Assembly: GCA_903853385.1 (NCBI GenBank)
Contig: CAINTJ010000053.1
Location: 1-64,000, forward strand
Reading direction: 5' to 3'
From: an uncultured Gammaproteobacteria bacterium
Lineage (GTDB): Bacteria; Pseudomonadota; Gammaproteobacteria; Pseudomonadales; Pseudohongiellaceae
DNA length: 64,000 bases
The first letter of the stretch is position 1. Every line of letters starts with the position of its first letter. Under the pieces are notes generated by a model that saw nothing but the letters and a program-made list of their open reading frames with translations, did not search any database and was not told the DNA's origin. Both the position numbers and the translations under genes were made by a program. Positions 1 to 64,000 of this stretch are shown in pieces.

Positions 1-1256
1 CAGGTGTCGATCAGTTCGAACTTGCCGGTCTTGGGATCGTATACCGAGGCCTGACGGTTACTGGTACGCAATGGATAGTACTGCGCGTATTTGTTCTTGG
101 AGCCTTCCATACACCAGGCGGGCTCGTCGTTGCGGATCTTCGAAGTCAGCCATACACGACCATCCGGACCCATCATCGGGTTGTGCGGATCAGCCGGGTT
201 TTCCAGGCCCCACAGCCATTCCATGCCCCAGAAGTTGGACGGATTGCCCGGTGCCGGGAAACGGGTCTTCACCACGCGTGGATCTTCGCGGGTGGGGATG
301 ACCATCTTGTAGGAGTCATTGGTGACCGGATCCACCACGTTCAGCGTGCCATGGCCGGCTGATACTGCGTAGATCGGGCCATAGGCGTTGACGGTTGGAT
401 TGTTCTTGTCAGTGGAAACTTCATCATGCATGAAGTCCTGCGGACCACCGGTGTCCCACAGCGTAACCACCACGTTGCGCTCAATGCCCTGCGGGCGCGG
501 TGGCATTACGGGGGTGGCACCGCTTTCAACCTTGCGGGTCCAGTCGGCCATGGTCTTGGCCATACCATCCATGCCAAACGCAAGGAACGAGGCCTGCATG
601 CTGCCGCCACGCACACCCAGCGAAGTCCGGTATTTCCAGGCCTCTTCATGGGTTTTGAAATCCAGAGCGCTCATATGATCAAGCGAGCGGGTTACCTTGG
701 TGCCAAGTTCGTGACAGAAATTGCAATCCTTCTTGAACTTGTGCATCCAGTCAGCCTGGCTCAGCACGCCGGGCATGAAACCGTTGCCACCAGCATCGAC
801 GACACCGCCGGTGCCGGGGAATTTGTTCTGGGCGGGCGGTTCCAGCAATGACAGCCAGTAGTCGCCCGGGTAAACCTTGGCGGCATCTTTCGGATCAGTG
901 GCAATTTCAGCTTTTAATTCAAGATTGGTGTCGCCCGGGCGGCCTTTCACCTTGGCGGAATCAAGCAGGCCATAGCCGCGCACCCACACATTGTAGGTAT
1001 CGCTGGGCAGCTGCGGCAGCACAAAGCGGCCCTGGTCGTCGGTTACCACGATCTTGATGAAAGGGGTGTTGGTTTCCTTGGTTTCGGCAATCACCCATAC
1101 GCCGGCCTCGGGACCTTTGGCGCTGGTCACCCGGCCCGTGATAAAGCCATCAGAATAAGCACGTTTGGTCGTGCCTGGGGTTGGGGCCTGTGCCAGCACT
1201 ACGCTCGCCACTGATGCCAGTACGAGTGCGGCGCCTGCACGCAAGAGCTTGTTCAT
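1..1256 (-). CDS. Exported carboxypeptidase-regulatory-like protein with one heme-c motif (partial)
   Basis: The reading frame begins with ATG at 1256 and runs off the left edge without a stop, so about 418 residues are visible. Residues 1-22 form a Sec signal peptide ending near VLAQA. Residues 35-105 resemble a carboxypeptidase-regulatory-like (beta-sandwich) domain with the pattern GRV..G.EAGVWV and D.QGRFVLPQLP. A CNFCH motif at residues 178-182 is a CxxCH heme-c site. Later sequence (about 290-418) has GPDGRVWLT-type strands that suggest the beginning of a Vgb/SMP-30-like beta-propeller. The protein should be periplasmic. Its substrate is unknown; the assignment is to a domain architecture, not to a function. 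It is divergent from glcB. Confidence 0.8.
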   Translation of the reverse strand, partial: MNKLLRAGAALVLASVASVVLAQAPTPGTTKRAYSDGFITGRVTSAKGPEAGVWVIAETKETNTPFIKIVVTDDQGRFVLPQLPSDTYNVWVRGYGLLDSAKVKGRPGDTNLELKAEIATDPKDAAKVYPGDYWLSLLEPPAQNKFPGTGGVVDAGGNGFMPGVLSQADWMHKFKKDCNFCHELGTKVTRSLDHMSALDFKTHEEAWKYRTSLGVRGGSMQASFLAFGMDGMAKTMADWTRKVESGATPVMPPRPQGIERNVVVTLWDTGGPQDFMHDEVSTDKNNPTVNAYGPIYAVSAGHGTLNVVDPVTNDSYKMVIPTREDPRVVKTRFPAPGNPSNFWGMEWLWGLENPADPHNPMMGPDGRVWLTSKIRNDEPAWCMEGSKNKYAQYYPLRTSNRQASVYDPKTGKFELIDT

Positions 1257-1501
1257 ATTTCCTCCTCGGGTGGCCATGACAGGAGAATTACTCGGTTTTT
1301 ATGGGGAAATCCGGTCACTGCGACGCGGAAAAGCCGGTCATGGAGAGCCACGAGTATAACCGAACTCCATGCCAGGAACAGCCGGAAAAACGCGGGAGTC
1401 ACATTTGCTGCAAGATACACATATCAATGGGCAGCGGGCCATGTTTTGGCGCTAAAATACAGCGCTCGCTTACCGACGGCAGTCATTAACAAGAGGTCCT
1501 C

Positions 1502-3691
1502 ATGCCGAACAAAATTTCCGCCAGCAACCTGCAGATTTCCCAGGTGCTTTACGACTTCATCGAAAAAGAAGCCGCCCCCGGCACCGGCATAGAACCCAAA
1601 ACCTTTTGGGCGGCGATGGGCAAAGTCGTGGATACGCTGGCTCCACGCAATCGCGCACTACTGCTCAAGCGCGATGAACTGCAAGCCCGCATTGATGAAT
1701 GGCATCGCCAACATGACAGCGCTTATTACCTGGCGCATCGTGACGAGTACAAAACGTTTCTGCAGGACATCGGCTATCTGGTGCCAGTGGGCGACGACTT
1801 CAAAATCGCCACCCGCGGCAATGACTACGAGATTGCCATCGTGGCCGGTCCGCAGCTGGTAGTGCCAGTGATGAATGCGCGTTACTCACTCAATGCCGCC
1901 AACGCCCGCTGGGGCAGCTTGTTTGATGCGCTTTATGGTACTGACGTAATACCGGAAACCAGCGGCGCCACCCGCACCGCCACCTACAATCCGCTACGCG
2001 GACAAAAAGTAATCGCCTATGCCGACGAATTCCTGGACCAGGCGCTTCCGCTTAAACGCGGCCGTCATGAAATGGTGCAGCAATACCGGCTTGCCAATGA
2101 AAGCGGCCACATCATTCTGGAAGTGGAGCTGAAGGATCACACCATCACCGGCCTGTGTCAGCCTGACAAACTGGTGGGTTTTCAGGGCGGCTTCTCCACC
2201 CCGGCTGCGTTGCTGTTTGCCAACCATGGCTTGCATCTGGAAATCCAGCTCGACGACACCAATATCATCGGCAAGCAGCATCACGCCGGCGTCAAAGATG
2301 TCTACATGGAATCGGCGATGACCACGATCCAGGACTGCGAAGACAGCGTGGCGGCAGTGGATGCCAGTGACAAAGTAGCGGTGTATCGCAACTGGCTCGG
2401 CTTGATGAATGGCACCCTGCAGGAAAATGTCGCCAAAGGCAGCAAGACCATCGTGCGCAAGCTGAATCCGGATCGGGTCTACAAAGGCACCAGTGGTGAA
2501 ACCGTGATCATGCAAGGTCGCAGCTTGCTGCTGATCCGCAATGTCGGCCATTTGATGACCACTGATGCGATCCTCGATCGTGAAGGCCGTGAAATTCCGG
2601 AAGGCCTGATGGATGCAATGGTGTCATCACTGTGTTCGCTGCATGACATCAAGGGCAACAGCCCGGTCAGGAACAGCCGTGAAGGCAACATCTACATCGT
2701 CAAGCCCAAGATGCACGGCCCGGAAGAAGCCCAGTTCTGCAACGACCTGCTTGACGCTGTCGAGGATGCCCTCGGCCTCAAGCGCAACACCATCAAGGTC
2801 GGCGTGATGGATGAAGAACGCCGCACCACAGTCAACCTGAAAGAATGCATACGTGCGGTGAAAGACCGCGTGTTCTTCATCAACACCGGCTTTCTGGATC
2901 GTACCGGCGACGAAATTCACACCAGCATGCACGCTGGCCCGTTCCTGCCCAAGGACGCTATCAAAAACCAGCCATGGATCGGCGCCTATGAAAATTCCAA
3001 TGTCGACATTGGCGTGGCTACCGGCTTCACCGGCAAGGCCCAGATAGGCAAAGGCATGTGGGCCAAGCCTGACATGATGGCCGACATGATGGCGCAAAAA
3101 GTAGTGCACCCGAACATGGGGGCCAATTGTGCGTGGGTGCCCTCGCCTACTGCGGCTACCCTGCATGCGATCCATTACCACCAGATCAATGTGGCGCAAA
3201 CCCAGCGTGAATTGTCGAGCCGCGAGAAAGCCAGCGTCGACACCATCCTGATGATCCCGCTGTTGACCAACAACAAGCTGAGCCCCGACCAAATCCAGAA
3301 AGAAATCGACAACAACGCGCAAGGCATACTTGGCTATGTAGTGCGCTGGATTGACCAGGGCGTGGGCTGCTCCAAGGTGCCTGACATCAATCATGTTGGC
3401 CTGATGGAAGACCGCGCCACGCTGCGCATTTCCAGTCAGCATATCGCCAACTGGTTGCTGCACGGCATCTGCACCCAAGAGCAGGTAATGAGCACACTTA
3501 AACGTATGGCGCTAGTAGTTGACCAGCAGAATGCCGGTGACCCGCTCTACAAGAACATGGCCCCCGCTTATGACAGCATTGCCTTCCAGGCGGCCAGCGA
3601 TCTGGTATTCAAGGGCATTGAGCAACCCAACGGCTATACCGAGCCGTTGTTGCACGCCCGCCGGCGCGAACTAAAACAAAAACAGAAATAA
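1502..3691 (+). CDS. glcB: Malate synthase G
   Basis: This 729-residue protein condenses glyoxylate and acetyl-CoA to malate in the cytoplasm, the second step of the glyoxylate bypass and of glycolate use. Its length is close to E. coli GlcB (723). The segment [17 protein letters not shown] at 622-638 holds C623 and the catalytic D637 (E. coli C617 and D631), and [12 protein letters not shown] at about 339-350 holds the active-site Arg. The ATG follows an AGAGG Shine-Dalgarno. No isocitrate lyase or glycolate oxidase gene lies beside it, so it seems to be a single-gene unit ending at the palindrome just downstream. Confidence 0.96.
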
Positions 3692-3697
3692 AAAATC

Positions 3698-3780
3698 AAA
3701 TCGGAGTCAGACTTACCAATGCTTGCACAATGAGCTGGAATCATCAGCGCTCGCAAGCAATGTAACTCTGACTCCAATTT
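3698..3780. repeat. Palindromic MITE/REP-like element
   Basis: The 83 bases form one long imperfect hairpin. The left arm, AATCGGAGTCAGA then CTTAC, pairs with GTAAC then TCTGACTCCAATT on the right, and an inner TGCTTGC (3720-3726) pairs with GCAAGCA (3753-3759). The core GGAGTCAGA recurs at 62581 and, as ATCAGAGTCAC, at 63860. The layout resembles elements mobilised by REP-associated tyrosine transposases, but no such gene is present. It starts six bases after the glcB stop and may also protect or end that transcript. Confidence 0.6.
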
Positions 3781-3811
3781 AACTTCCGACCATGTAACCG
3801 AGGGGATCGTC

Positions 3812-4618
3812 ATGAAACTACGCGTTTTGGCATTGGCCACTGTTTTAATTGTCCTGCCTGGCATCGCCAGTGCCCAATTGTCGGCTCCCAATGCCGAGGG
3901 TGTCAGCGCCGGCCATACCCATTTGTACATCGCCGATCTCGCCAAGAGTCGCGAATACTGGCTTAATTTCGGTCTCACCGAAGTCAAAAGCGACAAGATC
4001 AAGAATGCGTTCAGTGCCCCCGGCATGCTGGTGCTGTTGAGAGAGCAGGCCCCAGTGCTGCCATCAGGACAGACCTCTGCCAATCACATCGCATTTTCGG
4101 TAAAAAGCTACGACGTCTACAAAGCCAAGCTGGTGGCGATGGGCGCCAAGCTCGTGCTCGACAAAGCCGACACCGGCCAAATTCTGGCTGATCTGCCCGA
4201 CGGCGTGCGAGTGGAGTTCCTGACCGATCCTGCCCAGACCGAAACCATCAAGTTTCATCACTCCCATGTGCAAACACTGGATGTGAATGGCGTGCGCGAC
4301 TGGTATGTAAAAGTGTTCGGCGCTGAAGCGGGCGAACGCGCCGGCATGGTGTCGGCAGTTATACCCGGGGGTCGCGTCGATTTCCTGGCAGCCCGCGGTG
4401 ATGCACCCAAGGCTTCCAAAGGCAACGCCATTGATCACTTCGGTTTTGAAGTCGCCAGCATGGACGCCTTCAAGGCCAAGATGGACAAGCTCGGCATCAA
4501 ATTTGATCGCGCCCCGGAAAAGCGTGACGATCTGGGTCTGACCATCGCATTCATTGTTGATCCGGTCGGCACCAATATTGAAATCACCCAGGGCCTGGCG
4601 GCAGTCGCCAAAAAATAA
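3812..4618 (+). CDS. Exported VOC (glyoxalase/bleomycin-resistance superfamily) protein
   Basis: The 268-residue product starts with a clear Sec signal peptide (MKLRVLALATVLIVLPGIASA, cleavage near 21-22) and then has two tandem VOC betaalphabetabetabeta modules: roughly 30-130 (AGHTHLYIADLAKSREYW ... GVRVEFL) and 145-262 (HHSHVQTLDVNGVRDWYVK ... NIEITQG). VOC proteins usually bind a metal through His/Glu at the module ends, and candidate ligands (H34, E140, H152, E257 by rough count) are present. An exported VOC protein could act on a small reactive organic compound in the periplasm, but the substrate cannot be read from sequence. GAGGGGA precedes the ATG. It is convergent with the Omp85-like gene. 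Confidence 0.85.
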   Translation: MKLRVLALATVLIVLPGIASAQLSAPNAEGVSAGHTHLYIADLAKSREYWLNFGLTEVKSDKIKNAFSAPGMLVLLREQAPVLPSGQTSANHIAFSVKSYDVYKAKLVAMGAKLVLDKADTGQILADLPDGVRVEFLTDPAQTETIKFHHSHVQTLDVNGVRDWYVKVFGAEAGERAGMVSAVIPGGRVDFLAARGDAPKASKGNAIDHFGFEVASMDAFKAKMDKLGIKFDRAPEKRDDLGLTIAFIVDPVGTNIEITQGLAAVAKK

Positions 4619-4638
4619 CCCTACCGTCACTGTGAACG

Positions 4639-4667
4639 GGCCCGACCACTTAACTGCGAGTCGGGCC
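4639..4667. terminator. Possible bidirectional terminator hairpin
   Basis: GGCCCGAC at 4639-4646 pairs perfectly with GTCGGGCC at 4660-4667 around a 13-base loop, in the gap between two convergent genes. Neither side has a strong T run, so termination is inferred from position only. Confidence 0.35.
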
Positions 4668-4684
4668 GGTTCCCCGGTTTCATT

Positions 4685-6376
4685 TCAGAAAGTATCTTTC
4701 ACTTCCACCACGAACTGCCTGCCGCCACCACCGGGCACATTGCTGTTCAGGGGCCAGGCCAGATCGACATGCACGATCTGGCCTGATTCGGAACGACTGG
4801 GTGCCAGTCGCAATCCGAAGCCAACATTCTGGTATAGACGCTGGGCGCCAGCATCGGTATTGCCAAACACCCGGCCCGCATCATAGAACATCGCAAACCC
4901 GACTCTGGCCAGTTGCAGCCAGTGATAATCAGTGAAATAGCGTTCCTCGGCAGTGAATTGCACATTGCCGGTGCCATTGAGAAAATGGCTGTCGTAGCCG
5001 CGCAAACCGTTGCTGCCCCCCAGGATCAGCTGGGTGCCGTTATTGAGGTTGTAGACCTTGTTGGCAACCAGACCCAGAAACAAAGTGCGGCGCTGGCTCA
5101 ATTCCATCTGGTAATCGAGCGAGGCTTTCAGCAGGGTATCTTCCAGGCGTGCAGTCTCGCGATTCCAGCGACCATCCCAACTGGCAGACAACTGCAGCAG
5201 CCGGCCCGGGTGATACAGCAAGGTATCACCAAAGTCGCCATTGAAGATCACATTGCCGCCGGCACCACCCGCATAACCGATGCGGCTGCGGACATGCTTG
5301 CCCAATTGCAGATCTTCGGTTCGTTTGATCTGGCCGATGTTGAAGCCAGTGACGTATTTGTCCTCGATGTAATCGTATTGCAGAAACGGATAATTGAGAT
5401 CCAGGCTGCTGCGCAGGCCGACCGGCGCCGGCAGATCAGGCCCTTTTTGCCAGCTCTGCTGACTGACACGGGCACCGGCACTGAAACGGTTGACACTCCC
5501 ATCGACGATGCCGTTGGAGCTGCCATAGATGAATTCCACCGCGCTGGAGTCATGCTGCACACCGGAGACCTTGGTGCCATAGGTGTACTGGTTGAGGACT
5601 TCACTAGTGGATTCCCACAACACACGCCAGGAGTGTTTGTCGTTGAGCGAATAAAACGGCTGTGAGGCATCAACCAGGTAATGATGGCCATCGGAGTTCT
5701 GCGCAATTTCACTGGTAAACTCGGCGTGCGTGCCCCCGATATTGGGATTCTTGTAGCCCATGGCCCAGGAGCTGCGCTGCGGGTCTTGTTTGTATTTAAT
5801 ATCAAGAAACTGGCCCGAGCCCAGGATGTTGGAATCGCGCAGGCCAATGCCTGCACTGGTATCGCCACCGGTGGATTTGAAAGACAGATCCGGTGTCAGC
5901 GTCCACACTTCACGAGAGACCACTTCCAGATCAACAGAGTTACCGCACTCACGCAGCACACGGATGGCAGCATCACCCACGTAGTGGCGGCTGCGCAAGA
6001 TACGCTCACTCTCTGCCAGTAAATGCACCGTGGCGGGCTCGCCTTCCTTAAACAGCAGCTGGTCGCTGATGACCTGCTGGCGGGTGGTAAAGTGGATGGC
6101 ATTGGCCCAGCGAAACAGCAAGTTGTCTTCCCGCGGGTTGCTTTCATCAAAGATCGGCAAGGTGTTGACCGAAAGTGAATGCACGATGCGGGAAGGCGCA
6201 TCCAGGCGGTAATCGTTCTCGCTGCCCCAGCGGGTCAGCGCCTTGGTGAAATCGTAGGAGGTTGTAGCCGGAGCATTGATGTCAATACATTTGCTGTTGT
6301 CTTGCGACACAGCAGTGCCGGCGACCAGCAGCAATGATGTCGCCAATGAAATTTGCACTGCATGCCGTCTGATCAT
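4685..6376 (-). CDS. Omp85/TamA-like outer-membrane protein
   Basis: The 563-residue product has a signal peptide (1-25, ending AVSQ), an N-terminal region with a POTRA-like segment (about 95-170: EGEPATVHLLAESERILRSR then IRVLRECGNSVDLEV), and a long beta-rich C-terminal half with alternating aromatic strands that ends in Phe (VEVKDTF), the signature of BAM-inserted barrels. The strand GSNGLRGYDSHFLNGTGN near 460 matches the conserved G-x-RGY turn of Omp85 barrels (lid-loop VRGF/Y motif). It probably assembles or secretes other proteins or lipids at the outer membrane. It is shorter than BamA (about 800) and near TamA (577). It follows the RND operon on the same strand with a 121-base gap. 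Confidence 0.8.
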   Translation of the reverse strand: MIRRHAVQISLATSLLLVAGTAVSQDNSKCIDINAPATTSYDFTKALTRWGSENDYRLDAPSRIVHSLSVNTLPIFDESNPREDNLLFRWANAIHFTTRQQVISDQLLFKEGEPATVHLLAESERILRSRHYVGDAAIRVLRECGNSVDLEVVSREVWTLTPDLSFKSTGGDTSAGIGLRDSNILGSGQFLDIKYKQDPQRSSWAMGYKNPNIGGTHAEFTSEIAQNSDGHHYLVDASQPFYSLNDKHSWRVLWESTSEVLNQYTYGTKVSGVQHDSSAVEFIYGSSNGIVDGSVNRFSAGARVSQQSWQKGPDLPAPVGLRSSLDLNYPFLQYDYIEDKYVTGFNIGQIKRTEDLQLGKHVRSRIGYAGGAGGNVIFNGDFGDTLLYHPGRLLQLSASWDGRWNRETARLEDTLLKASLDYQMELSQRRTLFLGLVANKVYNLNNGTQLILGGSNGLRGYDSHFLNGTGNVQFTAEERYFTDYHWLQLARVGFAMFYDAGRVFGNTDAGAQRLYQNVGFGLRLAPSRSESGQIVHVDLAWPLNSNVPGGGGRQFVVEVKDTF

Positions 6377-6497
6377 TGCAGGTTCCCCGATACAACTTGA
6401 AACAATACTAGCTGGTCATCCACTGGCATTGTTTGATTTTCACCAAACAAACACGAGGATTTCACGTCTAACTATCCAGAGCATCCCTGTCGGCGCG

Positions 6498-9400
6498 CTA
6501 GTCAGCTGGTTTGGGCTGCAGCAGCGTCAGCAAAGCCGGCAAAAACAACAGCACCAACGGCACTGCCGCCAACAGGCCAAAGATGATGGCAGTGGCCAGC
6601 GGTTGCTGCAGACCGGCACCCCGGCTGATGCTGAGCGCCAGCGGGCTCAACGTCAGAATCGCTATCAGTGCTGACATGAGGATGGGGCGCAAACGATTGA
6701 GACCGACCTCGCGCAAATGCGGGATGGCCAGTGCCTGGCTGCGATTGATCTCGGACAGATAAAAAATGATCAGCTCGGTCACCATGCCCACCACCATGGT
6801 CAAACCCATCAGCGCGGAAATATTCAGTTCAGTATGGGTCAGCCAAAGACCGAGCAATACTGCTGCAACCGACAGCAATACCGTCGCGATCGCAGCGATG
6901 GTCCACAACAGTCGTTCAAACAGCAAGGTCAACAACAACGCACTCAGCAACAGGGCTGCGGCAAATACCAGCGCCATATCGGCAAAACTTTTCTGCTGCT
7001 CGGCATACAGGCCACCATAATCTACACGTACTCCTGGCGGCAGCTGCAACTGGGTTACTGTGGCCCTGACTGCCCGCATGGCCGAACCCAGATCGCGCCC
7101 TTCCAGTCTGGCTGTCACTGCTACAAATGGCGCCAGATCTTCCCGTGTCAATTGGCGCTGCCCGGCATCGCTGGCAATGTCAGCCACTTGTCGCAACTGC
7201 ACAATGTGGCCATCAGCTGCCGTTAACGGCAAGCCCCCCAATTGAGCAGTGCGACTGCGCAAGCCTGGTTCTGCACGCACGCGCACTCCCACCAATTGTT
7301 CGCCGAAACGAATCCGCGTGGCGGTGCGCCCACCCAGCAACTGTTGCAATTGCTCGGTAATTTTGCTGGCATCCAAACCCTGCTGAGCGGCCAGGCCGGC
7401 ATCCACTTTGACAGTGATGGCATCCCCGGCAATACGCAAACCATCAACGATTTCCACAACGCCTTCCACTTGCTTCAACGCGGCTGCCACCTGGGTAGCA
7501 CTGTTGGCGAGCTGTTCAGGATCATCACTGAACAGTTTCACTTCGATGGGCTGCGGTACCGCGGTGAGATCGCCGATAAGATCTTCCATCAGCTGGGTGA
7601 GTTCAACCTGCACGCCTGGCACCTGGGTTTCAATCTTGGTTCGCAGCTCTTCCATCACCTGCGCAATCGGACGACGGGAACCCGTATGCAGGCGGATGAA
7701 GTAATCCCCTTCATCGGCTTCAGTGAGACCACCTCCCAACTGGATGCCGGTGCGACGCGAATAACTGGCCACCTCCGGCGTGGCGGTAATCAGTTGTTCA
7801 ACGTGGGCCAGCAAGCTATCGGTATCGGCAAGCGCCGCGCCAGAGTGGGCTTTGTAATCAAGCACAAATCCGCCTTCATCCATTGTGGGCATGAAACCGG
7901 ACTTCATCTGGGTCCATGCCAGAGCACCCCCAAATACCAACAGCAACAAAGTGCTGAACACAAACATACGCGGTTTGGACAGCAAGCCCTGATACCAGCG
8001 CAGATAGTGTCTGCCCAGCCGTTGCATCGCGACATTGGCTTTTTCAGCCTGTTCGGCATCGTGGGCAGTCAACCAGTGCGCGGCGACCAGCGGAATCACA
8101 CAACGCGCATAAAACAGTGAGAACAACAGCGACAGCACCATGGTGATGGCCAGCGCAGTGAAAAATCCGCCGCTGACGCCACTGATAAAACTGAGCGGCA
8201 GAAAAACAATGATGGTAGCGAGAGTGGAGCCGAGCAGCGGCCGCTCCATTTCCGCGGCTGCCTGCAGCAAGGATTTGCTGTCCCGGGCCTTGCCGTCCTG
8301 CAGTTGGCGCATCATGTGTTCGAATACCACCACCGCATCATCCACAATGAGCCCGACTGCTGCGGCCATGCCACCCAGGGTCATCATGTTGAAACCCATG
8401 CCCAGTGCAAACAACGCCAGACAAGTGGCCAGCAATACGCCTGGCAACATCAGTGCAGTGATGAGCATCAACCGTGTCGAGCGCAGGAAATACAACAGCA
8501 CCACGCCTGCCAGCAGCGAGCCCAGCAAAATGGCTTCGGCCACCGCGTCAGCTGCACCCGTCACCAGTTCTGACTGGTCATAGAACGGCGTGACCTTGAC
8601 GGTGGCCGGCAACGACAATGATTGCAAGCGTGCCGACACCGACTTGACGATGGCCACACTGTCACCGCGCAGCGATTGTCGGATATTGACCAGCACAGCT
8701 CGCTGACCGTCGGAAGTGACGCGGGTAAAATTTGGCTCGGCGGCGGTGGAGATGCTGGCAACCTGTGCCAAGGTAACCAGTCCGAGGCCATCCGTTCCCG
8801 CCGGCTTCACCGGTGTGGTTGCCAAGGCTTGCGCAGAAGTAAGCCGGCCTTCCACCAGTACCAGATACAGCCGGTGACGATCTTCCATCTTGCCAACGCC
8901 GGCCACGGTGTTGGCACCGGCCAAGGCTGCAGTTACATCATCAATGCCCAAACCAAAACCTTGCAGCTTGCCAAGATCAACATCCACAGCCAGTTCACGC
9001 GGCGAACCGCCCAGAATATCCACCGCCGCTACCCCCGGCACTGCGGTAAGTGCAGGACGCAACTTCAGTTCCGCCAGCTGCCGCAAGGCCTGCTGGTCAA
9101 GCGTATCGGAAGTCAGCGCAAGTCCCAGCACCGGAAAGATGGTGGGGTCGGAGCGGCGCACATCGAAGCGGATGCCGGTTGGCAATTCACTGGCGAGCGT
9201 GGCCAGCGCACCCTGGGTGGCCAGCAAGGCTGCCACCATGTCATCGCCCCAGCTAAAGTTAAGCGCTATTTGCGCAGCCCCGCGACTGGTAGTGGAACGT
9301 ACTCGTACAACACCTGGGACTGAACGCAGGGCAATTTCAATCGGCCGGGTAATCTCTGCTGCCATTTGCGCGGCATCGCGCTCTCCTGCATCGACCGACA

Positions 9401-9533
9401 CAATCACGCGCGGATAATTGATAGGCGGAAACAGGCTCACCGGCATCTTGAACGCAAAGATCACTCCGCCCAGGGTGAACAATGCCACCAGCAGCCACAA
9501 CGAACGCGCATGAAGCTCCAGAAACGCTTTCAC
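6498..9533 (-). CDS. RND efflux permease 1 (AcrB/HAE1-type)
   Basis: This 1011-residue inner-membrane pump has the usual layout of an RND permease: TM1 at 10-28, large periplasmic loops after TM1 and TM7, and TM clusters at about 330-540 and 850-1005. The TM4 proton-relay pair is D398-D399 in GLIVDDAVVV. It would export a hydrophobic compound by proton antiport through the adaptor and TolC-type partners just upstream. The start is a GTG at 9533 that overlaps the adaptor's TGA (GTGA), implying translational coupling. A heavy-metal (CzcA-like) role is less likely, since no metal-binding insert or metal regulator is seen. Confidence 0.93.
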   Translation of the reverse strand: MKAFLELHARSLWLLVALFTLGGVIFAFKMPVSLFPPINYPRVIVSVDAGERDAAQMAAEITRPIEIALRSVPGVVRVRSTTSRGAAQIALNFSWGDDMVAALLATQGALATLASELPTGIRFDVRRSDPTIFPVLGLALTSDTLDQQALRQLAELKLRPALTAVPGVAAVDILGGSPRELAVDVDLGKLQGFGLGIDDVTAALAGANTVAGVGKMEDRHRLYLVLVEGRLTSAQALATTPVKPAGTDGLGLVTLAQVASISTAAEPNFTRVTSDGQRAVLVNIRQSLRGDSVAIVKSVSARLQSLSLPATVKVTPFYDQSELVTGAADAVAEAILLGSLLAGVVLLYFLRSTRLMLITALMLPGVLLATCLALFALGMGFNMMTLGGMAAAVGLIVDDAVVVFEHMMRQLQDGKARDSKSLLQAAAEMERPLLGSTLATIIVFLPLSFISGVSGGFFTALAITMVLSLLFSLFYARCVIPLVAAHWLTAHDAEQAEKANVAMQRLGRHYLRWYQGLLSKPRMFVFSTLLLLVFGGALAWTQMKSGFMPTMDEGGFVLDYKAHSGAALADTDSLLAHVEQLITATPEVASYSRRTGIQLGGGLTEADEGDYFIRLHTGSRRPIAQVMEELRTKIETQVPGVQVELTQLMEDLIGDLTAVPQPIEVKLFSDDPEQLANSATQVAAALKQVEGVVEIVDGLRIAGDAITVKVDAGLAAQQGLDASKITEQLQQLLGGRTATRIRFGEQLVGVRVRAEPGLRSRTAQLGGLPLTAADGHIVQLRQVADIASDAGQRQLTREDLAPFVAVTARLEGRDLGSAMRAVRATVTQLQLPPGVRVDYGGLYAEQQKSFADMALVFAAALLLSALLLTLLFERLLWTIAAIATVLLSVAAVLLGLWLTHTELNISALMGLTMVVGMVTELIIFYLSEINRSQALAIPHLREVGLNRLRPILMSALIAILTLSPLALSISRGAGLQQPLATAIIFGLLAAVPLVLLFLPALLTLLQPKPAD

Positions 9534-10555
9534 TGGACCTGCACCGCCACCCCGTCATCCAGCCCGGTGAGGCCGGTGACAGCGATTTGTTCGCCGGTTT
9601 TAAGCCCGTCGAGAATGACTATGTGTTCACCATCGGTGGCGCCAGTGCTGACATCACGACGACTGGCAATGGCATTGTGCACGACATAGACAAAGGCCTG
9701 GCCTCCATCATCGAGCAATGCATCATACGGAATCAGCAATTCACCACTGACCCGCTGCACGCCGAGTTGCGCACGCAGATTTTCGCCGGGGTGCAAACCA
9801 TTGGCGACGGCGACACTGGCATAGACCGACAACAAGTGGGTTTGCGGATCCACTGCCGGTGACATCGAACTCACAGTTCCGGCCAGCTCAATGCCTCCGG
9901 CAGGCAAGCGGATTTGCAAGGCAGTGCCGATGCTGACCTGGGTGGCCAGGGCCGGATCCATGCTGAAATGCAGCGTAATGCTGCTGTTGCGCACCAGCGT
10001 AAATACGCTGCCGCCCGCCGCGATGATTTCACCCGGGCTGGCATCGATGCTGCCAACCACCGCTGCTACCGGCGCCTTCAATGCCAGCGTGTTGCTGCGG
10101 TTCTGCAAGCTGTGCAGCAGCGCTTCACTATTGGCCAGAGCCGCATGTGCCAGTTCAACATCGGCATCACTGGCCAGTCCTTCACGGCGCAAACGCGCGG
10201 TTCTGGCACTGGCTGCCGTGGTTTGCTGCACATCGGTACGTGCCTTGTCCAATTCCAGCTCAGTCAACGGAGAAGCCTGCAGATGCGCCAGCACAGTGCC
10301 GGCGGCAACTACACTGCCGACACTGACGTCAACGGAGACGAGCCTGGCTTCCAGCGGAGCTTCCACTTTATAACGGCCCTGGCTGCCATTCTCGACCACG
10401 CCGTACAGCATGACTGTTTGTACTAGATCACCTGGCTGCACCGTCGCCACGGTGATGTGGGCCAGCGGCTTGGCAGCTTCTGCGGCTTCCTTGCCCGAGC
10501 AGGCAGCCAGTGCCAGCAACAACGGCAACCAGCAAACAATCGTGCGGCTATTCAT
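9530..10555 (-). CDS. RND periplasmic adaptor lipoprotein 1 (HlyD/AcrA family)
   Basis: The 341-residue adaptor has a lipoprotein signal with the lipobox LAAC (C19), a lipoyl/barrel-sandwich half-motif (VEAPLEARLVSVDVSVGSVV at about 65-84), an alpha-helical hairpin (about 105-160) and a second lipoyl half (LKAPVAAVVGSIDASPGEII). It would link permease 1 to an outer-membrane factor. GGGGTAA stands ahead of the ATG, which lies inside the last codons of the TolC-like gene (8-base overlap), so the three genes are surely co-translated. Confidence 0.9.
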   Translation of the reverse strand: MNSRTIVCWLPLLLALAACSGKEAAEAAKPLAHITVATVQPGDLVQTVMLYGVVENGSQGRYKVEAPLEARLVSVDVSVGSVVAAGTVLAHLQASPLTELELDKARTDVQQTTAASARTARLRREGLASDADVELAHAALANSEALLHSLQNRSNTLALKAPVAAVVGSIDASPGEIIAAGGSVFTLVRNSSITLHFSMDPALATQVSIGTALQIRLPAGGIELAGTVSSMSPAVDPQTHLLSVYASVAVANGLHPGENLRAQLGVQRVSGELLIPYDALLDDGGQAFVYVVHNAIASRRDVSTGATDGEHIVILDGLKTGEQIAVTGLTGLDDGVAVQVQ

Positions 10556-11912
10556 GTTTATTACCCCATTGATCCCTGGCGACTCCGCTCAACAATTCGA
10601 GCGCAATCATATGTTCGGCCCGACTCTGCCGTGTCAATACCAGCTGGCTTTGCTGTGCAATAAAATTTTGCTCTGCGGCGGCGGCGACAGAGACTGTCAC
10701 ATCACCGCGACTGGCAGCAGCACGGCTGCTGGTGGCCAGTTGCTGCGATGCCGGCAAACCCACTTGCAAGCTGTGTTGCTGGGTGGCATCGAGCGCAAGA
10801 TTGGCAAGTGCGGCGGCAAGATCGGCTCGCGTTTGCAACAGTCGCGCTGCATATTCCCGCTGCAGCATTGCCCGGGTGGCCTGTTCGAACGCAATGCCGC
10901 TGCGATTGCGATTCCACAGTGGCAACGAAAAACCCAGCGCCGGCCCGAGCAGACGATTGCCACCGCTGTCACGGTTGGCGTTGATGGTGAGCGACAAGCT
11001 GGGAAACTGATCCAGCACGGCCTTGTGGACCGCCGCTTCCTGGGCATCGTAGCCAAAGCGCAAGGCCACCAGATCAGCACGCGACTGTGTGGCCAGTGTG
11101 TACAGCACTTCCAGATCCGGCAGTGTCAGGTCGACACTCGCGAGCGGTGCCGCCAGGGGTAACGGATAGTCCACCGGCAAACCCAGCAAGGTATTCAAGT
11201 CGCGTTTGGCTGCGGCCAGCTCTGCCTGTGCCTGATTGGCGGCTTGTGCGGCTGCAGTGGCATCAACTGCGACGACCTGCACCTGTGTTGTCGTCACATC
11301 ACCTTGCTGCGCGGCCCGTTGCAGGCTCGCCAATGCGGCCGCGGCCAGCGCGTGGTTAGTGGCCGCGAGCATTTGCACTTGTTGCAAGCTGGCTATGCGC
11401 TCAACCAAAAGTCTGGCAGCGCCGGCTGTTTGCCACTCGGCCCATGCCACATCGGATCTCACCTGCATCGCACCGGCCTCGGCCTGGGCTTTCTGCACCG
11501 CATGCGTGCGCAGGAAATTCAAGTCGAATCCCAGCGCAGCCGCCAGATTATTGAGCTGGTCGGGACCCGACAGCAGCTTGTCGATGCCGGCACTGAACAC
11601 TGGATCCGGCAGCAGCCCCGCGGCAAATACTTGTGCTTCGGCAATTCCCAAGGTCGCGCGCAAGGTGTTGAGATCAGGATTATGCAACACGGCCAGCGTG
11701 GCTACTGCGTTTGCATCCAGGGCTGCCGACAAGTCAATCGCAATGGCAGTCTGGAAGCGGCGGTCTACCACTGTCTGGTTGCGATAAAAGATTTTGGTGA
11801 GTGCGGCTGTGGACTGCGCGTCCTGCCCGGACGGCAACCGCGCCGGGGTATAAACCGTACAAGCCGACAGGCCCAGGCTGGCCATGAAGATCCAAAACTT
11901 GTGCGGGGACAT
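10548..11912 (-). CDS. TolC-family outer-membrane factor lipoprotein
   Basis: I place the start at ATG 11912, giving 454 residues, because that Met opens a tidy lipoprotein signal (MSPHKFWIFMASLGLSAC, C18); a Met 12 codons earlier (11948) would bury it. The rest is made of two long Ala/Leu/Gln-rich helical repeats typical of outer-membrane efflux proteins, with GFSLPLWNRNRSG near 350 matching the conserved second-repeat strand. It would form the exit duct. Only one such gene serves the two permease/adaptor pairs that flank it, so it is probably shared. Confidence 0.88.
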   Translation of the reverse strand: MSPHKFWIFMASLGLSACTVYTPARLPSGQDAQSTAALTKIFYRNQTVVDRRFQTAIAIDLSAALDANAVATLAVLHNPDLNTLRATLGIAEAQVFAAGLLPDPVFSAGIDKLLSGPDQLNNLAAALGFDLNFLRTHAVQKAQAEAGAMQVRSDVAWAEWQTAGAARLLVERIASLQQVQMLAATNHALAAAALASLQRAAQQGDVTTTQVQVVAVDATAAAQAANQAQAELAAAKRDLNTLLGLPVDYPLPLAAPLASVDLTLPDLEVLYTLATQSRADLVALRFGYDAQEAAVHKAVLDQFPSLSLTINANRDSGGNRLLGPALGFSLPLWNRNRSGIAFEQATRAMLQREYAARLLQTRADLAAALANLALDATQQHSLQVGLPASQQLATSSRAAASRGDVTVSVAAAAEQNFIAQQSQLVLTRQSRAEHMIALELLSGVARDQWGNKHE

Positions 11913-12005
11913 CGGCACACTCTGAGCTGCCCAAAGGGGATGCCGCATTATCTGGATAATGCCGCCACAAATCCATGTGATTAACCCGGCTTGGCTTGAG
12001 CACTT

Positions 12006-15000
12006 TCAACCACTGGCCGGCTCGGTTTCCTTTGCCAGCCACAGATAAACCGAAGGCAGTATAAAAAGTGTGAACAATGTTCCGATTGCCATGCCTGCCA
12101 CCAGAATAATGCCGATACTGTTACGGGCAGCGGCCCCCGCCCCTGTCACCAGTACCAGCGGGAAATGACCCAGCACGGTCGCTGCGGTGGTCATCAACAC
12201 TGCCCGCAGCCGCAACGAGGCGGCGGCCTTGACCGCGGCCTGCTTGCCTAACCCAAGCAACTGCTGCCGGTGGGCAAATTCGGTAATCAATATACCGTTC
12301 TTGGCGACCAGCCCCACCAGAGTAACGAAACCGATTTGCGCATAGATATTGATGGTGGTCAGTTTCAGAAAACTGAACAGCATGGCGCCGGACAGCGCCA
12401 GCGGCACCGAACCCAGCAGCACCACCAGCGGCAGCCGGAAACTGTTGAATTGCACGGTCAGCGCCAGATACACCACCATCACCGAAATCAACAGTACTGA
12501 AAGCATGGTGCTGCCTTCCTTGCGCAACTGGCGGGAAATACCGGCATGATCAATTGAGTAACCCGCGGGCAACAGCTTGGCCGCCGCGGTTTCCAGGGTA
12601 GTCAGGGCCTGGCCACTGGTAGTGCCTGGTATCACAGCTCCAGTCACCCGGAACGCATGTTGCTGGTTGAAGCTGGCCAGAGAACTGGGACTGGTCACCG
12701 GTTGCAACTCCACCAGCGACCGCAGCGGCACCAGACTGCCGGCCGGGGTACGGATCGACAAATCCAGCAGTCCGTCCGGAGTGCCACGTGCAGCAGTTTC
12801 CACCTGTGGAATCACGCGATAGGCCTTGCCGTTGGAGTTGTAGCGGTTGGCATCCATTTCTGCCAGCAGTGTTGCCAGTTGCGAGCTGACAGCATTTACA
12901 TCCATGTGCAGATCGGCAATCCGGTCGTGGTTGAACACCATGCGGTATTGCGACAAGTTGAGTTTCAAATCGGTTTTGGCGTAAAGGAACTGGCCGCTGC
13001 CCTGCGCTGCTTGCACCAGTTGCTGGGCATAAGCCGCCATGTTTTGGTAGCTGTCGGTCGACTGCACCACCATTTCCACATCGGCCTGGCCGGGGCTGGG
13101 CAGACTGGCGTTAAGTGAAGGAAACACGCGCAGACCGGTAATGTTTTTCAATAGTGCGGTAACCGCCGGCAGCACTTGCTGAACCGATTGTTTCCGCTCA
13201 TGAAAAGGCACCAGCACAATGCCGCCGAAACCACCAGTGGGATTGATAACCTGCCAGATTCTTTGAATACCCTGCACGTTTTGTTCGAGTTTGGCGATGA
13301 CGTCATGCATGTAGTCATCGGTATATTCGAGCGAAGCTTCCGGCGGAGACTCTATGATGACATAGATACTGCTCTGGTCTTCCACCGGTGCCAGCTCCTT
13401 GGCGGAAAACATGTAAAAAGGCACCATCAACAACGAGATGAAAAGCGCGATCAACAGGATCTGGTTGCGCCAGCTGAAGCTGCGGGCCAGGGCCCGCTCA
13501 TAAGCAGCCCGCAGCCCGGCAAACCAGCCATTGATCCGGTGCGTGATGCGACTTTCTGCTCCATGCTCGGCACATACCCAGGTACTCATGATTGGCGACA
13601 GCGTAATCGCCACGATGCCGGAAATAATAACGGCAACCGCCAGTGTTATCGCGAATTCCTTGAACAGACTGCCGGTAAAACCGGAAACAAAACCAATGGG
13701 GGTGTAAACCGCTGCCAGGGTAAACGTCATGGCGATGATGGGAGCCAGCAGTTCACGCGAACTGAGCAGGGCTGCTTCAAACTTGCTGCGCCCTTCCTGC
13801 ACGTGACGTGCAACGTTTTCCACCACTACAATTGCATCATCCACCACCAGCCCCACCGACAGTACCACCGCGAGCACTGTCAGCAAGTTAAGGGAAAATC
13901 CCAACAGATTGATCACGGCGATACTGCCGAGAATGGAAATGGGTATGGCTATCAGCGGTACCAGCGAAGTTTTGAAAGAGCCCATCAATACCAGTACGAC
14001 AATGCTGACCAGCGCGATGGTTTCAAACAATGTGGTAAAGATTTCCCGCAGTGAATCCCGCATATAGGTGGTGCCATCGGAGGCGATGCGGATGTTGAGC
14101 CCAGCCGGCAACCCGGCCCGGATGCTGTCAAGTTTTTTGTAAACCGCATCGCCAATGACGATTTCGTTGGAGCCGGGCATCGGCCAGATGGACAGATAGA
14201 GGTTGGTTCTCTGGTTAAAGCGGGCATTGCTGGTGCCGCGGGTTTCACCGATTTCAACCCGTGCAATGTCTCCCAAACGGATCACCGCGCCTTCCTTTTG
14301 CGAAACTACCAAACGCTTGAAATCATCAGCCGTCTGCAAGGTGGCATTGCTGAGCAAATTGTATTGCTGGGCATTGTTTTCGGTTTTGCCTACCGTGGCG
14401 ATGACATTGTTGGCCCTGATGGCTGCCATCACTTCATCGGCGCCGATATTGAGTGCAGCAATTTTGGCTGGATCAATCCAGATGCGCATGGCCGGAGTAC
14501 GGCCGCCTTCGATCCCGACTCGCTGCACTCCTTCAATGCCAGCCAACAGTGGCGTGACCTGTCGGTCCATGTAGTCGGTCAGCTCGGTGCGTGACCAGCT
14601 GTCGCCTTGCACGTCAAGATAAAACAGCGCATTGGAGCGGTCTGCCCGCACCACTTTTACCGCCGGATCTTCCGCGCCTTTCGGCAAGTCGTTGCGGATC
14701 TGCGCCAGCCTGGTGGTGAGCTCTGCCAGCGCACGCGTGCTGTCGGCGTTCAGGTTCAGCCAGACGGTCACCAGCGAGGTGCCGGCGGTGGTGGTGCTGT
14801 CCACATAATCCACGCCGGGGATCGACATGGCAGCTTCTTCAATAGTCTGGGTAATGAAGCCCTGCACCACTTCTGCCGACGCGCCAAAATAGGCGGTTGA
14901 AATCTGCAACGAAGCACTTTCGATGCGCGGGAACTGCAACACCGGAATCTTGAATGCAGCAAAGATGCCGGCCAGCAAAATCACCAGTGAGACTACGATC

Positions 15001-15032
15001 GCCAGCGTCGGGCGTTTGACGAAAATATCCAT
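12006..15032 (-). CDS. RND efflux permease 2 (AcrB/HAE1-type)
   Basis: A 1008-residue RND permease with TM1 at 9-28 and the TM4 proton relay D398-D399 in GLVVDDAIVVVENVARH, followed by conserved TM and porter domains. Its sequence differs clearly from permease 1 (for instance MDIFVKRPTLA at the start and LQFPRIESASL after TM1), so this is not a recent duplication. ATG at 15032 shares its first base with the adaptor's TAA (TAATG). A 93-base gap separates it from the TolC-like gene. Substrate unknown. Confidence 0.94.
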   Translation of the reverse strand: MDIFVKRPTLAIVVSLVILLAGIFAAFKIPVLQFPRIESASLQISTAYFGASAEVVQGFITQTIEEAAMSIPGVDYVDSTTTAGTSLVTVWLNLNADSTRALAELTTRLAQIRNDLPKGAEDPAVKVVRADRSNALFYLDVQGDSWSRTELTDYMDRQVTPLLAGIEGVQRVGIEGGRTPAMRIWIDPAKIAALNIGADEVMAAIRANNVIATVGKTENNAQQYNLLSNATLQTADDFKRLVVSQKEGAVIRLGDIARVEIGETRGTSNARFNQRTNLYLSIWPMPGSNEIVIGDAVYKKLDSIRAGLPAGLNIRIASDGTTYMRDSLREIFTTLFETIALVSIVVLVLMGSFKTSLVPLIAIPISILGSIAVINLLGFSLNLLTVLAVVLSVGLVVDDAIVVVENVARHVQEGRSKFEAALLSSRELLAPIIAMTFTLAAVYTPIGFVSGFTGSLFKEFAITLAVAVIISGIVAITLSPIMSTWVCAEHGAESRITHRINGWFAGLRAAYERALARSFSWRNQILLIALFISLLMVPFYMFSAKELAPVEDQSSIYVIIESPPEASLEYTDDYMHDVIAKLEQNVQGIQRIWQVINPTGGFGGIVLVPFHERKQSVQQVLPAVTALLKNITGLRVFPSLNASLPSPGQADVEMVVQSTDSYQNMAAYAQQLVQAAQGSGQFLYAKTDLKLNLSQYRMVFNHDRIADLHMDVNAVSSQLATLLAEMDANRYNSNGKAYRVIPQVETAARGTPDGLLDLSIRTPAGSLVPLRSLVELQPVTSPSSLASFNQQHAFRVTGAVIPGTTSGQALTTLETAAAKLLPAGYSIDHAGISRQLRKEGSTMLSVLLISVMVVYLALTVQFNSFRLPLVVLLGSVPLALSGAMLFSFLKLTTINIYAQIGFVTLVGLVAKNGILITEFAHRQQLLGLGKQAAVKAAASLRLRAVLMTTAATVLGHFPLVLVTGAGAAARNSIGIILVAGMAIGTLFTLFILPSVYLWLAKETEPASG

Positions 15033-16183
15033 TAGCGGCTTACCGCATCCGTTTTGACGGTAGCTGCGGCATCGGACCCCTTGTTATCAGCCGGATTCCT
15101 GTCGCGTGTCTTTACCAGAATGCCTTGATACAATTTGAAAGCGCCGGCAACGGCGATGAGGTCGCCACTTTTCAAGCCGGTGCTTTCGATCAAGGCGCGA
15201 TCTGCCTCCATCAACTTCACTTGCACCTGTTGTCTTGCTGCCCGCAAACCCTGGCCGGGACCACCATCGTGAAGTATATAAACGTATTGGCCGAGCGGAT
15301 CATTAAGCACGGCAATGGCCGGCACTTGTAACAGGGTCTGCGGCGCGGCTGTCGGCACGGCCAGCTGCACCACGGTATAGGGAATATAGCGTTGTGAATC
15401 ATTAGCAATGCTGGCGCGATAGGCGCGGCTGCGGTTGTTGGCGTTCAGCACGGTATTTTCGGCAATCACGCTGGCCGTTACCGGCACGGCATTGTTGTCG
15501 TTACCAATCGTCACCAGACTCACCTGCGTGCCCGCCGGCAGCTGCGGGTAGAACTGCGGCATCTGGAAATCCACCCACATATTGGCAGTATCGCCGATCA
15601 AGCTGGCCACCAGCGTGTTGGCTGGCAGGAACTGGCCGACTTCGAAGTTGTGCAAACCTGCCCTGCCATTGAAGGGGGCATGCAGGGTCTTCTTTTCTAT
15701 GGTGCGTTCCAGTACTGCGATGTCGGCACGGGCTGCCGCGAGATCGGCCTGGGCCTTGTCCAGTTCACCCGCAGTGGCTACCTTGGATTCAACCAGTTTC
15801 ACTATTCTGGCATGCACTACTCGCGTCAGTTCGGCTTTGGCCTTGGCTCCTTCCAGATTGGCTTTTTCAACTGCAACATCCAGCTGGATCAGCAATTGGC
15901 CGGCGCGTACACGATCGCCTGAATGAAAATTTACTGCAGTGATCACCCCGGCAATTTCGTTGCGGAGATCAAGCCGTTGTGGGGCCACTATTTCACCCAT
16001 GACCGAGATGGTGGGGGTGAACTTGGCGGTTGTTACTGTCCCCGCTTCCACGGTTTCGATCTGCTCCGGATAGGCTTTGGCAGTGGCAATTGCGGACCTG
16101 ATGTCCATGATTTTCCAGGCAGCCAGAGCCCCCAGCACTATCGCGCAACCAACAATGGCGAACAGCCATTTTTTGAAATTCAT
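15032..16183 (-). CDS. RND periplasmic adaptor 2 (membrane-anchored, HlyD/AcrA family)
   Basis: Starting from ATG 16183 the protein has 383 residues with a single N-terminal membrane anchor (about 6-22, WLFAIVGCAIVLGALAAW); an in-frame Met at 16207 would add an eight-residue hydrophilic lead. Residues about 70-105 (EIAGVITAVNFHSGDRVRAG) and 160-180 (LHAPFNGRAGLHNFEVGQ) are the two lipoyl halves flanking a helical hairpin (105-160). It is translationally coupled to permease 2. Confidence 0.9.
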   Translation of the reverse strand: MNFKKWLFAIVGCAIVLGALAAWKIMDIRSAIATAKAYPEQIETVEAGTVTTAKFTPTISVMGEIVAPQRLDLRNEIAGVITAVNFHSGDRVRAGQLLIQLDVAVEKANLEGAKAKAELTRVVHARIVKLVESKVATAGELDKAQADLAAARADIAVLERTIEKKTLHAPFNGRAGLHNFEVGQFLPANTLVASLIGDTANMWVDFQMPQFYPQLPAGTQVSLVTIGNDNNAVPVTASVIAENTVLNANNRSRAYRASIANDSQRYIPYTVVQLAVPTAAPQTLLQVPAIAVLNDPLGQYVYILHDGGPGQGLRAARQQVQVKLMEADRALIESTGLKSGDLIAVAGAFKLYQGILVKTRDRNPADNKGSDAAATVKTDAVSR

Positions 16184-16319
16184 TGAGTTAATCTCACTAC
16201 ACAGCAAGGCCGGGAATCACGGTTACCCAAAGACTCCCGCAGGGACCTGACCAGTGTGGCTGAGCTTGGTGCATAAAAAAAGCACGCAACCAACACTAGT
16301 CAGCTTTATACGGTTAATT

Positions 16320-16976
16320 TCATACCAGCGCGTAATAGCGCACGATATTGCCGGCTTCCTTGCGCTTGCCCACGCCGATGATGACATGGCGCATCAGCCA
16401 GTCATGCTTGCCCTTCTCCACTTCAAAGGTAGGGAAGGCGCGCAGATAGTAATCGGTTTCCGGCACCACCGGGCCTTTCTCGAAAATCCATTGCCGGATC
16501 TTCACCATCGTGTCGGAGTAGCGACCCCACAGATAACCTTTGTTGTAGATCATGATCAGCGTGCCGTCATCTTCCTGCAGCATGTAGCGGGCATCGAAAC
16601 TGAGCACATCATCCGGGCGGAACAGCGCATAGTCGCCGCCGCTGTTGGGCACGGCCTTGCCATTGAGGCGCGGACCCTTGATGGTGCCGCTGTCGAGATA
16701 GACCGCACCGCGACCAGCACCGGTCGGCATGTTATTGATGTTCTGGGTACGGGTGAAATTGAGATCAATCTCGAACACGAATTCTAACTTGGGTTGTTCA
16801 AAAGTGGACACTTCCTTGAACGGACTCAACAACACCGGGGGCGTCGCGGATTCAGCTGCGAGCACACTGGTGGGTGCCGCGGCTGCACTGGCCAGCGTCA
16901 ACGCGGCAGCACCCAGTGCGCCAGCCTCACCAAAAAACTCGCGACGGTTGATCAGCGCTTCATCATCATTTTGCAT
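16320..16976 (-). CDS. Tat-exported DUF3237-domain protein
   Basis: The 218-residue product begins with a twin-arginine signal (NRREFFGEAG, R11-R12, then an Ala-rich hydrophobic stretch to about 41). The mature part matches the DUF3237 (UPF0311) family: LVFEIDLNF at about 70, GAGRGAVYLDSGTIKGPRLNG at about 87-107 and DDGTLIMIYNKG near 140. The biochemical role of DUF3237 is not established; it is often near genes for aromatic-compound metabolism. Here it is 24 bases after the orphan Tat gene, suggesting one operon with the flavocytochrome. Tat export implies folding, or cofactor loading, before export. Confidence 0.82.
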   Translation of the reverse strand: MQNDDEALINRREFFGEAGALGAAALTLASAAAAPTSVLAAESATPPVLLSPFKEVSTFEQPKLEFVFEIDLNFTRTQNINNMPTGAGRGAVYLDSGTIKGPRLNGKAVPNSGGDYALFRPDDVLSFDARYMLQEDDGTLIMIYNKGYLWGRYSDTMVKIRQWIFEKGPVVPETDYYLRAFPTFEVEKGKHDWLMRHVIIGVGKRKEAGNIVRYYALV

Positions 16977-17000
16977 AGTGGTTTCCCAGTTGGAACGGTT

Positions 17001-17504
17001 TCAGATTATCCAGCTGAACATGGCAGGTTCAGGGCTGGCACTAATGGCGGTAGCGGTAGTGAAGGCAGACTGGTCCAGCGTGGCAAGCACTGCTTGCACC
17101 TGCTGTTGCAGTCCCTCGGCTGAATTGGTTTGCGTCTGCGGCGGACGCGCTGCAAAGACCGGGAAGATCCGCTCTTCTGCTGCCAGCCCTTTCAGCACGA
17201 AGAAGTCGGCAAATGCGGTCAGGCCTACCAGCCGTACCTGTTCGCGCACTACCTGGTCACGCAACTGCTGGCGCCACAATCTGACTACATCAGTGCCCAG
17301 GGCTTGTACTGCAATACCGTGCTGCTGCAGCGCCGCCGCAAATGCCACACTGGTAGCATCATGCTGCTGATACAACGCCAACACTTTGGGGCGAGCCGGA
17401 AATACCGCAGCTTCACTGCCTGCAGTTACTGCCGCCAGTGCCATCACCCCGGCAGTTTGCTGCAGAAAGCCGCGCCGCTGCAGTGAAAGAATATCATCAA
17501 TCAT
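17001..17504 (-). CDS. Tat-exported protein of unknown function
   Basis: I do not recognise this 167-residue protein. It has a twin-arginine leader (LQRRGFLQQTAG, R10-R11) followed by VMALAAVTAGSEA, then a short alpha/beta stretch (KVLALYQQHDATSVAFAAALQ) resembling the first betaalpha unit of a periplasmic-binding or response-regulator-like fold, and no Cys. It overlaps the cytochrome c gene by ATGA, so the two are co-translated, which ties it to the flavocytochrome. It may be an assembly factor, a third subunit or a carrier, but nothing in the sequence decides this. Confidence 0.75.
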   Translation of the reverse strand: MIDDILSLQRRGFLQQTAGVMALAAVTAGSEAAVFPARPKVLALYQQHDATSVAFAAALQQHGIAVQALGTDVVRLWRQQLRDQVVREQVRLVGLTAFADFFVLKGLAAEERIFPVFAARPPQTQTNSAEGLQQQVQAVLATLDQSAFTTATAISASPEPAMFSWII

Positions 17505-17854
17505 TTGGCCCCCGGCTTTTTCACCAGATAAGCACTGATGGTGGCCAGCTGTTGCTTGCTGACTTCACCCTGGCTGATCGGATACATCACACCAAAACCG
17601 TTGCGCACCACCGTTTCGATAAAAGGCGCCTGCAGATCAGTGCGACTTTCCAGCAGCACCTGATCAGCCGGCAGACGGCGGGCGAGAATCACCATGGCCA
17701 TGCCACCCCCCCGATGGCACATGCCACATTTCTCGCCGAACAAGGCGGCGGCTTCGGTCTTGGCCAGCTCGGCCCACTTGAGGTCTTGCTGTGCATGCGT
17801 GGCTGTAGCGCCCAGCAACGCCGTGAGGCAGACCAGCTGTTGCAGTTTGTTCAT
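17501..17854 (-). CDS. Cytochrome c subunit of a 4-alkylphenol/eugenol-type flavocytochrome
   Basis: The 117-residue protein has a Sec signal (1-21, ATHAQ) and one CxxCH site, CGMCH at 43-47, with a likely axial Met in GFGVMYPIS near 90. The small size is like the cytochrome subunits of p-cresol methylhydroxylase and eugenol hydroxylase. It should accept electrons from the flavoprotein and pass them to the respiratory chain in the periplasm. GGAGG precedes its ATG, which overlaps the flavoprotein's TGA (ATGA). Confidence 0.88.
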   Translation of the reverse strand: MNKLQQLVCLTALLGATATHAQQDLKWAELAKTEAAALFGEKCGMCHRGGGMAMVILARRLPADQVLLESRTDLQAPFIETVVRNGFGVMYPISQGEVSKQQLATISAYLVKKPGAK

Positions 17855-19410
17855 GCTGCACCTCCGCCACGCTTGGTATTGCCCCAGATGCCACTTTTGC
17901 CCGGCGCGAGGATGCCGTTGGGATCCAGCGTGGCTTTCAGTTTGTTGTTAAGCCGGCCCATTGCACCATTATTGAAATCATAGGTGCCGGCGATCAGATC
18001 CATGTATTCAATATGGGCACGGTATTCACCATAGTGCTGCTTGCTGGCATCGCTGAGCAGCGCGCGGAAAAACTTGTCGACGCGTGCCACCATTTCCTTG
18101 TCATCCTTGTTGTAGAGCACCTGGTTGACGTTGGTAATGTGACGTTCAGCCAGCGCAAACGAGCCGTGATAGTCCATGCCGAATTCATTGTAGCGGTCAA
18201 AGGTGCGTTGAAACTGCGCCAGCGCCTTTTCACCCGACTGCGGCAACGCCGGTGAAAAACCAACGTGCGCACCACGACCGCCATGCCAGCCGGCATTGGC
18301 CAGCGGAAACGTGATCGGCACCCCGGAAAACGGCTGCTGCTCGCGTGGCATGCCTTCTTTCCAGAGTCCCTGCTTCAACGGGTATTGGGTCCGCGACGCA
18401 AAGATTTTCTTGACGACACTGGCAGTGGCTTCGGTAATTTCCTGCGGCCCGTAGACACGCAGATTGATGCTCCACCAGCCCAGATTGAAACGCTGGCGAA
18501 TCGCGCTGATCACACTTTCCGGCACAGCCCCGGGGCCGGTATACCAATCGGTGCGTTTGGTAACTACCGCTGCCGCCCGCAGCCAGTTGCCAATCGAGGG
18601 CGACTGCTGGATGAGGCCGGAGCGACGCATTGGTGCCAGCGTGTCGATGGCCCAGCCGAGGTCTTCTTTTTTATCGAGCTCCATGTCGAGCGAGACAATC
18701 GTCTCAGGCTTCGGCATCAGCCACATGCCGAGCTTGGTGACAATGCCAAAATTGGATTGCATGAACATCTGGTCCCAGTGCGGGCCAAAGCCATAGGGAT
18801 GCAAGGTCCACGACGGTGAATCCGTCATCGCGCCCATGCCGGTACGCACCAGATCCCCGTCAGGCAGTACTACTTCCATTCCACACACACGGTCGGAATG
18901 ATCACCATAGGGCGTGTAACCGACGCCGCGATCCAGTGCATTGCCTGCCACCGAGCCCCAGCTATTGCCGATCGGTGAAATCCAGTAGGGAATCTTGTTG
19001 GTCTCGACATAATCAAACAGGTCGTAGAAGCCGACACCGGGCTCCACCAGCACAGTACCGTTGTCAACATCCATGTGGATTTTTTTCATGCGCGACAGAT
19101 CCAGCACCACCGAACCGGACACCACCGGTGCGGCACTGCCATAGCCGAAATTCTTGCCGCGACTGATCACCCACAAAGGCAGCTTGTGCTGGTTGGCAAG
19201 TTTGACGATGGCTTGTACTTGCTCGGTGCTGATCGGCGCCACGGCGGCAGCAGCCACGTGCGCGCTTTGGTCAAAGCCGTAGTGATCGAGATAAGTGTCG
19301 CGGTCCTGGTCGGTATTGAACACCCACTCTGCACCGACCACGCCTGCAAAGGCCTTGAGGGCGGCATTGAGCGAGGCTTCGGAGTGGCCAGGCGGAAGAA
19401 CGAGTTTCAA
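17851..19410 (-). CDS. VAO/PCMH-family FAD-dependent 4-alkyl(allyl)phenol dehydrogenase, flavoprotein subunit
   Basis: The 519-residue flavoprotein has the PP-loop FAD-binding half (about 50-235; ISRGKNFGYGSAAPVVSG, RGVGYTPYGDH) and a C-terminal substrate cap. Against remembered vanillyl-alcohol oxidase (VAO) sequence, Y90, Y463 and R464 correspond to the phenolate-binding Y108, Y503 and R504, and H382 in GAHVGFSP to H422, the FAD-linking His. The p-cresol methylhydroxylase tyrosine site appears to be Ala here. It should oxidise a para-alkyl or allyl phenol, giving electrons to the cytochrome c encoded next. No signal peptide is seen. The start is a TTG at 19410 (the nearby ATG is out of frame). 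Eugenol hydroxylase is the best guess for type; the substrate is not fixed. Confidence 0.88.
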   Translation of the reverse strand: MKLVLPPGHSEASLNAALKAFAGVVGAEWVFNTDQDRDTYLDHYGFDQSAHVAAAAVAPISTEQVQAIVKLANQHKLPLWVISRGKNFGYGSAAPVVSGSVVLDLSRMKKIHMDVDNGTVLVEPGVGFYDLFDYVETNKIPYWISPIGNSWGSVAGNALDRGVGYTPYGDHSDRVCGMEVVLPDGDLVRTGMGAMTDSPSWTLHPYGFGPHWDQMFMQSNFGIVTKLGMWLMPKPETIVSLDMELDKKEDLGWAIDTLAPMRRSGLIQQSPSIGNWLRAAAVVTKRTDWYTGPGAVPESVISAIRQRFNLGWWSINLRVYGPQEITEATASVVKKIFASRTQYPLKQGLWKEGMPREQQPFSGVPITFPLANAGWHGGRGAHVGFSPALPQSGEKALAQFQRTFDRYNEFGMDYHGSFALAERHITNVNQVLYNKDDKEMVARVDKFFRALLSDASKQHYGEYRAHIEYMDLIAGTYDFNNGAMGRLNNKLKATLDPNGILAPGKSGIWGNTKRGGGAA

Positions 19411-19670
19411 GGTGGTTGCCCATTGTTTTTGTTGTTGGCGGGAACCTTACCTTGCTGGTGTGGGTTTGCCAAGTTTGTTGGGCAATGTGCGTGCCCAAAA
19501 CCGGAATCTGGTGTGCCGAAATGGGCTGCGCCCAGTTTTGCACGAAGATAAGAAAGACCTCACTGCCTTCGACAAACGCGCGGCACCATCGGTGATGAGC
19601 TACGAACCGCTGCTCAATAATTTGAAAGCCCACGACAAGCTATGAAGTGAAATTGTGCACTGGACTGGAG
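19411..19670. other. Intergenic stretch without recognised gene
   Basis: Between the flavoprotein start and the structured repeat I see no convincing gene. A short plus-strand frame ending near 19645 (about 116 codons, running back over the flavoprotein start) has no recognisable family, and codon usage does not support it. The region must hold the flavoprotein promoter; I could not pick one out with confidence. Confidence 0.4.
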
Positions 19671-19781
19671 GGCCTTGGGTCGATGAGTGCTTCGGAAACT
19701 GTCTGAGGCCATGGATGGCCGAAGCAAGCCTACAAGGACGTACTTGCGGCGTGTTTCAGAAGCACTCATCGGCCCAAGACC
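19671..19781. repeat. Structured intergenic element, copy 1
   Basis: Outer arms 19671-19699 and 19753-19781 pair over 29 bases with about three mismatches. The 53-base core contains a palindrome GGCCATGGATGGCC and a second hairpin GCAAG...CTTGC. The core recurs at 33721-33774 with different but again complementary arms. It lies between the dioxygenase stop and the flavoprotein gene, so it may end the dioxygenase transcript. Confidence 0.75.
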
Positions 19782-19793
19782 GTGCGCAGATCA

Positions 19794-21251
19794 CTATTTG
19801 AAGGCAGTCGCCGGCACCCAGTTCCCATGAATCCCGTACTTCAACCGCACCGGAATCTTGATGGTCGCCACCGGACCCTCCTCCATGCGCTGCGCATCCA
19901 GAATCACCAGATCGCTGCGATGCTCGTCACGGCGATTGACCACGCCGATCACATAGCCCTCGCCTTCCGGCGCATTGGCATGTTTCGGCGCAAACACCGG
20001 CTCCTGCGTGCTGGAAGTATCGCCGGCAAACCAGGACTTGTACTTGCCGGTGCTCATGTCCATGGTCAGGAAAGTGTTGAAGAAGAAGCCCATGATGGGG
20101 CCGGCGCGCTCGGCGTTGTAGGGCTTGGTGAAATCAAACGCCTGCATGAAGCCGTAGCGATAGGCATGGCCGACATAGCGGTCATCGCAATGCGGAAACT
20201 CGGCCGCCAGATTGGACATCACGGTTGGCACGCCCTTGCTGTGCTTGTCGTTCATGTCGAAACACCAGCGGGTAACATCGGTGCGCAGGCTGGGCGGTGG
20301 CGGTGCGTGGCCGTCTTTGTCAGGGAAGAACCAGAATACGTTGTCGCTGGCGACCGGCAGGTCCAGATAAAGCTTGCCGCCATCGTCAAACGCATTGACG
20401 ACGTGGCCTGGCATCGCATTGGGTGCACGAAACACCCGCAGATCCCTGGCGTCACCGCCGCGAGGCATCACCAGATACATATGATCGTAAGTCGGTTCCC
20501 ACTGGAACAGGATGCCGCCGCGCTTGATACGCTCCAGATCCATCACCTGCGGCATCAGCGGCAGCACGATGTAGTGTTCGCTGATCGCACACTCGTGGAT
20601 CATGCCGGGATAAGGCGACTTGAACCACACTTCCCAGGTCTTGTTGCCATGCTTGTCGAAACTGTAGATCGCGATATCGTCGCTGGCTTCACCTTTGGCC
20701 GCATAGGCATAGCCGAACATTTCACCGGTCGCAGGGTCAATCTTCGGATGGGCCGTGAAGGTGGTGGCCGTCACCTGGCCGTTCCAGTCGTACAGGGCTT
20801 TGGTCTCCAGCGTGTGGGGATCCATGGAGTACGGCAGTGCATCTTCCTTCATCGCCAGCAACACGCCGTTGTGCAGCACCACGTTGGTGTTGGCCACCGC
20901 CCGTGACAAATTTTTCACACTCGGGTCATCACTGAAGGGATTGCGGTAGTGACCGAACAAACCCTTGCGGGCAGCACGCTCGGCCGCCAGTCGCTGCGTC
21001 AGCACATAGCGCATTTTCATGTCGCAATGGCCCTTGCTGATTGTGAAGGCAGTGACCATGCCGTCACCGTTGAAGGGATTGGCATCGCCCAGCATGGGTG
21101 GGAAAGCCTGGTCAGGGCCAACACGAAAGAAAGTACCATCCAGCTCGGGCGGGATGGTGCCCTCCACTTCCAGGTCATAGAGATCACCTTCAAAGCGGAA
21201 CGGCTCATCGATGGTCATGAAGGTGGGCGACTTGGGAAAGGGTGCAGTCAT
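19794..21251 (-). CDS. Carotenoid-oxygenase-family dioxygenase, lignostilbene/isoeugenol type
   Basis: The 485-residue enzyme is a seven-bladed propeller non-heme iron dioxygenase. The four iron ligands are H168 (FTAHPKID), H219 (GMIHECAIS), H283 (PGHVVNAF) and H475 (GIHGNWVP), almost the numbering of isoeugenol monooxygenase. F60, Y102 and K135 match the F59/Y101/K134 trio that binds the 4-hydroxyl group in lignostilbene dioxygenases, so a 4-hydroxystyryl substrate cleaved to a vanillin-type aldehyde is more likely than a carotenoid. GGAGATAG precedes ATG 21251. The gene lies upstream of, and on the same strand as, the alkylphenol dehydrogenase genes. Confidence 0.9.
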   Translation of the reverse strand: MTAPFPKSPTFMTIDEPFRFEGDLYDLEVEGTIPPELDGTFFRVGPDQAFPPMLGDANPFNGDGMVTAFTISKGHCDMKMRYVLTQRLAAERAARKGLFGHYRNPFSDDPSVKNLSRAVANTNVVLHNGVLLAMKEDALPYSMDPHTLETKALYDWNGQVTATTFTAHPKIDPATGEMFGYAYAAKGEASDDIAIYSFDKHGNKTWEVWFKSPYPGMIHECAISEHYIVLPLMPQVMDLERIKRGGILFQWEPTYDHMYLVMPRGGDARDLRVFRAPNAMPGHVVNAFDDGGKLYLDLPVASDNVFWFFPDKDGHAPPPPSLRTDVTRWCFDMNDKHSKGVPTVMSNLAAEFPHCDDRYVGHAYRYGFMQAFDFTKPYNAERAGPIMGFFFNTFLTMDMSTGKYKSWFAGDTSSTQEPVFAPKHANAPEGEGYVIGVVNRRDEHRSDLVILDAQRMEEGPVATIKIPVRLKYGIHGNWVPATAFK

Positions 21252-21354
21252 GGACTATCTCCGTGCGGCAATGGCAGTTTGTTGTTGTCAGGGTTGGCAA
21301 CACCCTGCTGGTTGCAATGCTACCGCGTAGCAAGCATTCGAGACAGGAGGATGA

Positions 21355-22134
21355 TCAGGTTGCGCGCACGATCAAGGTGGCAAAACGTCCGGTAACGGCC
21401 TGCTGGCGGTAGGAATAGTAACGGTCAGCATCACAGACGGTGCACTGTACTTGCCCACTGATCTGCTGCACTCCGGCCGTCAGCAGCCGCAGCCGCGCCA
21501 GTGCATAAAGATCAGCCTGCCATTTGCCGGGCTTATGGCCGGTCATGAAGGCTGCGGCAGTCGCAGTCTGCTGATGGCCGGGCGCGCTGGCAAGAAAGGC
21601 ATCCCGCACGTCATTACCCACTTCGAAATGGCAAGGGCCTATGGCTGGCCCCAGCCAGCAACGCACTTGTGCCGGGGAACTGTTGAAATTTTCCAGCGTC
21701 GCTTCCAGCACACCATTGCAGAGGCCGCGCCAGCCAGCATGGGCTACCGCGATTTCCTTGCCATCTTCCGAACACAGCAGCACCGGCAAACAGTCAGCGG
21801 TGAGCACACCGAGCACAATATTGGGGGCAGCGGTATAGAGTGCATCGGCTTCCGGAGGCGGCTCAAGCGTATTGCCGTTGCAGCGCCAGACCCGCGTGCC
21901 ATGCACCTGCTGCATCCACTGCAGTTTCAGTGCCGGTTCGACACACTGCTGCTGCAAACTGGCCAGCAACAGTTTGCGGTTGCGCCGCACGGTGGCAGCA
22001 TCGTCACCTACATGCAGGGCCAGATTGAAGGCAGCAAAGCTGCCTTCGCTGAAACCACCTTGGCGCGTGCTAACAAAGCAGTGGACCCCGGCCGGCGTTG
22101 CCAGATCTACGCGGTTCAGCCCCAGCTCAGGCAC
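21355..22134 (-). CDS. pgeF: Purine nucleoside phosphorylase / multicopper-type laccase-domain protein (YfiH)
   Basis: From a GTG at 22134, which overlaps the rluD stop (GTGCCTGA), the protein has 259 residues, close to E. coli YfiH (243). Metal ligands are H78 (QQVHGTR), C115 (TADCLPVLL) and H132 (VAHAGWRG), the DUF152 signature. Family members cleave purine nucleosides with phosphate and, as PgeF, remove misincorporated amino acids from peptidoglycan precursors; older names call them polyphenol oxidases. The frame is open upstream to 22242 but that lies within rluD. The rluD-pgeF pair is the classical gammaproteobacterial arrangement. Confidence 0.92.
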   Translation of the reverse strand: MPELGLNRVDLATPAGVHCFVSTRQGGFSEGSFAAFNLALHVGDDAATVRRNRKLLLASLQQQCVEPALKLQWMQQVHGTRVWRCNGNTLEPPPEADALYTAAPNIVLGVLTADCLPVLLCSEDGKEIAVAHAGWRGLCNGVLEATLENFNSSPAQVRCWLGPAIGPCHFEVGNDVRDAFLASAPGHQQTATAAAFMTGHKPGKWQADLYALARLRLLTAGVQQISGQVQCTVCDADRYYSYRQQAVTGRFATLIVRAT

Positions 22135-23083
22135 GATCCAGTTCCAGCAGTCGCAACAGCTCCTGCATGTCGGCCGGCAATGGCGCCTGCCATTCCTGAT
22201 ATTCGCCAGTGCCGGGATGAATGAAACCCAAAGATCCGGCATGCAAGGCCTGGCGCCGGAACTGTTGCAGAAATTCCAGCAGCGCCGGTGCCGCGCCGCG
22301 CGGCGGCTTCAGGCGGCCGCCATAAACCTGGTCGCCCACGATTGGCATACCGATATGGGCCATATGCACGCGGATCTGGTGGGTGCGACCGGTTTCCAGC
22401 TGCACCAGCAAATGGCTGTGACTGCGAAAGCGGTTCAGCACGCGATAGTGGGTGACTGCCGGGCGGGCATCATCGGCATCCGTCACCGCGCGCTTTTGCC
22501 GCTGGTGCTGATGACGACCGATGGGGGCATCAACAGTGCCACCTGCCGTAGCCACCCCATGCACCACGGCCTGGTAGTGCCGGGATACCGTCCGTTCCGA
22601 CAATTGGCCTACCAGATCCTGATGGGCCGTCAGGTTCCTGGCCACCACCATCAAGCCGCTGGTGTCCTTGTCGAGCCGGTGCACAATGCCAGCACGTGGC
22701 ACCGAAGCCAGCTCGGGAAACCGCGCCAACAAGCCATTGAGCAGGGTGCCGGTGTAATTTCCGGCCGCCGGATGCACCACCAGGCCCACCGGTTTATTGA
22801 TGACTATGACGTCCTCGTCCTCATGGATAATGGCCAGCTCCATCGGTTCCGGCAGGAATTCGGTGACTGATTCCAGCTCGGCCAGCAGCACCAGCTGGTC
22901 ACCTTCCAGCACCTTGTCCTTGGACTTGCCGGGCTCGCCATTGAGGGTCAATTGGCCGTTCTTGATCCATTCCTGCAGGCGGGCCCGTGAAAAATCCGGG
23001 AACAATTGGGCCGCAGCCTGGTCCAACCGCAAGCCGGTCTGTTCCATACCCACTGCGTGGGCAAGTTCTATCTGTTCAGTCAT
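22127..23083 (-). CDS. rluD: 23S rRNA pseudouridine(1911/1915/1917) synthase
   Basis: The 318-residue enzyme has an N-terminal S4 RNA-binding domain (about 17-70, LRLDQAAAQLFPDFSRARLQ) and a catalytic domain with HRLDKDTSGLMVVARN at 135-150; D138 is the catalytic Asp. It makes pseudouridines in helix 69 of 23S rRNA and is needed for good ribosome assembly. It is divergent from bamD and co-translated with pgeF, the order found in E. coli. Confidence 0.95.
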   Translation of the reverse strand: MTEQIELAHAVGMEQTGLRLDQAAAQLFPDFSRARLQEWIKNGQLTLNGEPGKSKDKVLEGDQLVLLAELESVTEFLPEPMELAIIHEDEDVIVINKPVGLVVHPAAGNYTGTLLNGLLARFPELASVPRAGIVHRLDKDTSGLMVVARNLTAHQDLVGQLSERTVSRHYQAVVHGVATAGGTVDAPIGRHQHQRQKRAVTDADDARPAVTHYRVLNRFRSHSHLLVQLETGRTHQIRVHMAHIGMPIVGDQVYGGRLKPPRGAAPALLEFLQQFRRQALHAGSLGFIHPGTGEYQEWQAPLPADMQELLRLLELDRA

Positions 23084-23219
23084 TCAGGGGGGGTCTCTTT
23101 TGGTAGTACTCAAACCAATCTGGTTCTTTGGCCAGTGGGGCCGGAAGGTGTACACTTGCGCGCCATTATACAAACCCAATCCCTCTGCAGTGACAAACGT
23201 GATCAAGTTCTTCCAAAGC

Positions 23220-24200
23220 ATGTCCCCAACCCGCATTCTGCCGTTAGCGCTATTGCTGCTGCTGTTCGGCTGCAGCTCCGACGACAACCTCAAAGACAGC
23301 AGTGAAGAAAAGCTGTGGACACTGGGGCAAGACTCCATCAGCGGCAGCAACTGGGCCCGCAGCATTGCTGCCATGCAACAGATTGAAGCCCAGTTTCCGT
23401 TCGGGCGCTATGCATCGCAATCCCAGCTGCTGCTGATCTATTCCTATTACATGAACAATGAGCCGGAAGCTGCCCGTACGGCTGCCGACCGTTTCATCAG
23501 GCTTTACCCCGACCATCCCAATATTGATTACGCTTACTACATGAAAGGCATGGCCTTTTACAGCCAGGACGAGCGCATCCTCGGCCGCTGGATGCCCACC
23601 GATCCCAGCCGACGCGATCCCGGCAAAGCCAAAGAGTCATTTACTGACTTTTCACAGCTGGTGACACTGCATCCGAACTCACCTTATGCCCCGGATTCCC
23701 GCTCGCGCATGATCTATCTGCGCAATTTGCTGGCCACCTACGAAATCAATGTGTCGGAGTTCTACATTGAACGCCAGGCTTATCTTTCGGCACTAAACCG
23801 CGCCCGCTATGTAGTGGAAAACTACCAGGGTTCGCCTGCAGTACCGCGCGCCCTGGAAATCATGACCGAAATGTATTTGCGTCTGGGGCTCAACGAACTG
23901 GCCGATGACTCGCTGGCGATACTCAAAGCCAACCATCCTGACAGCAAGACCCTGGATGACAATGGCAACTTCAAAGTCTCTTCCCAGATCACCGATCCAT
24001 CGTTTCTCTATTCGATGACTTTCGGCCTGGTTGGCACCAACAAGAAAGATACTCCGCTTGCACCCCAGCACCGGCCATCTGCCATGGAAATGCCCTACAA
24101 GTTTGAACTGCCTGAAGTGAGCCGCAAACGCTCCCTGCTCAACATCATGACCTTAGGCATGCTGGGCGACCCCGGCACGCAACCACCCGCCGCAAAATAA
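23220..24200 (+). CDS. bamD: Outer-membrane assembly lipoprotein BamD
   Basis: From ATG 23220 the protein has 326 residues and a perfect lipoprotein signal (LLLLLFGC, lipobox Cys18). In-frame GTG codons at 23190 and 23199 are alternatives, but they only lengthen the signal. The mature part carries TPR-like helical pairs (for example FPFGRYASQSQLLLIYSYYMN, then IRLYPDHPNIDYAYYMKGM). BamD is an essential part of the BAM machine that inserts beta-barrel proteins. This version has a C-terminal tail about 70-80 residues longer than E. coli BamD (245). Confidence 0.93.
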   Translation: MSPTRILPLALLLLLFGCSSDDNLKDSSEEKLWTLGQDSISGSNWARSIAAMQQIEAQFPFGRYASQSQLLLIYSYYMNNEPEAARTAADRFIRLYPDHPNIDYAYYMKGMAFYSQDERILGRWMPTDPSRRDPGKAKESFTDFSQLVTLHPNSPYAPDSRSRMIYLRNLLATYEINVSEFYIERQAYLSALNRARYVVENYQGSPAVPRALEIMTEMYLRLGLNELADDSLAILKANHPDSKTLDDNGNFKVSSQITDPSFLYSMTFGLVGTNKKDTPLAPQHRPSAMEMPYKFELPEVSRKRSLLNIMTLGMLGDPGTQPPAAK

Positions 24201-24216
24201 CCTGCGGAAAAGGCCC

Positions 24217-24804
24217 ATGGCTTTGCACTATCTGTCTGCTGAGCAACTGCTGAATGACTCGCAGGCCCTGGCACTACAAATAGTGAACAGTGGCTTCCAG
24301 CCTGATTTGCTGGTGGCACTGTGGCGCGGGGGAGCCCCGATAGGCCTGGCCATCCATGAAGTGTTTGCGCTGACAAGTGCTGGCTGTGAACACCTTTGCA
24401 TCCGTGCCGAATCCTATCGCGGCCTCAACCAGCAGCAGGTGCGCTTTTTTGGGCTGGAACTGTTGCCACCCTTGCTGGCCTCCTCTGCCCGCATTCTGCT
24501 GGTTGATGATGTGTTTGATACCGGCCGTACCATGCAGGCATTGATCAAGCACTTCGCCTTGATTGCGCCCGGCCAGAAGCTGGATCTCAGAATAGCCACC
24601 CCGTGGTACAAACCTGGCAAAAACCAGACCGCCCTGGTACCTGATTACCATCTGCATGCTACCGACGACTGGCTGGTGTTTCCGCATGAACTCCAGGATC
24701 TCAGCGATGCCGAGATTCTGGCCAAACCCGGCAAGCCGGAGTTGTTGCAGCAACTGGTAGCTCTGCGCCTGCTGCGACCCCAAACAACAGAGCCAACTCG
24801 CTGA
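24217..24804 (+). CDS. Phosphoribosyltransferase (xanthine-guanine/hypoxanthine PRT-like)
   Basis: The 195-residue protein has the type I PRTase fold: LVALWRGGAPIGL at about 32-44 for pyrophosphate binding and the PRPP loop ILLVDDVFDTGRTM at 93-106. The C-terminal hood (VPDYHLHATDDWLVFPHE) is like that of archaeal and bacterial purine PRTases; W and F residues there stack on the base. It probably salvages a purine base in the cytoplasm. It follows bamD by 16 bases and may be read from the same transcript. Confidence 0.85.
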   Translation: MALHYLSAEQLLNDSQALALQIVNSGFQPDLLVALWRGGAPIGLAIHEVFALTSAGCEHLCIRAESYRGLNQQQVRFFGLELLPPLLASSARILLVDDVFDTGRTMQALIKHFALIAPGQKLDLRIATPWYKPGKNQTALVPDYHLHATDDWLVFPHELQDLSDAEILAKPGKPELLQQLVALRLLRPQTTEPTR

Positions 24805-24856
24805 CGGAATTCGCTATACTTGCGCCCCTGTCTCTTCCAACTGGTGTGATCCCCGC

Positions 24857-25612
24857 ATGACATATTGTGTTGCCATCTCGGTAACGGCCGGCATGGTGTT
24901 TTGTTCAGATTCCCGCACCAATGCCGGAGTCGACCAGATAAGCACCTACAGCAAGATGTTCCGGTTTGAATTGAGCCCGGAACGTCAGTTCATAATCCTG
25001 ACGGCCGGCAACCTGGCCACTACCCAGGCCACGATGGCACAGCTGAAGAAAGACATTCGCACCAATGCAGCCCACAGTCTCAACACGGTGATGTCAATCG
25101 GCGAAGCGGCTGATTATCTTGGCGATGTGAGCCGCCAGCAGCAGGACAAGCACTCACTCAGTGGTGTGGGCTTTCAGGCCAGTTTTATTCTGGGTGGACA
25201 GATTAATGGCAACGAACATCGCATTGTGATGATCTACCCGGAAGGAAATCACATCACCAGCAGCAAGGACACGCCTTACCTGCAAATCGGTGAGAGCAAA
25301 TACGGCAAGCCGGTGCTGGATCGCATTCTCACACCGGAAACACCGCTGGAAACTGCTGCCCTGTGTGCACTGGTGTCGATGGATTCGACGATGCGCAGCA
25401 ATCTGACCGTAGGTCCGCCCATCGAAGTACTGATCTACCAGAGCGGCAGCTTCAACCTGCACACGCATTACCGCTTTGGAGACGACAGCCCGTTCCTGCG
25501 CGATCTCAAGAAAAGCTGGGACAGCAACCTCAAGGATGCATTTCACCAGTTGCCGCCGCTGCGACTGGAAGCCCAGGATTTGACGCCTGAGAATGAGTCC
25601 AACAGCTATTAA
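24857..25612 (+). CDS. Anbu proteasome-like (bacterial proteasome homologue) peptidase
   Basis: The 251-residue protein starts MTYCVAI, as Anbu proteins do; after removal of Met the Thr is the N-terminal nucleophile, with D18 and K33 completing the usual Thr/Asp/Lys set (D17 and K32 when counted from Thr1). Ntn-hydrolase strands (GMVFCSDSRTNAG, FIILTAGN, SFILGGQI) follow. Anbu forms ring-like assemblies and is usually encoded with alpha-E, ATP-grasp and transglutaminase-like proteins. Here the alpha-E and ATP-grasp genes lie convergently just downstream (4-base gap). A role in cutting or making a small peptide-like product is inferred from that context. Confidence 0.92.
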   Translation: MTYCVAISVTAGMVFCSDSRTNAGVDQISTYSKMFRFELSPERQFIILTAGNLATTQATMAQLKKDIRTNAAHSLNTVMSIGEAADYLGDVSRQQQDKHSLSGVGFQASFILGGQINGNEHRIVMIYPEGNHITSSKDTPYLQIGESKYGKPVLDRILTPETPLETAALCALVSMDSTMRSNLTVGPPIEVLIYQSGSFNLHTHYRFGDDSPFLRDLKKSWDSNLKDAFHQLPPLRLEAQDLTPENESNSY

Positions 25613-25616
25613 GTTA

Positions 25617-26603
25617 TTAACTGCTCTTGCGGATTGATTTGCGCAACTCGACCGGCTTGAACCAGGTGTTATTGAGCTGCTCGTGGATGTCAGCGATTGA
25701 AATTTGCAATTCATCGATGAATTCAAGCAAACCGCTTTGCAGCAGACCGCTGATGTTTACTTCGGTAGTAACCTTGCGCACGCGGGCCACGGCTTGCAGC
25801 ACTTCAGCATTGTTGGGCAGCTTCTGCAGGTAATGCACCAGGTCATTAAGGCAATAGCCTATTGAGCGCGGAAACTCATCGTCCTGCAGCAGGAATTTCA
25901 CCACGTCCTCGCCTTTGACCTGGCTGTGGGTTTTCAGACGATAGGCCTGATAGCCACTGACGCAGCGCAGCACGTTCATCCACACCACGTTTTCGTAAGG
26001 CTCCAGCACCGTCATCTGCTGCTTATTACCGGCGCGGGCAAAGGCCGGCAACATGCTGATGGAACCGACATCCACAATGCGTGAAATCATGTCTGCGCGT
26101 TCGATCTTGCGTCCCAGCTGAATAAAGGAAAAGGCAGTGTTGTGGCTCATGCCTCCCGAAAGAATGCCGAAAATACGCTGGCAATCGGCTTCCACCGCTT
26201 CCAGCATTTGCTGGCGTGAGCGGCGGCTGATGGTGCGGGTCAGCGCTTCCTTGAGCGTCAAATACAGATCATTGATTTGCTCCCACACTTCTGACGGCAT
26301 CACTTCGCGGGTGGTACGCGCGTTTTCCCGCATCATGTTGGCGCAATTGATGATGGATGCGGGATTCTTGCCCTCAGCCAGCAGGAAACGCATAACCTGC
26401 TTCTCTTCCACACTCTGATGCAGTTTGGCGTATTCGTCACTGCAGCCGGTAATATCGACCAACAAGCCCCAACCGATCGGTGATCCACTGGGCAGATCCA
26501 GCAACATCGATGCATACACATTAACCAGACGGGCGGTATTCTCGACCCGCTCGAGATAACGACCCAGCCAATAAACACGTTCCGCCACACTCGACAGCAT
26601 CAT
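25617..26603 (-). CDS. Alpha-E domain protein (DUF403)
   Basis: The 328-residue protein is all-helical and starts with MLSSVAERVYWLGRYLERVENTARLVNVY, the family signature (short pieces: ERVYWLGRY, ERVENTARL). Its function is unknown, but it occurs with permuted ATP-grasp proteins and is thought to act with them in amide-bond formation. ATG 26603 overlaps the ATP-grasp stop (ATGA). Confidence 0.92.
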   Translation of the reverse strand: MMLSSVAERVYWLGRYLERVENTARLVNVYASMLLDLPSGSPIGWGLLVDITGCSDEYAKLHQSVEEKQVMRFLLAEGKNPASIINCANMMRENARTTREVMPSEVWEQINDLYLTLKEALTRTISRRSRQQMLEAVEADCQRIFGILSGGMSHNTAFSFIQLGRKIERADMISRIVDVGSISMLPAFARAGNKQQMTVLEPYENVVWMNVLRCVSGYQAYRLKTHSQVKGEDVVKFLLQDDEFPRSIGYCLNDLVHYLQKLPNNAEVLQAVARVRKVTTEVNISGLLQSGLLEFIDELQISIADIHEQLNNTWFKPVELRKSIRKSS

Positions 26604-28099
26604 GAGTGCGCTCCTCTGCTGCTCTGGCTCTGACTTTGTGAGCCACCGCCCGGCTTGACATGTTCATCAACAATCCAGGTGTCCTTGCTGCCGCCACCTT
26701 GCGAAGAATTCACCACGTAGGAACCTTTTACCAGCGCCACCCGGGTCAAGCCGCCCGGGGTCACATAGCTGTTTTTGCCTTGCAGGATGAATGGGCGCAA
26801 ATCGATGTGGCGCGGCTCCACCGAGTCGTCGATCAGGATGGGGGCGGTGGAGAGATTGACCAGTGGTTGTGCCATGTAGTTACGGGGATTGGCCTTGATC
26901 CTGGTGGCGAATTCCTCTCGCTCTTTTTTACTGGACTTGGGCCCCATCAGCATGCCGTAGCCACCGCTTTCATTGGCCGGTTTCACCACCAGTTTGTCGA
27001 GATTTTTCAGCACATGATCACATTGCACAGGATCAATGCACAGGTAACTCGGCACATTCGGCAGGATAGCTTCTTCACCCAGATAATATTTGATCATCGC
27101 CGGCACGTAGGTATAGATAACCTTGTCATCGGCCACCCCGGCGCCTGGCGCATTCGCGAGTGCCACATTGCCTTTCAGCCACGCCCCCAACAGGCCGGCC
27201 ACCCCGAGCTGGGAGTCAGGGTTGAACACCTTGGGATCGATAAACATGTCATCAATGCGGCGATAGATCACATCCACTGGTGCCAGGCCACTGATGGTCT
27301 TCATGTAGACTTTGTCATCTTCCACTATCAAGTCACTGCCCTGCACCAGCTCAGCTCCCATCTGTTGCGCCAGAAAGCTGTGTTCGAAATAGGCCGAATT
27401 GAAGATGCCGGGCGTCAGCACCACCACTTCCGGCTTGATCTTGTCACGGGGTGACAGTGAAGCCAGCATTTCGTAGAGCTGACTCGGATAGTCACTGTTG
27501 GGAAGAATTTCTATATTTTCGAACAGCTCCGGAAACACACGCTTGGTAACAGTGCGGTTTTCCAGCATGTAGGACACCCCTGAAGGCACCCGCAAATTGT
27601 CTTCCAGCACATAGAACTGTCCATCGCTGTTGCGCACCAGATCGGTGCCACACACATTGGCCCAGACCTGGTATTTGGGCTTCATGCCCTGACACTGTGC
27701 ACGGTAATTGCCGGAATCCAGAATCAGCTCACGCGGTACCACCTTGTTTTTGAAAATCTTGCCGTCGTTGTAAACATCGTGAATGAAACAATTGAGGGCA
27801 TGCAGGCGCTGCTCCAGGCCTTTGCAGGTAAGCTGCCATTCCTTGAGAGGGATGATGCGGGGGATCAGATCGAACGGCCACTCACGGTCAATGTTGCCGG
27901 CTTCACTGTAGACCGTGAAGGAAATGCCCATGGTCTTGATGGCATGCTTGACGGCTTCCTGGCGCCGCGCGAGCTCCTCATTGGAAAGCGAAGCCAGATA
28001 GGTGGCGAGAGTGCGTGCAAAAGGCCTGGGTTTGCCGGATGCCGCAATGAGTTCATCAAAGAAGGGGCCGGTGGAATAGGATTTCCAATCAATAGACAT
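26600..28099 (-). CDS. Circularly permuted ATP-grasp protein (DUF404/DUF407)
   Basis: The 499-residue enzyme has the permuted ATP-grasp order: an N-terminal segment with VPRELILDSGNYR and GTDLVRNSDGQFYVLEDNLRVPSG (about 145-190), then LVVKPANESGGYGMLMG at about 373-389 for ATP binding. ATP-grasp enzymes join a carboxylate to an amine or thiol through an acyl phosphate. It is co-translated with the alpha-E gene and 60 bases downstream of the branching-enzyme homologue. No transglutaminase-like or peptidase-like partner gene follows. Confidence 0.93.
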   Translation of the reverse strand: MSIDWKSYSTGPFFDELIAASGKPRPFARTLATYLASLSNEELARRQEAVKHAIKTMGISFTVYSEAGNIDREWPFDLIPRIIPLKEWQLTCKGLEQRLHALNCFIHDVYNDGKIFKNKVVPRELILDSGNYRAQCQGMKPKYQVWANVCGTDLVRNSDGQFYVLEDNLRVPSGVSYMLENRTVTKRVFPELFENIEILPNSDYPSQLYEMLASLSPRDKIKPEVVVLTPGIFNSAYFEHSFLAQQMGAELVQGSDLIVEDDKVYMKTISGLAPVDVIYRRIDDMFIDPKVFNPDSQLGVAGLLGAWLKGNVALANAPGAGVADDKVIYTYVPAMIKYYLGEEAILPNVPSYLCIDPVQCDHVLKNLDKLVVKPANESGGYGMLMGPKSSKKEREEFATRIKANPRNYMAQPLVNLSTAPILIDDSVEPRHIDLRPFILQGKNSYVTPGGLTRVALVKGSYVVNSSQGGGSKDTWIVDEHVKPGGGSQSQSQSSRGAHS

Positions 28100-28159
28100 A
28101 CAGCTTTGAAATGTCCTTTATAGAATCTGCATCTGGCTGCATCTTGCCATAGCTGCATA

Positions 28160-30181
28160 TCAACTTGCCAGACTGTAAATGGCTCCTGTGCGTGCCGGCA
28201 AAGCCAATGTAAGCATCAGGCTGGATCGGGCCGTCATGAGTTCAGCTGGCAATTTGTCGGCCCCCACACCACAGACCAGGTGATAACAGCGATTGCCACC
28301 AACCCGCAAACTGAGCGATTCAGAGGGTTGCTCACCAAAATTCACCAGAATCAGCATGTTTTCAGCCGCATGGCGACTCATACGTTCAAACACGCAGATT
28401 TCTGGCGTCGCCAGCAGCACATTGATGCCTTCGTGGCTGGCATCTTGTTCATAAAGACTGGGGCTGTGCAGATATAACAGATTGAACTGGCGCAACAAGG
28501 CCAGTGACTCGGCTGACAGCGCCGGTGCCAGTTGCAGCTCAAAATCATGACCACTTTCCGGCGGCCAATTGCGGCGGACTGACAAGCGGCACTCCAGCTG
28601 CAAGAGTTTGCGGGCCGGCAGGGTCCACAAGGCCAGCAACAACAGTTGCAGCTGACGCTCTCGCAGCGCCGGGGCTGGTGCAAATGCGGCCAGTTGTTGC
28701 ATGCCATTGCCGTCCTGCCATTTTTGCAGCATGCCGGCGAGATCCAGGCTGAATTGTTGTTCTGACAACGGCCGCATCAGCGAACACCCTGCGGCATCCA
28801 TGCGAAAATCGAAACCAAGACCGCCTTGGCGCGGCGACTTGGTGAACTCCGCCAAGGCCAGACCGGAGTCAAGCACCAGCAACAAGGCCGGGTAACGTTC
28901 ACGCAATTGCAACAACAGCGCAGCCAGCCATTCGTGGGCATAAAGATCGATATCAGATTCGGGTCGCCGCTTGAGTCCTCTGGAGGCTGCGCCGGCCGCA
29001 GGGGTAAGCAAAGGATCAACATCACACAAACGGAAACCATCGATGTGCATATGAATGTGCCAATAGCCAATACAAGCGCTGACCATGGTCATCAACGCCC
29101 CGCCGATCGTGGCCCAATCGATACCCTCACCAGTACCCGGGACCAGACCATGCGCGTTCAGCAGTGCTACCAGCGAGAAATCCCACAGCACCCCCAATTC
29201 CTGTTCATGGGCCTGTTCCACAAAAATCTGCAATTCGGCGTTGGAGCCCAGCAGCGCGGCTGCGGTCAGTAGCGCAGGTTGCCGGCGCTGGCCTTTGATT
29301 GCACAGGCCTGGGCATCACGCAACAATACATGGGTAAAGCCATGGTCCTTCAGCTTTGGCAATACCAGTGCCGCTAATTGTGGCCAATGCACTCCGCTTT
29401 CCTGCAAGGCATCTGTCAAGACCAGCTCCATGATGGTGATCGGAACCGCCTGTCCAGCCTGGTTGCTGTGCATCAGCAGCCAGAAATGATCACGCCAGGT
29501 TCTTGCCGCAAGCGTGTCCACGCGTGAGCAACTCGCCGGTTGCACATCCACTTGTCGTGCAAACGGATCAAAATCCAGCACCTGGGTTTCATGCTGACTG
29601 TTCATCACTTCAAACTTGTAGGCTGAGTGCAGTGGCAACCCTGGCACAAACAGTTCCCACAAGCCGGCCTTCGGATGGGGATACATCAGATGCACCCGGC
29701 CATCCCATCCGGAAAGTTGCAACAGCACGGAAACTCGACTGGCAGTGGGCGCCCACAGCACAAAATGCACACCTTCGACGCCATCTATGGTGCGGAGATG
29801 GGCACCCACAAAATGCCAGGCGGCTTCATGGCGACCCAGACTGAAGAGCTGCAGCTCGGAAGCATCAAGATTGTTGCGAAACCGGTAGGGATCATCCATC
29901 AGCACCGTGCTGACACCATCACTGACCCGCAAACGGTAAGGCAGGACTTTGTTACCGGCGAAGCTGCCTGAGAACAAACCCTCGGCATGCAATTGCTGCA
30001 ACACAGCCAACACTTTTTTACCGTTGCTGCTGAGCACTTCCACCGTGTGGGCTCCAGGCAGGAATACGGTAACGGACAGTTCGCCATTGCCGGCCTTGTG
30101 CATTCCCATGATCTGGGCGAAAGCGGCACAACGACCCTTGATGATCTGGTCAATTAATTTGGAGGTGAACATCACGGGCAT
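28160..30181 (-). CDS. Degenerate glycogen-branching-enzyme homologue (GH13 pseudoenzyme?)
   Basis: From ATG 30181 (or ATG 30172) the protein has about 673 residues, close to GlgB (728). The N-terminal CBM48/GlgB modules are well kept: FVGAHLRTIDGVEGVHFVLW and LSGWDGRVHLM (about 124-165), KYEI-like AYKFEVMN at 188. The GH13 barrel is eroded: the nucleophile Asp of the DGxRVD motif is Cys386 (HIDGFRLCDVDP), the acid Glu region reads LVLDSGLALAEF, and the SHDE region cannot be found. It is therefore probably not a branching enzyme; it might bind glucan or act structurally. It stands just upstream of the ATP-grasp/alpha-E pair on the same strand. Confidence 0.8.
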   Translation of the reverse strand: MPVMFTSKLIDQIIKGRCAAFAQIMGMHKAGNGELSVTVFLPGAHTVEVLSSNGKKVLAVLQQLHAEGLFSGSFAGNKVLPYRLRVSDGVSTVLMDDPYRFRNNLDASELQLFSLGRHEAAWHFVGAHLRTIDGVEGVHFVLWAPTASRVSVLLQLSGWDGRVHLMYPHPKAGLWELFVPGLPLHSAYKFEVMNSQHETQVLDFDPFARQVDVQPASCSRVDTLAARTWRDHFWLLMHSNQAGQAVPITIMELVLTDALQESGVHWPQLAALVLPKLKDHGFTHVLLRDAQACAIKGQRRQPALLTAAALLGSNAELQIFVEQAHEQELGVLWDFSLVALLNAHGLVPGTGEGIDWATIGGALMTMVSACIGYWHIHMHIDGFRLCDVDPLLTPAAGAASRGLKRRPESDIDLYAHEWLAALLLQLRERYPALLLVLDSGLALAEFTKSPRQGGLGFDFRMDAAGCSLMRPLSEQQFSLDLAGMLQKWQDGNGMQQLAAFAPAPALRERQLQLLLLALWTLPARKLLQLECRLSVRRNWPPESGHDFELQLAPALSAESLALLRQFNLLYLHSPSLYEQDASHEGINVLLATPEICVFERMSRHAAENMLILVNFGEQPSESLSLRVGGNRCYHLVCGVGADKLPAELMTARSSLMLTLALPARTGAIYSLAS

Positions 30182-30327
30182 AGGTTTACAGGGGTGGCCG
30201 GGCAATGCAGTCTGCCATAGGACGGTCGCAAAAACTGCTGCAGAGTTTAGCCGGTGGCCGACAGCGGTTATGCCGACACAAATGCAGCACTTTTCTTTTG
30301 AATACCGCACAACAGCCGCAAGAGGGC

Positions 30328-30355
30328 TTGACTTTAAAGGCAATATAACTATCCT
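30328..30355 (+). promoter_or_regulatory. Candidate promoter for the ileS leader
   Basis: TTGACT (30328-30333) and TATCCT (30350-30355) are separated by 16 bases; a second -10-like TATAAC sits at 30344-30349. Either would start transcription within a few bases of the leader-peptide ATG at 30363. Tentative. Confidence 0.35.
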
Positions 30356-30362
30356 GACCTGC

Positions 30363-30425
30363 ATGAAATACGCACAAACCTTCGCCATATACCGTTTTAT
30401 TATTCAGCACCGCACGGTGGGTTGA
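30363..30425 (+). CDS. Putative ileS leader peptide (20 codons, three Ile codons)
   Basis: The frame MKYAQTFAIYRFIIQHRTVG (20 residues) ends in TGA just before an attenuator-like structure. It carries ATA at 30387 and the pair ATT ATT at 30399-30404. A ribosome stalled there would cover bases up to about 30412 and leave 30416-30423 free to pair with the terminator's left arm. No Shine-Dalgarno is seen; translation may be leaderless. This is inferred from geometry. Confidence 0.5.
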   Translation: MKYAQTFAIYRFIIQHRTVG

Positions 30426-30473
30426 AGGCTTAGGCACATGCAAAACCCGCCCTTCGGCGGGTTTTTTGTTTTT
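30416..30473 (+). terminator. Attenuator: antiterminator/terminator pair ahead of ileS
   Basis: The intrinsic terminator has the stem AAAACCCGCC (30442-30451), a CTTC loop and GGCGGGTTTT (30456-30465), with a T-rich tract to 30473. The upstream segment GGTGGGTT (30416-30423) can pair with AACCCGCC (30444-30451) over eight bases (one G-T), which would break the terminator. CACC/GGTG at 30408-30419 could form the competing first hairpin. The gene starts 20 bases after the T tract, in a divergent intergenic region, so no upstream gene needs this terminator. Confidence 0.7.
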
Positions 30474-30492
30474 GACAGGCCCGGAGATCAAT

Positions 30493-33400
30493 GTGAGTAC
30501 CGATATGCACAACAGTGCCGACACTGACGAGCGTCAGGAGTTGTCCGGCAGCGACAGCTTTTCCTTTGTAAAAGCAGAGCATGCTGTGCTGCAGTTCTGG
30601 CGTGAGCACAATGTGTTCCAGCGATCGCTGGATCAAACCAGACAGTGCCAACCCTATATCTTCTATGACGGCCCGCCCTTTGCCACCGGCCTGCCCCATC
30701 ACGGCCATCTGGTCGGCTCCACGCTCAAAGACATTATTCCGCGCTATTACACGATGCAGGGCTTCTATGTGCAGCGGCGCTTCGGTTGGGACTGTCACGG
30801 GCTGCCAATCGAACACGAAATTGACAAATCGCTGGGCATGAGCGCACAGCAGGCGGTCGCACAGATGGGCATCAAGGGCTACAACGATGCCTGTCGCGGC
30901 ATCGTGCAGCGCTTTACCACCGAATGGGAAAAAACCATCACGCGCATCGGCCGCTGGGTAGACTTCCGCAATGACTACAAAACCATGGACCCCTCATTCA
31001 TGGAATCAGTGTGGTGGGTAATGCAGCAGTTGTGGCAGAAAGACCTGATCTACCGCGGCGTCAAAGTAGTGCCGTTTTCCACTGCCCTCGGCACCGTGCT
31101 ATCCAATTTCGAGGCCGGCTCCAACTATCAGGACGTGCAGGATCCTGCCGTCACCGTGCTGTTCAAACTGACAGACGAAGATGCCTATGTGGCAGCATGG
31201 ACTACAACACCATGGACGCTGCCGTCCAACCTCGGCTTGTGTGTGAACGCCGGTATTGATTATGTACTGGTGCAGGAAACAGACAGTGGCCGCAAGATCT
31301 ATCTGGCGCAAGCCCGCCTTGAAGCTGTCGGCAAAAACAAGCAACTGACCGTGCTGGCCACCGTGGCGGGCACGGCCATGGTCGGCAAACATTATCAGCC
31401 GCTGTTCCCGTATTTCAGCAATCTCGCCGCTGATGGTGCTTTCCGCATCTTCGCTGACGACTATGTCACCACCGACAGCGGTACCGGCGTGGTACATCTG
31501 GCGCCCGCCTTTGGTGAAGACGATTTCCGGGTGATGAAAGCCAACGGCGTCAAAGCCGTGCCGTGTCCGATTGATCTTGAAGGCAAGTTCACCGAGGAAG
31601 TCAGTGACTATGCTGGCGTCTACGTAAAAGAAGCCGACAAGGCGTTGATCCGTCGCCTGAAAGAAGAAGGCAAACTGTTCCATCAGGACGTGATCGTGCA
31701 CAGCTATCCGTTCTGTCCTCGTTCGGATACACCCATTCTGTACCGCACCATCCCGTCCTGGTATGTCAAAGTCGAGCAAATGCGCGATCGGCTGGTAGCC
31801 AACAACCAGCAGATCAACTGGGTACCCGACCACATCAAGAACGGCCGCATGGGCAACTGGTTGGCGAATGCGCTCGACTGGTGTATCTCGCGCAACCGCT
31901 ACTGGGGAACTCCGTTGCCGATCTGGATCAACGATGTCAGTGGCAAAGCCGTTTGCCTCGGCTCGATAGCCGAGCTGGAACAATACTGCGGAGTGCGGGT
32001 GCATGATCTGCATCGTGAATATGTCGACGACCTCACCTTCACCCAGCCCGGCGAAACCGGCATCTATCGGCGGGTGCCGGAAGTGCTCGACTGCTGGTTT
32101 GAATCCGGCTCGATGCCATATGCGCAACTGCACTACCCGTTCGAAAACCAGCAATTGTTTGCAGCCGGCTTCCCGGCTGAATATATCGCTGAAGGTCTCG
32201 ATCAGACCCGCGGCTGGTTCTACACCCTGCTGGTACTGAGCACTGCGCTGTTCGACAAACCTTGCTTCAAGAATGTGATCGTCAACGGCATCGTGATGGC
32301 TGAAGACGGCAAGAAAATGTCGAAACGCTTGCAGAACTACACACCGCCCGACATTCTGATGGAAGAATACGGTGCCGATGCACTGCGCCTGTATCTGATC
32401 AACTCCGGCCTGGTCAAAGCCGAAGAGCAACGCTTCAGTGATGCCGGCGTCAAGGACATGGTGCGGCGCGCCCTGCTGCCCTGGCTCAACTCGTTCAGGT
32501 TTCTGCAGACCTATGCCGACATCGACCAATGGCGCGCACTGGCCGACGCCCCGGCTTCTGCCAACATCACAGACCAGTGGATACTTTCACGTCTGCAATC
32601 ATTGCTCGGCTCAGTGACTACAGAAATGGCTGCCTACAAGCTCTACAACGTGGTGCCTGCCTTGTTTGAGTTCATCGAGGATCTTACCAACTGGTATATC
32701 CGGCTCAATCGCAGCCGCTTCTGGGTCGAAGGTGAATCTGCCGACAAGAGCGCCGCTTATCAGACGCTGTATCAGACTCTGCATGCGCTGACGCTGGCGA
32801 TGGCACCATTTGCTCCGTTTCTGGCCGAACACATTTATCAGTTGCTGCTGCCCTATGCACCTGCCGATAGAGAGCAACCTGAGTCCGTACATCTGTGCCG
32901 CTATCCCAATGGCAACCCCGCACTGATCCAGACCGCACTGGAAGCAGCGGTAGCCCGCATGCAAGCCATCATCTTGCTCGGCCGCCAAAAACGTAACCAG
33001 GTCAAGATCAAGACCAAAACACCGCTGGCATGCCTCACCGTCATCCACCGCGATCAAGCGATGCTTGATGAAATCAAGCGGCTGGAGAGTTACATCAAGA
33101 GTGAGCTGAATATTAAAAGCGTACTTTACACCCGCAATGAAGAGGACTTCATCAGCCTGTTTGCCAAACCCAATTCCCCGGTGCTGGGCAAACGTCTGGG
33201 CAAGGACTTCGGCAAGTTTCGCGGACTGATCGAGCGACTGGATTCTGCCTCCTTGAACACATTGCAGGAAACCGGATCTGTCGCCATCAATGGCATCGAT
33301 TTCAGCAGTGAGGACATCCTGGTGTTCCGTGAAGCCAAACCTGGCACTGACACCATATCCGACCGACTGATCTCCATCGATCTTGATTGCACCTTGCTGC

Positions 33401-33666
33401 CGGCACTGGTGCAGGAAGGGCTCGCCCGCGAAGTCGTCAACCGCATCCAGAAATCGCGCAAGGAACTCGGCTTCAAAGTCACGGATCGCATTTGTATCAG
33501 CTACACAGCATCACCTGAGCTGGAAGCTGCGATCAAAATACATGCGAACCATATCCAGCAAGAAACACTGGCTGTGCAGCTCCAACCCCTTGCTGTCAGC
33601 GACACCGCGCTCCATTTTGAAATTGACGAACACACTTTGGAACTGGAACTGAAAGTAATTTCCTGA
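30493..33666 (+). CDS. ileS: Isoleucyl-tRNA synthetase, type 2 (eukaryote-like)
   Basis: The start is GTG 30493, six bases after GGAG, giving 1057 residues. The class I signatures are HHGH at 69-72 (GLPHHGHLVGST) and KMSKR at 608-612. The length and the motif PFATGLPHHGH place it in the IleRS2 group; E. coli-type IleRS1 is about 940 residues and reads ANGDIHIGH. IleRS2 enzymes are generally much less sensitive to mupirocin. Editing (CP1) domain residues lie at about 190-400. It charges tRNA-Ile in the cytoplasm. Whether the genome also has an IleRS1 cannot be seen here. Confidence 0.95.
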   Translation: MSTDMHNSADTDERQELSGSDSFSFVKAEHAVLQFWREHNVFQRSLDQTRQCQPYIFYDGPPFATGLPHHGHLVGSTLKDIIPRYYTMQGFYVQRRFGWDCHGLPIEHEIDKSLGMSAQQAVAQMGIKGYNDACRGIVQRFTTEWEKTITRIGRWVDFRNDYKTMDPSFMESVWWVMQQLWQKDLIYRGVKVVPFSTALGTVLSNFEAGSNYQDVQDPAVTVLFKLTDEDAYVAAWTTTPWTLPSNLGLCVNAGIDYVLVQETDSGRKIYLAQARLEAVGKNKQLTVLATVAGTAMVGKHYQPLFPYFSNLAADGAFRIFADDYVTTDSGTGVVHLAPAFGEDDFRVMKANGVKAVPCPIDLEGKFTEEVSDYAGVYVKEADKALIRRLKEEGKLFHQDVIVHSYPFCPRSDTPILYRTIPSWYVKVEQMRDRLVANNQQINWVPDHIKNGRMGNWLANALDWCISRNRYWGTPLPIWINDVSGKAVCLGSIAELEQYCGVRVHDLHREYVDDLTFTQPGETGIYRRVPEVLDCWFESGSMPYAQLHYPFENQQLFAAGFPAEYIAEGLDQTRGWFYTLLVLSTALFDKPCFKNVIVNGIVMAEDGKKMSKRLQNYTPPDILMEEYGADALRLYLINSGLVKAEEQRFSDAGVKDMVRRALLPWLNSFRFLQTYADIDQWRALADAPASANITDQWILSRLQSLLGSVTTEMAAYKLYNVVPALFEFIEDLTNWYIRLNRSRFWVEGESADKSAAYQTLYQTLHALTLAMAPFAPFLAEHIYQLLLPYAPADREQPESVHLCRYPNGNPALIQTALEAAVARMQAIILLGRQKRNQVKIKTKTPLACLTVIHRDQAMLDEIKRLESYIKSELNIKSVLYTRNEEDFISLFAKPNSPVLGKRLGKDFGKFRGLIERLDSASLNTLQETGSVAINGIDFSSEDILVFREAKPGTDTISDRLISIDLDCTLLPALVQEGLAREVVNRIQKSRKELGFKVTDRICISYTASPELEAAIKIHANHIQQETLAVQLQPLAVSDTALHFEIDEHTLELELKVIS

Positions 33667-33691
33667 CCAGGAAACTATCACTGCACTCGCA

Positions 33692-33803
33692 GGCTTGGAG
33701 CAGGTATTGGTTTCTGCGACCGTCTGAGGCCATGGATGGCCGAAGCCGAGCCTACAGGGACGTACTCGCGGCGTGTCGCAGGGGCCTATACCTGCTCCAA
33801 GCC
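33692..33803. repeat. Structured intergenic element, copy 2
   Basis: Arms 33692-33720 and 33775-33803 pair (GGCTTGGAGCAGGTA with TACCTGCTCCAAGCC outside, TGCGAC with GTCGCA inside). The core 33721-33774 is nearly identical to that of copy 1 and has the same GGCCATGGATGGCC palindrome; the second small hairpin changes from AAG/CTT to GAG/CTC. It sits between ileS and the DAHP synthase gene and may end the ileS transcript. Confidence 0.75.
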
Positions 33804-33844
33804 ACCAGATGAACCCATTGAAAAAAATTGGAGAGAGCAAAGTA

Positions 33845-34903
33845 ATGAACGCCACCACCGACGACACCCGCATCGTAGCCATGAAAGAACTGTCCTCACC
33901 GCGCCAGGTGATCGACGAACTACCGATCACTGCTGCGGCCACCAACACCGTGCTGAGCACACGCACCGCCATCCAGAACATCCTGCGCGGTGAAGACAAA
34001 CGCCTGCTGGTGATCGCCGGCCCTTGTTCAATACATGATCCTGCCGCAGCACTGGATTACGCCAGCCGCTTGCAGACGCAGATCAAGCATTTTGAACAAG
34101 AGTTGCTGATCATCATGCGCGTCTATTTTGAAAAACCCCGCACTACGGTGGGCTGGAAAGGACTGATCAATGATCCTGGCCTGGATGACAGCTTCCGCAT
34201 CAATGACGGCCTGCGTCTGGCCCGCAAATTATTGCTGGAACTGGCTGATCGCGGCATCGCATCAGGCACTGAATTTCTCGACCTGATCAGCCCACAATAC
34301 ATTGCCGATGTAGTGTCGTGGGGAGCCATCGGTGCCCGCACCACCGAATCACAATGTCATCGCGAGCTGGCTTCCGGCTTGTCGTGTCCGGTTGGTTTCA
34401 AAAACGGCACCGGCGGCACCATCCAGATTGCAGTTGATGCGGTCGGCTCGGCAGCCCATCCCCATCATTTCCTGTCGGTTACCAAGGAAGGTCATTCCGC
34501 AATTTTTCAAACGGCTGGCAATCCCGATTGCCACGTGATTTTGCGCGGCGGCAGTCGTCATCCCAACTACGATCCCGAAAGCATTGCAGAAACCACCGAG
34601 CGTCTGGAAAAATCCGGGTTGAAACCGGCCATTGTGGTTGATTGCAGTCATGCCAATTCCGGCAAGGATCCGGCGCGCCAGGCCGTTGTGTGTCGCGATC
34701 TGGCTAGCCAGATTGCTGCAGGTTCAACGGCGATTGTCGGCCTGATGCTGGAAAGTCATTTGGTGGCAGGCGCGCAAAAACTGGTAAGTGGCAAGCCTTT
34801 GACTTACGGCCAGAGCATTACTGACGCGTGCATGGGCTGGAATGAAACAGTTGAATTGTTTGAAGTATTGGCTAACGCAGTTCGACAAAGCAGGATGGCT
34901 TAG
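33845..34903 (+). CDS. 3-deoxy-7-phosphoheptulonate (DAHP) synthase, class I
   Basis: From ATG 33845 (GGAGAG upstream) the enzyme has 352 residues, the size of E. coli AroG (350). It condenses phosphoenolpyruvate and erythrose 4-phosphate, the first step of the shikimate pathway. Signatures are LVIAGPCSIHD (about 59-69), MRVYFEKPRTTVGWKG (about 93-108), GFKNGTGG and ILRGG, with metal and PEP ligands in DCSHANSGKDPARQ. Which aromatic amino acid inhibits it cannot be read safely, so no AroF/G/H letter is given. An in-frame extension back to 33773 overlaps the structured repeat and is unlikely. Confidence 0.93.
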   Translation: MNATTDDTRIVAMKELSSPRQVIDELPITAAATNTVLSTRTAIQNILRGEDKRLLVIAGPCSIHDPAAALDYASRLQTQIKHFEQELLIIMRVYFEKPRTTVGWKGLINDPGLDDSFRINDGLRLARKLLLELADRGIASGTEFLDLISPQYIADVVSWGAIGARTTESQCHRELASGLSCPVGFKNGTGGTIQIAVDAVGSAAHPHHFLSVTKEGHSAIFQTAGNPDCHVILRGGSRHPNYDPESIAETTERLEKSGLKPAIVVDCSHANSGKDPARQAVVCRDLASQIAAGSTAIVGLMLESHLVAGAQKLVSGKPLTYGQSITDACMGWNETVELFEVLANAVRQSRMA

Positions 34904-35253
34904 AACGTTAGCGTGGCAACTATTTACTTGGACCCTTCCGTGCAAAGCACGGGAGGGGCCGTCCTTGTGATAAATCTCATCCATCGAGACAAGTCACGCT
35001 CTTCCTTAACTTAAGAACCCTGGATCAGCTCTACGGTGAGCAGGATTTCTCAAAGGAAATCACTTGCTCGTACTGGTAAGGTGCAACGATAGCGCGAATT
35101 ATCTCAGGCAATATAAAATATTTTTTAATCTTGCAAAATAATTGAGCCGTCCATGATGGCAAACCGCCACAACTGCCCTTTGTATGTGACTACAAAGGTG
35201 TCCGGTCGATGCTCATTAGATCCTTCTAGCTGCATTGGCAAGGCCAGAACAGC
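34904..35253. other. Gene-free interval with one strong hairpin
   Basis: This 350-base gap lies between the DAHP synthase and fklB ends (convergent). A perfect-looking hairpin, CCCTTCCGTGC (34933-34943) with GCACGGGAGGG (34947-34957), follows the DAHP synthase stop by about 30 bases; it lacks a T run. An AT-rich stretch lies at 35108-35145. No ORF or RNA gene is recognised. Confidence 0.5.
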
Positions 35254-35871
35254 TTATAACACTCCCAATAACTCCACCTCGAAAATCAAGGTACTGTACG
35301 GGCCGATAGCACCACCGGCACCACGGGCACCGTAGCCGAGCTCATGTGGAATATAAAGTTTCCAGCGCGCACCTTCCTGCATCAGTTGCAGCGCTTCGGT
35401 CCAGCCGCTGATGACACCATTGACCGGGAACTCCAGCGGCTCACCACGCTGGATCGAGCTGTCAAACACCGTACCATCCAACAGCGTGCCTTCGTAGTGA
35501 ACACGCACCGTGGAACTGGCCTGGGGTGTTTTACCGGTGCCAGGCTGCAGAACTTCATATTGCAGACCACTGGCAGTGGTTATGATTCCCGGCATGCCGG
35601 CATTCTGTTTGAGAAACTGTTCGCCAGCTGCAGCCATGCTGTTGGCCTGCTGCTTTTGCATGCGTTGTACGCGGCGGTTCAGCTCATCCATCGCACCGCG
35701 CAGCTCATCCTCTTTGTAGGGCGAGGCCTGCCCGCGCAATACATCGCCCAGACCCAGCAACAAGGCATCAATCTGCAAGCCCGGAAAGGGCTGGCCTTGC
35801 AATTGTTCTCCGATCTGGCGGCCAATGGCATAACTGGCCAGTGCCTCGACACCGGTTAAAGGTTGACTCAT
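35254..35871 (-). CDS. fklB: FKBP-type peptidyl-prolyl cis-trans isomerase FklB
   Basis: From ATG 35871 (AGAGG upstream) the protein has 205 residues, like E. coli FklB (206). An N-terminal helical dimerisation region (5-95) leads into an FKBP domain at about 112-205 with VRVHYEGTLLDGTVFDSS and WKLYIPHELGYG. It lacks a signal peptide, so it should fold proteins in the cytoplasm. Residues upstream to 36012 are an open frame only. It is divergent from the MmcQ/YjbR gene. Confidence 0.94.
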   Translation of the reverse strand: MSQPLTGVEALASYAIGRQIGEQLQGQPFPGLQIDALLLGLGDVLRGQASPYKEDELRGAMDELNRRVQRMQKQQANSMAAAGEQFLKQNAGMPGIITTASGLQYEVLQPGTGKTPQASSTVRVHYEGTLLDGTVFDSSIQRGEPLEFPVNGVISGWTEALQLMQEGARWKLYIPHELGYGARGAGGAIGPYSTLIFEVELLGVL

Positions 35872-35937
35872 AAATACCTCTGCTGAATAAAAACAGCATG
35901 GTAACATGCGAGGCAGTAGAGTTAAGGAGCCTCCAAA

Positions 35938-36279
35938 ATGGATTACCAACAGGCCCGTAGTTACATACTCAACCACCGTGACGCCGTCGAGGATTTTCCA
36001 CTCGGGCCGCAAACAGCGCTATATCGGGTACGGCACAAGATTTTTGCGCAGCTCACTGCCGAAAGTGAAGGGCGGCGTATCAGCCTTAAATGTGACCGGG
36101 CGGAGGCACTACGGCTACGGGATATGTTCAAGGCTGTCACGGCCGGGCATCACTTCAACAAGAAACACTGGAACACGGTTTTACTTGACGGCACGGTTGC
36201 TGACACCGAAATCGAACGCATGATCGACAACTCCTATGCATTGGTCGTCTCCACACTGCCGACCCACCAAAGACCCTGA
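35938..36279 (+). CDS. MmcQ/YjbR family protein
   Basis: The 113-residue protein has the YjbR fold pattern: MDYQQARSYILNHRDAVEDFPLG at the start, KIFAQL in the middle and KKHWNTVLLDG near residue 82, ending with a helix. Family members bind DNA weakly in structure-based proposals, but no role is settled. AAGGAG lies eight bases ahead of ATG. Confidence 0.85.
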   Translation: MDYQQARSYILNHRDAVEDFPLGPQTALYRVRHKIFAQLTAESEGRRISLKCDRAEALRLRDMFKAVTAGHHFNKKHWNTVLLDGTVADTEIERMIDNSYALVVSTLPTHQRP

Positions 36280-36302
36280 TCAAAACGCCCCAAGGCCTTT
36301 CC

Positions 36303-36899
36303 ATGAACAAGCTGCCAGTCATCAGTTTTCTTGCGTCCCATGGCGGCTCTTCTGCCAGGTTTCTGATTGCGGCCATGCGCAGTGGCGAACTGCAGGCGAC
36401 ACCCGGCATTCTCATCACCAACAATCGCGATGCGGCCATTTTCCATTGGTGTCTCGACCAGGACATGCCCATGCGTCATATCAGCAGCAAAACCCATCGT
36501 GGCGAAGACAATGCCGACGAAGCCATCTGCAGCGTACTGCAACAAGCCGGCACCAGCCTGGTGGTGTGTTCCGGATACATGAAGCCGATCGGGCCTCGTA
36601 CCTTGGCCGCATTTGAGCGCCGCATCCTCAATATCCACCCGGCGTTATTGCCAAAATTCGGCGGCAAGGGCATGTATGGCGACTTCGTGCACCAGGCAGT
36701 GCTGGCGGCTGGCGAATCATTGAGCGGTGCAACCGTCCATATAGTGAGTGCCGGCATTGATGAAGGTGAAATCGTCCTGCAGTCGCAAGTAGCAGTTGCC
36801 TCAGAGGACACGCTGGCTACACTTCGCCAGAAAGTACAGACCACCGAGCCTGCGCTCTATCTGGCAGCGATCAAAATATTTCTTGCGGAACAGGCTTGA
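36303..36899 (+). CDS. Formyltransferase-family protein, PurN-like
   Basis: The 198-residue protein has the GART/methionyl-formyltransferase core: VISFLASHGGSSARFL (glycine-rich start, about 6-21), VVCSGYMKPIGP, ILNIHPALLPKFGGKGMYG (Asn and His of the catalytic triad) and SGATVHIVSAGIDEGEIV (catalytic Asp). These fit glycinamide ribonucleotide formyltransferase, which uses 10-formyl-THF in purine synthesis. It stands apart from purM, so it may be a paralogue on another substrate; it is short for PurN (about 212). Confidence 0.82.
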   Translation: MNKLPVISFLASHGGSSARFLIAAMRSGELQATPGILITNNRDAAIFHWCLDQDMPMRHISSKTHRGEDNADEAICSVLQQAGTSLVVCSGYMKPIGPRTLAAFERRILNIHPALLPKFGGKGMYGDFVHQAVLAAGESLSGATVHIVSAGIDEGEIVLQSQVAVASEDTLATLRQKVQTTEPALYLAAIKIFLAEQA

Positions 36900-36956
36900 C
36901 CCTCTCGTTACGTAAAGCCTGCTCCTGCCCCCCACACTCGCCCTACCTCAACGCTG

Positions 36957-37892
36957 ATGCATTTGAACACCTACATTTACCGCCACAATGACTGCTTGCA
37001 ACACGACCCCGGTCCGCAGCACCCTGAATCGGCCGGACGCATGCATGTCATCCTTGCTGCGTTGAAAAGTTCACGCTTCAACAACCGGTTGCAATTCATC
37101 GACGCCCCGCTGGGTACTGAACAACAAGTGCTGCTCGCCCATGCACCTTCCCTGTGGCAGGAAATCGTCAACAAGGCACCCACTCAGGGGCGTATAGCAC
37201 TGGATGCAGATACCATACTGTCAGCCGGATCGCTGGCTGCAGCACTGCGGGGCGTTGGTGCAGCCTGTGCTGGTGTCGATGCCCTTATGTGCGGGAATAC
37301 AGCTCACGCATTTTGCGTTACCAGACCCCCCGGACATCATGCCACCCACAACCAATCCATGGGGTTCTGCGTGTTCAATCAAATCGCGGTCGCAGCGCTG
37401 CATGCCATGCAACATCATGGACTTGCACGGGTTGCAGTAGTGGATTTTGATGTTCACCACGGCAACGGCACCCAGGACATTCTGGGCGGCAAAAGCGGCA
37501 TGTTGTACATCTCCACTCATCAGTACCCGCACTATCCTGGCACCGGCTCCCAAACACAGAATCGGCCAGGCAATATTCTTAATGTGCCACTGGCCAGTGA
37601 AACCGAAGATACCCAGTTTCAACGCGTGTTCACGCGTGAAGTATTGCCTGAGCTGGCAGACTTCAAACCGGAATTATTGCTGGTATCAGCCGGCTTTGAT
37701 GCGCACCGCGATGATCCGCTGGCCGGCCTCTTGCTAAGCGAATCCACTTATCACTGGCTCGGCTGCCAACTGCGCGGGTTGGCAGACCGTCATTGCAACG
37801 GACGCTTGTTGTCAGTGCTGGAAGGTGGCTACAACCTCAAAGTATTGGGCCAGAGTGTGGCGGCCTATTGTGAAGGGTGTTTGACTCGTTGA
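36957..37892 (+). CDS. Histone-deacetylase-family zinc amidohydrolase
   Basis: The 311-residue enzyme keeps the catalytic motifs of the arginase/deacetylase fold: RPPGHHA (H127-H128), VDFDVHHGNGTQ (D165, H167), SAGFDAHRDDPLAG (zinc Asp) and LEGGYN. Bacterial members deacetylate acetoin-pathway proteins, polyamines or small amides. The substrate here is open. Start ATG 36957 has no clear Shine-Dalgarno. Confidence 0.9.
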   Translation: MHLNTYIYRHNDCLQHDPGPQHPESAGRMHVILAALKSSRFNNRLQFIDAPLGTEQQVLLAHAPSLWQEIVNKAPTQGRIALDADTILSAGSLAAALRGVGAACAGVDALMCGNTAHAFCVTRPPGHHATHNQSMGFCVFNQIAVAALHAMQHHGLARVAVVDFDVHHGNGTQDILGGKSGMLYISTHQYPHYPGTGSQTQNRPGNILNVPLASETEDTQFQRVFTREVLPELADFKPELLLVSAGFDAHRDDPLAGLLLSESTYHWLGCQLRGLADRHCNGRLLSVLEGGYNLKVLGQSVAAYCEGCLTR

Positions 37893-38086
37893 GATGGAGC
37901 TTCATTCCCGCAGTGGTGCCCACCAACACAGCCAATGCCACACACAGTTCGGAGTATTGCTGTTTGAGACTGCCTACCAGCATCTGTGCAGCGGCGGGCG
38001 TTGATCCTGCACGCAACTCCAGTCGCTGCTGTTGTCGCATGGCAGCGGCTTGTCCACGATAACGGGCAAGCACCTTATGTCTGGAT

Positions 38087-38743
38087 TCAGCAGATAACAA
38101 AATCGAAATACCTGTCGGGATAAGGCTCCTGCAGCAGGGTGAAATGCCACCACTCTGCTTCGACTCCGGCAAATCCTGCAGCTGTCATCATCGCACGCAG
38201 CAACAGGCGGTTGGCACGCGGTGCTGCGGCAACTTCAGTGGATGCCGGCCACGACTTGAGGTCAAAAAAATCAAACTCGGTGCCCATATCGAGTTCATTG
38301 CCGGTAATCGCATCAATCAACGTGAGATCAACCGTACTGCCGCGTGAATGGCTGGATTGGTGCACAAGGTAGCCTTGTGGAAACAATTCCTGCTTGTGAA
38401 CTCTCGGATAAAAACGCGCCTGCATACGGGTGTCATTTAAATCAGCAGCCCAGCTTCCGAAGAAATCCACAGCGCGCTGTGGCCGGTAGGCATCAAAGAC
38501 TTTCAGCGCCAGACCGGCATAGGCCAGCTCATGCTGGACTTTGCGCAGCGCCAGGGCTGCTTCCAGAGTAAGAATCAACCGGCTGTGCTCATAACCAGGG
38601 ATTCTTTCTCCTACGAAGTTGTCAGCCGAGTAATAGCGTACATCTTCCACGATATCGCGGATCACTTCGCGCAGATGCACAAAATTGTCGGGGATTTCAG
38701 CATGGTGCTGCAGAGCCGACCAAGTGGAAATATTCACAGTCAC
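38087..38743 (-). CDS. D-Ala-D-Ala dipeptidase (VanX/DdpX family)
   Basis: The zinc dipeptidase core is complete: VFDAYRPQRAVDFF (catalytic Arg), SSHSRGSTVDLTL (zinc His and Asp) and EWWHF (catalytic Glu and zinc His). It would cleave D-Ala-D-Ala released from peptidoglycan. The open frame runs back to 38863 but has no good start there. I place the start at GTG 38743, overlapping the TGA of a short upstream frame that encodes a signal peptide, giving 218 residues (VanX 202). If the two frames were once joined, this is an exported enzyme broken by a frameshift near 38740-38790; otherwise it is a cytoplasmic enzyme coupled to a small secreted peptide. Confidence 0.8.
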   Translation of the reverse strand: MTVNISTWSALQHHAEIPDNFVHLREVIRDIVEDVRYYSADNFVGERIPGYEHSRLILTLEAALALRKVQHELAYAGLALKVFDAYRPQRAVDFFGSWAADLNDTRMQARFYPRVHKQELFPQGYLVHQSSHSRGSTVDLTLIDAITGNELDMGTEFDFFDLKSWPASTEVAAAPRANRLLLRAMMTAAGFAGVEAEWWHFTLLQEPYPDRYFDFVIC

Positions 38744-38889
38744 GGTTGCCGTGTCAGCTTCAGCACCTGGCCAGGCAATGCCGGCACTGGCGGATTGGCC
38801 AATGGATCTACGGCAGCCGCTGCTGGCAGCACCGCAGAGAAACACACCAGCACCAGCCCACACCCTGCGAGTTTAAATTTGGCCTGCAT
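38740..38889 (-). pseudogene. Signal-peptide frame ahead of the VanX-like gene (likely displaced N-terminus)
   Basis: From ATG 38889 (GGTGG upstream) a 49-residue frame reads MQAKFKLAGCGLVLVCFSAV then LPAAAAVDPL, a good Sec signal with an Ala-rich cleavage site and a short Pro-rich tail, and stops at 38740. Exported VanX relatives have such leaders joined to the dipeptidase domain. The next frame begins with no leader, so a one- or two-base indel is the simplest reading. Confidence 0.6.
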
Positions 38890-39077
38890 AAATCCACCTG
38901 CACACTTCACCCATAAACACCCCCATGGTATTGAGCTGGCGCAGCCTATGCCAGCAGCTGAGGGCATTCAAGCGCAGCCATCAATTATCATGAAAACTGC
39001 CAAGTTGTTTGACCCCGCCAACCCGAGAGGGAAATAATGGCCCCACCTTGCAAGCACTCCTGATCGAGAACCCTGCC

Positions 39078-40265
39078 ATGACCGACCATAACAATTCCAC
39101 CAAGATTAACCCACCCCAGAATCGTCGCGCACTGCTCAAACAAGGGCTGGGCCTGGGCGCTGCCGGCCTGGTCGCCTCGTCGCCATTGTGGAACCAGCTG
39201 GCCATGGGCGCCGACGAAACACTGATCCCGTTCTCAGACATGCCGCCTGATTACATTGCCCCACCAGTAACTCCCGGCGCCATTCATTATCTCGATAGTC
39301 GCGGCATCTCTTCGTTCTACACCCCCAATGCCGATTTCTACATCGTCCAGCATTACAACCAGCCTGCAGTAGATGTTGCCGGCTACAAGTTACGTGTTAC
39401 CGGGCTGGTCAACAAACCACTGGAACTGGATATGGCCATGCTACGCAGCCGTCCCAAAGTAGAAATCGATGCCGGGTTTGAATGCGGCGGCAACAGTGTC
39501 CGCCAGTTTCAGGGCTTGATCGGCAATGCGCGCTGGACCGGGACCTCGCTCAAAGGCCTGCTGGAAGCCGCCGGCGTCAAAGCAGAGGGCATCGAAGTGG
39601 TGTTCTATGGTCACGACAAAGGCGTTGAAAAAATCCGCGACATCGACGTGGAACAAAACTTTGGCCGCAGCCTCCATATCAATGATGCAATGAATCCCGA
39701 CGTGCTGGTGGTCTATGAAATGAATGGCGAACCGTTGCCGCTTTATCACGGCGCCCCGCTACGTTTGTTGGTACCGGGCTGGTATGGCGTTGCCAACGTC
39801 AAATGGCTCAGCCAGATTCATGTGCAAGACCGTCGCTTCATGGGCCGTTTCATGAGTCGCGACTACGTCACGCTAAGCAAGCAGGACATTGGGGGGGAAA
39901 TCCGTTGGGAAGAACGTTCAGTTACCCGCATCCGATTGAAGTCAGCGATTGTGCGGGTTACCCGATCAGGTAAAAGCCACACCATTACCGGCTTTGTGCT
40001 CAATGACGGCACCCCGTTGCGTACAGTGGAAGTCAGCATCGATGGCGGGCCCTGGCAAGCAGCAACGCTTGACAAAAAAGCCGGCAAATATTCCTGGAAG
40101 CTGTTTACCTTTGTTTGGGACAACGCCAAAGCGGGTGAACATACATTAGTGTCACGGGTAATCGACAGCAATGGCCAGGTGCAGACCACTCCGGAACAAA
40201 TGCCCGAGAAGCCGACGCGCTGGGAGAACTACGCCCAGTTCCCACGCAAAATTGTAATCAGTTGA
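39078..40265 (+). CDS. Tat-exported sulfite-oxidase-family molybdoenzyme
   Basis: From ATG 39078 the protein has 395 residues, with a twin-arginine leader (QNRRALLKQGLGLGAAG, R16-R17). The Moco domain has the molybdenum-binding Cys136 in FECGGNS, and LLVPGWYGVANVKWL near 230 matches the SUOX fold; residues about 280-395 form the Mo-cofactor dimerisation domain. The family oxidises sulfite or similar substrates in the periplasm. No cytochrome partner gene follows directly; the small protein downstream has no heme site. Confidence 0.9.
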   Translation: MTDHNNSTKINPPQNRRALLKQGLGLGAAGLVASSPLWNQLAMGADETLIPFSDMPPDYIAPPVTPGAIHYLDSRGISSFYTPNADFYIVQHYNQPAVDVAGYKLRVTGLVNKPLELDMAMLRSRPKVEIDAGFECGGNSVRQFQGLIGNARWTGTSLKGLLEAAGVKAEGIEVVFYGHDKGVEKIRDIDVEQNFGRSLHINDAMNPDVLVVYEMNGEPLPLYHGAPLRLLVPGWYGVANVKWLSQIHVQDRRFMGRFMSRDYVTLSKQDIGGEIRWEERSVTRIRLKSAIVRVTRSGKSHTITGFVLNDGTPLRTVEVSIDGGPWQAATLDKKAGKYSWKLFTFVWDNAKAGEHTLVSRVIDSNGQVQTTPEQMPEKPTRWENYAQFPRKIVIS

Positions 40266-40311
40266 AGCCCATACCCATTTTCGTGAAACAAGCAGTACGG
40301 AACCCGCCAGC

Positions 40312-40515
40312 ATGAAACTTTACGCGCAGGACAACAGCGTGCTGATGGAAATCAGCGCCATCGAACGCAAAGGCAATGAACTGATATTGAAAGGCAAAGT
40401 GTTTGGCGCGATGCCGTTGGTGGCCCGGCTTAAGCCGGCGGAAGCACGCAAAGGCCTGAAACTGCTTAGCTTCAAACTTGTGCTGTTCCTGCTGGGCTTT
40501 CTTTTGCGGGATTGA
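40312..40515 (+). CDS. Small hypothetical protein (67 aa)
   Basis: The protein starts MKLYAQDNSVLMEISAIERK and ends with a hydrophobic stretch (LLSFKLVLFLLGFLL, about 50-65) that could be a membrane anchor or an amphipathic helix. It has a hydrophilic beta-like half (ELILKGKVFGAMPLVARLKPAEA). I recall similar short proteins in related marine Gammaproteobacteria but no function. It begins 46 bases after the molybdoenzyme and may be in the same operon. Confidence 0.65.
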   Translation: MKLYAQDNSVLMEISAIERKGNELILKGKVFGAMPLVARLKPAEARKGLKLLSFKLVLFLLGFLLRD

Positions 40516-40582
40516 ACCAGCCACCAGTACTGCAATGCGGGGGCCATCTTGCTGGTCCCCGCCCCGGCCAATTCATTGCCGG

Positions 40583-41011
40583 TTACGGGCTGAGCCCTAC
40601 CAGGCCCTCGACTTTGTTAGTCCCGGCCTGCAAATTGAAAGCTGCAATCATGTCCGGCTTCGCACTGGCTCCTACGAATACCCCCTGGATGGAGCCGGAA
40701 GTAACTTTACCTCCGCCGCTAAGCTTGCCATCGAGCCCGGTCATGCTGGCACCTGAGCCGCCGGCACTGCCCGCGAAGGTGACAGTCCATTTGATTCGAC
40801 TGGCATCTTCAACCACAAGATTGCCATTTCTGATCGAACCTCCAGCCAGATCAAGCAGAAACGACATCTGCACATTTTTCAGTGCTGCGCCCAGTTCGTC
40901 GGTACCAGCAAATGAATTGCTGGAATAACTGAGACTGCCGGTTTTGTTGGAGATATCCACCGCCTTGGTATAAGGCAAAGTTATCGAACCCAAATAATTT
41001 CTGGTCGAAGC
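40583..41011 (-). pseudogene. In-frame continuation of the FecR-domain protein beyond TAG
   Basis: Reading on in the same frame past the TAG at 41014-41012, an open segment of 142 codons runs to a TAA at 40583. It is beta-rich (YLGSITLPYTKAVD, LSYSSNSFAGTDELG, IRNGNLVVEDASRI, GGSGASMTGLDGKLSGGGK) and resembles the C-terminal strands seen in FecR-containing surface proteins. No ribosome-binding site for separate translation is seen. It was probably the last domain of the gene upstream. Confidence 0.7.
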
Positions 41012-43231
41012 CTAGCCCACCAAGGACTGCAAGGCACCTCTCACATCCACATCCCAATAGGACAAACTTTGCAAATCCCCGGTGGTTAATGACGATGTGC
41101 TGCGAATGGTTGTACTGCTAGCAGCCTCATTCCTGTCATTACTGCTGCCAGTGGTTTTACTGTCAGAGTTGCCGCTACCACTGCTGACGGTAGTTTTTCT
41201 GTCAGAGTTGCCGTTACCACTGCTGACGGTAGTTTTACTGTCAGAGTTGCCGATACCGCTGCTGACGGTAATTTTACTGTCAGAGTTACCATTACCACTG
41301 CTGGCTGTAGTTTTACTGTCAGAGTTGCCGTTACCACTACTGGTATTGGTACCCGTGCTGCTGACTTGCTTGTCAGTGCTGCTTACGGCCGGGATAGTGG
41401 TGGTGTTAGCGGTACTGCTGCCAGTGGTTTTACTGTCAGAGCTACCATTACCACTGCTGACTGTAGTTTTACTGTCAGAGTTACCGTTACCACTGCTGGC
41501 ATTGGTACCTGTGCTGCTGTCTTGCTTGTCTGTACTGCTTATGGCCGGGATAGTGGAGGCGGTGTTAGCGGTACTGCTGCCCGTGGTTTTACTGTCAGAG
41601 TTGCCGTTACTACTGCTGCCCGTGGTTTTACTATCAGAGTTGCCGTTACTACTGCTGTTATTGGTACTAGCGCTGTTGCCGTTATCTTGCTTGTCGGTGC
41701 TGGTGATCGCCGGGATCGTCGTGGTTGTGGCCTGAGTAGTAGTGGCGGCATTGTTGACCGTGGTTTTGCCATCGGTAACGCTGACAACCGGGGTTTCACT
41801 CGCTGCGTTTGTGCTGGTGCCGGCATCCTGCTTGCCAGTACTGCTGGAAGCCGTGCTGCCCGCAGAGTTGCTGTTAGTTGCGCCGGCAGTTGCACTGTTA
41901 GACGCACCGCTAGTTGCACTGTCGCTTGCACCGGCAGTGGCACTGTTATTGCCGCTGGTCGCGGTACCACTTGAAGTACTCGCAGTAGCAGTGCTGGCAG
42001 GGGCATTGCTGGCACCGGAGCTTGCAGTAGCAACAGTCTTGCCGGTGGATGCAGTGGCCAGCTCCTGTGCAGATTGCTTATTCAACACAGGATTCAGATT
42101 GCTGGTAGCGGGCGCACTGGCAGTGGTAGCAGCAGTGGTTGCCGGGGTAGCTATCACTGTGATTACCTCAACATCTCTGACAGCACTGGCTGGCAAAGCA
42201 GGGGTCGTGGTAGTGCCCACTCCGGAGGCACTCCCGGCACCACGATCAATATTGTTGATGACGGCCGCAAGGCGCGTGCGGCCATCCTCGGCACTGGTAG
42301 TAGTGGCCGCTGCAGCATTATTAGTGGCGGATGCCGCAGGAGCAGTGGCGGCGGCAGTGGCCGCGGCTGTACCACCTGCAGTGGCCGTATTCGCCGCAGC
42401 ACTGGCAGGCGCGGCAGCATTGCCTTGACCGTTCTGATCAGCCGCCGTGTTATTGGTACTGGCAGTTGCCGCAGTGGTACTGCTGCCTGAGTTACTGTTG
42501 GAGCCATTGTTTGAGTTGCTGCCGGCATCACTGTTTGAGCTGGAGTCGGCAGCGGCAATAGTTCCGGCACTGGTGGCTGCTTTTGTAGTATTGATATCCG
42601 CAATATTCACTTGCATATTGGCGAGTACTGCCGGCTGCACCAACAATCCTTGCGGGGGCTGTCCCTGCGTGGTCAGCGTGAAGTCATAATTGGCATTGAT
42701 ACCAGTATTGATTGAACCCTGGTTATTACTGATGGTGGTGCCACCCTCATAAACCCCGGTATAAAGCATGCCACCGTCCAGCAAGGCTTCATGTGTGGTG
42801 CCACGTATACCAATACTTGCATAGGGCGTATCTACCCGATAATCATCACCCTTGCCGTGACCCACAGAGCCGGAAATCGCACGGAAACCGCCTTTAACCA
42901 TCGTCATCAGGGCAGTGTCCGGCGTATCAGGGTTGCCATCAAAACTGTATTCATTGAAGGCAAATTCGGTATTGGGATTAAATTTGATCTTGGCGCTGTC
43001 GGCCATTTTGATTTGTGCGAATCCATCAACACCGACCAGGATGGTGTCGTGGACAAAGATCTCGGACTTGCGTACCAGGTTACGCACAGTCCCCGCCGCA
43101 TCACGGGCAGTGACTGCACCGGTGGCAGCCAGCACTGTGCCTATCGGTTGATTGCCCTGCGCAAATACAGACAGGCTCACACACAGCAACAACGGCAGCA
43201 AGCGCAACGAATGCAGCGGATTGAAAGGCAT
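41012..43231 (-). CDS. Exported FecR-domain protein with long Ser/Asn/Thr repeat region
   Basis: From ATG 43231 (AGGA upstream) the protein has 739 residues to a TAG at 41012. It has a signal peptide (1-24), a FecR-type domain at about 45-140 (RDAAGTVRNLV, DTILVGVDGFAQIKMADSAKIKFNPNTEF), and then a low-complexity region rich in Ala, Ser, Thr and Asn to the end, with 13-residue repeats of the form SSGNGNSDSKTTV. The ending ALQSLVG is abrupt. No FecI sigma factor or TonB receptor is adjacent, so it is unlikely to be a classical iron signal transducer; it looks like a surface or cell-envelope protein. Confidence 0.82.
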   Translation of the reverse strand: MPFNPLHSLRLLPLLLCVSLSVFAQGNQPIGTVLAATGAVTARDAAGTVRNLVRKSEIFVHDTILVGVDGFAQIKMADSAKIKFNPNTEFAFNEYSFDGNPDTPDTALMTMVKGGFRAISGSVGHGKGDDYRVDTPYASIGIRGTTHEALLDGGMLYTGVYEGGTTISNNQGSINTGINANYDFTLTTQGQPPQGLLVQPAVLANMQVNIADINTTKAATSAGTIAAADSSSNSDAGSNSNNGSNSNSGSSTTAATASTNNTAADQNGQGNAAAPASAAANTATAGGTAAATAAATAPAASATNNAAAATTTSAEDGRTRLAAVINNIDRGAGSASGVGTTTTPALPASAVRDVEVITVIATPATTAATTASAPATSNLNPVLNKQSAQELATASTGKTVATASSGASNAPASTATASTSSGTATSGNNSATAGASDSATSGASNSATAGATNSNSAGSTASSSTGKQDAGTSTNAASETPVVSVTDGKTTVNNAATTTQATTTTIPAITSTDKQDNGNSASTNNSSSNGNSDSKTTGSSSNGNSDSKTTGSSTANTASTIPAISSTDKQDSSTGTNASSGNGNSDSKTTVSSGNGSSDSKTTGSSTANTTTIPAVSSTDKQVSSTGTNTSSGNGNSDSKTTASSGNGNSDSKITVSSGIGNSDSKTTVSSGNGNSDRKTTVSSGSGNSDSKTTGSSNDRNEAASSTTIRSTSSLTTGDLQSLSYWDVDVRGALQSLVG
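41140..41690 (-). repeat. Tandem repeats of a 39-base unit in the FecR-domain gene
   Basis: A 39-base unit (for example starting ctgctgacggtag on the plus strand) is repeated several times with small changes and stays in frame, giving 13-residue blocks. A longer module with TIPAISSTDKQ recurs three times, so repeats occur at two scales. Recent slipped-strand expansion is likely. Boundaries are approximate. Confidence 0.8.
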
Positions 43232-43399
43232 GTGACGAGTCCTGTTGGCTGAGGTCAGCAATAAACTACAGCTGCTACAATTGTAACAATTTGTAATTTT
43301 GTGATGTTACACTCGTTTTGCTACAGGAGATGTTCCCGAATACAAATTTTCTTGAACTGCATCACGTTCTGGCCACTTACAATCAATGGCGGCAGCGTT

Positions 43400-43906
43400 T
43401 CACTTGGCAAGTTTGGCCGCAGCTTTGGCAGCCAATTCCTGCAACAAATCATTAATTTGCTGCAGCAAGCCCATATCTCTGGCCGCCAGACTCAATGCCC
43501 GCCGGGCGGCGCCGGCTGCATCGTCAAGCCGGTTCTGGCGATTGCGAATAAGCGCCAACTGGTACCAAAGCTGGGCATCCCGCGGGCTGATGCGCAAGGC
43601 GCGTTCACTCAGCGCGGCACCCTGATCAAGCTTGCCAGCGGCGACTGCTGCCTGCACCGAAACCAGCAGCGTGGAGGCAGGGGTGGCTGGCAGCACCGGC
43701 TTTTCCGGCAAAGGCGGCTCTGGTGACGGTTCCGCTACCGGGGGGGGCAAACTGGGGGCCGGTTCAACTTTCGGCACAAGGACCACCGGCGGTGGCGGAT
43801 GGATTACCGGGGCAGATACTGGCGCCGGTGCCCGCACCACTGGCGAGTTGGCAACACAGCCAGTCAGCACCATCAGCGCCACCACGCCAAGCCAGCGGGC
43901 GGTCAT
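43400..43906 (-). CDS. TPR-containing lipoprotein
   Basis: The 168-residue product has a lipobox LTGC (C17), a Pro/Val-rich linker (about 24-78) and one to two TPR-like helical pairs (about 80-165, with RDAQLWYQLALIRNRQNR). It overlaps mrcB by four bases (43903-43906) and follows it on the same strand. Some outer-membrane lipoproteins activate PBP1B; this is a candidate helper by position, though its sequence does not resemble LpoB. The Pro-rich linker would suit reaching through peptidoglycan. Confidence 0.75.
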   Translation of the reverse strand: MTARWLGVVALMVLTGCVANSPVVRAPAPVSAPVIHPPPPVVLVPKVEPAPSLPPPVAEPSPEPPLPEKPVLPATPASTLLVSVQAAVAAGKLDQGAALSERALRISPRDAQLWYQLALIRNRQNRLDDAAGAARRALSLAARDMGLLQQINDLLQELAAKAAAKLAK

Positions 43907-46230
43907 TTTACCACCCCCTTGAACCGGTCGATGACTCGCCCAAAAAATGAATCGTTGACTTCACAACTGATACTCACGTCCGGCATCGCATCGGCCAGAA
44001 ATGGCAGCGACTGGGTAGAGCTGCAATCACGCTGGGATGTATTATGGTTTGGTGTCACTGGCACCTGATCGTACTTGATGGATTCCGGCGCCGGCACTTG
44101 CCGCGGCTCGATATCAAAAGCCTGCATCAGATTGGCCCACACCTGCAACGCACCGGCGGCGCCAGTCAGGCCCGTCTCCTGGTTGTCGTCATGGCCCAGC
44201 CACACCACCCCCACCAGATCATTGCCATAGCCGGCAAACCAGCTGTCACGCATATCATTGGTAGTGCCGGTCTTGCCGGCCAGCGGCATATGGTTGCGCA
44301 ACAGGGGTGTGACACTTTTGGCAGTGCCACGTTCAAACACACCCCGAAGTGCATATTCGAGCAGCCACACGGCAGCCGGATCAGCCACTTGTTTGGTTTC
44401 GATACTGTAAAACGCCAGCGGCTGGCCATCGGCGGTAGTCACCGCCTCCACAGCCCGTAACGGCGAACGGAACCCGGAACTAGCCAGGGTTTGGTAGATC
44501 TGCGCCACCTCCAGCGGTGACATATCGACCGCACCCAACAGCAAGGACGGATAAGGTTGCGCATCACCGGTATAGCCCAATCTGGTCAGGGTTGCTTTTA
44601 CTTTGTCGACGCCAATTTTCAATCCAAGATCCAGGGTTGCCAGATTCAGTGATCGCTGCAGCGCATCATAAAAATACACATCCCCATCAGCCTCGCGCTC
44701 GTAGTTTTGCGGCCGCCACACTTCACCGTTGGGTTGTTTCAGCTCAATTTCCTGATCGGCCAGCACTGACGCCAGCGTGAAATTCTTTGTTTCCAGTGCT
44801 GTCAGATACACCGCCGGCTTCACCAGCGAGCCCACCGGACGTACTGCATGCAATGCGCGATTGAATCCGGAATAGCCACGCTTGCGCCCGCCGGCAAGTG
44901 CCCGCACTTCACCGGTGTTGGCGTCGGTAATTACTACCGCAGCTTCCAGCGGGTTGTTTTTGTGACCGCTTTTTTCCACGCGCGCCACTGCACCATCCAG
45001 GCGCTCTTCCATTTTGGACTGCATGGTTACATCCAGCGTGGTGAAGATATTGAGACCTTTGGTCCGTAGCGCATCCTTGTTGTACTCGCGCTTCAAGTTG
45101 TCATAGACCAGCTGCATGAAAGCCGGATAACCGTTGCGGTTCACAACTTTTTCGCGCACCTGCAATCTGGCCTTGTGTGCAGTTTCGTAGTCCTTGTCGG
45201 TGATTTCGCCCAGTTCATGCATGCGGGTCAGCACCACGTTGCGACGCTCGACTGCACGCTCCGGATAACGCAGCGGATTGTAGTAAGTTGCGCCGCGACC
45301 GATGCCGGCCAGCAGCGCCATCTCATCCAGCCGCAGCTCATTCAGCGGCCTGGCAAAATAATATTGGGACGCCAGCGCAAAGCCGTGGATGGCGCGATTG
45401 CCGTCCTGCCCCAGAAAAATTTCATTGAAATAGGCGGTAAGAATGTCGTCTTTGCTGAAATGCAGCTCCAATGACAACGCCATGACGGCCTCTTCAATTT
45501 TCCGGCGCAGCGTCTGCTCCTTGTCAAGGTAGAGGTTTTTGATCAACTGCTGGGTGAGCGTGCTACCGCCCTGCACGATGCCGCCTGCCCTGATATCAGC
45601 CCACAGCGCCCGGCCGATGCCGATCGGATCAATGCCGTGATGGGTATAAAAGCGCTGGTCTTCAATGGCGACTACGGCAGCAATCAGTGTCGGCGGGATA
45701 TCAACAAGGGTCACCGGCATGCGATCCTCACCGGTGGCAGGGTTGATCTGTTCAATCTCGACCGGCTCCAGGCGCAGCAGCGGCAAATCAGTGCCCTTGC
45801 CATCCTGCACCTGACTGACATGATGACCGTCAAAGGTCAGTTCTACATAAACCTCGGCTTCAGCACCGTCCCAAAACTGGAAACCGCGGGTGCGCAGCGC
45901 TATGTGATTGCCATTGACCTTGTATTCGCCCGACCTGTCGACCTTGGCAGTACGGCGATAACCGAGCCGCTGCAGGTAATCGACCAGATCGTCAGGGCTG
46001 ATGTGCACACCGGCATAGAGTTCCACCGGTCGTGAATAAATGCGGGCCGGCAACTCCCATTGCAGGGCATCAAAATCGCGACGTATTTTGCGGTCAATCC
46101 ACACACAACGGTACACCACCAGCAATACGGCCAATACCAGAAGCAGCCATATGAAGCGGGGAATGTGTCTACTGAAGGTTGGGCCAGTACTGTTTGGGTG
46201 CCGGCCAGCGGACGAATTACGGGGAGTCAT
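43903..46230 (-). CDS. mrcB: Penicillin-binding protein 1B (bifunctional glycosyltransferase/transpeptidase)
   Basis: The 775-residue enzyme has a cytoplasmic tail and one TM helix (about 26-43), a UB2H-like domain (about 65-140), the GT51 domain with catalytic E190 (AIEDQRFYTHHGID) and GGSTLTQQLIKN (221-232), and the transpeptidase domain with SxxK at S468-K471 (GSLVKP), SLN at 527-529 and KTGTT. It polymerises and crosslinks peptidoglycan. The order matches class A PBP1B rather than PBP1A. The downstream overlapping lipoprotein may be a regulator. Confidence 0.95.
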   Translation of the reverse strand: MTPRNSSAGRHPNSTGPTFSRHIPRFIWLLLVLAVLLVVYRCVWIDRKIRRDFDALQWELPARIYSRPVELYAGVHISPDDLVDYLQRLGYRRTAKVDRSGEYKVNGNHIALRTRGFQFWDGAEAEVYVELTFDGHHVSQVQDGKGTDLPLLRLEPVEIEQINPATGEDRMPVTLVDIPPTLIAAVVAIEDQRFYTHHGIDPIGIGRALWADIRAGGIVQGGSTLTQQLIKNLYLDKEQTLRRKIEEAVMALSLELHFSKDDILTAYFNEIFLGQDGNRAIHGFALASQYYFARPLNELRLDEMALLAGIGRGATYYNPLRYPERAVERRNVVLTRMHELGEITDKDYETAHKARLQVREKVVNRNGYPAFMQLVYDNLKREYNKDALRTKGLNIFTTLDVTMQSKMEERLDGAVARVEKSGHKNNPLEAAVVITDANTGEVRALAGGRKRGYSGFNRALHAVRPVGSLVKPAVYLTALETKNFTLASVLADQEIELKQPNGEVWRPQNYEREADGDVYFYDALQRSLNLATLDLGLKIGVDKVKATLTRLGYTGDAQPYPSLLLGAVDMSPLEVAQIYQTLASSGFRSPLRAVEAVTTADGQPLAFYSIETKQVADPAAVWLLEYALRGVFERGTAKSVTPLLRNHMPLAGKTGTTNDMRDSWFAGYGNDLVGVVWLGHDDNQETGLTGAAGALQVWANLMQAFDIEPRQVPAPESIKYDQVPVTPNHNTSQRDCSSTQSLPFLADAMPDVSISCEVNDSFFGRVIDRFKGVVK

Positions 46231-46327
46231 GGTGGTGATTATCGCATTCTGCAGCGGCCAAGCCCAAGGATTTGTTACAGCAACCGTTCCGGGGCAATTG
46301 GCCCATATGCATCGTGCCGGGCTCCCT

Positions 46328-46333
46328 TATAAT
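46328..46333 (+). promoter_or_regulatory. Candidate -10 element for pyrC
   Basis: A perfect TATAAT stands 35 bases ahead of the pyrC ATG. No good -35 lies at 16-18 bases upstream, so the call is weak. Confidence 0.35.
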
Positions 46334-46368
46334 GCCTGCATCCCTTCAGGTGACAGGCCCCTCCTCTC

Positions 46369-47406
46369 ATGCAAGAAATTTCGCTGATACGCCCTGACGA
46401 CTGGCACGTGCATTTCCGTGACGGCCAAGTGTTGCAGCACACAGTGCCGCATACTGCCAGAGTATTCCGTCGTGCGATTGCCATGCCCAACCTGGTACCG
46501 CCGGTAAAGACCACTGCCCAGGCTTTGGCCTATCGGGAACGCTTGCTGGCCCATGCTCCCACCTTGTCAGGCTTCGAGCCATTAATGGTGCTGTACCTGA
46601 CCGACGAAACCAGGGCGGAAGAAATCCACACGGCCAAAGCCAGCGGCAAGGTCGTGGCAGTAAAGCTTTATCCGGCCGGCGCCACCACCAACTCCAGTCA
46701 AGGCGTTACTGACCTTGCCAAGTTGTACCCGGTGCTGGAAGCTTTAAGTGAAACCGGCATGCCGCTGCTGGTGCATGGTGAAGTCACTCGCACCGAGGTC
46801 GATATTTTTGACCGGGAACAAGTGTTTATCGATACCGTCCTGGCCCCCCTGTGTCAACGCTTCCCCGACTTACGCATTGTGCTCGAACACATCACCACGC
46901 GCGATGCCGTGCAATTTGTTGCGGCGGCATCCGCCCACATCGCTGCCACTGTCACCGTGCAGCATCTGCTCTACAACCGCAATCACATGTTGTCGGGGGG
47001 CATACGTCCCCATCTTTACTGCCTGCCGGTGCTCAAGCGCAATGTGCACCAGCAAGCCTTGCTGGATTTTGTAAGCAGCGGCTCCCCCAAATTGTTTCTC
47101 GGTACCGATTCAGCACCGCATGCACGTCATACCAAGGAGCAGGCCTGCGGTTGCGCCGGCTGTTTCTCGGCTCCGGCTGCACTGGAACTCTATACCGAAG
47201 TGTTCGAGTCGCTGGGCATACTCAACAAGCTGGAAGCATTTGCCAGTCTGCATGGCCCGGATTTCTACCGCCTGCCCCGCAATACCCAACGCATCACTTT
47301 GCGCAAACAGTCGTGGGTACTCGACAAGGAACTGGTATTTGGCGAGCAGCACATCGTGCCTCTGAAAGCAGGCGACACGCTGCACTGGAAAGTGCAACGT
47401 GACTGA
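46369..47406 (+). CDS. pyrC: Dihydroorotase, class II
   Basis: The 345-residue enzyme (E. coli PyrC 348) starts with the metal-binding [10 protein letters not shown] (H13, H15), has [12 protein letters not shown] (carboxylated Lys) and [13 protein letters not shown]. It closes carbamoyl aspartate to dihydroorotate in pyrimidine synthesis. The stop overlaps the rnt GTG by eight bases. The pyrC-rnt pair is shared with Pseudomonas. Confidence 0.95.
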
Positions 47407-48079
47407 CACCAAAGCAGAGGCAGTATCAATGATAGGTAAACGGTTCCGCGGTTATCTGCCGGTGGTAATTGATGTCGAATGCGGCGGCTTCATTGCCAAA
47501 ACCGACGCAATTCTCGAAGTGGCCGCCGTATTGCTCGACATGAATGAGCATGGCCAGCTGGTGCGCGAATCCACGCACTTCTATCGGGTGGTGCCGTTTG
47601 CCGGTGCCAACATCGAGGAAGCTGCACTGAAATTCACCGGCATCAATCCGCATCATCCGCTGCGCATTGCCTATCCGGAGCTCAAGGTGTTCCAGGAAAT
47701 GTTCCAGACCATCCGCGCCAAGGTGAAAGCGACCGGTTGCACACGCGCGATTCTGGTCGGGCACAATGCCCACTTCGATCATGGCTTTATCAATGCCGCC
47801 GCCGAACGCAACCACCTCAAGCGCAATCCGTTCCACCCGTTCTCGTCACTGGATACCGTGTCCATGGCGGCCCTGTGCTACGGTCAAACCGTGCTGGCCC
47901 GTGCCTGCAAAGCGGCAGGTCTGGAGTTTGACCCCTCCGAAGCCCATACCGCGCGTTACGATGCTGAGAAAACTGCCGATCTGTTTTGCCTGATGATCAA
48001 CCGCTGGCAAGCACTTGGTGGCTGGCAGTGGCCCGATGACAGCAGCAATCCCGTTGAGGAAGCCGACGCTGATGGTTGA
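47399..48079 (+). CDS. rnt: Ribonuclease T
   Basis: From GTG 47399 the 226-residue protein has the DEDDh exonuclease motifs: VIDVECGGF (D25, E27), [10 protein letters not shown] and HTARYDA. It trims 3' ends of tRNA and other stable RNAs. It is translationally coupled to pyrC. The second residue of the first motif is Cys-Gly instead of the common Thr-Ala, a mild variation. Confidence 0.93.
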
Positions 48080-51000
48080 ACCCCGCTATCGACGCTGGTT
48101 TCTAGTCGCCGCCTTCCTCAACACCTGCACGGATCTCGGCCACAAGATCATTCTGCAAAATACTGCGTTCAAACTCTATGACGGCGCTGTGCAAATTGTG
48201 TTGATGGCAGTGATCAACGCGCTGATGTTGCTACCCTTTGTCTTGCTGCTGGCACCAGCCGGACGCATTGCCGACCGTTATGCCAAACTAACGGTGATGC
48301 GCCACGCCAGCCAGGCGGCAGTGGCGTGCTGCGGAGTCATCGTCCTGTTCTATTATCTCGGCTGGTTTTTGCCGGCCTTGCTGATGACGCTGGCGCTGGC
48401 TGTGCAGGCTGCGATCTTTTCTCCTGCCAAATACGGCTTCATCCGGGAAGCCTTTGGCAAGGAGCAGCTCAGCGAGATCAACGGGCTGTTAACGGCATTG
48501 TCGATCGGGGCGCTAGTGGCCAGCACTTTTTTCTACACAGTGCTGTTCGAGCATTGGTATCCGGTTCAGCCGGCATCCGCTGGGGCAGTTTTGCAGGGTG
48601 TGGCCGGTGCCGGCTGGTGCCTGCTAAGTGGCAGCTTGCTGGAACTGTACGCGCTCTACCGCATTGCTGCCCCTGGTGCGATTAATGAAGGCGATTCCAT
48701 CAGTGCTGATGCTGTGCAACCGCAACTGCCACTGTCGGAACCGGCCAGTTGCTCCGTCGATTTGCGACCAGCCCTGTCATGGTCGCAGCAGCTGAAGTTG
48801 CTGTTGCCATTGTGGCAGCAACGCAACTTGCGCTTGGCGGCCATCGGTCTGTCCGTGTTGTGGGCAACAGGCCAGATTGTGCTGGCCAGCTTCCCCGCCT
48901 TTGTCAAAGAAGCGGCCGGAGTTACCAACGCCCTTGCCCTGCAAGGCCTGCTGGCCTGTGCCGGCATTGGTATTGGTCTGGGCGCGGTGTTGGCCGGACG
49001 CTATTCCCGCAATTACATTGAAACCGGTTTGCTGCCTTTGGCTGCGGCCGCATTGGCCTGCGGATTGATGGTACTGCCCACGCTTACCAGCCCGCTGTGG
49101 CTGGGTGTGTGGCTGCTGATGATCGGCTTTGCCGGCGGGGTGTTCATCGTGCCGCTCAATGCCTGGCTCCAGTATCACGCCCGCCCGGTCGAACTCGGGC
49201 TGACACTGGCCGCCAGCAACTGGCTGCAAAATCTGGCACTGGCTTTGCTGCTGGTGGTGACGCTGCTGTTGGCGCTGTTGGGACTGACAGCCCGCAGTTT
49301 GCTGCTACTGCTCGGGGTCGTGGCAGTAATCGGTGCCGGCTACACCCTGTATCAGTTGCCGCAAAGTCTTGCCCGCTTGCTGCTGGGGCGCCTGGCCAGC
49401 TCGCAATACCGCATCAAGGTACAGGGCATGCGTCACATCCCTGCCGCCGGCGGTGTGCTGCTGCTCGGCAATCATGTCAGCTGGATTGATTGGGCCGTGG
49501 TGCAGATCGCATGTCCACGACCAGTGCGGTTCGTGATGAGCAACATCATTTATGAACTGTGGTATCTCAACTGGTTTTTCAAACTGCTCGCTTGCATTCC
49601 GATCCAGGCCGGCGCGTCTTCCCACACCGCGCTGGATGCAGTAGCAACAGCACTGCGCTCTGGCGAAGTGGTATGCCTGTTCCCGGAAGGCGTAATCAGT
49701 CGCAATGGTCAGCTCACACAATTCCGCAAAGGCTTTGAGCGCGCCTGCACACAAGCCGATGACAGTGTTGTCGTGGTGCCGTTCTTCTTGCGCGGCTTGT
49801 GGGGCGCTGGCTTTGCGCGCGCAGGCAGGCATTTGCGGCGGGCACGGCCTGGTCTCAACCGGGAAGTAGTGGTGGATTTTGGCCAGCCGCTGTCACGCCA
49901 CACCGGGTCGGAAGTGATCAAACAAAAAATCCGCGAACTCTCCAACAGTTCCTGGGAAGAATATGCCGACAATCTGCCCGGCATCGGTGCCCACTGGGTC
50001 GACACCTGTTGCAGGTCCGGCAATCCGCGGGTGTTGCTGGATACGCTCGGCGCCAGCTTGCGCGCAAAATCGGCGCTGGCCGCCACCATCATCATGGGCC
50101 GCCGCTTCCGGCGCATGAGCCCGCAACAGAATGTGGGGCTGCTGCTGCCCAGCAGCACTGCCAGCGTGCTTGGCAATCTGGCGCTGACCATGCTGGGCAA
50201 GACCGTAGTCAATCTCAACTTTACCGCCAGTACGGAAGCGCTGCTGTCTTCAGTGATGCAGGCGGAGATCCGCACTATCTATACATCCCGCAAATTCCTG
50301 GACCGGCTCAGCCAGCGCGGCATCAACCTCGAACCTCTGCAAGACCACGCCAAACTGGTGATGCTGGAAGATTTCAAAAGTGATACTGCAGCCAGTGAAA
50401 AACTGCTGACACTGGCAGCGTGCTGGTTGCTGCCGGCCCCACTGCTCAAACTGCTCTATACGCGGCAGGTCCACAACCAGGCTGTCGCCGTGATCCTGTT
50501 TTCCAGTGGCAGTGAGGGCGCCCCCAAAGGCATTACGCTCACGCACCGCAATCTGCTGGCCAATGTCAAACAGATCACCGAACTGCTTAACTTCGACGAT
50601 GGCGATGTAGTGCTGGCCAACCTGCCTCCGTTTCATGCGTTTGGATTAACCGTTACCCACTTCATGCCGATGCTGGAACGAGTGCCGCTGGTGTGTCATG
50701 CCGATCCCACTGATGTCTATGGCGCGGCCCAGGCCATTGCCACCTACCGCATCACCATGCTGTTCGGTACCTGCAGTTTCTACCGGCTCTACAACCGCAA
50801 CAGCAAGATTCATCCGCTGATGCTGCAGAGCTTGCGCCTGTGCATTGCCGGCGCCGAAAAACTGCAGGAAGAAGTGCGCAAGGAGTTCAAACTGAAATTC
50901 AACAAGGACATTCTCGAAGGCTATGGCGCCACCGAAACCGCCCCGGTGGCATCGGTCAACATGCCCGACCATATCAGCCCCGACAACTGGCAGGTACAGG

Positions 51001-51593
51001 TCGCCTGGAAGCCGGGCTCGGTGGGCATGCCATTGCCAGGCACCGCGTTCCGCATTGTGGATCCGCACACCTTCCTCACCCTGCCCAGCGGTGAAGCCGG
51101 CATGATCCTGCTCAGCGGCGCCCAGGTCATGCCCGGCTATCTGAAAAATGAAGCCCGCACCAGCGAAGTACTGAAAGTGATTGATGGCCGCCGCTGGTAT
51201 GTCACCGGTGACAAGGGCTATCTCGACTCAGATGGTTTCCTGTTCATCATCGACCGCTACTCCCGCTTCGCCAAAATCAGTGGCGAGATGGTGGGACTGG
51301 GGGCAGTGGAATCCGCTATCAAAGCGGCAGTTGATCAGGAAGATTTTGAAGTAGTGGTGGTCAGCGTACCCGACGCCAGGAAAGGCGAACGCCTGATTGC
51401 ACTGGCGACCATTGCGCTGGATGCCGCTGCCTTGCGGGCAAAACTGATGGCTGCCGGCATGAACACACTGGCCTTGCCTGCGCACTATGCGCTGGTGGAA
51501 GCCATCCCCAAGCTCGGCTCCGGCAAAACCGATTTCACCACCGCCACCACGCTGGCACTGGCGTTGACAACAGATGCTGTTGATTCCCTTTGA
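48072..51593 (+). CDS. aas: Fused LplT-Aas: MFS lysophospholipid transporter + acyltransferase/acyl-ACP synthetase
   Basis: I choose ATG 48072 (GAGGAA upstream; overlaps the rnt stop), giving 1173 residues; the open frame to 48015 is inside rnt. Residues 1-425 are an MFS transporter like LplT (about 12 TM helices). Residues about 440-640 are a PlsC-type acyltransferase with the HX4D motif H468-D473 (NHVSWID). Residues about 660-1170 are an AMP-binding acyl-ACP synthetase with a P-loop FSSGSEGAPKG near 810. In E. coli these are two proteins that import lysophospholipid and re-acylate it. The fusion links transport with repair. Confidence 0.93.
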   Translation: MVEPRYRRWFLVAAFLNTCTDLGHKIILQNTAFKLYDGAVQIVLMAVINALMLLPFVLLLAPAGRIADRYAKLTVMRHASQAAVACCGVIVLFYYLGWFLPALLMTLALAVQAAIFSPAKYGFIREAFGKEQLSEINGLLTALSIGALVASTFFYTVLFEHWYPVQPASAGAVLQGVAGAGWCLLSGSLLELYALYRIAAPGAINEGDSISADAVQPQLPLSEPASCSVDLRPALSWSQQLKLLLPLWQQRNLRLAAIGLSVLWATGQIVLASFPAFVKEAAGVTNALALQGLLACAGIGIGLGAVLAGRYSRNYIETGLLPLAAAALACGLMVLPTLTSPLWLGVWLLMIGFAGGVFIVPLNAWLQYHARPVELGLTLAASNWLQNLALALLLVVTLLLALLGLTARSLLLLLGVVAVIGAGYTLYQLPQSLARLLLGRLASSQYRIKVQGMRHIPAAGGVLLLGNHVSWIDWAVVQIACPRPVRFVMSNIIYELWYLNWFFKLLACIPIQAGASSHTALDAVATALRSGEVVCLFPEGVISRNGQLTQFRKGFERACTQADDSVVVVPFFLRGLWGAGFARAGRHLRRARPGLNREVVVDFGQPLSRHTGSEVIKQKIRELSNSSWEEYADNLPGIGAHWVDTCCRSGNPRVLLDTLGASLRAKSALAATIIMGRRFRRMSPQQNVGLLLPSSTASVLGNLALTMLGKTVVNLNFTASTEALLSSVMQAEIRTIYTSRKFLDRLSQRGINLEPLQDHAKLVMLEDFKSDTAASEKLLTLAACWLLPAPLLKLLYTRQVHNQAVAVILFSSGSEGAPKGITLTHRNLLANVKQITELLNFDDGDVVLANLPPFHAFGLTVTHFMPMLERVPLVCHADPTDVYGAAQAIATYRITMLFGTCSFYRLYNRNSKIHPLMLQSLRLCIAGAEKLQEEVRKEFKLKFNKDILEGYGATETAPVASVNMPDHISPDNWQVQVAWKPGSVGMPLPGTAFRIVDPHTFLTLPSGEAGMILLSGAQVMPGYLKNEARTSEVLKVIDGRRWYVTGDKGYLDSDGFLFIIDRYSRFAKISGEMVGLGAVESAIKAAVDQEDFEVVVVSVPDARKGERLIALATIALDAAALRAKLMAAGMNTLALPAHYALVEAIPKLGSGKTDFTTATTLALALTTDAVDSL

Positions 51594-51864
51594 CTTTAAC
51601 GCCCACCACAACTGCACCGATCCAATTCAGCTTTGATTCCGTACAATTAAAAAGGATATGCGCGTCAAGCACCTGCACCATCCCTGCCTTGCAAAACGCC
51701 GGTCCAGCCTGCATATTTGCCGACCTGAACCAAGCGCGGTGTTGCAGTGCGCTACCGGCTATCCGGCTTCACCAATAGTTTGGAAACCCGCAGTAACCAC
51801 TTTCTTGATATTGTATTTTTAATTGTATTTTTAATAGTTACCACACTTACCACAGGAGTACTTC
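51594..51864. other. Gap with AT-rich, tandemly repeated segment
   Basis: Between aas and the peroxiredoxin gene the 12-base unit TTGTATTTTTAA occurs twice in a row (51811-51834), just downstream of TTGATA (51805-51810). It may be the peroxiredoxin promoter region; no regulator site was identified with confidence. Confidence 0.4.
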
Positions 51865-52467
51865 ATGAGCGCATTTGTCTGCCAGAAAGCCCCCAATTTC
51901 ACCGCCTCCGCTGTCATGCCGGACGGTTCCATCAAGGATAACTTCTCGCTGTCCGACTATGCCGGCCAGTACGTAGTGCTGTTTTTCTATCCACTCGACT
52001 TCACCTTTGTGTGCCCGTCCGAAATCCTGGCGCACAACAGCCGCGTCGGCGCCCTCAAAGCACTGGGCACCCAGGTCATCGGCGTGTCGATCGACTCGCA
52101 ATTTTCCCATGCAGCCTGGCGCAACACTGCCGTCAACAACGGCGGCATCGGCCCGGTGGCGTTCCCGCTGGTGGCTGACATCAAACATGAGATTGTCAAA
52201 GCCTACGGCGTTGAACATCCGCAAGCTGGTGTTGCCTTGCGCGGTTCGTTCCTGATCGACAAGTCCGGCGTGATCCAGCACATGGTGATCAACAACCTGC
52301 CACTGGGCCGCAACATCGACGAAATGATCCGCATGGTGGAAGCGCTGCAATTCACTGAAGAGCACGGCGAAGTATGCCCGGCCGGCTGGCACAAAGGCGA
52401 TGAAGGCATGAAGCCGAGCGCTGCCGGTGTGGCTGACTACCTGAGCAAACACAGCAAGGATCTCTGA
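51865..52467 (+). CDS. Typical 2-Cys peroxiredoxin (AhpC/TSA)
   Basis: The 200-residue enzyme has the peroxidatic C50 (PLDFTFVCPSE) and the resolving C171 (HGEVCPAGW). It reduces hydrogen peroxide and organic peroxides. CAGGAG precedes ATG. Its place downstream of rnt parallels Pseudomonas gene order. No reductase (AhpF) gene is beside it, so thioredoxin or another system must recycle it. An intrinsic terminator follows at once. Confidence 0.95.
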   Translation: MSAFVCQKAPNFTASAVMPDGSIKDNFSLSDYAGQYVVLFFYPLDFTFVCPSEILAHNSRVGALKALGTQVIGVSIDSQFSHAAWRNTAVNNGGIGPVAFPLVADIKHEIVKAYGVEHPQAGVALRGSFLIDKSGVIQHMVINNLPLGRNIDEMIRMVEALQFTEEHGEVCPAGWHKGDEGMKPSAAGVADYLSKHSKDL

Positions 52468-52488
52468 CAGCGTGTCAGTAAATGTACA

Positions 52489-52516
52489 AAGCCGGCTGCA
52501 ACAGCCGGCTTTTTTT
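52489..52516 (+). terminator. Intrinsic terminator after the peroxiredoxin gene
   Basis: AAGCCGGCTG (52489-52498), a CAA loop and CAGCCGGCTT (52502-52511) form a perfect stem, followed by five T. Confidence 0.9.
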
Positions 52517-52537
52517 CAGCCTTGAATATTGAGCCGC

Positions 52538-52981
52538 ATGAATCTGATCCACCACCCCAAGCGCTACCTGCTCGACACCCTGGTGGGCCTCGTGCTCGGC
52601 AGCATGCTGCTGTTCGGCAGCGTCTATATCTACCGCCTCAACAGTGACTCCCGCGATCTGGTGTTCGACTCGCAACTGGCGATGCAGGGCCAGCAAAGTT
52701 CCAACAATCTGGGCTGTGTGGCGTGTCATACCGTGGATGGCAGCCCGGGCGTGGGGCCGTCCTGGCTGCATATGTGGGGCCGCACCGAAAAGTACGGCAA
52801 GGGCCGCACGGTGACGGTGGATGAAGCCTATATCCGGGAATCGATCCTGGACCCGCCCGCCAAGATTGTAGAGGGCTTTCCCAACGTGATGGCGCGCTAT
52901 TATCTGGAAGAACCGGAAATCACTGCGCTGATCGAATATATCAAGGCACTGGGCAATCCGGTGCCGCCAGCGGCGCAGTAA
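52538..52981 (+). CDS. Membrane-anchored class I cytochrome c
   Basis: From ATG 52538 the protein has 147 residues: a short cytoplasmic lead, a TM anchor (about 11-31) and a heme domain with CVACH at 60-64 and an axial Met in the VMARYY region near 118. The sequence GCVACHTVDGSPGVGPSW resembles the cytochrome c domain fused to cytochrome oxidase subunit II in some bacteria. It probably carries electrons between periplasmic donors and a terminal oxidase. A TTG at 52529 is an alternative start. Its 3' end overlaps the convergent pnuC by 41 bases. Confidence 0.88.
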   Translation: MNLIHHPKRYLLDTLVGLVLGSMLLFGSVYIYRLNSDSRDLVFDSQLAMQGQQSSNNLGCVACHTVDGSPGVGPSWLHMWGRTEKYGKGRTVTVDEAYIRESILDPPAKIVEGFPNVMARYYLEEPEITALIEYIKALGNPVPPAAQ

Positions 52982-53567
52982 GCGGTTGGGCCGCGCGAAA
53001 TTCGCGGCGCCATTGCAGATAGCCGAATAGCACGATCACCACGTAGGCAACAAACAGCACTGTGGTGAGATAAAGCCCGCGCTCCCAATAGACCACGATG
53101 GCGATGCCATCGATCACGATCCAGTACAACCAGTTCTCGAGCACCTTGCGAACCACCAGCAGCGTAGTGACCACACTGCTCCAGGTAATGAAGGAATCCA
53201 CAAACGGCCACGCGGCCGACGTATATCGCTGCATCAACAGGCCATTGGCCACTGCCAGCACCAGTACCAGCAGCAGACAGCCGGCATGTTGCCAGGCTGA
53301 CATCACCACAATCGCCCGCCTCGGCTTGTCACTGCCGCCACTGCGCCATTGCTGCCAGCCCAGTACTGCCATGACTGCGTAAAAAATGTTGAGCCAGGTC
53401 TCCATGAACAGATGGGCCTGCCAGCAAATCCACACGTAGATCACCGAGCTCAGCAACGCACAGGCCCAGCACCACAGACTTTCGCGCGCAGCCAGCAACA
53501 GATAGGCAATCGCCAGCACGACTGCCAGCCCTTCCAGCGACAACAGGTAGTGCAGCCAGGCCGGCAT
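52941..53567 (-). CDS. pnuC: PnuC-family vitamin-precursor transporter
   Basis: The 208-residue inner-membrane protein has about six to seven TM helices and PnuC motifs WQAHLFMETWLNIFY and WLYWIVIDGIAIVVYWERGLY (short pieces). PnuC members bring nicotinamide riboside, riboflavin or thiamine into the cell. The gene begins at the last base of a gene encoding a thiamine-binding-type protein, hinting that this one is a thiamine transporter (PnuT). A TPP riboswitch was not seen upstream. Confidence 0.88.
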   Translation of the reverse strand: MPAWLHYLLSLEGLAVVLAIAYLLLAARESLWCWACALLSSVIYVWICWQAHLFMETWLNIFYAVMAVLGWQQWRSGGSDKPRRAIVVMSAWQHAGCLLLVLVLAVANGLLMQRYTSAAWPFVDSFITWSSVVTTLLVVRKVLENWLYWIVIDGIAIVVYWERGLYLTTVLFVAYVVIVLFGYLQWRREFRAAQPLTAPLAAPDCPVP

Positions 53568-53815
53568 CAGTCGGGATTGTAGTCAGCGATAAACTTGGTG
53601 ATGAACACGGCCTTGCCATGGCTTTGGTAACTCCAGCGCAGCATGTCCGTCAATGTCTGCATCACCCGTTCATACTCGCCTACCACCATCGTGGCCGTGG
53701 GCGTGGTGACAATGCGCAGCTCGGGGTAGGTATTGAGCTTCGCAATGAAATCGGTAATCAGCGCGATATAGTTTGCTTGCAGCGGGTACATGCTGATTTC
53801 AACTGTCAGTATCAT
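53567..53815 (-). CDS. Thiamine-binding/MTH1187-YkoF-type small protein
   Basis: The 82-residue protein has the ferredoxin-like pattern of the MTH1187/YkoF group: MILTVEISMYPLQ at the start, TTPTATMVVGEYERVMQTL in the middle and GKAVFITKFIADY at the end. Some members bind thiamine or its pyrimidine part, others cobalamin-related ligands; the assignment is moderate. It overlaps the DMT transporter stop (53799-53815) and adjoins pnuC, so the three form an operon. Confidence 0.7.
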   Translation of the reverse strand: MILTVEISMYPLQANYIALITDFIAKLNTYPELRIVTTPTATMVVGEYERVMQTLTDMLRWSYQSHGKAVFITKFIADYNPD

Positions 53816-54671
53816 TGTTTTCTTCCTTTCTGCCTTTGTGCATTACATTCATGACCACACCCGCCAGCACCAGCGCCATGCCGGTGTAGGTTAGCAAATT
53901 GAAATTTTCACTGAACAGCACAAATCCCAAAATGATCGAAAAAATTACTTCACTGTAGCTGACGATGGCGACTTTGGAGATGGCCGCCAGTTGATAGGAC
54001 TTCGTCATGAAATACTGGCCGCCCTGGGCAGTGATGCCCAGCAGTAGCAAGTAGCCCCATTGGGTACCAGTAGGCATCGCAAAATCAAACAACATGGCCA
54101 GTGCTGACAACGGAATGCAGACCAGTGGGAAATACAGCATGATCACCAGCGGATGTTCGGTCTTGCCGAGCCTGCGCACCGAACTGTAGGCCAACCCCAT
54201 GCAGAACGAGGCCGAGATGCCTACCAGCAGATGCAGCAGTGAAATGCGCTGATCAAAGCCCTGGATCATCACCACACCCACGAAACACACCACAAAATAG
54301 CCGAGCTGCAACCAGGTAACGCGCTCGCGTACCAGCCACACGCCCAGCAAGGTGGTGAAGATCGGCGACAAATGGGTCAGCGTGGTGGCGGCCCCCAGCG
54401 GGATGTGCTGCAGCAACCAGAATCCCTGTGCCAGTGCCATCATGCCGGCAAAGCCGCGCAGCAGCAGTGCGCCCTTGTCATGTCCCCACGGCGACAGCCG
54501 CAACCGCCAGATGCCGAGCAGACACAGGACCGCCGCAATCACCGCACGAAAAAAAATGATTTCCGCCACCGGCATGCCGCCCAGCAGCTTGGTGAACACC
54601 GTCATCAGCGCAAAGAACACGCTGGCAAGCAACATGCAGACAACGCCGCGTGCAGGCTTGGACAAGATCAT
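53799..54671 (-). CDS. DMT-superfamily (EamA) transporter
   Basis: From ATG 54671 (GGGGGC upstream) the protein has 290 residues and about ten TM helices in two EamA repeats (VCMLLASVFFALMTVFTKLLG near the start; GITAQGGQYFMTKSYQLAAISKVAIVSYSE in the second repeat, given in pieces). It would export or import a small metabolite. The earlier frame start at 54686 lies in the grxD terminator. Genes downstream overlap it. Confidence 0.9.
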   Translation of the reverse strand: MILSKPARGVVCMLLASVFFALMTVFTKLLGGMPVAEIIFFRAVIAAVLCLLGIWRLRLSPWGHDKGALLLRGFAGMMALAQGFWLLQHIPLGAATTLTHLSPIFTTLLGVWLVRERVTWLQLGYFVVCFVGVVMIQGFDQRISLLHLLVGISASFCMGLAYSSVRRLGKTEHPLVIMLYFPLVCIPLSALAMLFDFAMPTGTQWGYLLLLGITAQGGQYFMTKSYQLAAISKVAIVSYSEVIFSIILGFVLFSENFNLLTYTGMALVLAGVVMNVMHKGRKEENNDTDS

Positions 54672-54684
54672 GGCGCCCCCAAAC

Positions 54685-54707
54685 AAAAAACCCGGCGAGT
54701 AGCCGGG
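54685..54707 (-). terminator. Intrinsic terminator of grxD
   Basis: On the minus strand CCCGGC (54707-54702), loop, GCCGGG (54696-54691) and six T (54690-54685) form a clean terminator between grxD and the transporter gene. Confidence 0.85.
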
Positions 54708-54731
54708 CCTTTTACCAGCACCGAACCAGGC

Positions 54732-55064
54732 TCAGGCCTGGGCTGCACGTTTGGCCGCGGAGTCGTCCAGCAACTGCTTCAGTTCACCGGCGTCGAACAT
54801 TTCAGTCATGATGTCGCAGCCGCCTACCAGCTCGCCATCCACGAACAACTGCGGAAAAGTCGGCCATTCCGACACTTTCGGCAGGTTGGCGCGAATCTCG
54901 GGGTTGGTGAGTATGTCGACAAAAGCGAACTTCTGGCCACACGACATCAGCATCTGGGTGGCACGTGCTGAAAAGCCGCACTGGGGCTGGTTGGGATTGC
55001 CTTTCATATAGATCAGGATCGGATTGCTTTTGATCTGGTCTTTGATGGTGTCTTCAATGCTCAT
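54732..55064 (-). CDS. grxD: Monothiol glutaredoxin
   Basis: The 110-residue protein (E. coli Grx4 115) has the CGFS motif with C29 and the glutathione-binding WPTFPQLFVDGELVGGCDI. Monothiol glutaredoxins bind and move [2Fe-2S] clusters. It is a single gene, divergent from argD, and ended by its own terminator. Confidence 0.95.
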   Translation of the reverse strand: MSIEDTIKDQIKSNPILIYMKGNPNQPQCGFSARATQMLMSCGQKFAFVDILTNPEIRANLPKVSEWPTFPQLFVDGELVGGCDIMTEMFDAGELKQLLDDSAAKRAAQA

Positions 55065-55169
55065 GGGTCACCTGTAGCTTAAATTGGAAACGGTCGGGAG
55101 TGACGGGGGCAGACACTCCGCTGCTGGGCGCTATTGTATTCAATCTTGGCCCACGGCGACACCATCGGG

Positions 55170-55198
55170 TAGCCAGTGGGCGTGCGCACTGGTAGAAT
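55170..55198 (+). promoter_or_regulatory. Possible promoter upstream of argD
   Basis: TAGCCA (55170-55175) and TAGAAT (55193-55198) are separated by 17 bases. Transcription from here would meet a terminator-like hairpin at 55235. Weak call. Confidence 0.3.
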
Positions 55199-55234
55199 CG
55201 CCGCCTGGTCGGACGGCGCAAACCGTCGACATGG

Positions 55235-55255
55235 GGCAGCGGAAGCTGCCTTTTT
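55235..55255 (+). terminator. Terminator-like hairpin in the argD leader
   Basis: GGCAGC, loop GGAA, GCTGCC and five T form an intrinsic terminator on the plus strand, 55 bases ahead of argD, in a divergent gap. It may be an attenuator, or the end of a small RNA of about 50 bases. Confidence 0.5.
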
Positions 55256-55269
55256 GCATTTTTAGAGCT

Positions 55270-55287
55270 GTTGAATTCTGGTTCATA
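55270..55287 (+). promoter_or_regulatory. ArgR-like operator ahead of argD
   Basis: GTTGAATTCTGGTTCATA matches the ArgR box pattern (TGAAT, four bases, ATTCA) except for one base, and lies 23 bases ahead of argD. Normally two boxes lie three bases apart; I see only this one clearly. Confidence 0.5.
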
Positions 55288-55310
55288 GCCACCGCTACGG
55301 AGCGTGCGAG

Positions 55311-56516
55311 ATGACTGCTGCCAACCCGCTGAGCAAACAGAGCCCAGTTGCCACCTCGGCCCTGATGACTACCTACGGTCGTCAGGCAATTGCGTTCACC
55401 CATGGTGAAGGCTGCTACCTGATCGACAGCAACGGCAAACGCTATCTGGATGCGGTGGCTGGGATTGCCGTCAACTCGCTCGGCCACAGTCATGCCGGCT
55501 TCATCCAGGCCATTCGTGACCAGGTCGGCACACTGGTGCACACCTCCAATATTTATGAAGTGCCGCTGCAAAGCCAGCTGGCCAGCGAGCTGTGCCTGCG
55601 TTCCGGCATGCAACAGGTGTTCTTCTGCAATTCCGGCACCGAAAGCATCGAAGCTTCCATCAAGCTGGCACGCAAATGGGCCTGGCAGAAAGGCATCAGC
55701 GATGGCGTGATCCTGGTAACCGAAGGCGCCTTCCATGGCCGTACGCTTGGCGCGCTGGCCGCCACCCACAGTGCCAAATACCAGGAAGGCTTCGGCCCGT
55801 TGCCGGGCGGTTTTCTGCGCGTGCCCTATAACGATGTGCCGGCGATGGCGGCGGCAATCAACGCCAATGCCAATATCATCGGCATCATGGTGGAACCGGC
55901 CCAGGGCGAGGGCGGCGTGCAGCTGCCAGCGCCCGATTACCTGCGCAAACTGCGCGACTTGTGCGACCAACATGATTTGCTGCTGATCGTGGATGAAGTA
56001 CAAACCGGCAATGGCCGCACCGGCCGCTATTTTGCGTGCCAGCACAGTGGTGTCTTGCCTGACATCCTTGCCACCTCCAAAGGACTTGGCAACGGCTTTC
56101 CAATAGGCGCCTGCCTGGCCGCCGGCAAGGCCGCCGGCATTTTCCAGCCCGGCCATCATGGCTCTACCTTCGGCGGCAGTCCGCTGGCATGTCGGGCAGC
56201 GCTGGCAGTGTACGAAGCTCTCAACAAGGAAGATCTGGTCGGCAATGCCGAGCGCATTGGCCGTTATTTGCAGGATGGCTTGCGCGCCAGCCTCAAGGAC
56301 TGCAGCAAAGTGGTGGAAATTCGCGGACTGGGCCTGTTGATCGGCGTCGAGCTGGATCGGCCCTGCAAAGAGCTGGTGGAACGCGCGCGTGAACAAGGCT
56401 TGCTGCTCAACGTCACCGCCGACAAGGTCATCCGGCTGGTGCCGCCGTTGACGCTGAACCAGACAGAAGCTGACTTCATCATCAGCGTCATCAGCAAGCT
56501 CGTGCAGGAGTTGTAA
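55311..56516 (+). CDS. argD: Acetylornithine (and succinyl-DAP) aminotransferase
   Basis: The 401-residue class III aminotransferase has the PLP Lys at K257 ([14 protein letters not shown]), near E. coli ArgD K255, together with [17 protein letters not shown] and GAFHGRTLG. It makes N-acetylornithine in arginine synthesis and may act in lysine synthesis. argF starts two bases after its stop, so the two are an operon, probably under ArgR. Confidence 0.94.
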
Positions 56517-56518
56517 TC

Positions 56519-57430
56519 ATGACCGTCCGACACTTCCTTACCCTGCTCGATCTCAGCAAAGCCGAACTGCTGGCCCTGCTCAAACGGGCTGGCGAGCTCA
56601 AGCACATGCAATACAGCGGCATCCCGCACGAATACCTGAAGAACAAGACCCTGGCGATGGTGTTCGAGAAAGCCTCCACTCGCACGCGCGTGTCGTTTGA
56701 AACGGCGATGACCCAGCTGGGCGGAGCCTCCATTTTCCTGTCTCCCACCGATACCCAGCTTGGTCGGGGCGAGCCGATTGAAGACACCGCCCGCGTGTTG
56801 TCCCGCATGGTGGATGCCATCATGGTGCGCACCTACGGCCACGAGAAGATCAAAACCTTTGCCGGCTATTCGCGGGTACCGGTGATCAATGCGCTCACCG
56901 ATGATCACCATCCCTGCCAGTTGCTGGCCGATCTGCAGACCTATGTCGAACATCGCGGCGATATCAGCGGCAAAACCGTGTGCTGGGTGGGCGATGGCAA
57001 CAACATGTGCAATTCATTTATCCATGCGGCGCATCTGCTGGATTTCGAATTGGTGGTGGCCTGCCCCACTGGTTATGAGCCACAGGCTGACCTGCTCACC
57101 ACGTTTGCCAACAATGTCCGCATCGAACGCAATCCGCAGCTGGCCGTGCGCGGGGCGGCGCTGGTTGCCACCGACGTATGGGCCTCGATGGGCCAGGAAG
57201 CCGAACAGCAGAAGCGCACGGCGGCCTTCGCCGCCTATCAGGTCGACAGTGAGCTGATGGCCCTGGCCGCGTCCAGCGCGATCTTCCTGCACTGCCTGCC
57301 GGCGCATCGCGGCGAAGAAGTCAGCGCCGGCGTCATTGATGCGCCCGACTCGCTGGTTTGGGAAGAAGCTGAAAACCGCTTGCATGCCCAGAAAGCCCTG
57401 CTGGAATTCCTGCTCTGCCACCAGCACTGA
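56519..57430 (+). CDS. argF: Ornithine carbamoyltransferase
   Basis: The 303-residue enzyme has the carbamoyl-phosphate site STRTR at 53-57 and the ornithine-side motif HCLPAHRG. It forms citrulline from ornithine. Its anabolic role is inferred from pairing with argD and absence of arcA/arcC. Confidence 0.95.
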
Positions 57431-57862
57431 GCCTGGCCACCCCGGCGGCGGCACTGCCAGCGGGGTTTTGGTGGCGTGATTTCAGGCTGATCCGCTCAGC
57501 CGGGTGGCATTCCCCGGCATTTTCCCTATTTTTCGCAGCCAGGCCTTGCCTGAACCCGGCAAAGCCAGCCTTTGCCAAAAAGCAAGGGAAAGATATCGCG
57601 CTGCCAGCATAACTGGCCCGATTTTTGATTACCCCGCTCCGCAATTTCCCCCACAAACTATCCACAAAAAATTAACAGCCTTTCCCCCTTGTCAGCAATT
57701 TTTACCCCCTGATATAGTGTGCCCAGAACAAGAACACCCAATATCTAGTGCTTTCGACGGACTGACCCGCACTACCAGTCCCTGACCCGGCTGCAAAACC
57801 GGCTCCAAATGCAACACCCAGAATAAGTAAAAAGGCACAGCCACTTACAGGACATATACAAC
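57431..57862. other. Regulatory region between argF and nrdA
   Basis: This 432-base gap has a weak terminator-like hairpin after argF (CCCCG 57440-57444 with CGGGG 57461-57465, then TTTT), a DnaA-box-like CTATCCACA at 57658-57666, and the nrd promoter described separately. No gene is recognised. The transcript leader from about 57725 would be near 140 bases. Confidence 0.6.
57689..57751 (+). promoter_or_regulatory. nrdAB promoter with a pair of NrdR-like boxes
   Basis: TTGTCA (57689-57694) and TATAGT (57713-57718) with an 18-base spacer form a good sigma-70 promoter. NrdR-like boxes lie at 57705-57720 (right half TATAGTGT exact, left half poor) and 57736-57751 (ACCCAATATCTAGTGC, 13 of 16 to the remembered consensus). 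They are 31 bases apart start to start, the typical three-turn spacing, and the first overlaps the -10, so NrdR should repress here. Confidence 0.65.
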
Positions 57863-60763
57863 ATGCAGACCACCACTGAAGCCCCCGGCTCTTCCCCCCG
57901 TCCCGGCAGCCGTACCAGCAGCGCCACAACCGACAGTCTTGCAATCACCGCCCCCGGCCAGCTGCGCGTCATCAAGCGCAACGGTGCCGTGGTGATCTAC
58001 GACCCGTCCAAGATCACCGTGGCGATCACCAAGGCCTTTCTGGCGGTGGAAGGCGGCAATGCGGCCGGCTCCACCCGCGTGCATGAAGTGGTGAATGAGC
58101 TGGTGCTGGAGATCAGCAACATCTTCAAACGCCGCATGCCGTCCGGCGGCAGCATGCACATCGAAGACATCCAGGACCAGGTCGAGCTGGCGCTGATGCG
58201 CTCGGGCGAGCACAAGGTGGCGCGCTCCTACGTGATTTACCGCAACGAGCACGCCCGCCAGCGCGAACAGCAGCACCAGAAAGACCCGCAGAGCGACCTG
58301 ATGGTGACGATGGAAGACGGCACCGCCCGCCCGCTCGACACCCACCGCCTGCGCACTGTCATCAACGAAGCCTGTGAAGGCCTGTTTGGCTGTGAAGGCA
58401 GCAAGATCTATGAAGACACGCTGAAGAACCTCTACAGCGGCGTCAACATCAACGACGTGCGCGTGTCGCTGGTGATGGTGGCACGTACCATGGTGGAACA
58501 GGAGCCCAACTACAGCATCGTGGCCGCGCGCTTGCTGCTCGATACCTTGCGCAGCGAAGCGCTGCGCTTCCTCGGCGTGGCCGACAGCGCCACCCAGAGT
58601 GAAATGCACTACCGCTATGCCGCCACCTTGCGCCCCTACATCGAAAAAGGCGTGCAGCTGGAACTGCTGTCACCCGAACTGCTGAAGTTCGACCTGGCAC
58701 GGCTGGGCGAAGCCATGAAAGCCGAGCGCGATGACCAGTTCACCTACCTCGGCCTGCAAACCCTGTATGACCGCTACTTCATCCACAGCGAAGGCATCCG
58801 TATCGAACTGCCGCAGATCTTCTTCATGCGGGTGGCGATGGGCCTGGCCATCAACGAAGCCAACAAGGAAGAGCGTGCCATCGAGTTTTATAACCTGTTA
58901 TCGACGTTCGACTACATGGTCAGCACCCCGCAGCTGTTCAACTCCGGCACGCTGCGCCCGCAGTTGTCGTCATGCTTCCTGACCACGGTGCCGGACGACC
59001 TCAGCGGCATCTACCACGCCATCCACGACAACGCCATGCTGTCGAAATTCGCCGGCGGCCTCGGCAACGACTGGACGCCGGTGCGCGCACTGGGCGCCTA
59101 TATCAAGGGCACCAACGGCAAATCGCAGGGCGTGGTGCCGTTCCTGAAAGTGGTGAATGACACCGCGGTGGCAGTCAACCAGGGCGGCAAACGCAAAGGC
59201 GCCGTGTGCTCCTATCTGGAAACCTGGCATCTGGACATCGAGGAATTCCTGGAACTGCGCAAAAACACCGGTGATGACCGTCGCCGCGCGCATGACATGA
59301 ACACCGCCAACTGGATTCCTGACCTGTTCATGAAGCGCGTGTTCAGCGACGGCAAGTGGACACTGTTCTCGCCCAACGAAGTGCCGGACCTGCACGAACT
59401 GCACGGCAATGCCTTCGAAGCACGCTACACCCACTACGAACAGCTGGCGGCTGACGGCAAGATCTACGTACACAAGACCGTGCAAGCCAAAGACCTGTGG
59501 CGCAAGATGCTGTCGATGTTGTTTGAAACCGGCCATCCGTGGATGACCTTCAAGGACGCCTGCAACATCCGCTCGCCGCAGCAGCATATCGGCACCGTGC
59601 ATTCCTCGAACCTGTGCACCGAGATCACGCTCAACACCAGCAAGGATGAAATCGCCGTGTGCAACCTGGGTTCCATCAACCTGGTCAATCACGTTACCGA
59701 GAAAGGCCTTAACCGCGACAAGCTCAAGAAGACCATCACCACCGCCGTGCGCATGCTCGACAACGTCATCGACATCAACTATTACTCGGTGCCGCAGGCA
59801 AAAACCTCGAACATGAAGCACCGTCCGGTCGGCCTCGGCATCATGGGCTTCCAGGACGCACTGTATGTGCAGAAGATTGCCTACTCGTCGGATGCGGCCA
59901 TCACCTTCGCCGACCGCTCGATGGAAGTGATCAGTTATCACGCCATCGAAGCTTCTACGCTGCTGGCGGAAGAACGCGGCACCTACGAAAGCTACAAGGG
60001 CTCGCTGTGGGACCGTGGCATCATGCCGCTGGATTCACTGGAAATGCTGCGGGAAGCGCGCGGCGCGGAATACCTGCAAGTGGACACCAGCAGCACACTC
60101 GACTGGGCGTCGTTGCGTCAGCGCGTGCAGGCCAAAGGCATGCGCAACTCCAACGTGATGGCGATCGCCCCCACTGCCACCATCGCCAACATCACCGGCG
60201 TGTCGCAGTCAATCGAGCCCACCTACCAGAACCTGTATGTGAAATCGAACCTGAGCGGCGAATTCACCGTGGTGAACCCGTACCTGATCCGCGACCTCAA
60301 ACAATTGGGCCTGTGGGACAGCGTGATGCTGAACGATCTCAAATACTACGAAGGCAGCGTGCAGAAGATCGACCGCATCCCGGATGATCTGAAAGTGTTG
60401 TACGCCACCTCGTTTGAAATCAGCCCGCAGTGGCTGGTAGAAGCCGCCAGCCGCCGCCAGAAATGGATCGACCAGGCGCAGTCACTCAACCTGTACATTG
60501 CCGATGCCAATGGCAAGAAACTGGACGTGACCTACCGCATGGCGTGGCTGCGTGGTCTCAAGACCACCTATTACCTGCGCGCGCTCTCTGCCACCAGCAC
60601 CGAGAAATCGACGGTGAGCGGCGGCCAGCTCAATGCAGTCAAAACCACGGCTGCACCAGTGATGCAAGCCAATGGCCCGATCGCCGACGGTCTCGACGGC
60701 CCGGCCGCCGATGTGCCCAAGGCCTGCTCGATCGACAACCCCGACTGTGAAGCCTGTCAATAA
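57863..60763 (+). CDS. nrdA: Ribonucleoside-diphosphate reductase, class Ia, large subunit
   Basis: The 966-residue subunit has an ATP-cone (about 33-125, [16 protein letters not shown]) for allosteric control, then the catalytic barrel with C371 (QLSSCFLTT), [11 protein letters not shown] and the radical-shuttle tail [12 protein letters not shown] with redox cysteines at the very end. It reduces ribonucleoside diphosphates using the radical made by NrdB. It is about 200 residues longer than E. coli NrdA (761), a size seen in some other bacterial NrdA groups. AGGA precedes ATG. Confidence 0.95.
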
Positions 60764-60813
60764 CGCCTAGTGGCAAACCATTGAATAACGATAAAAAGGA
60801 AGAGGACCAACCC

Positions 60814-62148
<1,335 letters not shown>

Positions 62149-62155
62149 TTGGACC

Positions 62156-62189
62156 GGGGACTGTCCCCGCCGGGGCCTGTCCCCTTTTT
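62156..62189 (+). terminator. Terminator-like palindrome after nrdB
   Basis: GGGGAC (62156-62161) pairs with GTCCCC (62179-62184), an inner CCCC/GGGG pair strengthens it, and five T follow. The GGGGACTGTCCCC motif is also like a common proteobacterial repeat, so this may be a recruited REP element. Confidence 0.65.
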
Positions 62190-62210
62190 CATCGATTAGA
62201 GGAAATGAAC

Positions 62211-62513
62211 ATGTCCGACCGCAACGAAGCCGGCAAAGAAGCCAGCCAGAACGCTGAACAAACCCTGATGACGCTCGATCAGCTAAGCCAGACGCTGGAA
62301 GTAATGAGCGCGGTGGTCGATCGCCTGAAATCGCATCTCAACCGCCAGTTGTCGTTGACGCAGGAACTGTTCAACGACGAGGAGAAGGTGCGCAAGGCGG
62401 AAGCGGAGCAACGCGCGGACTCAGCGCGCAAGTTGCAGCAGGAGAGTTTTGTGGTGGAGATTACGCAGAAGGAGTTGGAGTCGAGCAGTAAGGGGAAGAA
62501 GGTTATTCATTGA
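62211..62513 (+). CDS. Small coiled-coil protein of unknown function
   Basis: From ATG 62211 (AGAGGAA eight bases upstream; ATG 62205 overlaps that site) the protein has 100 residues. It is charged and helical, with heptad-like LDQLSQTLEVMSAVVDRLKSHL (in pieces) and a Lys/Glu-rich second half, and no membrane segment. It lies 62 bases after nrdB, beyond a terminator. I do not recognise it. Confidence 0.65.
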   Translation: MSDRNEAGKEASQNAEQTLMTLDQLSQTLEVMSAVVDRLKSHLNRQLSLTQELFNDEEKVRKAEAEQRADSARKLQQESFVVEITQKELESSSKGKKVIH

Positions 62514-62576
62514 TAGATAAAATAAATTGATGAATAAAAAATACTCTCCTATATCTGTGAAGCGCCGGCTTTCATG

Positions 62577-62596
62577 AAATAGGAGTCAGAGTCGCA
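62577..62596. repeat. Partial REP/MITE-like motif
   Basis: AAATAGGAGTCAGAGTCGC repeats the end motif of the palindrome at 3698-3780 (GGAGTCAGA). No mate arm is clear nearby, so it is probably a remnant. Confidence 0.45.
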
Positions 62597-62690
62597 TTTC
62601 CTGGTAGCTCTGCTTTTCTACTCAGCCAGATAAACTGGCAACTCGCTGAATCAGTTCTAAACTGGAGGAAATTTGAAATGGATTTCAAAT

Positions 62691-62963
62691 ATGCCAACCA
62701 TCTCCATGTTCTACGGCATCCTGATCAGGATATTTTTCCAGGATACCGACTGCCACCAACTGCCACATATCCATGCCCAGTATCAGCAAGCAATCGCAGT
62801 TTATGCGATTGCAGACGGCGTATTGCTGGCTGGATCACTACCCCCAAACAAGCATAAACTTGTCGTTGCCTGGATTGAGATCCATAGGGATGAACTACAG
62901 GCTGACTGGGACTTGGCCGTTGACAGCCAACCCACCTTCCGCATCAAAGGTCTGGATCAATGA
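62691..62963 (+). CDS. DUF4160 protein
   Basis: The 90-residue protein starts MPTISMFYGILIRIFF, the usual start of DUF4160, and has PHIHAQYQ and GSLPPNKHKLVVAWIEIH. In-frame TTG 62673 and the ribosome-binding site GGAGG at 62664-62668 suit a slightly longer form; ATG 62678, best spaced from that site, is out of frame. Function unknown. It overlaps the DUF2442 gene by ATGA; these two families occur as a pair that resembles a toxin-antitoxin module. Confidence 0.85.
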   Translation: MPTISMFYGILIRIFFQDTDCHQLPHIHAQYQQAIAVYAIADGVLLAGSLPPNKHKLVVAWIEIHRDELQADWDLAVDSQPTFRIKGLDQ

Positions 62964-63202
62964 GAATTACTGATCTGAAAGTTGGCAAAGACTGGCAGCT
63001 TATCGTTACTGCTGATGATGGCCGCATCGGTACTTTCGACGTGCAGCCTTTTCTGGATGGCCAGGTATTCCAACCGTTGCGCAACACCGAAGAGTTTCGC
63101 AAGGTTGCCAATGGCGGTTACTTCATTGAATGGGCATGTGGAGCTGACTTGTCGGCTGACACCATCGAAGCGCACTGGCGGCTTTGCAATCAAGTAGCTT
63201 GA
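62960..63202 (+). CDS. DUF2442 protein
   Basis: The 80-residue protein has the DUF2442 pattern: MRITDLKVGKDWQLIVTADDGR, FDVQPFLDG and FIEWACGADLSADTIE (partial pieces). DUF2442 proteins are usually encoded directly after DUF4160 and may act as the antitoxin or partner. ATGA overlap with the gene upstream shows co-translation. Confidence 0.87.
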   Translation: MRITDLKVGKDWQLIVTADDGRIGTFDVQPFLDGQVFQPLRNTEEFRKVANGGYFIEWACGADLSADTIEAHWRLCNQVA

Positions 63203-63339
63203 TTGATATTTCTCCCCGCAAATCGGACCAGTCCTTGCACGGCCACCTACCCCTTGTTTTCCTGCCCTGAGTATCTATATAAAGCAGGCCTTGCTCGTTG
63301 CGAGCCAGGTCTCCCTTCCATCCTCTTTGGTAACCCTCC

Positions 63340-63843
63340 ATGAGTGCTCAAGCAATCATTCAATTCCGCAAAATGCTGGAAAACCTCGACAACTGCCTGG
63401 CCAAGGCCGAAAGCCATGCCACCGCCAAAAAATTCGACGTCAATGTGTTGGCCTCTTACCGGCTGGCGCCCGACATGTTCCCGCTGGTGAAGCAGATCCA
63501 GTCCTGCTGCGACACCGCCAAATTCGCGGCGGCCTATTTGTCGCAGCAGACGCCGCCCAAACATGAAGACAACGAAACCACGTTTGCCGACTTGCGCGCG
63601 CGTATCGCCAAAGTAGTCGGCTACCTGAGCGGCTTCCAAGCCGGGGATTTTGCCGGCTACGCCAGCGTCAAGGTGTCGCCCAACTGGGCGCAAGGCAAAT
63701 GGCTGACCGGCGATGAGTATCTGGAAGAAGTCGCCATCCCCAATTTCTATTTCCACGTCATGGCCAGCTACGCCATCCTGCGCCATGCCGGCGTCGATGT
63801 GGGCAAAATGGATTATCTGGGCACCGTCAATATGAAAGACTAA
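63340..63843 (+). CDS. DUF1993 (DinB-like) protein
   Basis: The 167-residue protein is helical and fits DUF1993: MFPLVKQIQSCCDTAK, then ADLRARIAKVVGYLSGF and NFYFHVMASYAILRHAGVDVGKMDYLG at the end (pieces). The DinB/DUF1993 fold is a four-helix bundle that often binds a metal with three His; here His residues near 135 and 145 might take part. Role unknown. Confidence 0.87.
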   Translation: MSAQAIIQFRKMLENLDNCLAKAESHATAKKFDVNVLASYRLAPDMFPLVKQIQSCCDTAKFAAAYLSQQTPPKHEDNETTFADLRARIAKVVGYLSGFQAGDFAGYASVKVSPNWAQGKWLTGDEYLEEVAIPNFYFHVMASYAILRHAGVDVGKMDYLGTVNMKD

Positions 63844-63855
63844 CCCCTGCCAAAC

Positions 63856-63905
63856 AGGGATCAGAGTCACTTTTCTTGACCAGGCTTGGTAGCCGCCAAG
63901 CCTGG
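63856..63905. repeat. REP-like palindrome near the right edge
   Basis: After ATCAGAGTCAC, a perfect 10-base stem CCAGGCTTGG (63880-63889) with CCAAGCCTGG (63896-63905) is found. The first motif is related to the element at 3698-3780. It may also end the DUF1993 transcript, though there is no T run. Confidence 0.5.
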
Positions 63906-64000
63906 TATCAAATCATCAACAGGCTGCTGGAATGCCCCCTTTTTTGACAACAACATCCGCAAGCGTTATTCGAATGTTGATAATCACCGTCACCAGCACT

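Follow-up and report, generated by a model that had tools for sequence, protein, structure and literature searches.

A putative ribosome-mediated attenuator with isoleucine, phenylalanine and tyrosine codons upstream of ileS2 and aroG in an uncultured gammaproteobacterium

The window analysed here is a 64,000-nt stretch of DNA (contig CAINTJ010000053.1, positions 1 to 64,000, assembly GCA_903853385.1) from an uncultured gammaproteobacterium of the Pseudohongiellaceae. Genes for a type 2 isoleucyl-tRNA synthetase (ileS2) and a DAHP synthase (aroG) were found on its forward strand behind a short leader ORF, an antiterminator element and an intrinsic terminator (Table 1). A first-pass annotation, made from the sequence alone, had named the gene behind the leader as a type 2 ileS, and the TIGR00392 match bears this out; the MupB and MupA models were next best for the protein, both below their own cutoffs. 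No second ileS was seen in 22 genomes of the window's family, some of which are incomplete.

Table 1. Features of the ileS2–aroG locus (positions are those of the window)
Feature	Position	Strand	Details
Sigma70-like promoter	30328–30355	+	-35 TTGACT, 16-nt spacer, -10 TATCCT
Inferred transcription start	30362–30363	+	At the leader ATG or a few nt from it, judged by the -10 spacing
Leader peptide ORF	30363–30425	+	MKYAQTFAIYRFIIQHRTVG, then stop; read directly from the sequence; contains Ile, Phe and Tyr codons
Control region	30381–30404	+	Codons Phe7, Ile9, Tyr10, Phe12, Ile13, Ile14
Candidate 1:2 (anti-antiterminator) hairpin	30404–30425	+	Predicted -9.4 kcal/mol; weak
Antiterminator 5′ element	30416–30423	+	GGTGGGTT; abuts the leader stop codon; pairs with the terminator left arm
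Intrinsic terminator	30442–30473	+	Left arm includes AACCCGCC at 30444–30451
ileS2, type 2 isoleucyl-tRNA synthetase	30493–33666	+	GTG start; TIGR00392, 939.8 bits
Dispersed repeat between ileS2 and aroG	33692–33803	+	29-nt inverted ends
aroG, 3-deoxy-7-phosphoheptulonate synthase (DAHP synthase)	33845–34903	+	TIGR00034, 518.1 bits, above cutoff

Direct reading of the sequence gives a 20-codon leader frame that starts with ATG at 30363 and ends with TGA at 30423–30425. The Ile codons are ATA (30387–30389) and ATT-ATT (30399–30404), so that the frame proposed in the first-pass annotation was correct to the base. An ORF with Ile codons therefore precedes ileS2, and an intrinsic terminator lies between the two. 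The sole promoter-like site found by scanning 29800–30800 is upstream of the leader ORF. It should be noted that the scans alone carry no weight, because the counts (one promoter-like and one terminator-like site per kb) were no higher than in shuffled sequences (0.6 ± 0.8 and 0.9 ± 1.0, respectively). The -10 hexamer lies 7 nt from the leader ATG, so transcription probably begins at the start codon or a few nucleotides from it, and a Shine-Dalgarno sequence is probably missing from the leader ORF. Among 37 leaders compared, 30 carried a promoter (a -35/-10 pair matching at 8 or more of 12 positions) immediately ahead of the leader ORF, with the -10 hexamer 6–9 nt from the start codon, and this spacing suggests that the leader mRNA is leaderless.

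The 37 leaders comprised 21 from the window's family and 16 from other ileS2 loci. The family set included 22 genomes with ileS2, one of which has a contig beginning 8 nt upstream of the gene. The leader ORF, the element and the terminator were present in all 21 family genomes with upstream DNA, the window's own genome included, and each leader has two to five Ile codons (both the family and the named-locus searches accepted a leader only with at least two). Among 80 named ileS2 loci, a leader was found in 24; eight of these had already been counted as family, leaving 16 of 72 others, Marinomonas and Veronia among them. The first-pass expectation that relatives keep the Ile codons and the alternative pairing held within the family, with only partial pairing in six g2 leaders; further afield the complete unit is frequently missing, no leader being found by the detector in 56 of 80 named loci. 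Outside the family the leaders are simply Ile-rich with varying neighbours (IIIII, IIRII, IISII).

This conservation bears on another reading, in which the terminator simply ends an upstream or antisense transcript and the ORF is there by chance. One terminator-like site per kb is indeed expected by chance. However, the upstream gene is divergent, as the first-pass annotation had argued in preferring regulation, and the leader, element and terminator stay together in 21 of 21 family leaders, while the promoter recurs in 30 of the 37 leaders compared. Conservation of the complete unit rules against a chance terminator, and we regard this explanation as barely credible.

The terminator stem (30442–30465) has 10 pairs and a loop of 4, followed by a T-rich tail; in relatives it takes the form AACCCGCC..GGCGGGTT-T(n). 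Folding of 30363–30470 gave z = -3.43, a value equalled by none of 200 shuffles. The pairing between the element and the terminator left arm, proposed in the first-pass annotation, was upheld: the duplex of the 45 nt upstream with the left arm reached -13.7 kcal/mol (shuffled mean -8.5, p 0.003), although the duplex energy misses p 0.05 in 14 of the 37 leaders, which counts against it. Over the 37 leaders, 97.8% of terminator cells are paired, with both-side changes at two pairs (0/500 shuffles equal). For the antiterminator, 90.8% of cells are paired against 36.9–57.3% when the element is slid; its covariation is limited to one pair, which changes on both sides from G-C to A-U in four sequences, and shuffles keep 89.8% of cells paired, with 4/500 as high. 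Pairing of the element with the terminator arm is full or near-full in most family leaders. The position and frame of the leader stop vary among relatives while the GGTGGGTT-like element stays, which indicates that the element is kept as RNA. The 1:2 hairpin is paired in many leaders (75–76% of cells) but showed no covariation beyond shuffles, and for this reason we do not claim it as a required part.

A ribosome covers about 14–16 nt downstream. With this footprint, a ribosome whose A site holds the second ATT would reach downstream to about 30413–30415, just before the element, whereas a ribosome at the leader stop codon would cover the element. The geometry put forward in the first-pass annotation, with a stall at the Ile codons freeing the antiterminator, is thus workable. 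The antiterminator would exclude the terminator and lies where a stalled ribosome could free it, less clearly so in the six g2 leaders. For RNA through 30470 with a ribosome on the Ile codons, the predicted minimum is still the terminator (-18.7 vs. -14.9 kcal/mol for the antiterminator alone); therefore, the switch must depend on the order of synthesis.

Given what was observed at the locus (its anatomy and how well this is conserved, the changed pairs in both the terminator and the antiterminator, the order of the genes and the codon make-up), ileS2 is very probably controlled by ribosome-mediated attenuation through the Ile leader peptide. We infer the following course of transcription start, leaderless translation, stalling and antitermination. 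RNA polymerase would begin at or near the leader AUG. Under free translation, the ribosome would reach the leader stop and cover GGUGGGUU, the terminator would form, and transcription would stop short of ileS2. A shortage of charged tRNA-Ile would instead stall the ribosome on the Ile codons just upstream of GGUGGGUU, which could then pair with the emerging AACCCGCC; the terminator would come too late, and ileS2 and aroG would be made. The Phe and Tyr codons scattered among the Ile codons in leaders of the window's family may provide a second input, by which a lack of charged tRNA-Phe or tRNA-Tyr would likewise induce the operon, which carries the gene for the first enzyme of aromatic synthesis.

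Stalling could be caused not by codon starvation but by the nascent peptide, a hydrophobic leader peptide bringing the ribosome to a halt, possibly together with a drug, much as erm leaders do. Some family leaders, for example AIYSIFIFIIRR, seem to resemble hydrophobic arrest peptides such as ErmCL. This reading is very improbable, considering that outside the family the peptide is merely Ile-rich with changing neighbours and that Ile leaders precede Ile-synthesis genes (cimA-like, ilvA-like), which fits codon sensing.

In all 14 loci retrieved from relatives, aroG adjoins ileS2 and shares its strand; adjacency is not visible for 4 of the 21 leaders because the contigs end. The repeat between the two genes has 22 matches in the genome, counting its own copy, and a scan of the junction (33560–33900) revealed no terminator-like site on the + strand. 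The aroG gene is likely the second gene of an ileS2 operon, presumably cotranscribed.

The control region of the leader contains Phe and Tyr codons in addition to Ile, and the putative operon contains genes of both sets. Phe and Tyr were counted over a nine-codon stretch whose final codon is the last Ile of the cluster. In ileS2–aroG leaders they occupy 67 of 189 codons, and all 21 leaders have at least two. The leaders of ileS2 without aroG have 5 in 144 codons (at least two in 1 of 16 leaders), and the leaders of cimA (citramalate-synthase-like) genes from the same family have 1 in 135 (at least two in none of 15). It is possible, at somewhat less than an even chance, that Ile alone is sensed and that the Phe and Tyr codons are tolerated filler of a U-rich, unstructured stretch. 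Composition speaks for this: in these stretches of the ileS2–aroG leaders Phe is close to the frequency predicted from the U-rich composition (0.222 vs. 0.207), as is Tyr (0.132 vs. 0.091), and in a shifted frame over the same bases Phe and Tyr are as frequent (65/168, with 40 Leu). Composition by itself therefore demonstrates no enrichment, which counts against a second input. Furthermore, the Ile at the cluster end is kept while neighbouring codons change (in L020, Phe follows that Ile), and aroG joined ileS2 once on the tree, a single event. On the other hand, Leu and Val are as reachable from Ile codons, yet they occur at only 3/189 (0.187 per codon expected from composition for Leu) and 5/189, while Tyr, two steps from ATT, occurs at 25/189. 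Likewise, the near absence of Phe and Tyr from the corresponding nine codons in cimA leaders of the family and in ileS2 leaders of other lineages is not what filler would predict. We place an attenuator in which Phe/Tyr codons add a second input to Ile sensing at about even odds, because the association with aroG arose only once.

The sister lineage, represented by a Natronospirillum MAG (L077), has an Ile leader with one Tyr, and the 4.3 kb that follow its ileS2 contain no aroG. The idea that an ancestral aromatic leader arrived with aroG was not retained: in 11 aroG homologues (L064–L074, among the matches listed) outside the three genera, inspection by eye over 360 nt gave no convincing Phe/Tyr leader with a terminator.

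Ile leaders of this kind are not confined to ileS2. Similar ones precede ilvA-like genes, a small P-loop kinase gene and a SnoaL-like gene. In the window's own genome, the top two matches to Rfam RF00624 (Pseudomonas sRNA P9) are the cimA leader (26.7 bits) and the ileS2 leader (25.7 bits), both below the gathering cutoff of 43; as this model was made elsewhere, the result serves as an independent check on the leader architecture. The window's element and terminator are what match the P9 model, which is filed as an sRNA gene and not as an attenuator. Of the 14 loci scanned, 7 reached the cutoff; one of them, the ileS2 leader L123 of Marinomonas, scored 53.1 bits. RF00624 looks like the 3′ half (element and terminator) of the Ile-attenuator architecture. 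One could argue the reverse, that a trans-acting small RNA gene like P9 lies upstream of ileS2 by chance and there is no cis switch, since the Rfam type of P9 is Gene and the 3′ halves of the leaders match it. This is even harder to credit than peptide arrest: for 18 of 18 P9 matches, an Ile leader ORF precedes on the same strand and a gene follows (these genes include two ilvA-like ones and one cimA-like one), and the window itself scores below the P9 cutoff. The released attenuated RNA could additionally act in trans. The literature matches listed gave no account of sRNA P9 ("P9" alone being too short a search term) and no ilvA leader-peptide attenuator in Pseudomonas.

Based on the above results, we suggest, at even chances, that an ancestral Ile-only leader gained Phe/Tyr codons once aroG lay behind ileS2. 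The leaderless switch would then signal a shortage of charged tRNA for three amino acids from unrelated pathways and jointly drive ileS2 and aroG. It would belong to a broad group of Ile attenuators in Gammaproteobacteria (before ileS2, cimA, ilvA, a P-loop kinase gene and a SnoaL-like gene), part of it filed as P9. Four points go beyond the first-pass annotation: the Phe/Tyr codons together with aroG, the related Ile leaders in front of other genes, the P9 match and the near-leaderless start.

In E. coli, the pheST operon (pheM leader) is subject to leader-peptide transcription attenuation by its own amino acid. The ileS2 leader is likewise found before a synthetase operon in Gammaproteobacteria, but it concerns another synthetase and amino acid, appears leaderless, has mixed-amino-acid codons and is followed by an aromatic-synthesis gene in the operon. 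In the multivalent attenuators of thrABC and ilvGMEDA, a single leader responds to two or more amino acids. There the pathways of the amino acids are linked, whereas those of Ile and Phe/Tyr are unrelated and meet here only through the operon. Leader ORFs beginning at the 5′ end of the transcript are known from trpL of Sinorhizobium and from Corynebacterium leaders, which belong to another class and phylum and concern other amino acids.

Passages of PMC1262725 name pheST, predict attenuators of the classical type ahead of trpS and leuS in Streptomyces and place T-boxes upstream of ileS in Actinobacteria. T-boxes share with the ileS2 leader the control of ileS by tRNA-Ile charging but read the tRNA directly, with no translated leader; the window has no T-box match at the Rfam gathering score, and L001 has none to E 1. 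Rfam Trp, Thr, Leu and Phe leaders were also absent from the window, other loci giving sub-cutoff matches only. The literature matches listed, with passages of PMC2659441, PMC4833913, PMC1262725, PMC5542712, PMC3349714 and PMC2965389, contained no ileS leader-peptide attenuator in Proteobacteria, in line with the first-pass annotation, which knew of none described in Gammaproteobacteria; Vitreschak 2004 and Lopatovskaya 2010 lay outside this search.

The locus thus offers, beyond the realm of T-boxes, a conserved attenuator of an isoleucyl-tRNA synthetase that lends itself to testing. It also provides a natural experiment on how leader codons track the gene content of the operon, since Ile-only and Ile plus Phe/Tyr leaders occur in the same genomes. 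The comparison suggests that Rfam P9, an entry filed under small RNAs, represents an Ile attenuator that acts in cis, and the P-loop kinase and SnoaL-like genes behind Ile leaders would be expected to respond to isoleucine supply.

The ileS2 gene encodes a type 2 isoleucyl-tRNA synthetase, and the next-best models for it, those of the mupirocin-type MupB and MupA, both remained under their own cutoffs. Among the 95 relatives searched, ileS2 at 80% identity or more was found in 22 genomes of three genera (the family), with the genome holding the window counted; four of them (G002, G005, G006 and G008) are less than 90% complete. In the remaining 73, the best ileS2 match did not exceed 34% identity, and most of these matches resembled a type 1 ileS in length and score. 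A type 1 query found only ileS2 and weaker synthetase-like matches in the 22 genomes (its 100% match was its own source, in a 23rd genome), so ileS2 looks like their sole isoleucyl-tRNA synthetase. The upstream neighbour is a divergent, branching-enzyme-like gene whose matches were under cutoffs.

Features of the ileS2 leader and the genes that follow it
Feature	Position	Strand	Basis
Leader ORF	30363-30425	+	sequence read directly
Ile codon ATA	30387-30389	+	sequence read directly
Ile codons ATT-ATT	30399-30404	+	sequence read directly
Antiterminator element GGTGGGTT	30416-30423	+	sequence read directly
AACCCGCC, partner of the element	30444-30451	+	sequence read directly
Terminator stem with T tail	30442-30465	+	terminator scan
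Isoleucyl-tRNA synthetase ileS2	30493-33666	+	TIGR00392, 939.8 bits
DAHP synthase aroG	33845-34903	+	TIGR00034, 518.1 bits

All coordinates that the first-pass annotation gave for the leader ORF, its Ile codons, the element, its partner and the terminator proved correct on direct reading. A lone terminator-like or promoter-like site here is no better than chance (0.9 and 0.6 expected in the kb scanned), unlike the combined parts, which exceed it. The leader folds with a z of -3.43, as good in 0 of 200 shuffles, and the duplex between the upstream segment and the terminator left arm has a p of 0.003. The predicted energies are -14.9 kcal/mol for the antiterminator, -16.2 for the terminator and -9.4 for the protector, a candidate 1:2 hairpin. 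With a ribosome footprint of about 14–16 nt, a ribosome with its A site at the second ATT would have its downstream edge just short of 30416, and one at the leader stop codon would cover the element. Since the predicted minimum for the RNA through 30470 includes the terminator at any ribosome position, the choice has to be made while the RNA is being synthesized, as it is in known attenuators.

The first-pass annotation had proposed a search of close relatives for conserved Ile codons and covarying stems. The leader ORF with Ile codons, the element and the terminator were kept in all 21 family genomes with usable upstream DNA (the contig of G008 begins 8 nt upstream). The structures were tested on 37 leaders (alignment A2). 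In the terminator, 97.8% of cells were paired, with both-side changes at two pairs, and 0 of 500 shuffles matched its paired cells and covariation score. The antiterminator had 90.8% of cells paired versus 36.9–57.3% in slid versions; shuffled alignments still had 89.8% paired, with 4 of 500 as high as the real one, and 2 of 500 attained its covariation score. This covariation lies at one pair, where four sequences have A-U in place of G-C and one has G-U. Leader by leader, the duplex reached p 0.05 in 23 of the 37, with the element of L008 and L085 wholly or mostly outside the 45 nt tested; the six leaders of the family subset g2 carry GGGCGG, with partial pairing only in this register. The protector had 75–76% of cells paired and no covariation beyond shuffles. 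The element overlaps the leader stop in some leaders and lies downstream in others, and in Marinomonas it is inside the ORF in a different frame; this variation indicates that it is kept as RNA.

A -35/-10 pair with at least 8 of 12 matches lay 6–9 nt (from -10) before the leader start codon in 30 of the 37 leaders, at 7 nt in the window; of the rest, six scored 7 and one had none (4–11 nt permitted). Judging by this spacing, transcripts should begin at the leader AUG or no more than a few nt from it, a probable leaderless start.

Of 80 named ileS2 loci, 24 had an Ile leader (at least two Ile within the last 14 residues) and a terminator. Eight of these were family genomes already counted; the other 16 include Marinomonas rhodophyticola, M. 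spartinae, Veronia nyctiphanis, a Natronospirillum MAG, and OM182 and K189A MAGs. No leader was detected at 56 loci, three of which had another terminator-like hairpin. In a FastTree of 94 ileS2 sequences (midpoint root, no support values printed), leader-bearing loci occupy two adjacent branches, which also hold 11 loci with no detected leader; those nested there may be read as losses. One nested locus, L099, has a hairpin AAGAAACCCGCC..GGCGGGGTTCTT with no T run, gives no leader by the detector and looks like a decayed attenuator. The final ~100 nt upstream of ileS2 are nearly identical in L094 (Pseudoalteromonas) and L095 (Vibrio), perhaps through recent transfer; neither has an attenuator by the detector.

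In all 14 relatives' loci fetched, aroG follows ileS2 on the same strand at a gap of -4 to 86 nt versus 178 nt in the window (L043 holds just the first part of aroG). With the window and G008, G018 and G032, whose match positions are adjacent, adjacency holds in 18 of 22 genomes; in G002, G005, G007 and G037 the ileS2 contig stops before aroG could show. Between the two window genes lies a dispersed repeat with 29-nt inverted ends (33692–33803; 22 genome matches, own copy counted), of which 19698–19754 is a second, partial copy. Downstream of 16 outside ileS2 genes, aroG was absent from the 3.2–5 kb available. In the ileS2 tree the aroG loci group in one clade; its sister is Natronospirillum, where ileS2 has an Ile leader and no aroG.

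The genome holding the window has a second Ile attenuator (L218, contig C142, 106613–106692, minus strand; leader MHIHTLLLAPRMITGNIITGVCLRVG) before a citramalate-synthase-like gene, cimA, whose best model, (R)-citramalate synthase, scored 625.4 bits, below the cutoff of 950. Such leaders were readable at all 15 loci examined, i.e., in 15 of 22 family genomes. Over the nine codons up to and including the cluster's last Ile, ileS2-aroG leaders have 71 Ile, 42 Phe, 25 Tyr, 3 Leu and 5 Val among 189 codons, ileS2 leaders with no aroG 79 Ile, 3 Phe and 2 Tyr among 144, and cimA leaders 62 Ile, 1 Phe and no Tyr among 135. Whole leaders contain 76 Phe/Tyr codons in 21, 17 in 16 and 4 in 15, respectively. 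Thus, by their sequences, the family has two attenuators alike in build whose codon differences parallel those in operon genes. Whether the ileS2-aroG leader would sense Phe/Tyr besides Ile is close to an even question. At least two Phe/Tyr codons occur in 21 of 21 such leaders versus 1 of 16 for ileS2 alone and 0 of 15 for cimA, which argues against codons present with no second input. That explanation has a nearly equal chance, given that the tree has a single aroG gain, Phe and Tyr are near the values predicted by the U-rich make-up of these windows, the same bases in a shifted frame give Phe/Tyr at 65 of 168, and no aromatic leader was found at 11 outside aroG genes.

The Rfam model RF00624 (Pseudomonas sRNA P9) was over its cutoff at 7 of 14 loci scanned, including the Marinomonas ileS2 leader L123 (53.1 bits). 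The window leader scored 25.7 bits, under the cutoff of 43; it is of the same build as P9 but not a member by P9's own cutoff. The model's top two matches in its genome are the cimA and window leaders, both under cutoff; as controls, 14 well-known genomes searched at the E of 1 used here yielded matches in 5, none over cutoff. At E ≤1e-5, 293 genomes of the order gave 18 matches in 17 genomes, nine over cutoff, and the 14 controls gave none. A leader ORF with at least two Ile (the condition for listing) precedes all 18, and the genes that follow are 11 kinase, 4 SnoaL-like, 2 ilvA and 1 cimA; the strongest matches (86.3 and 84.4 bits) are both ilvA loci. Because of these leaders, the most plausible reading of P9, drawn from the 18 matches, is that of an Ile attenuator's 3' half, which is compatible with whatever role in trans the released RNA may have.

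A covariance model built from these 37 leaders, searched in 390 order and 369 class genomes, matched 130 and 57 of them at E 0.001, many by the terminator end only. An Ile leader was present at 28 of 38 matched loci read; the other 10, mostly weak matches, had none. By eye, from protein starts, the genes downstream of the 28 are 11 small P-loop kinase, 8 ilvA-like, 6 SnoaL-like, 2 ileS2 and 1 that looks GNAT-like. One 70-residue start of each of three kinds was scanned: the ilvA-like one passes Pfam PALP (45.1 bits, cutoff 35), and the kinase and SnoaL-like ones are under every cutoff, the kinase with a weak likeness to 'DNA topology modulation protein'. Ile leaders precede P-loop kinase genes at L163, L164, L167, L168, L170-L172, L175, L176, L180, L181, L217, L227 and L229-L238 (e.g., MNTQRTQTTGRIIIIIP) and SnoaL-like genes at L173, L174, L179, L185, L187, L188, L225, L226, L228 and L240 (e.g., MNAANRTFQQIITTIAPMVG), some entries being one site found twice.

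The window leader is not a T-box by Rfam. Within the portion of the literature covered, ileS2 as a target, the mixed leader associated with aroG and the connection with P9 are new. The Ile attenuator proposed by the first-pass annotation is supported, and the ileS2 leader would work like a classical attenuator.
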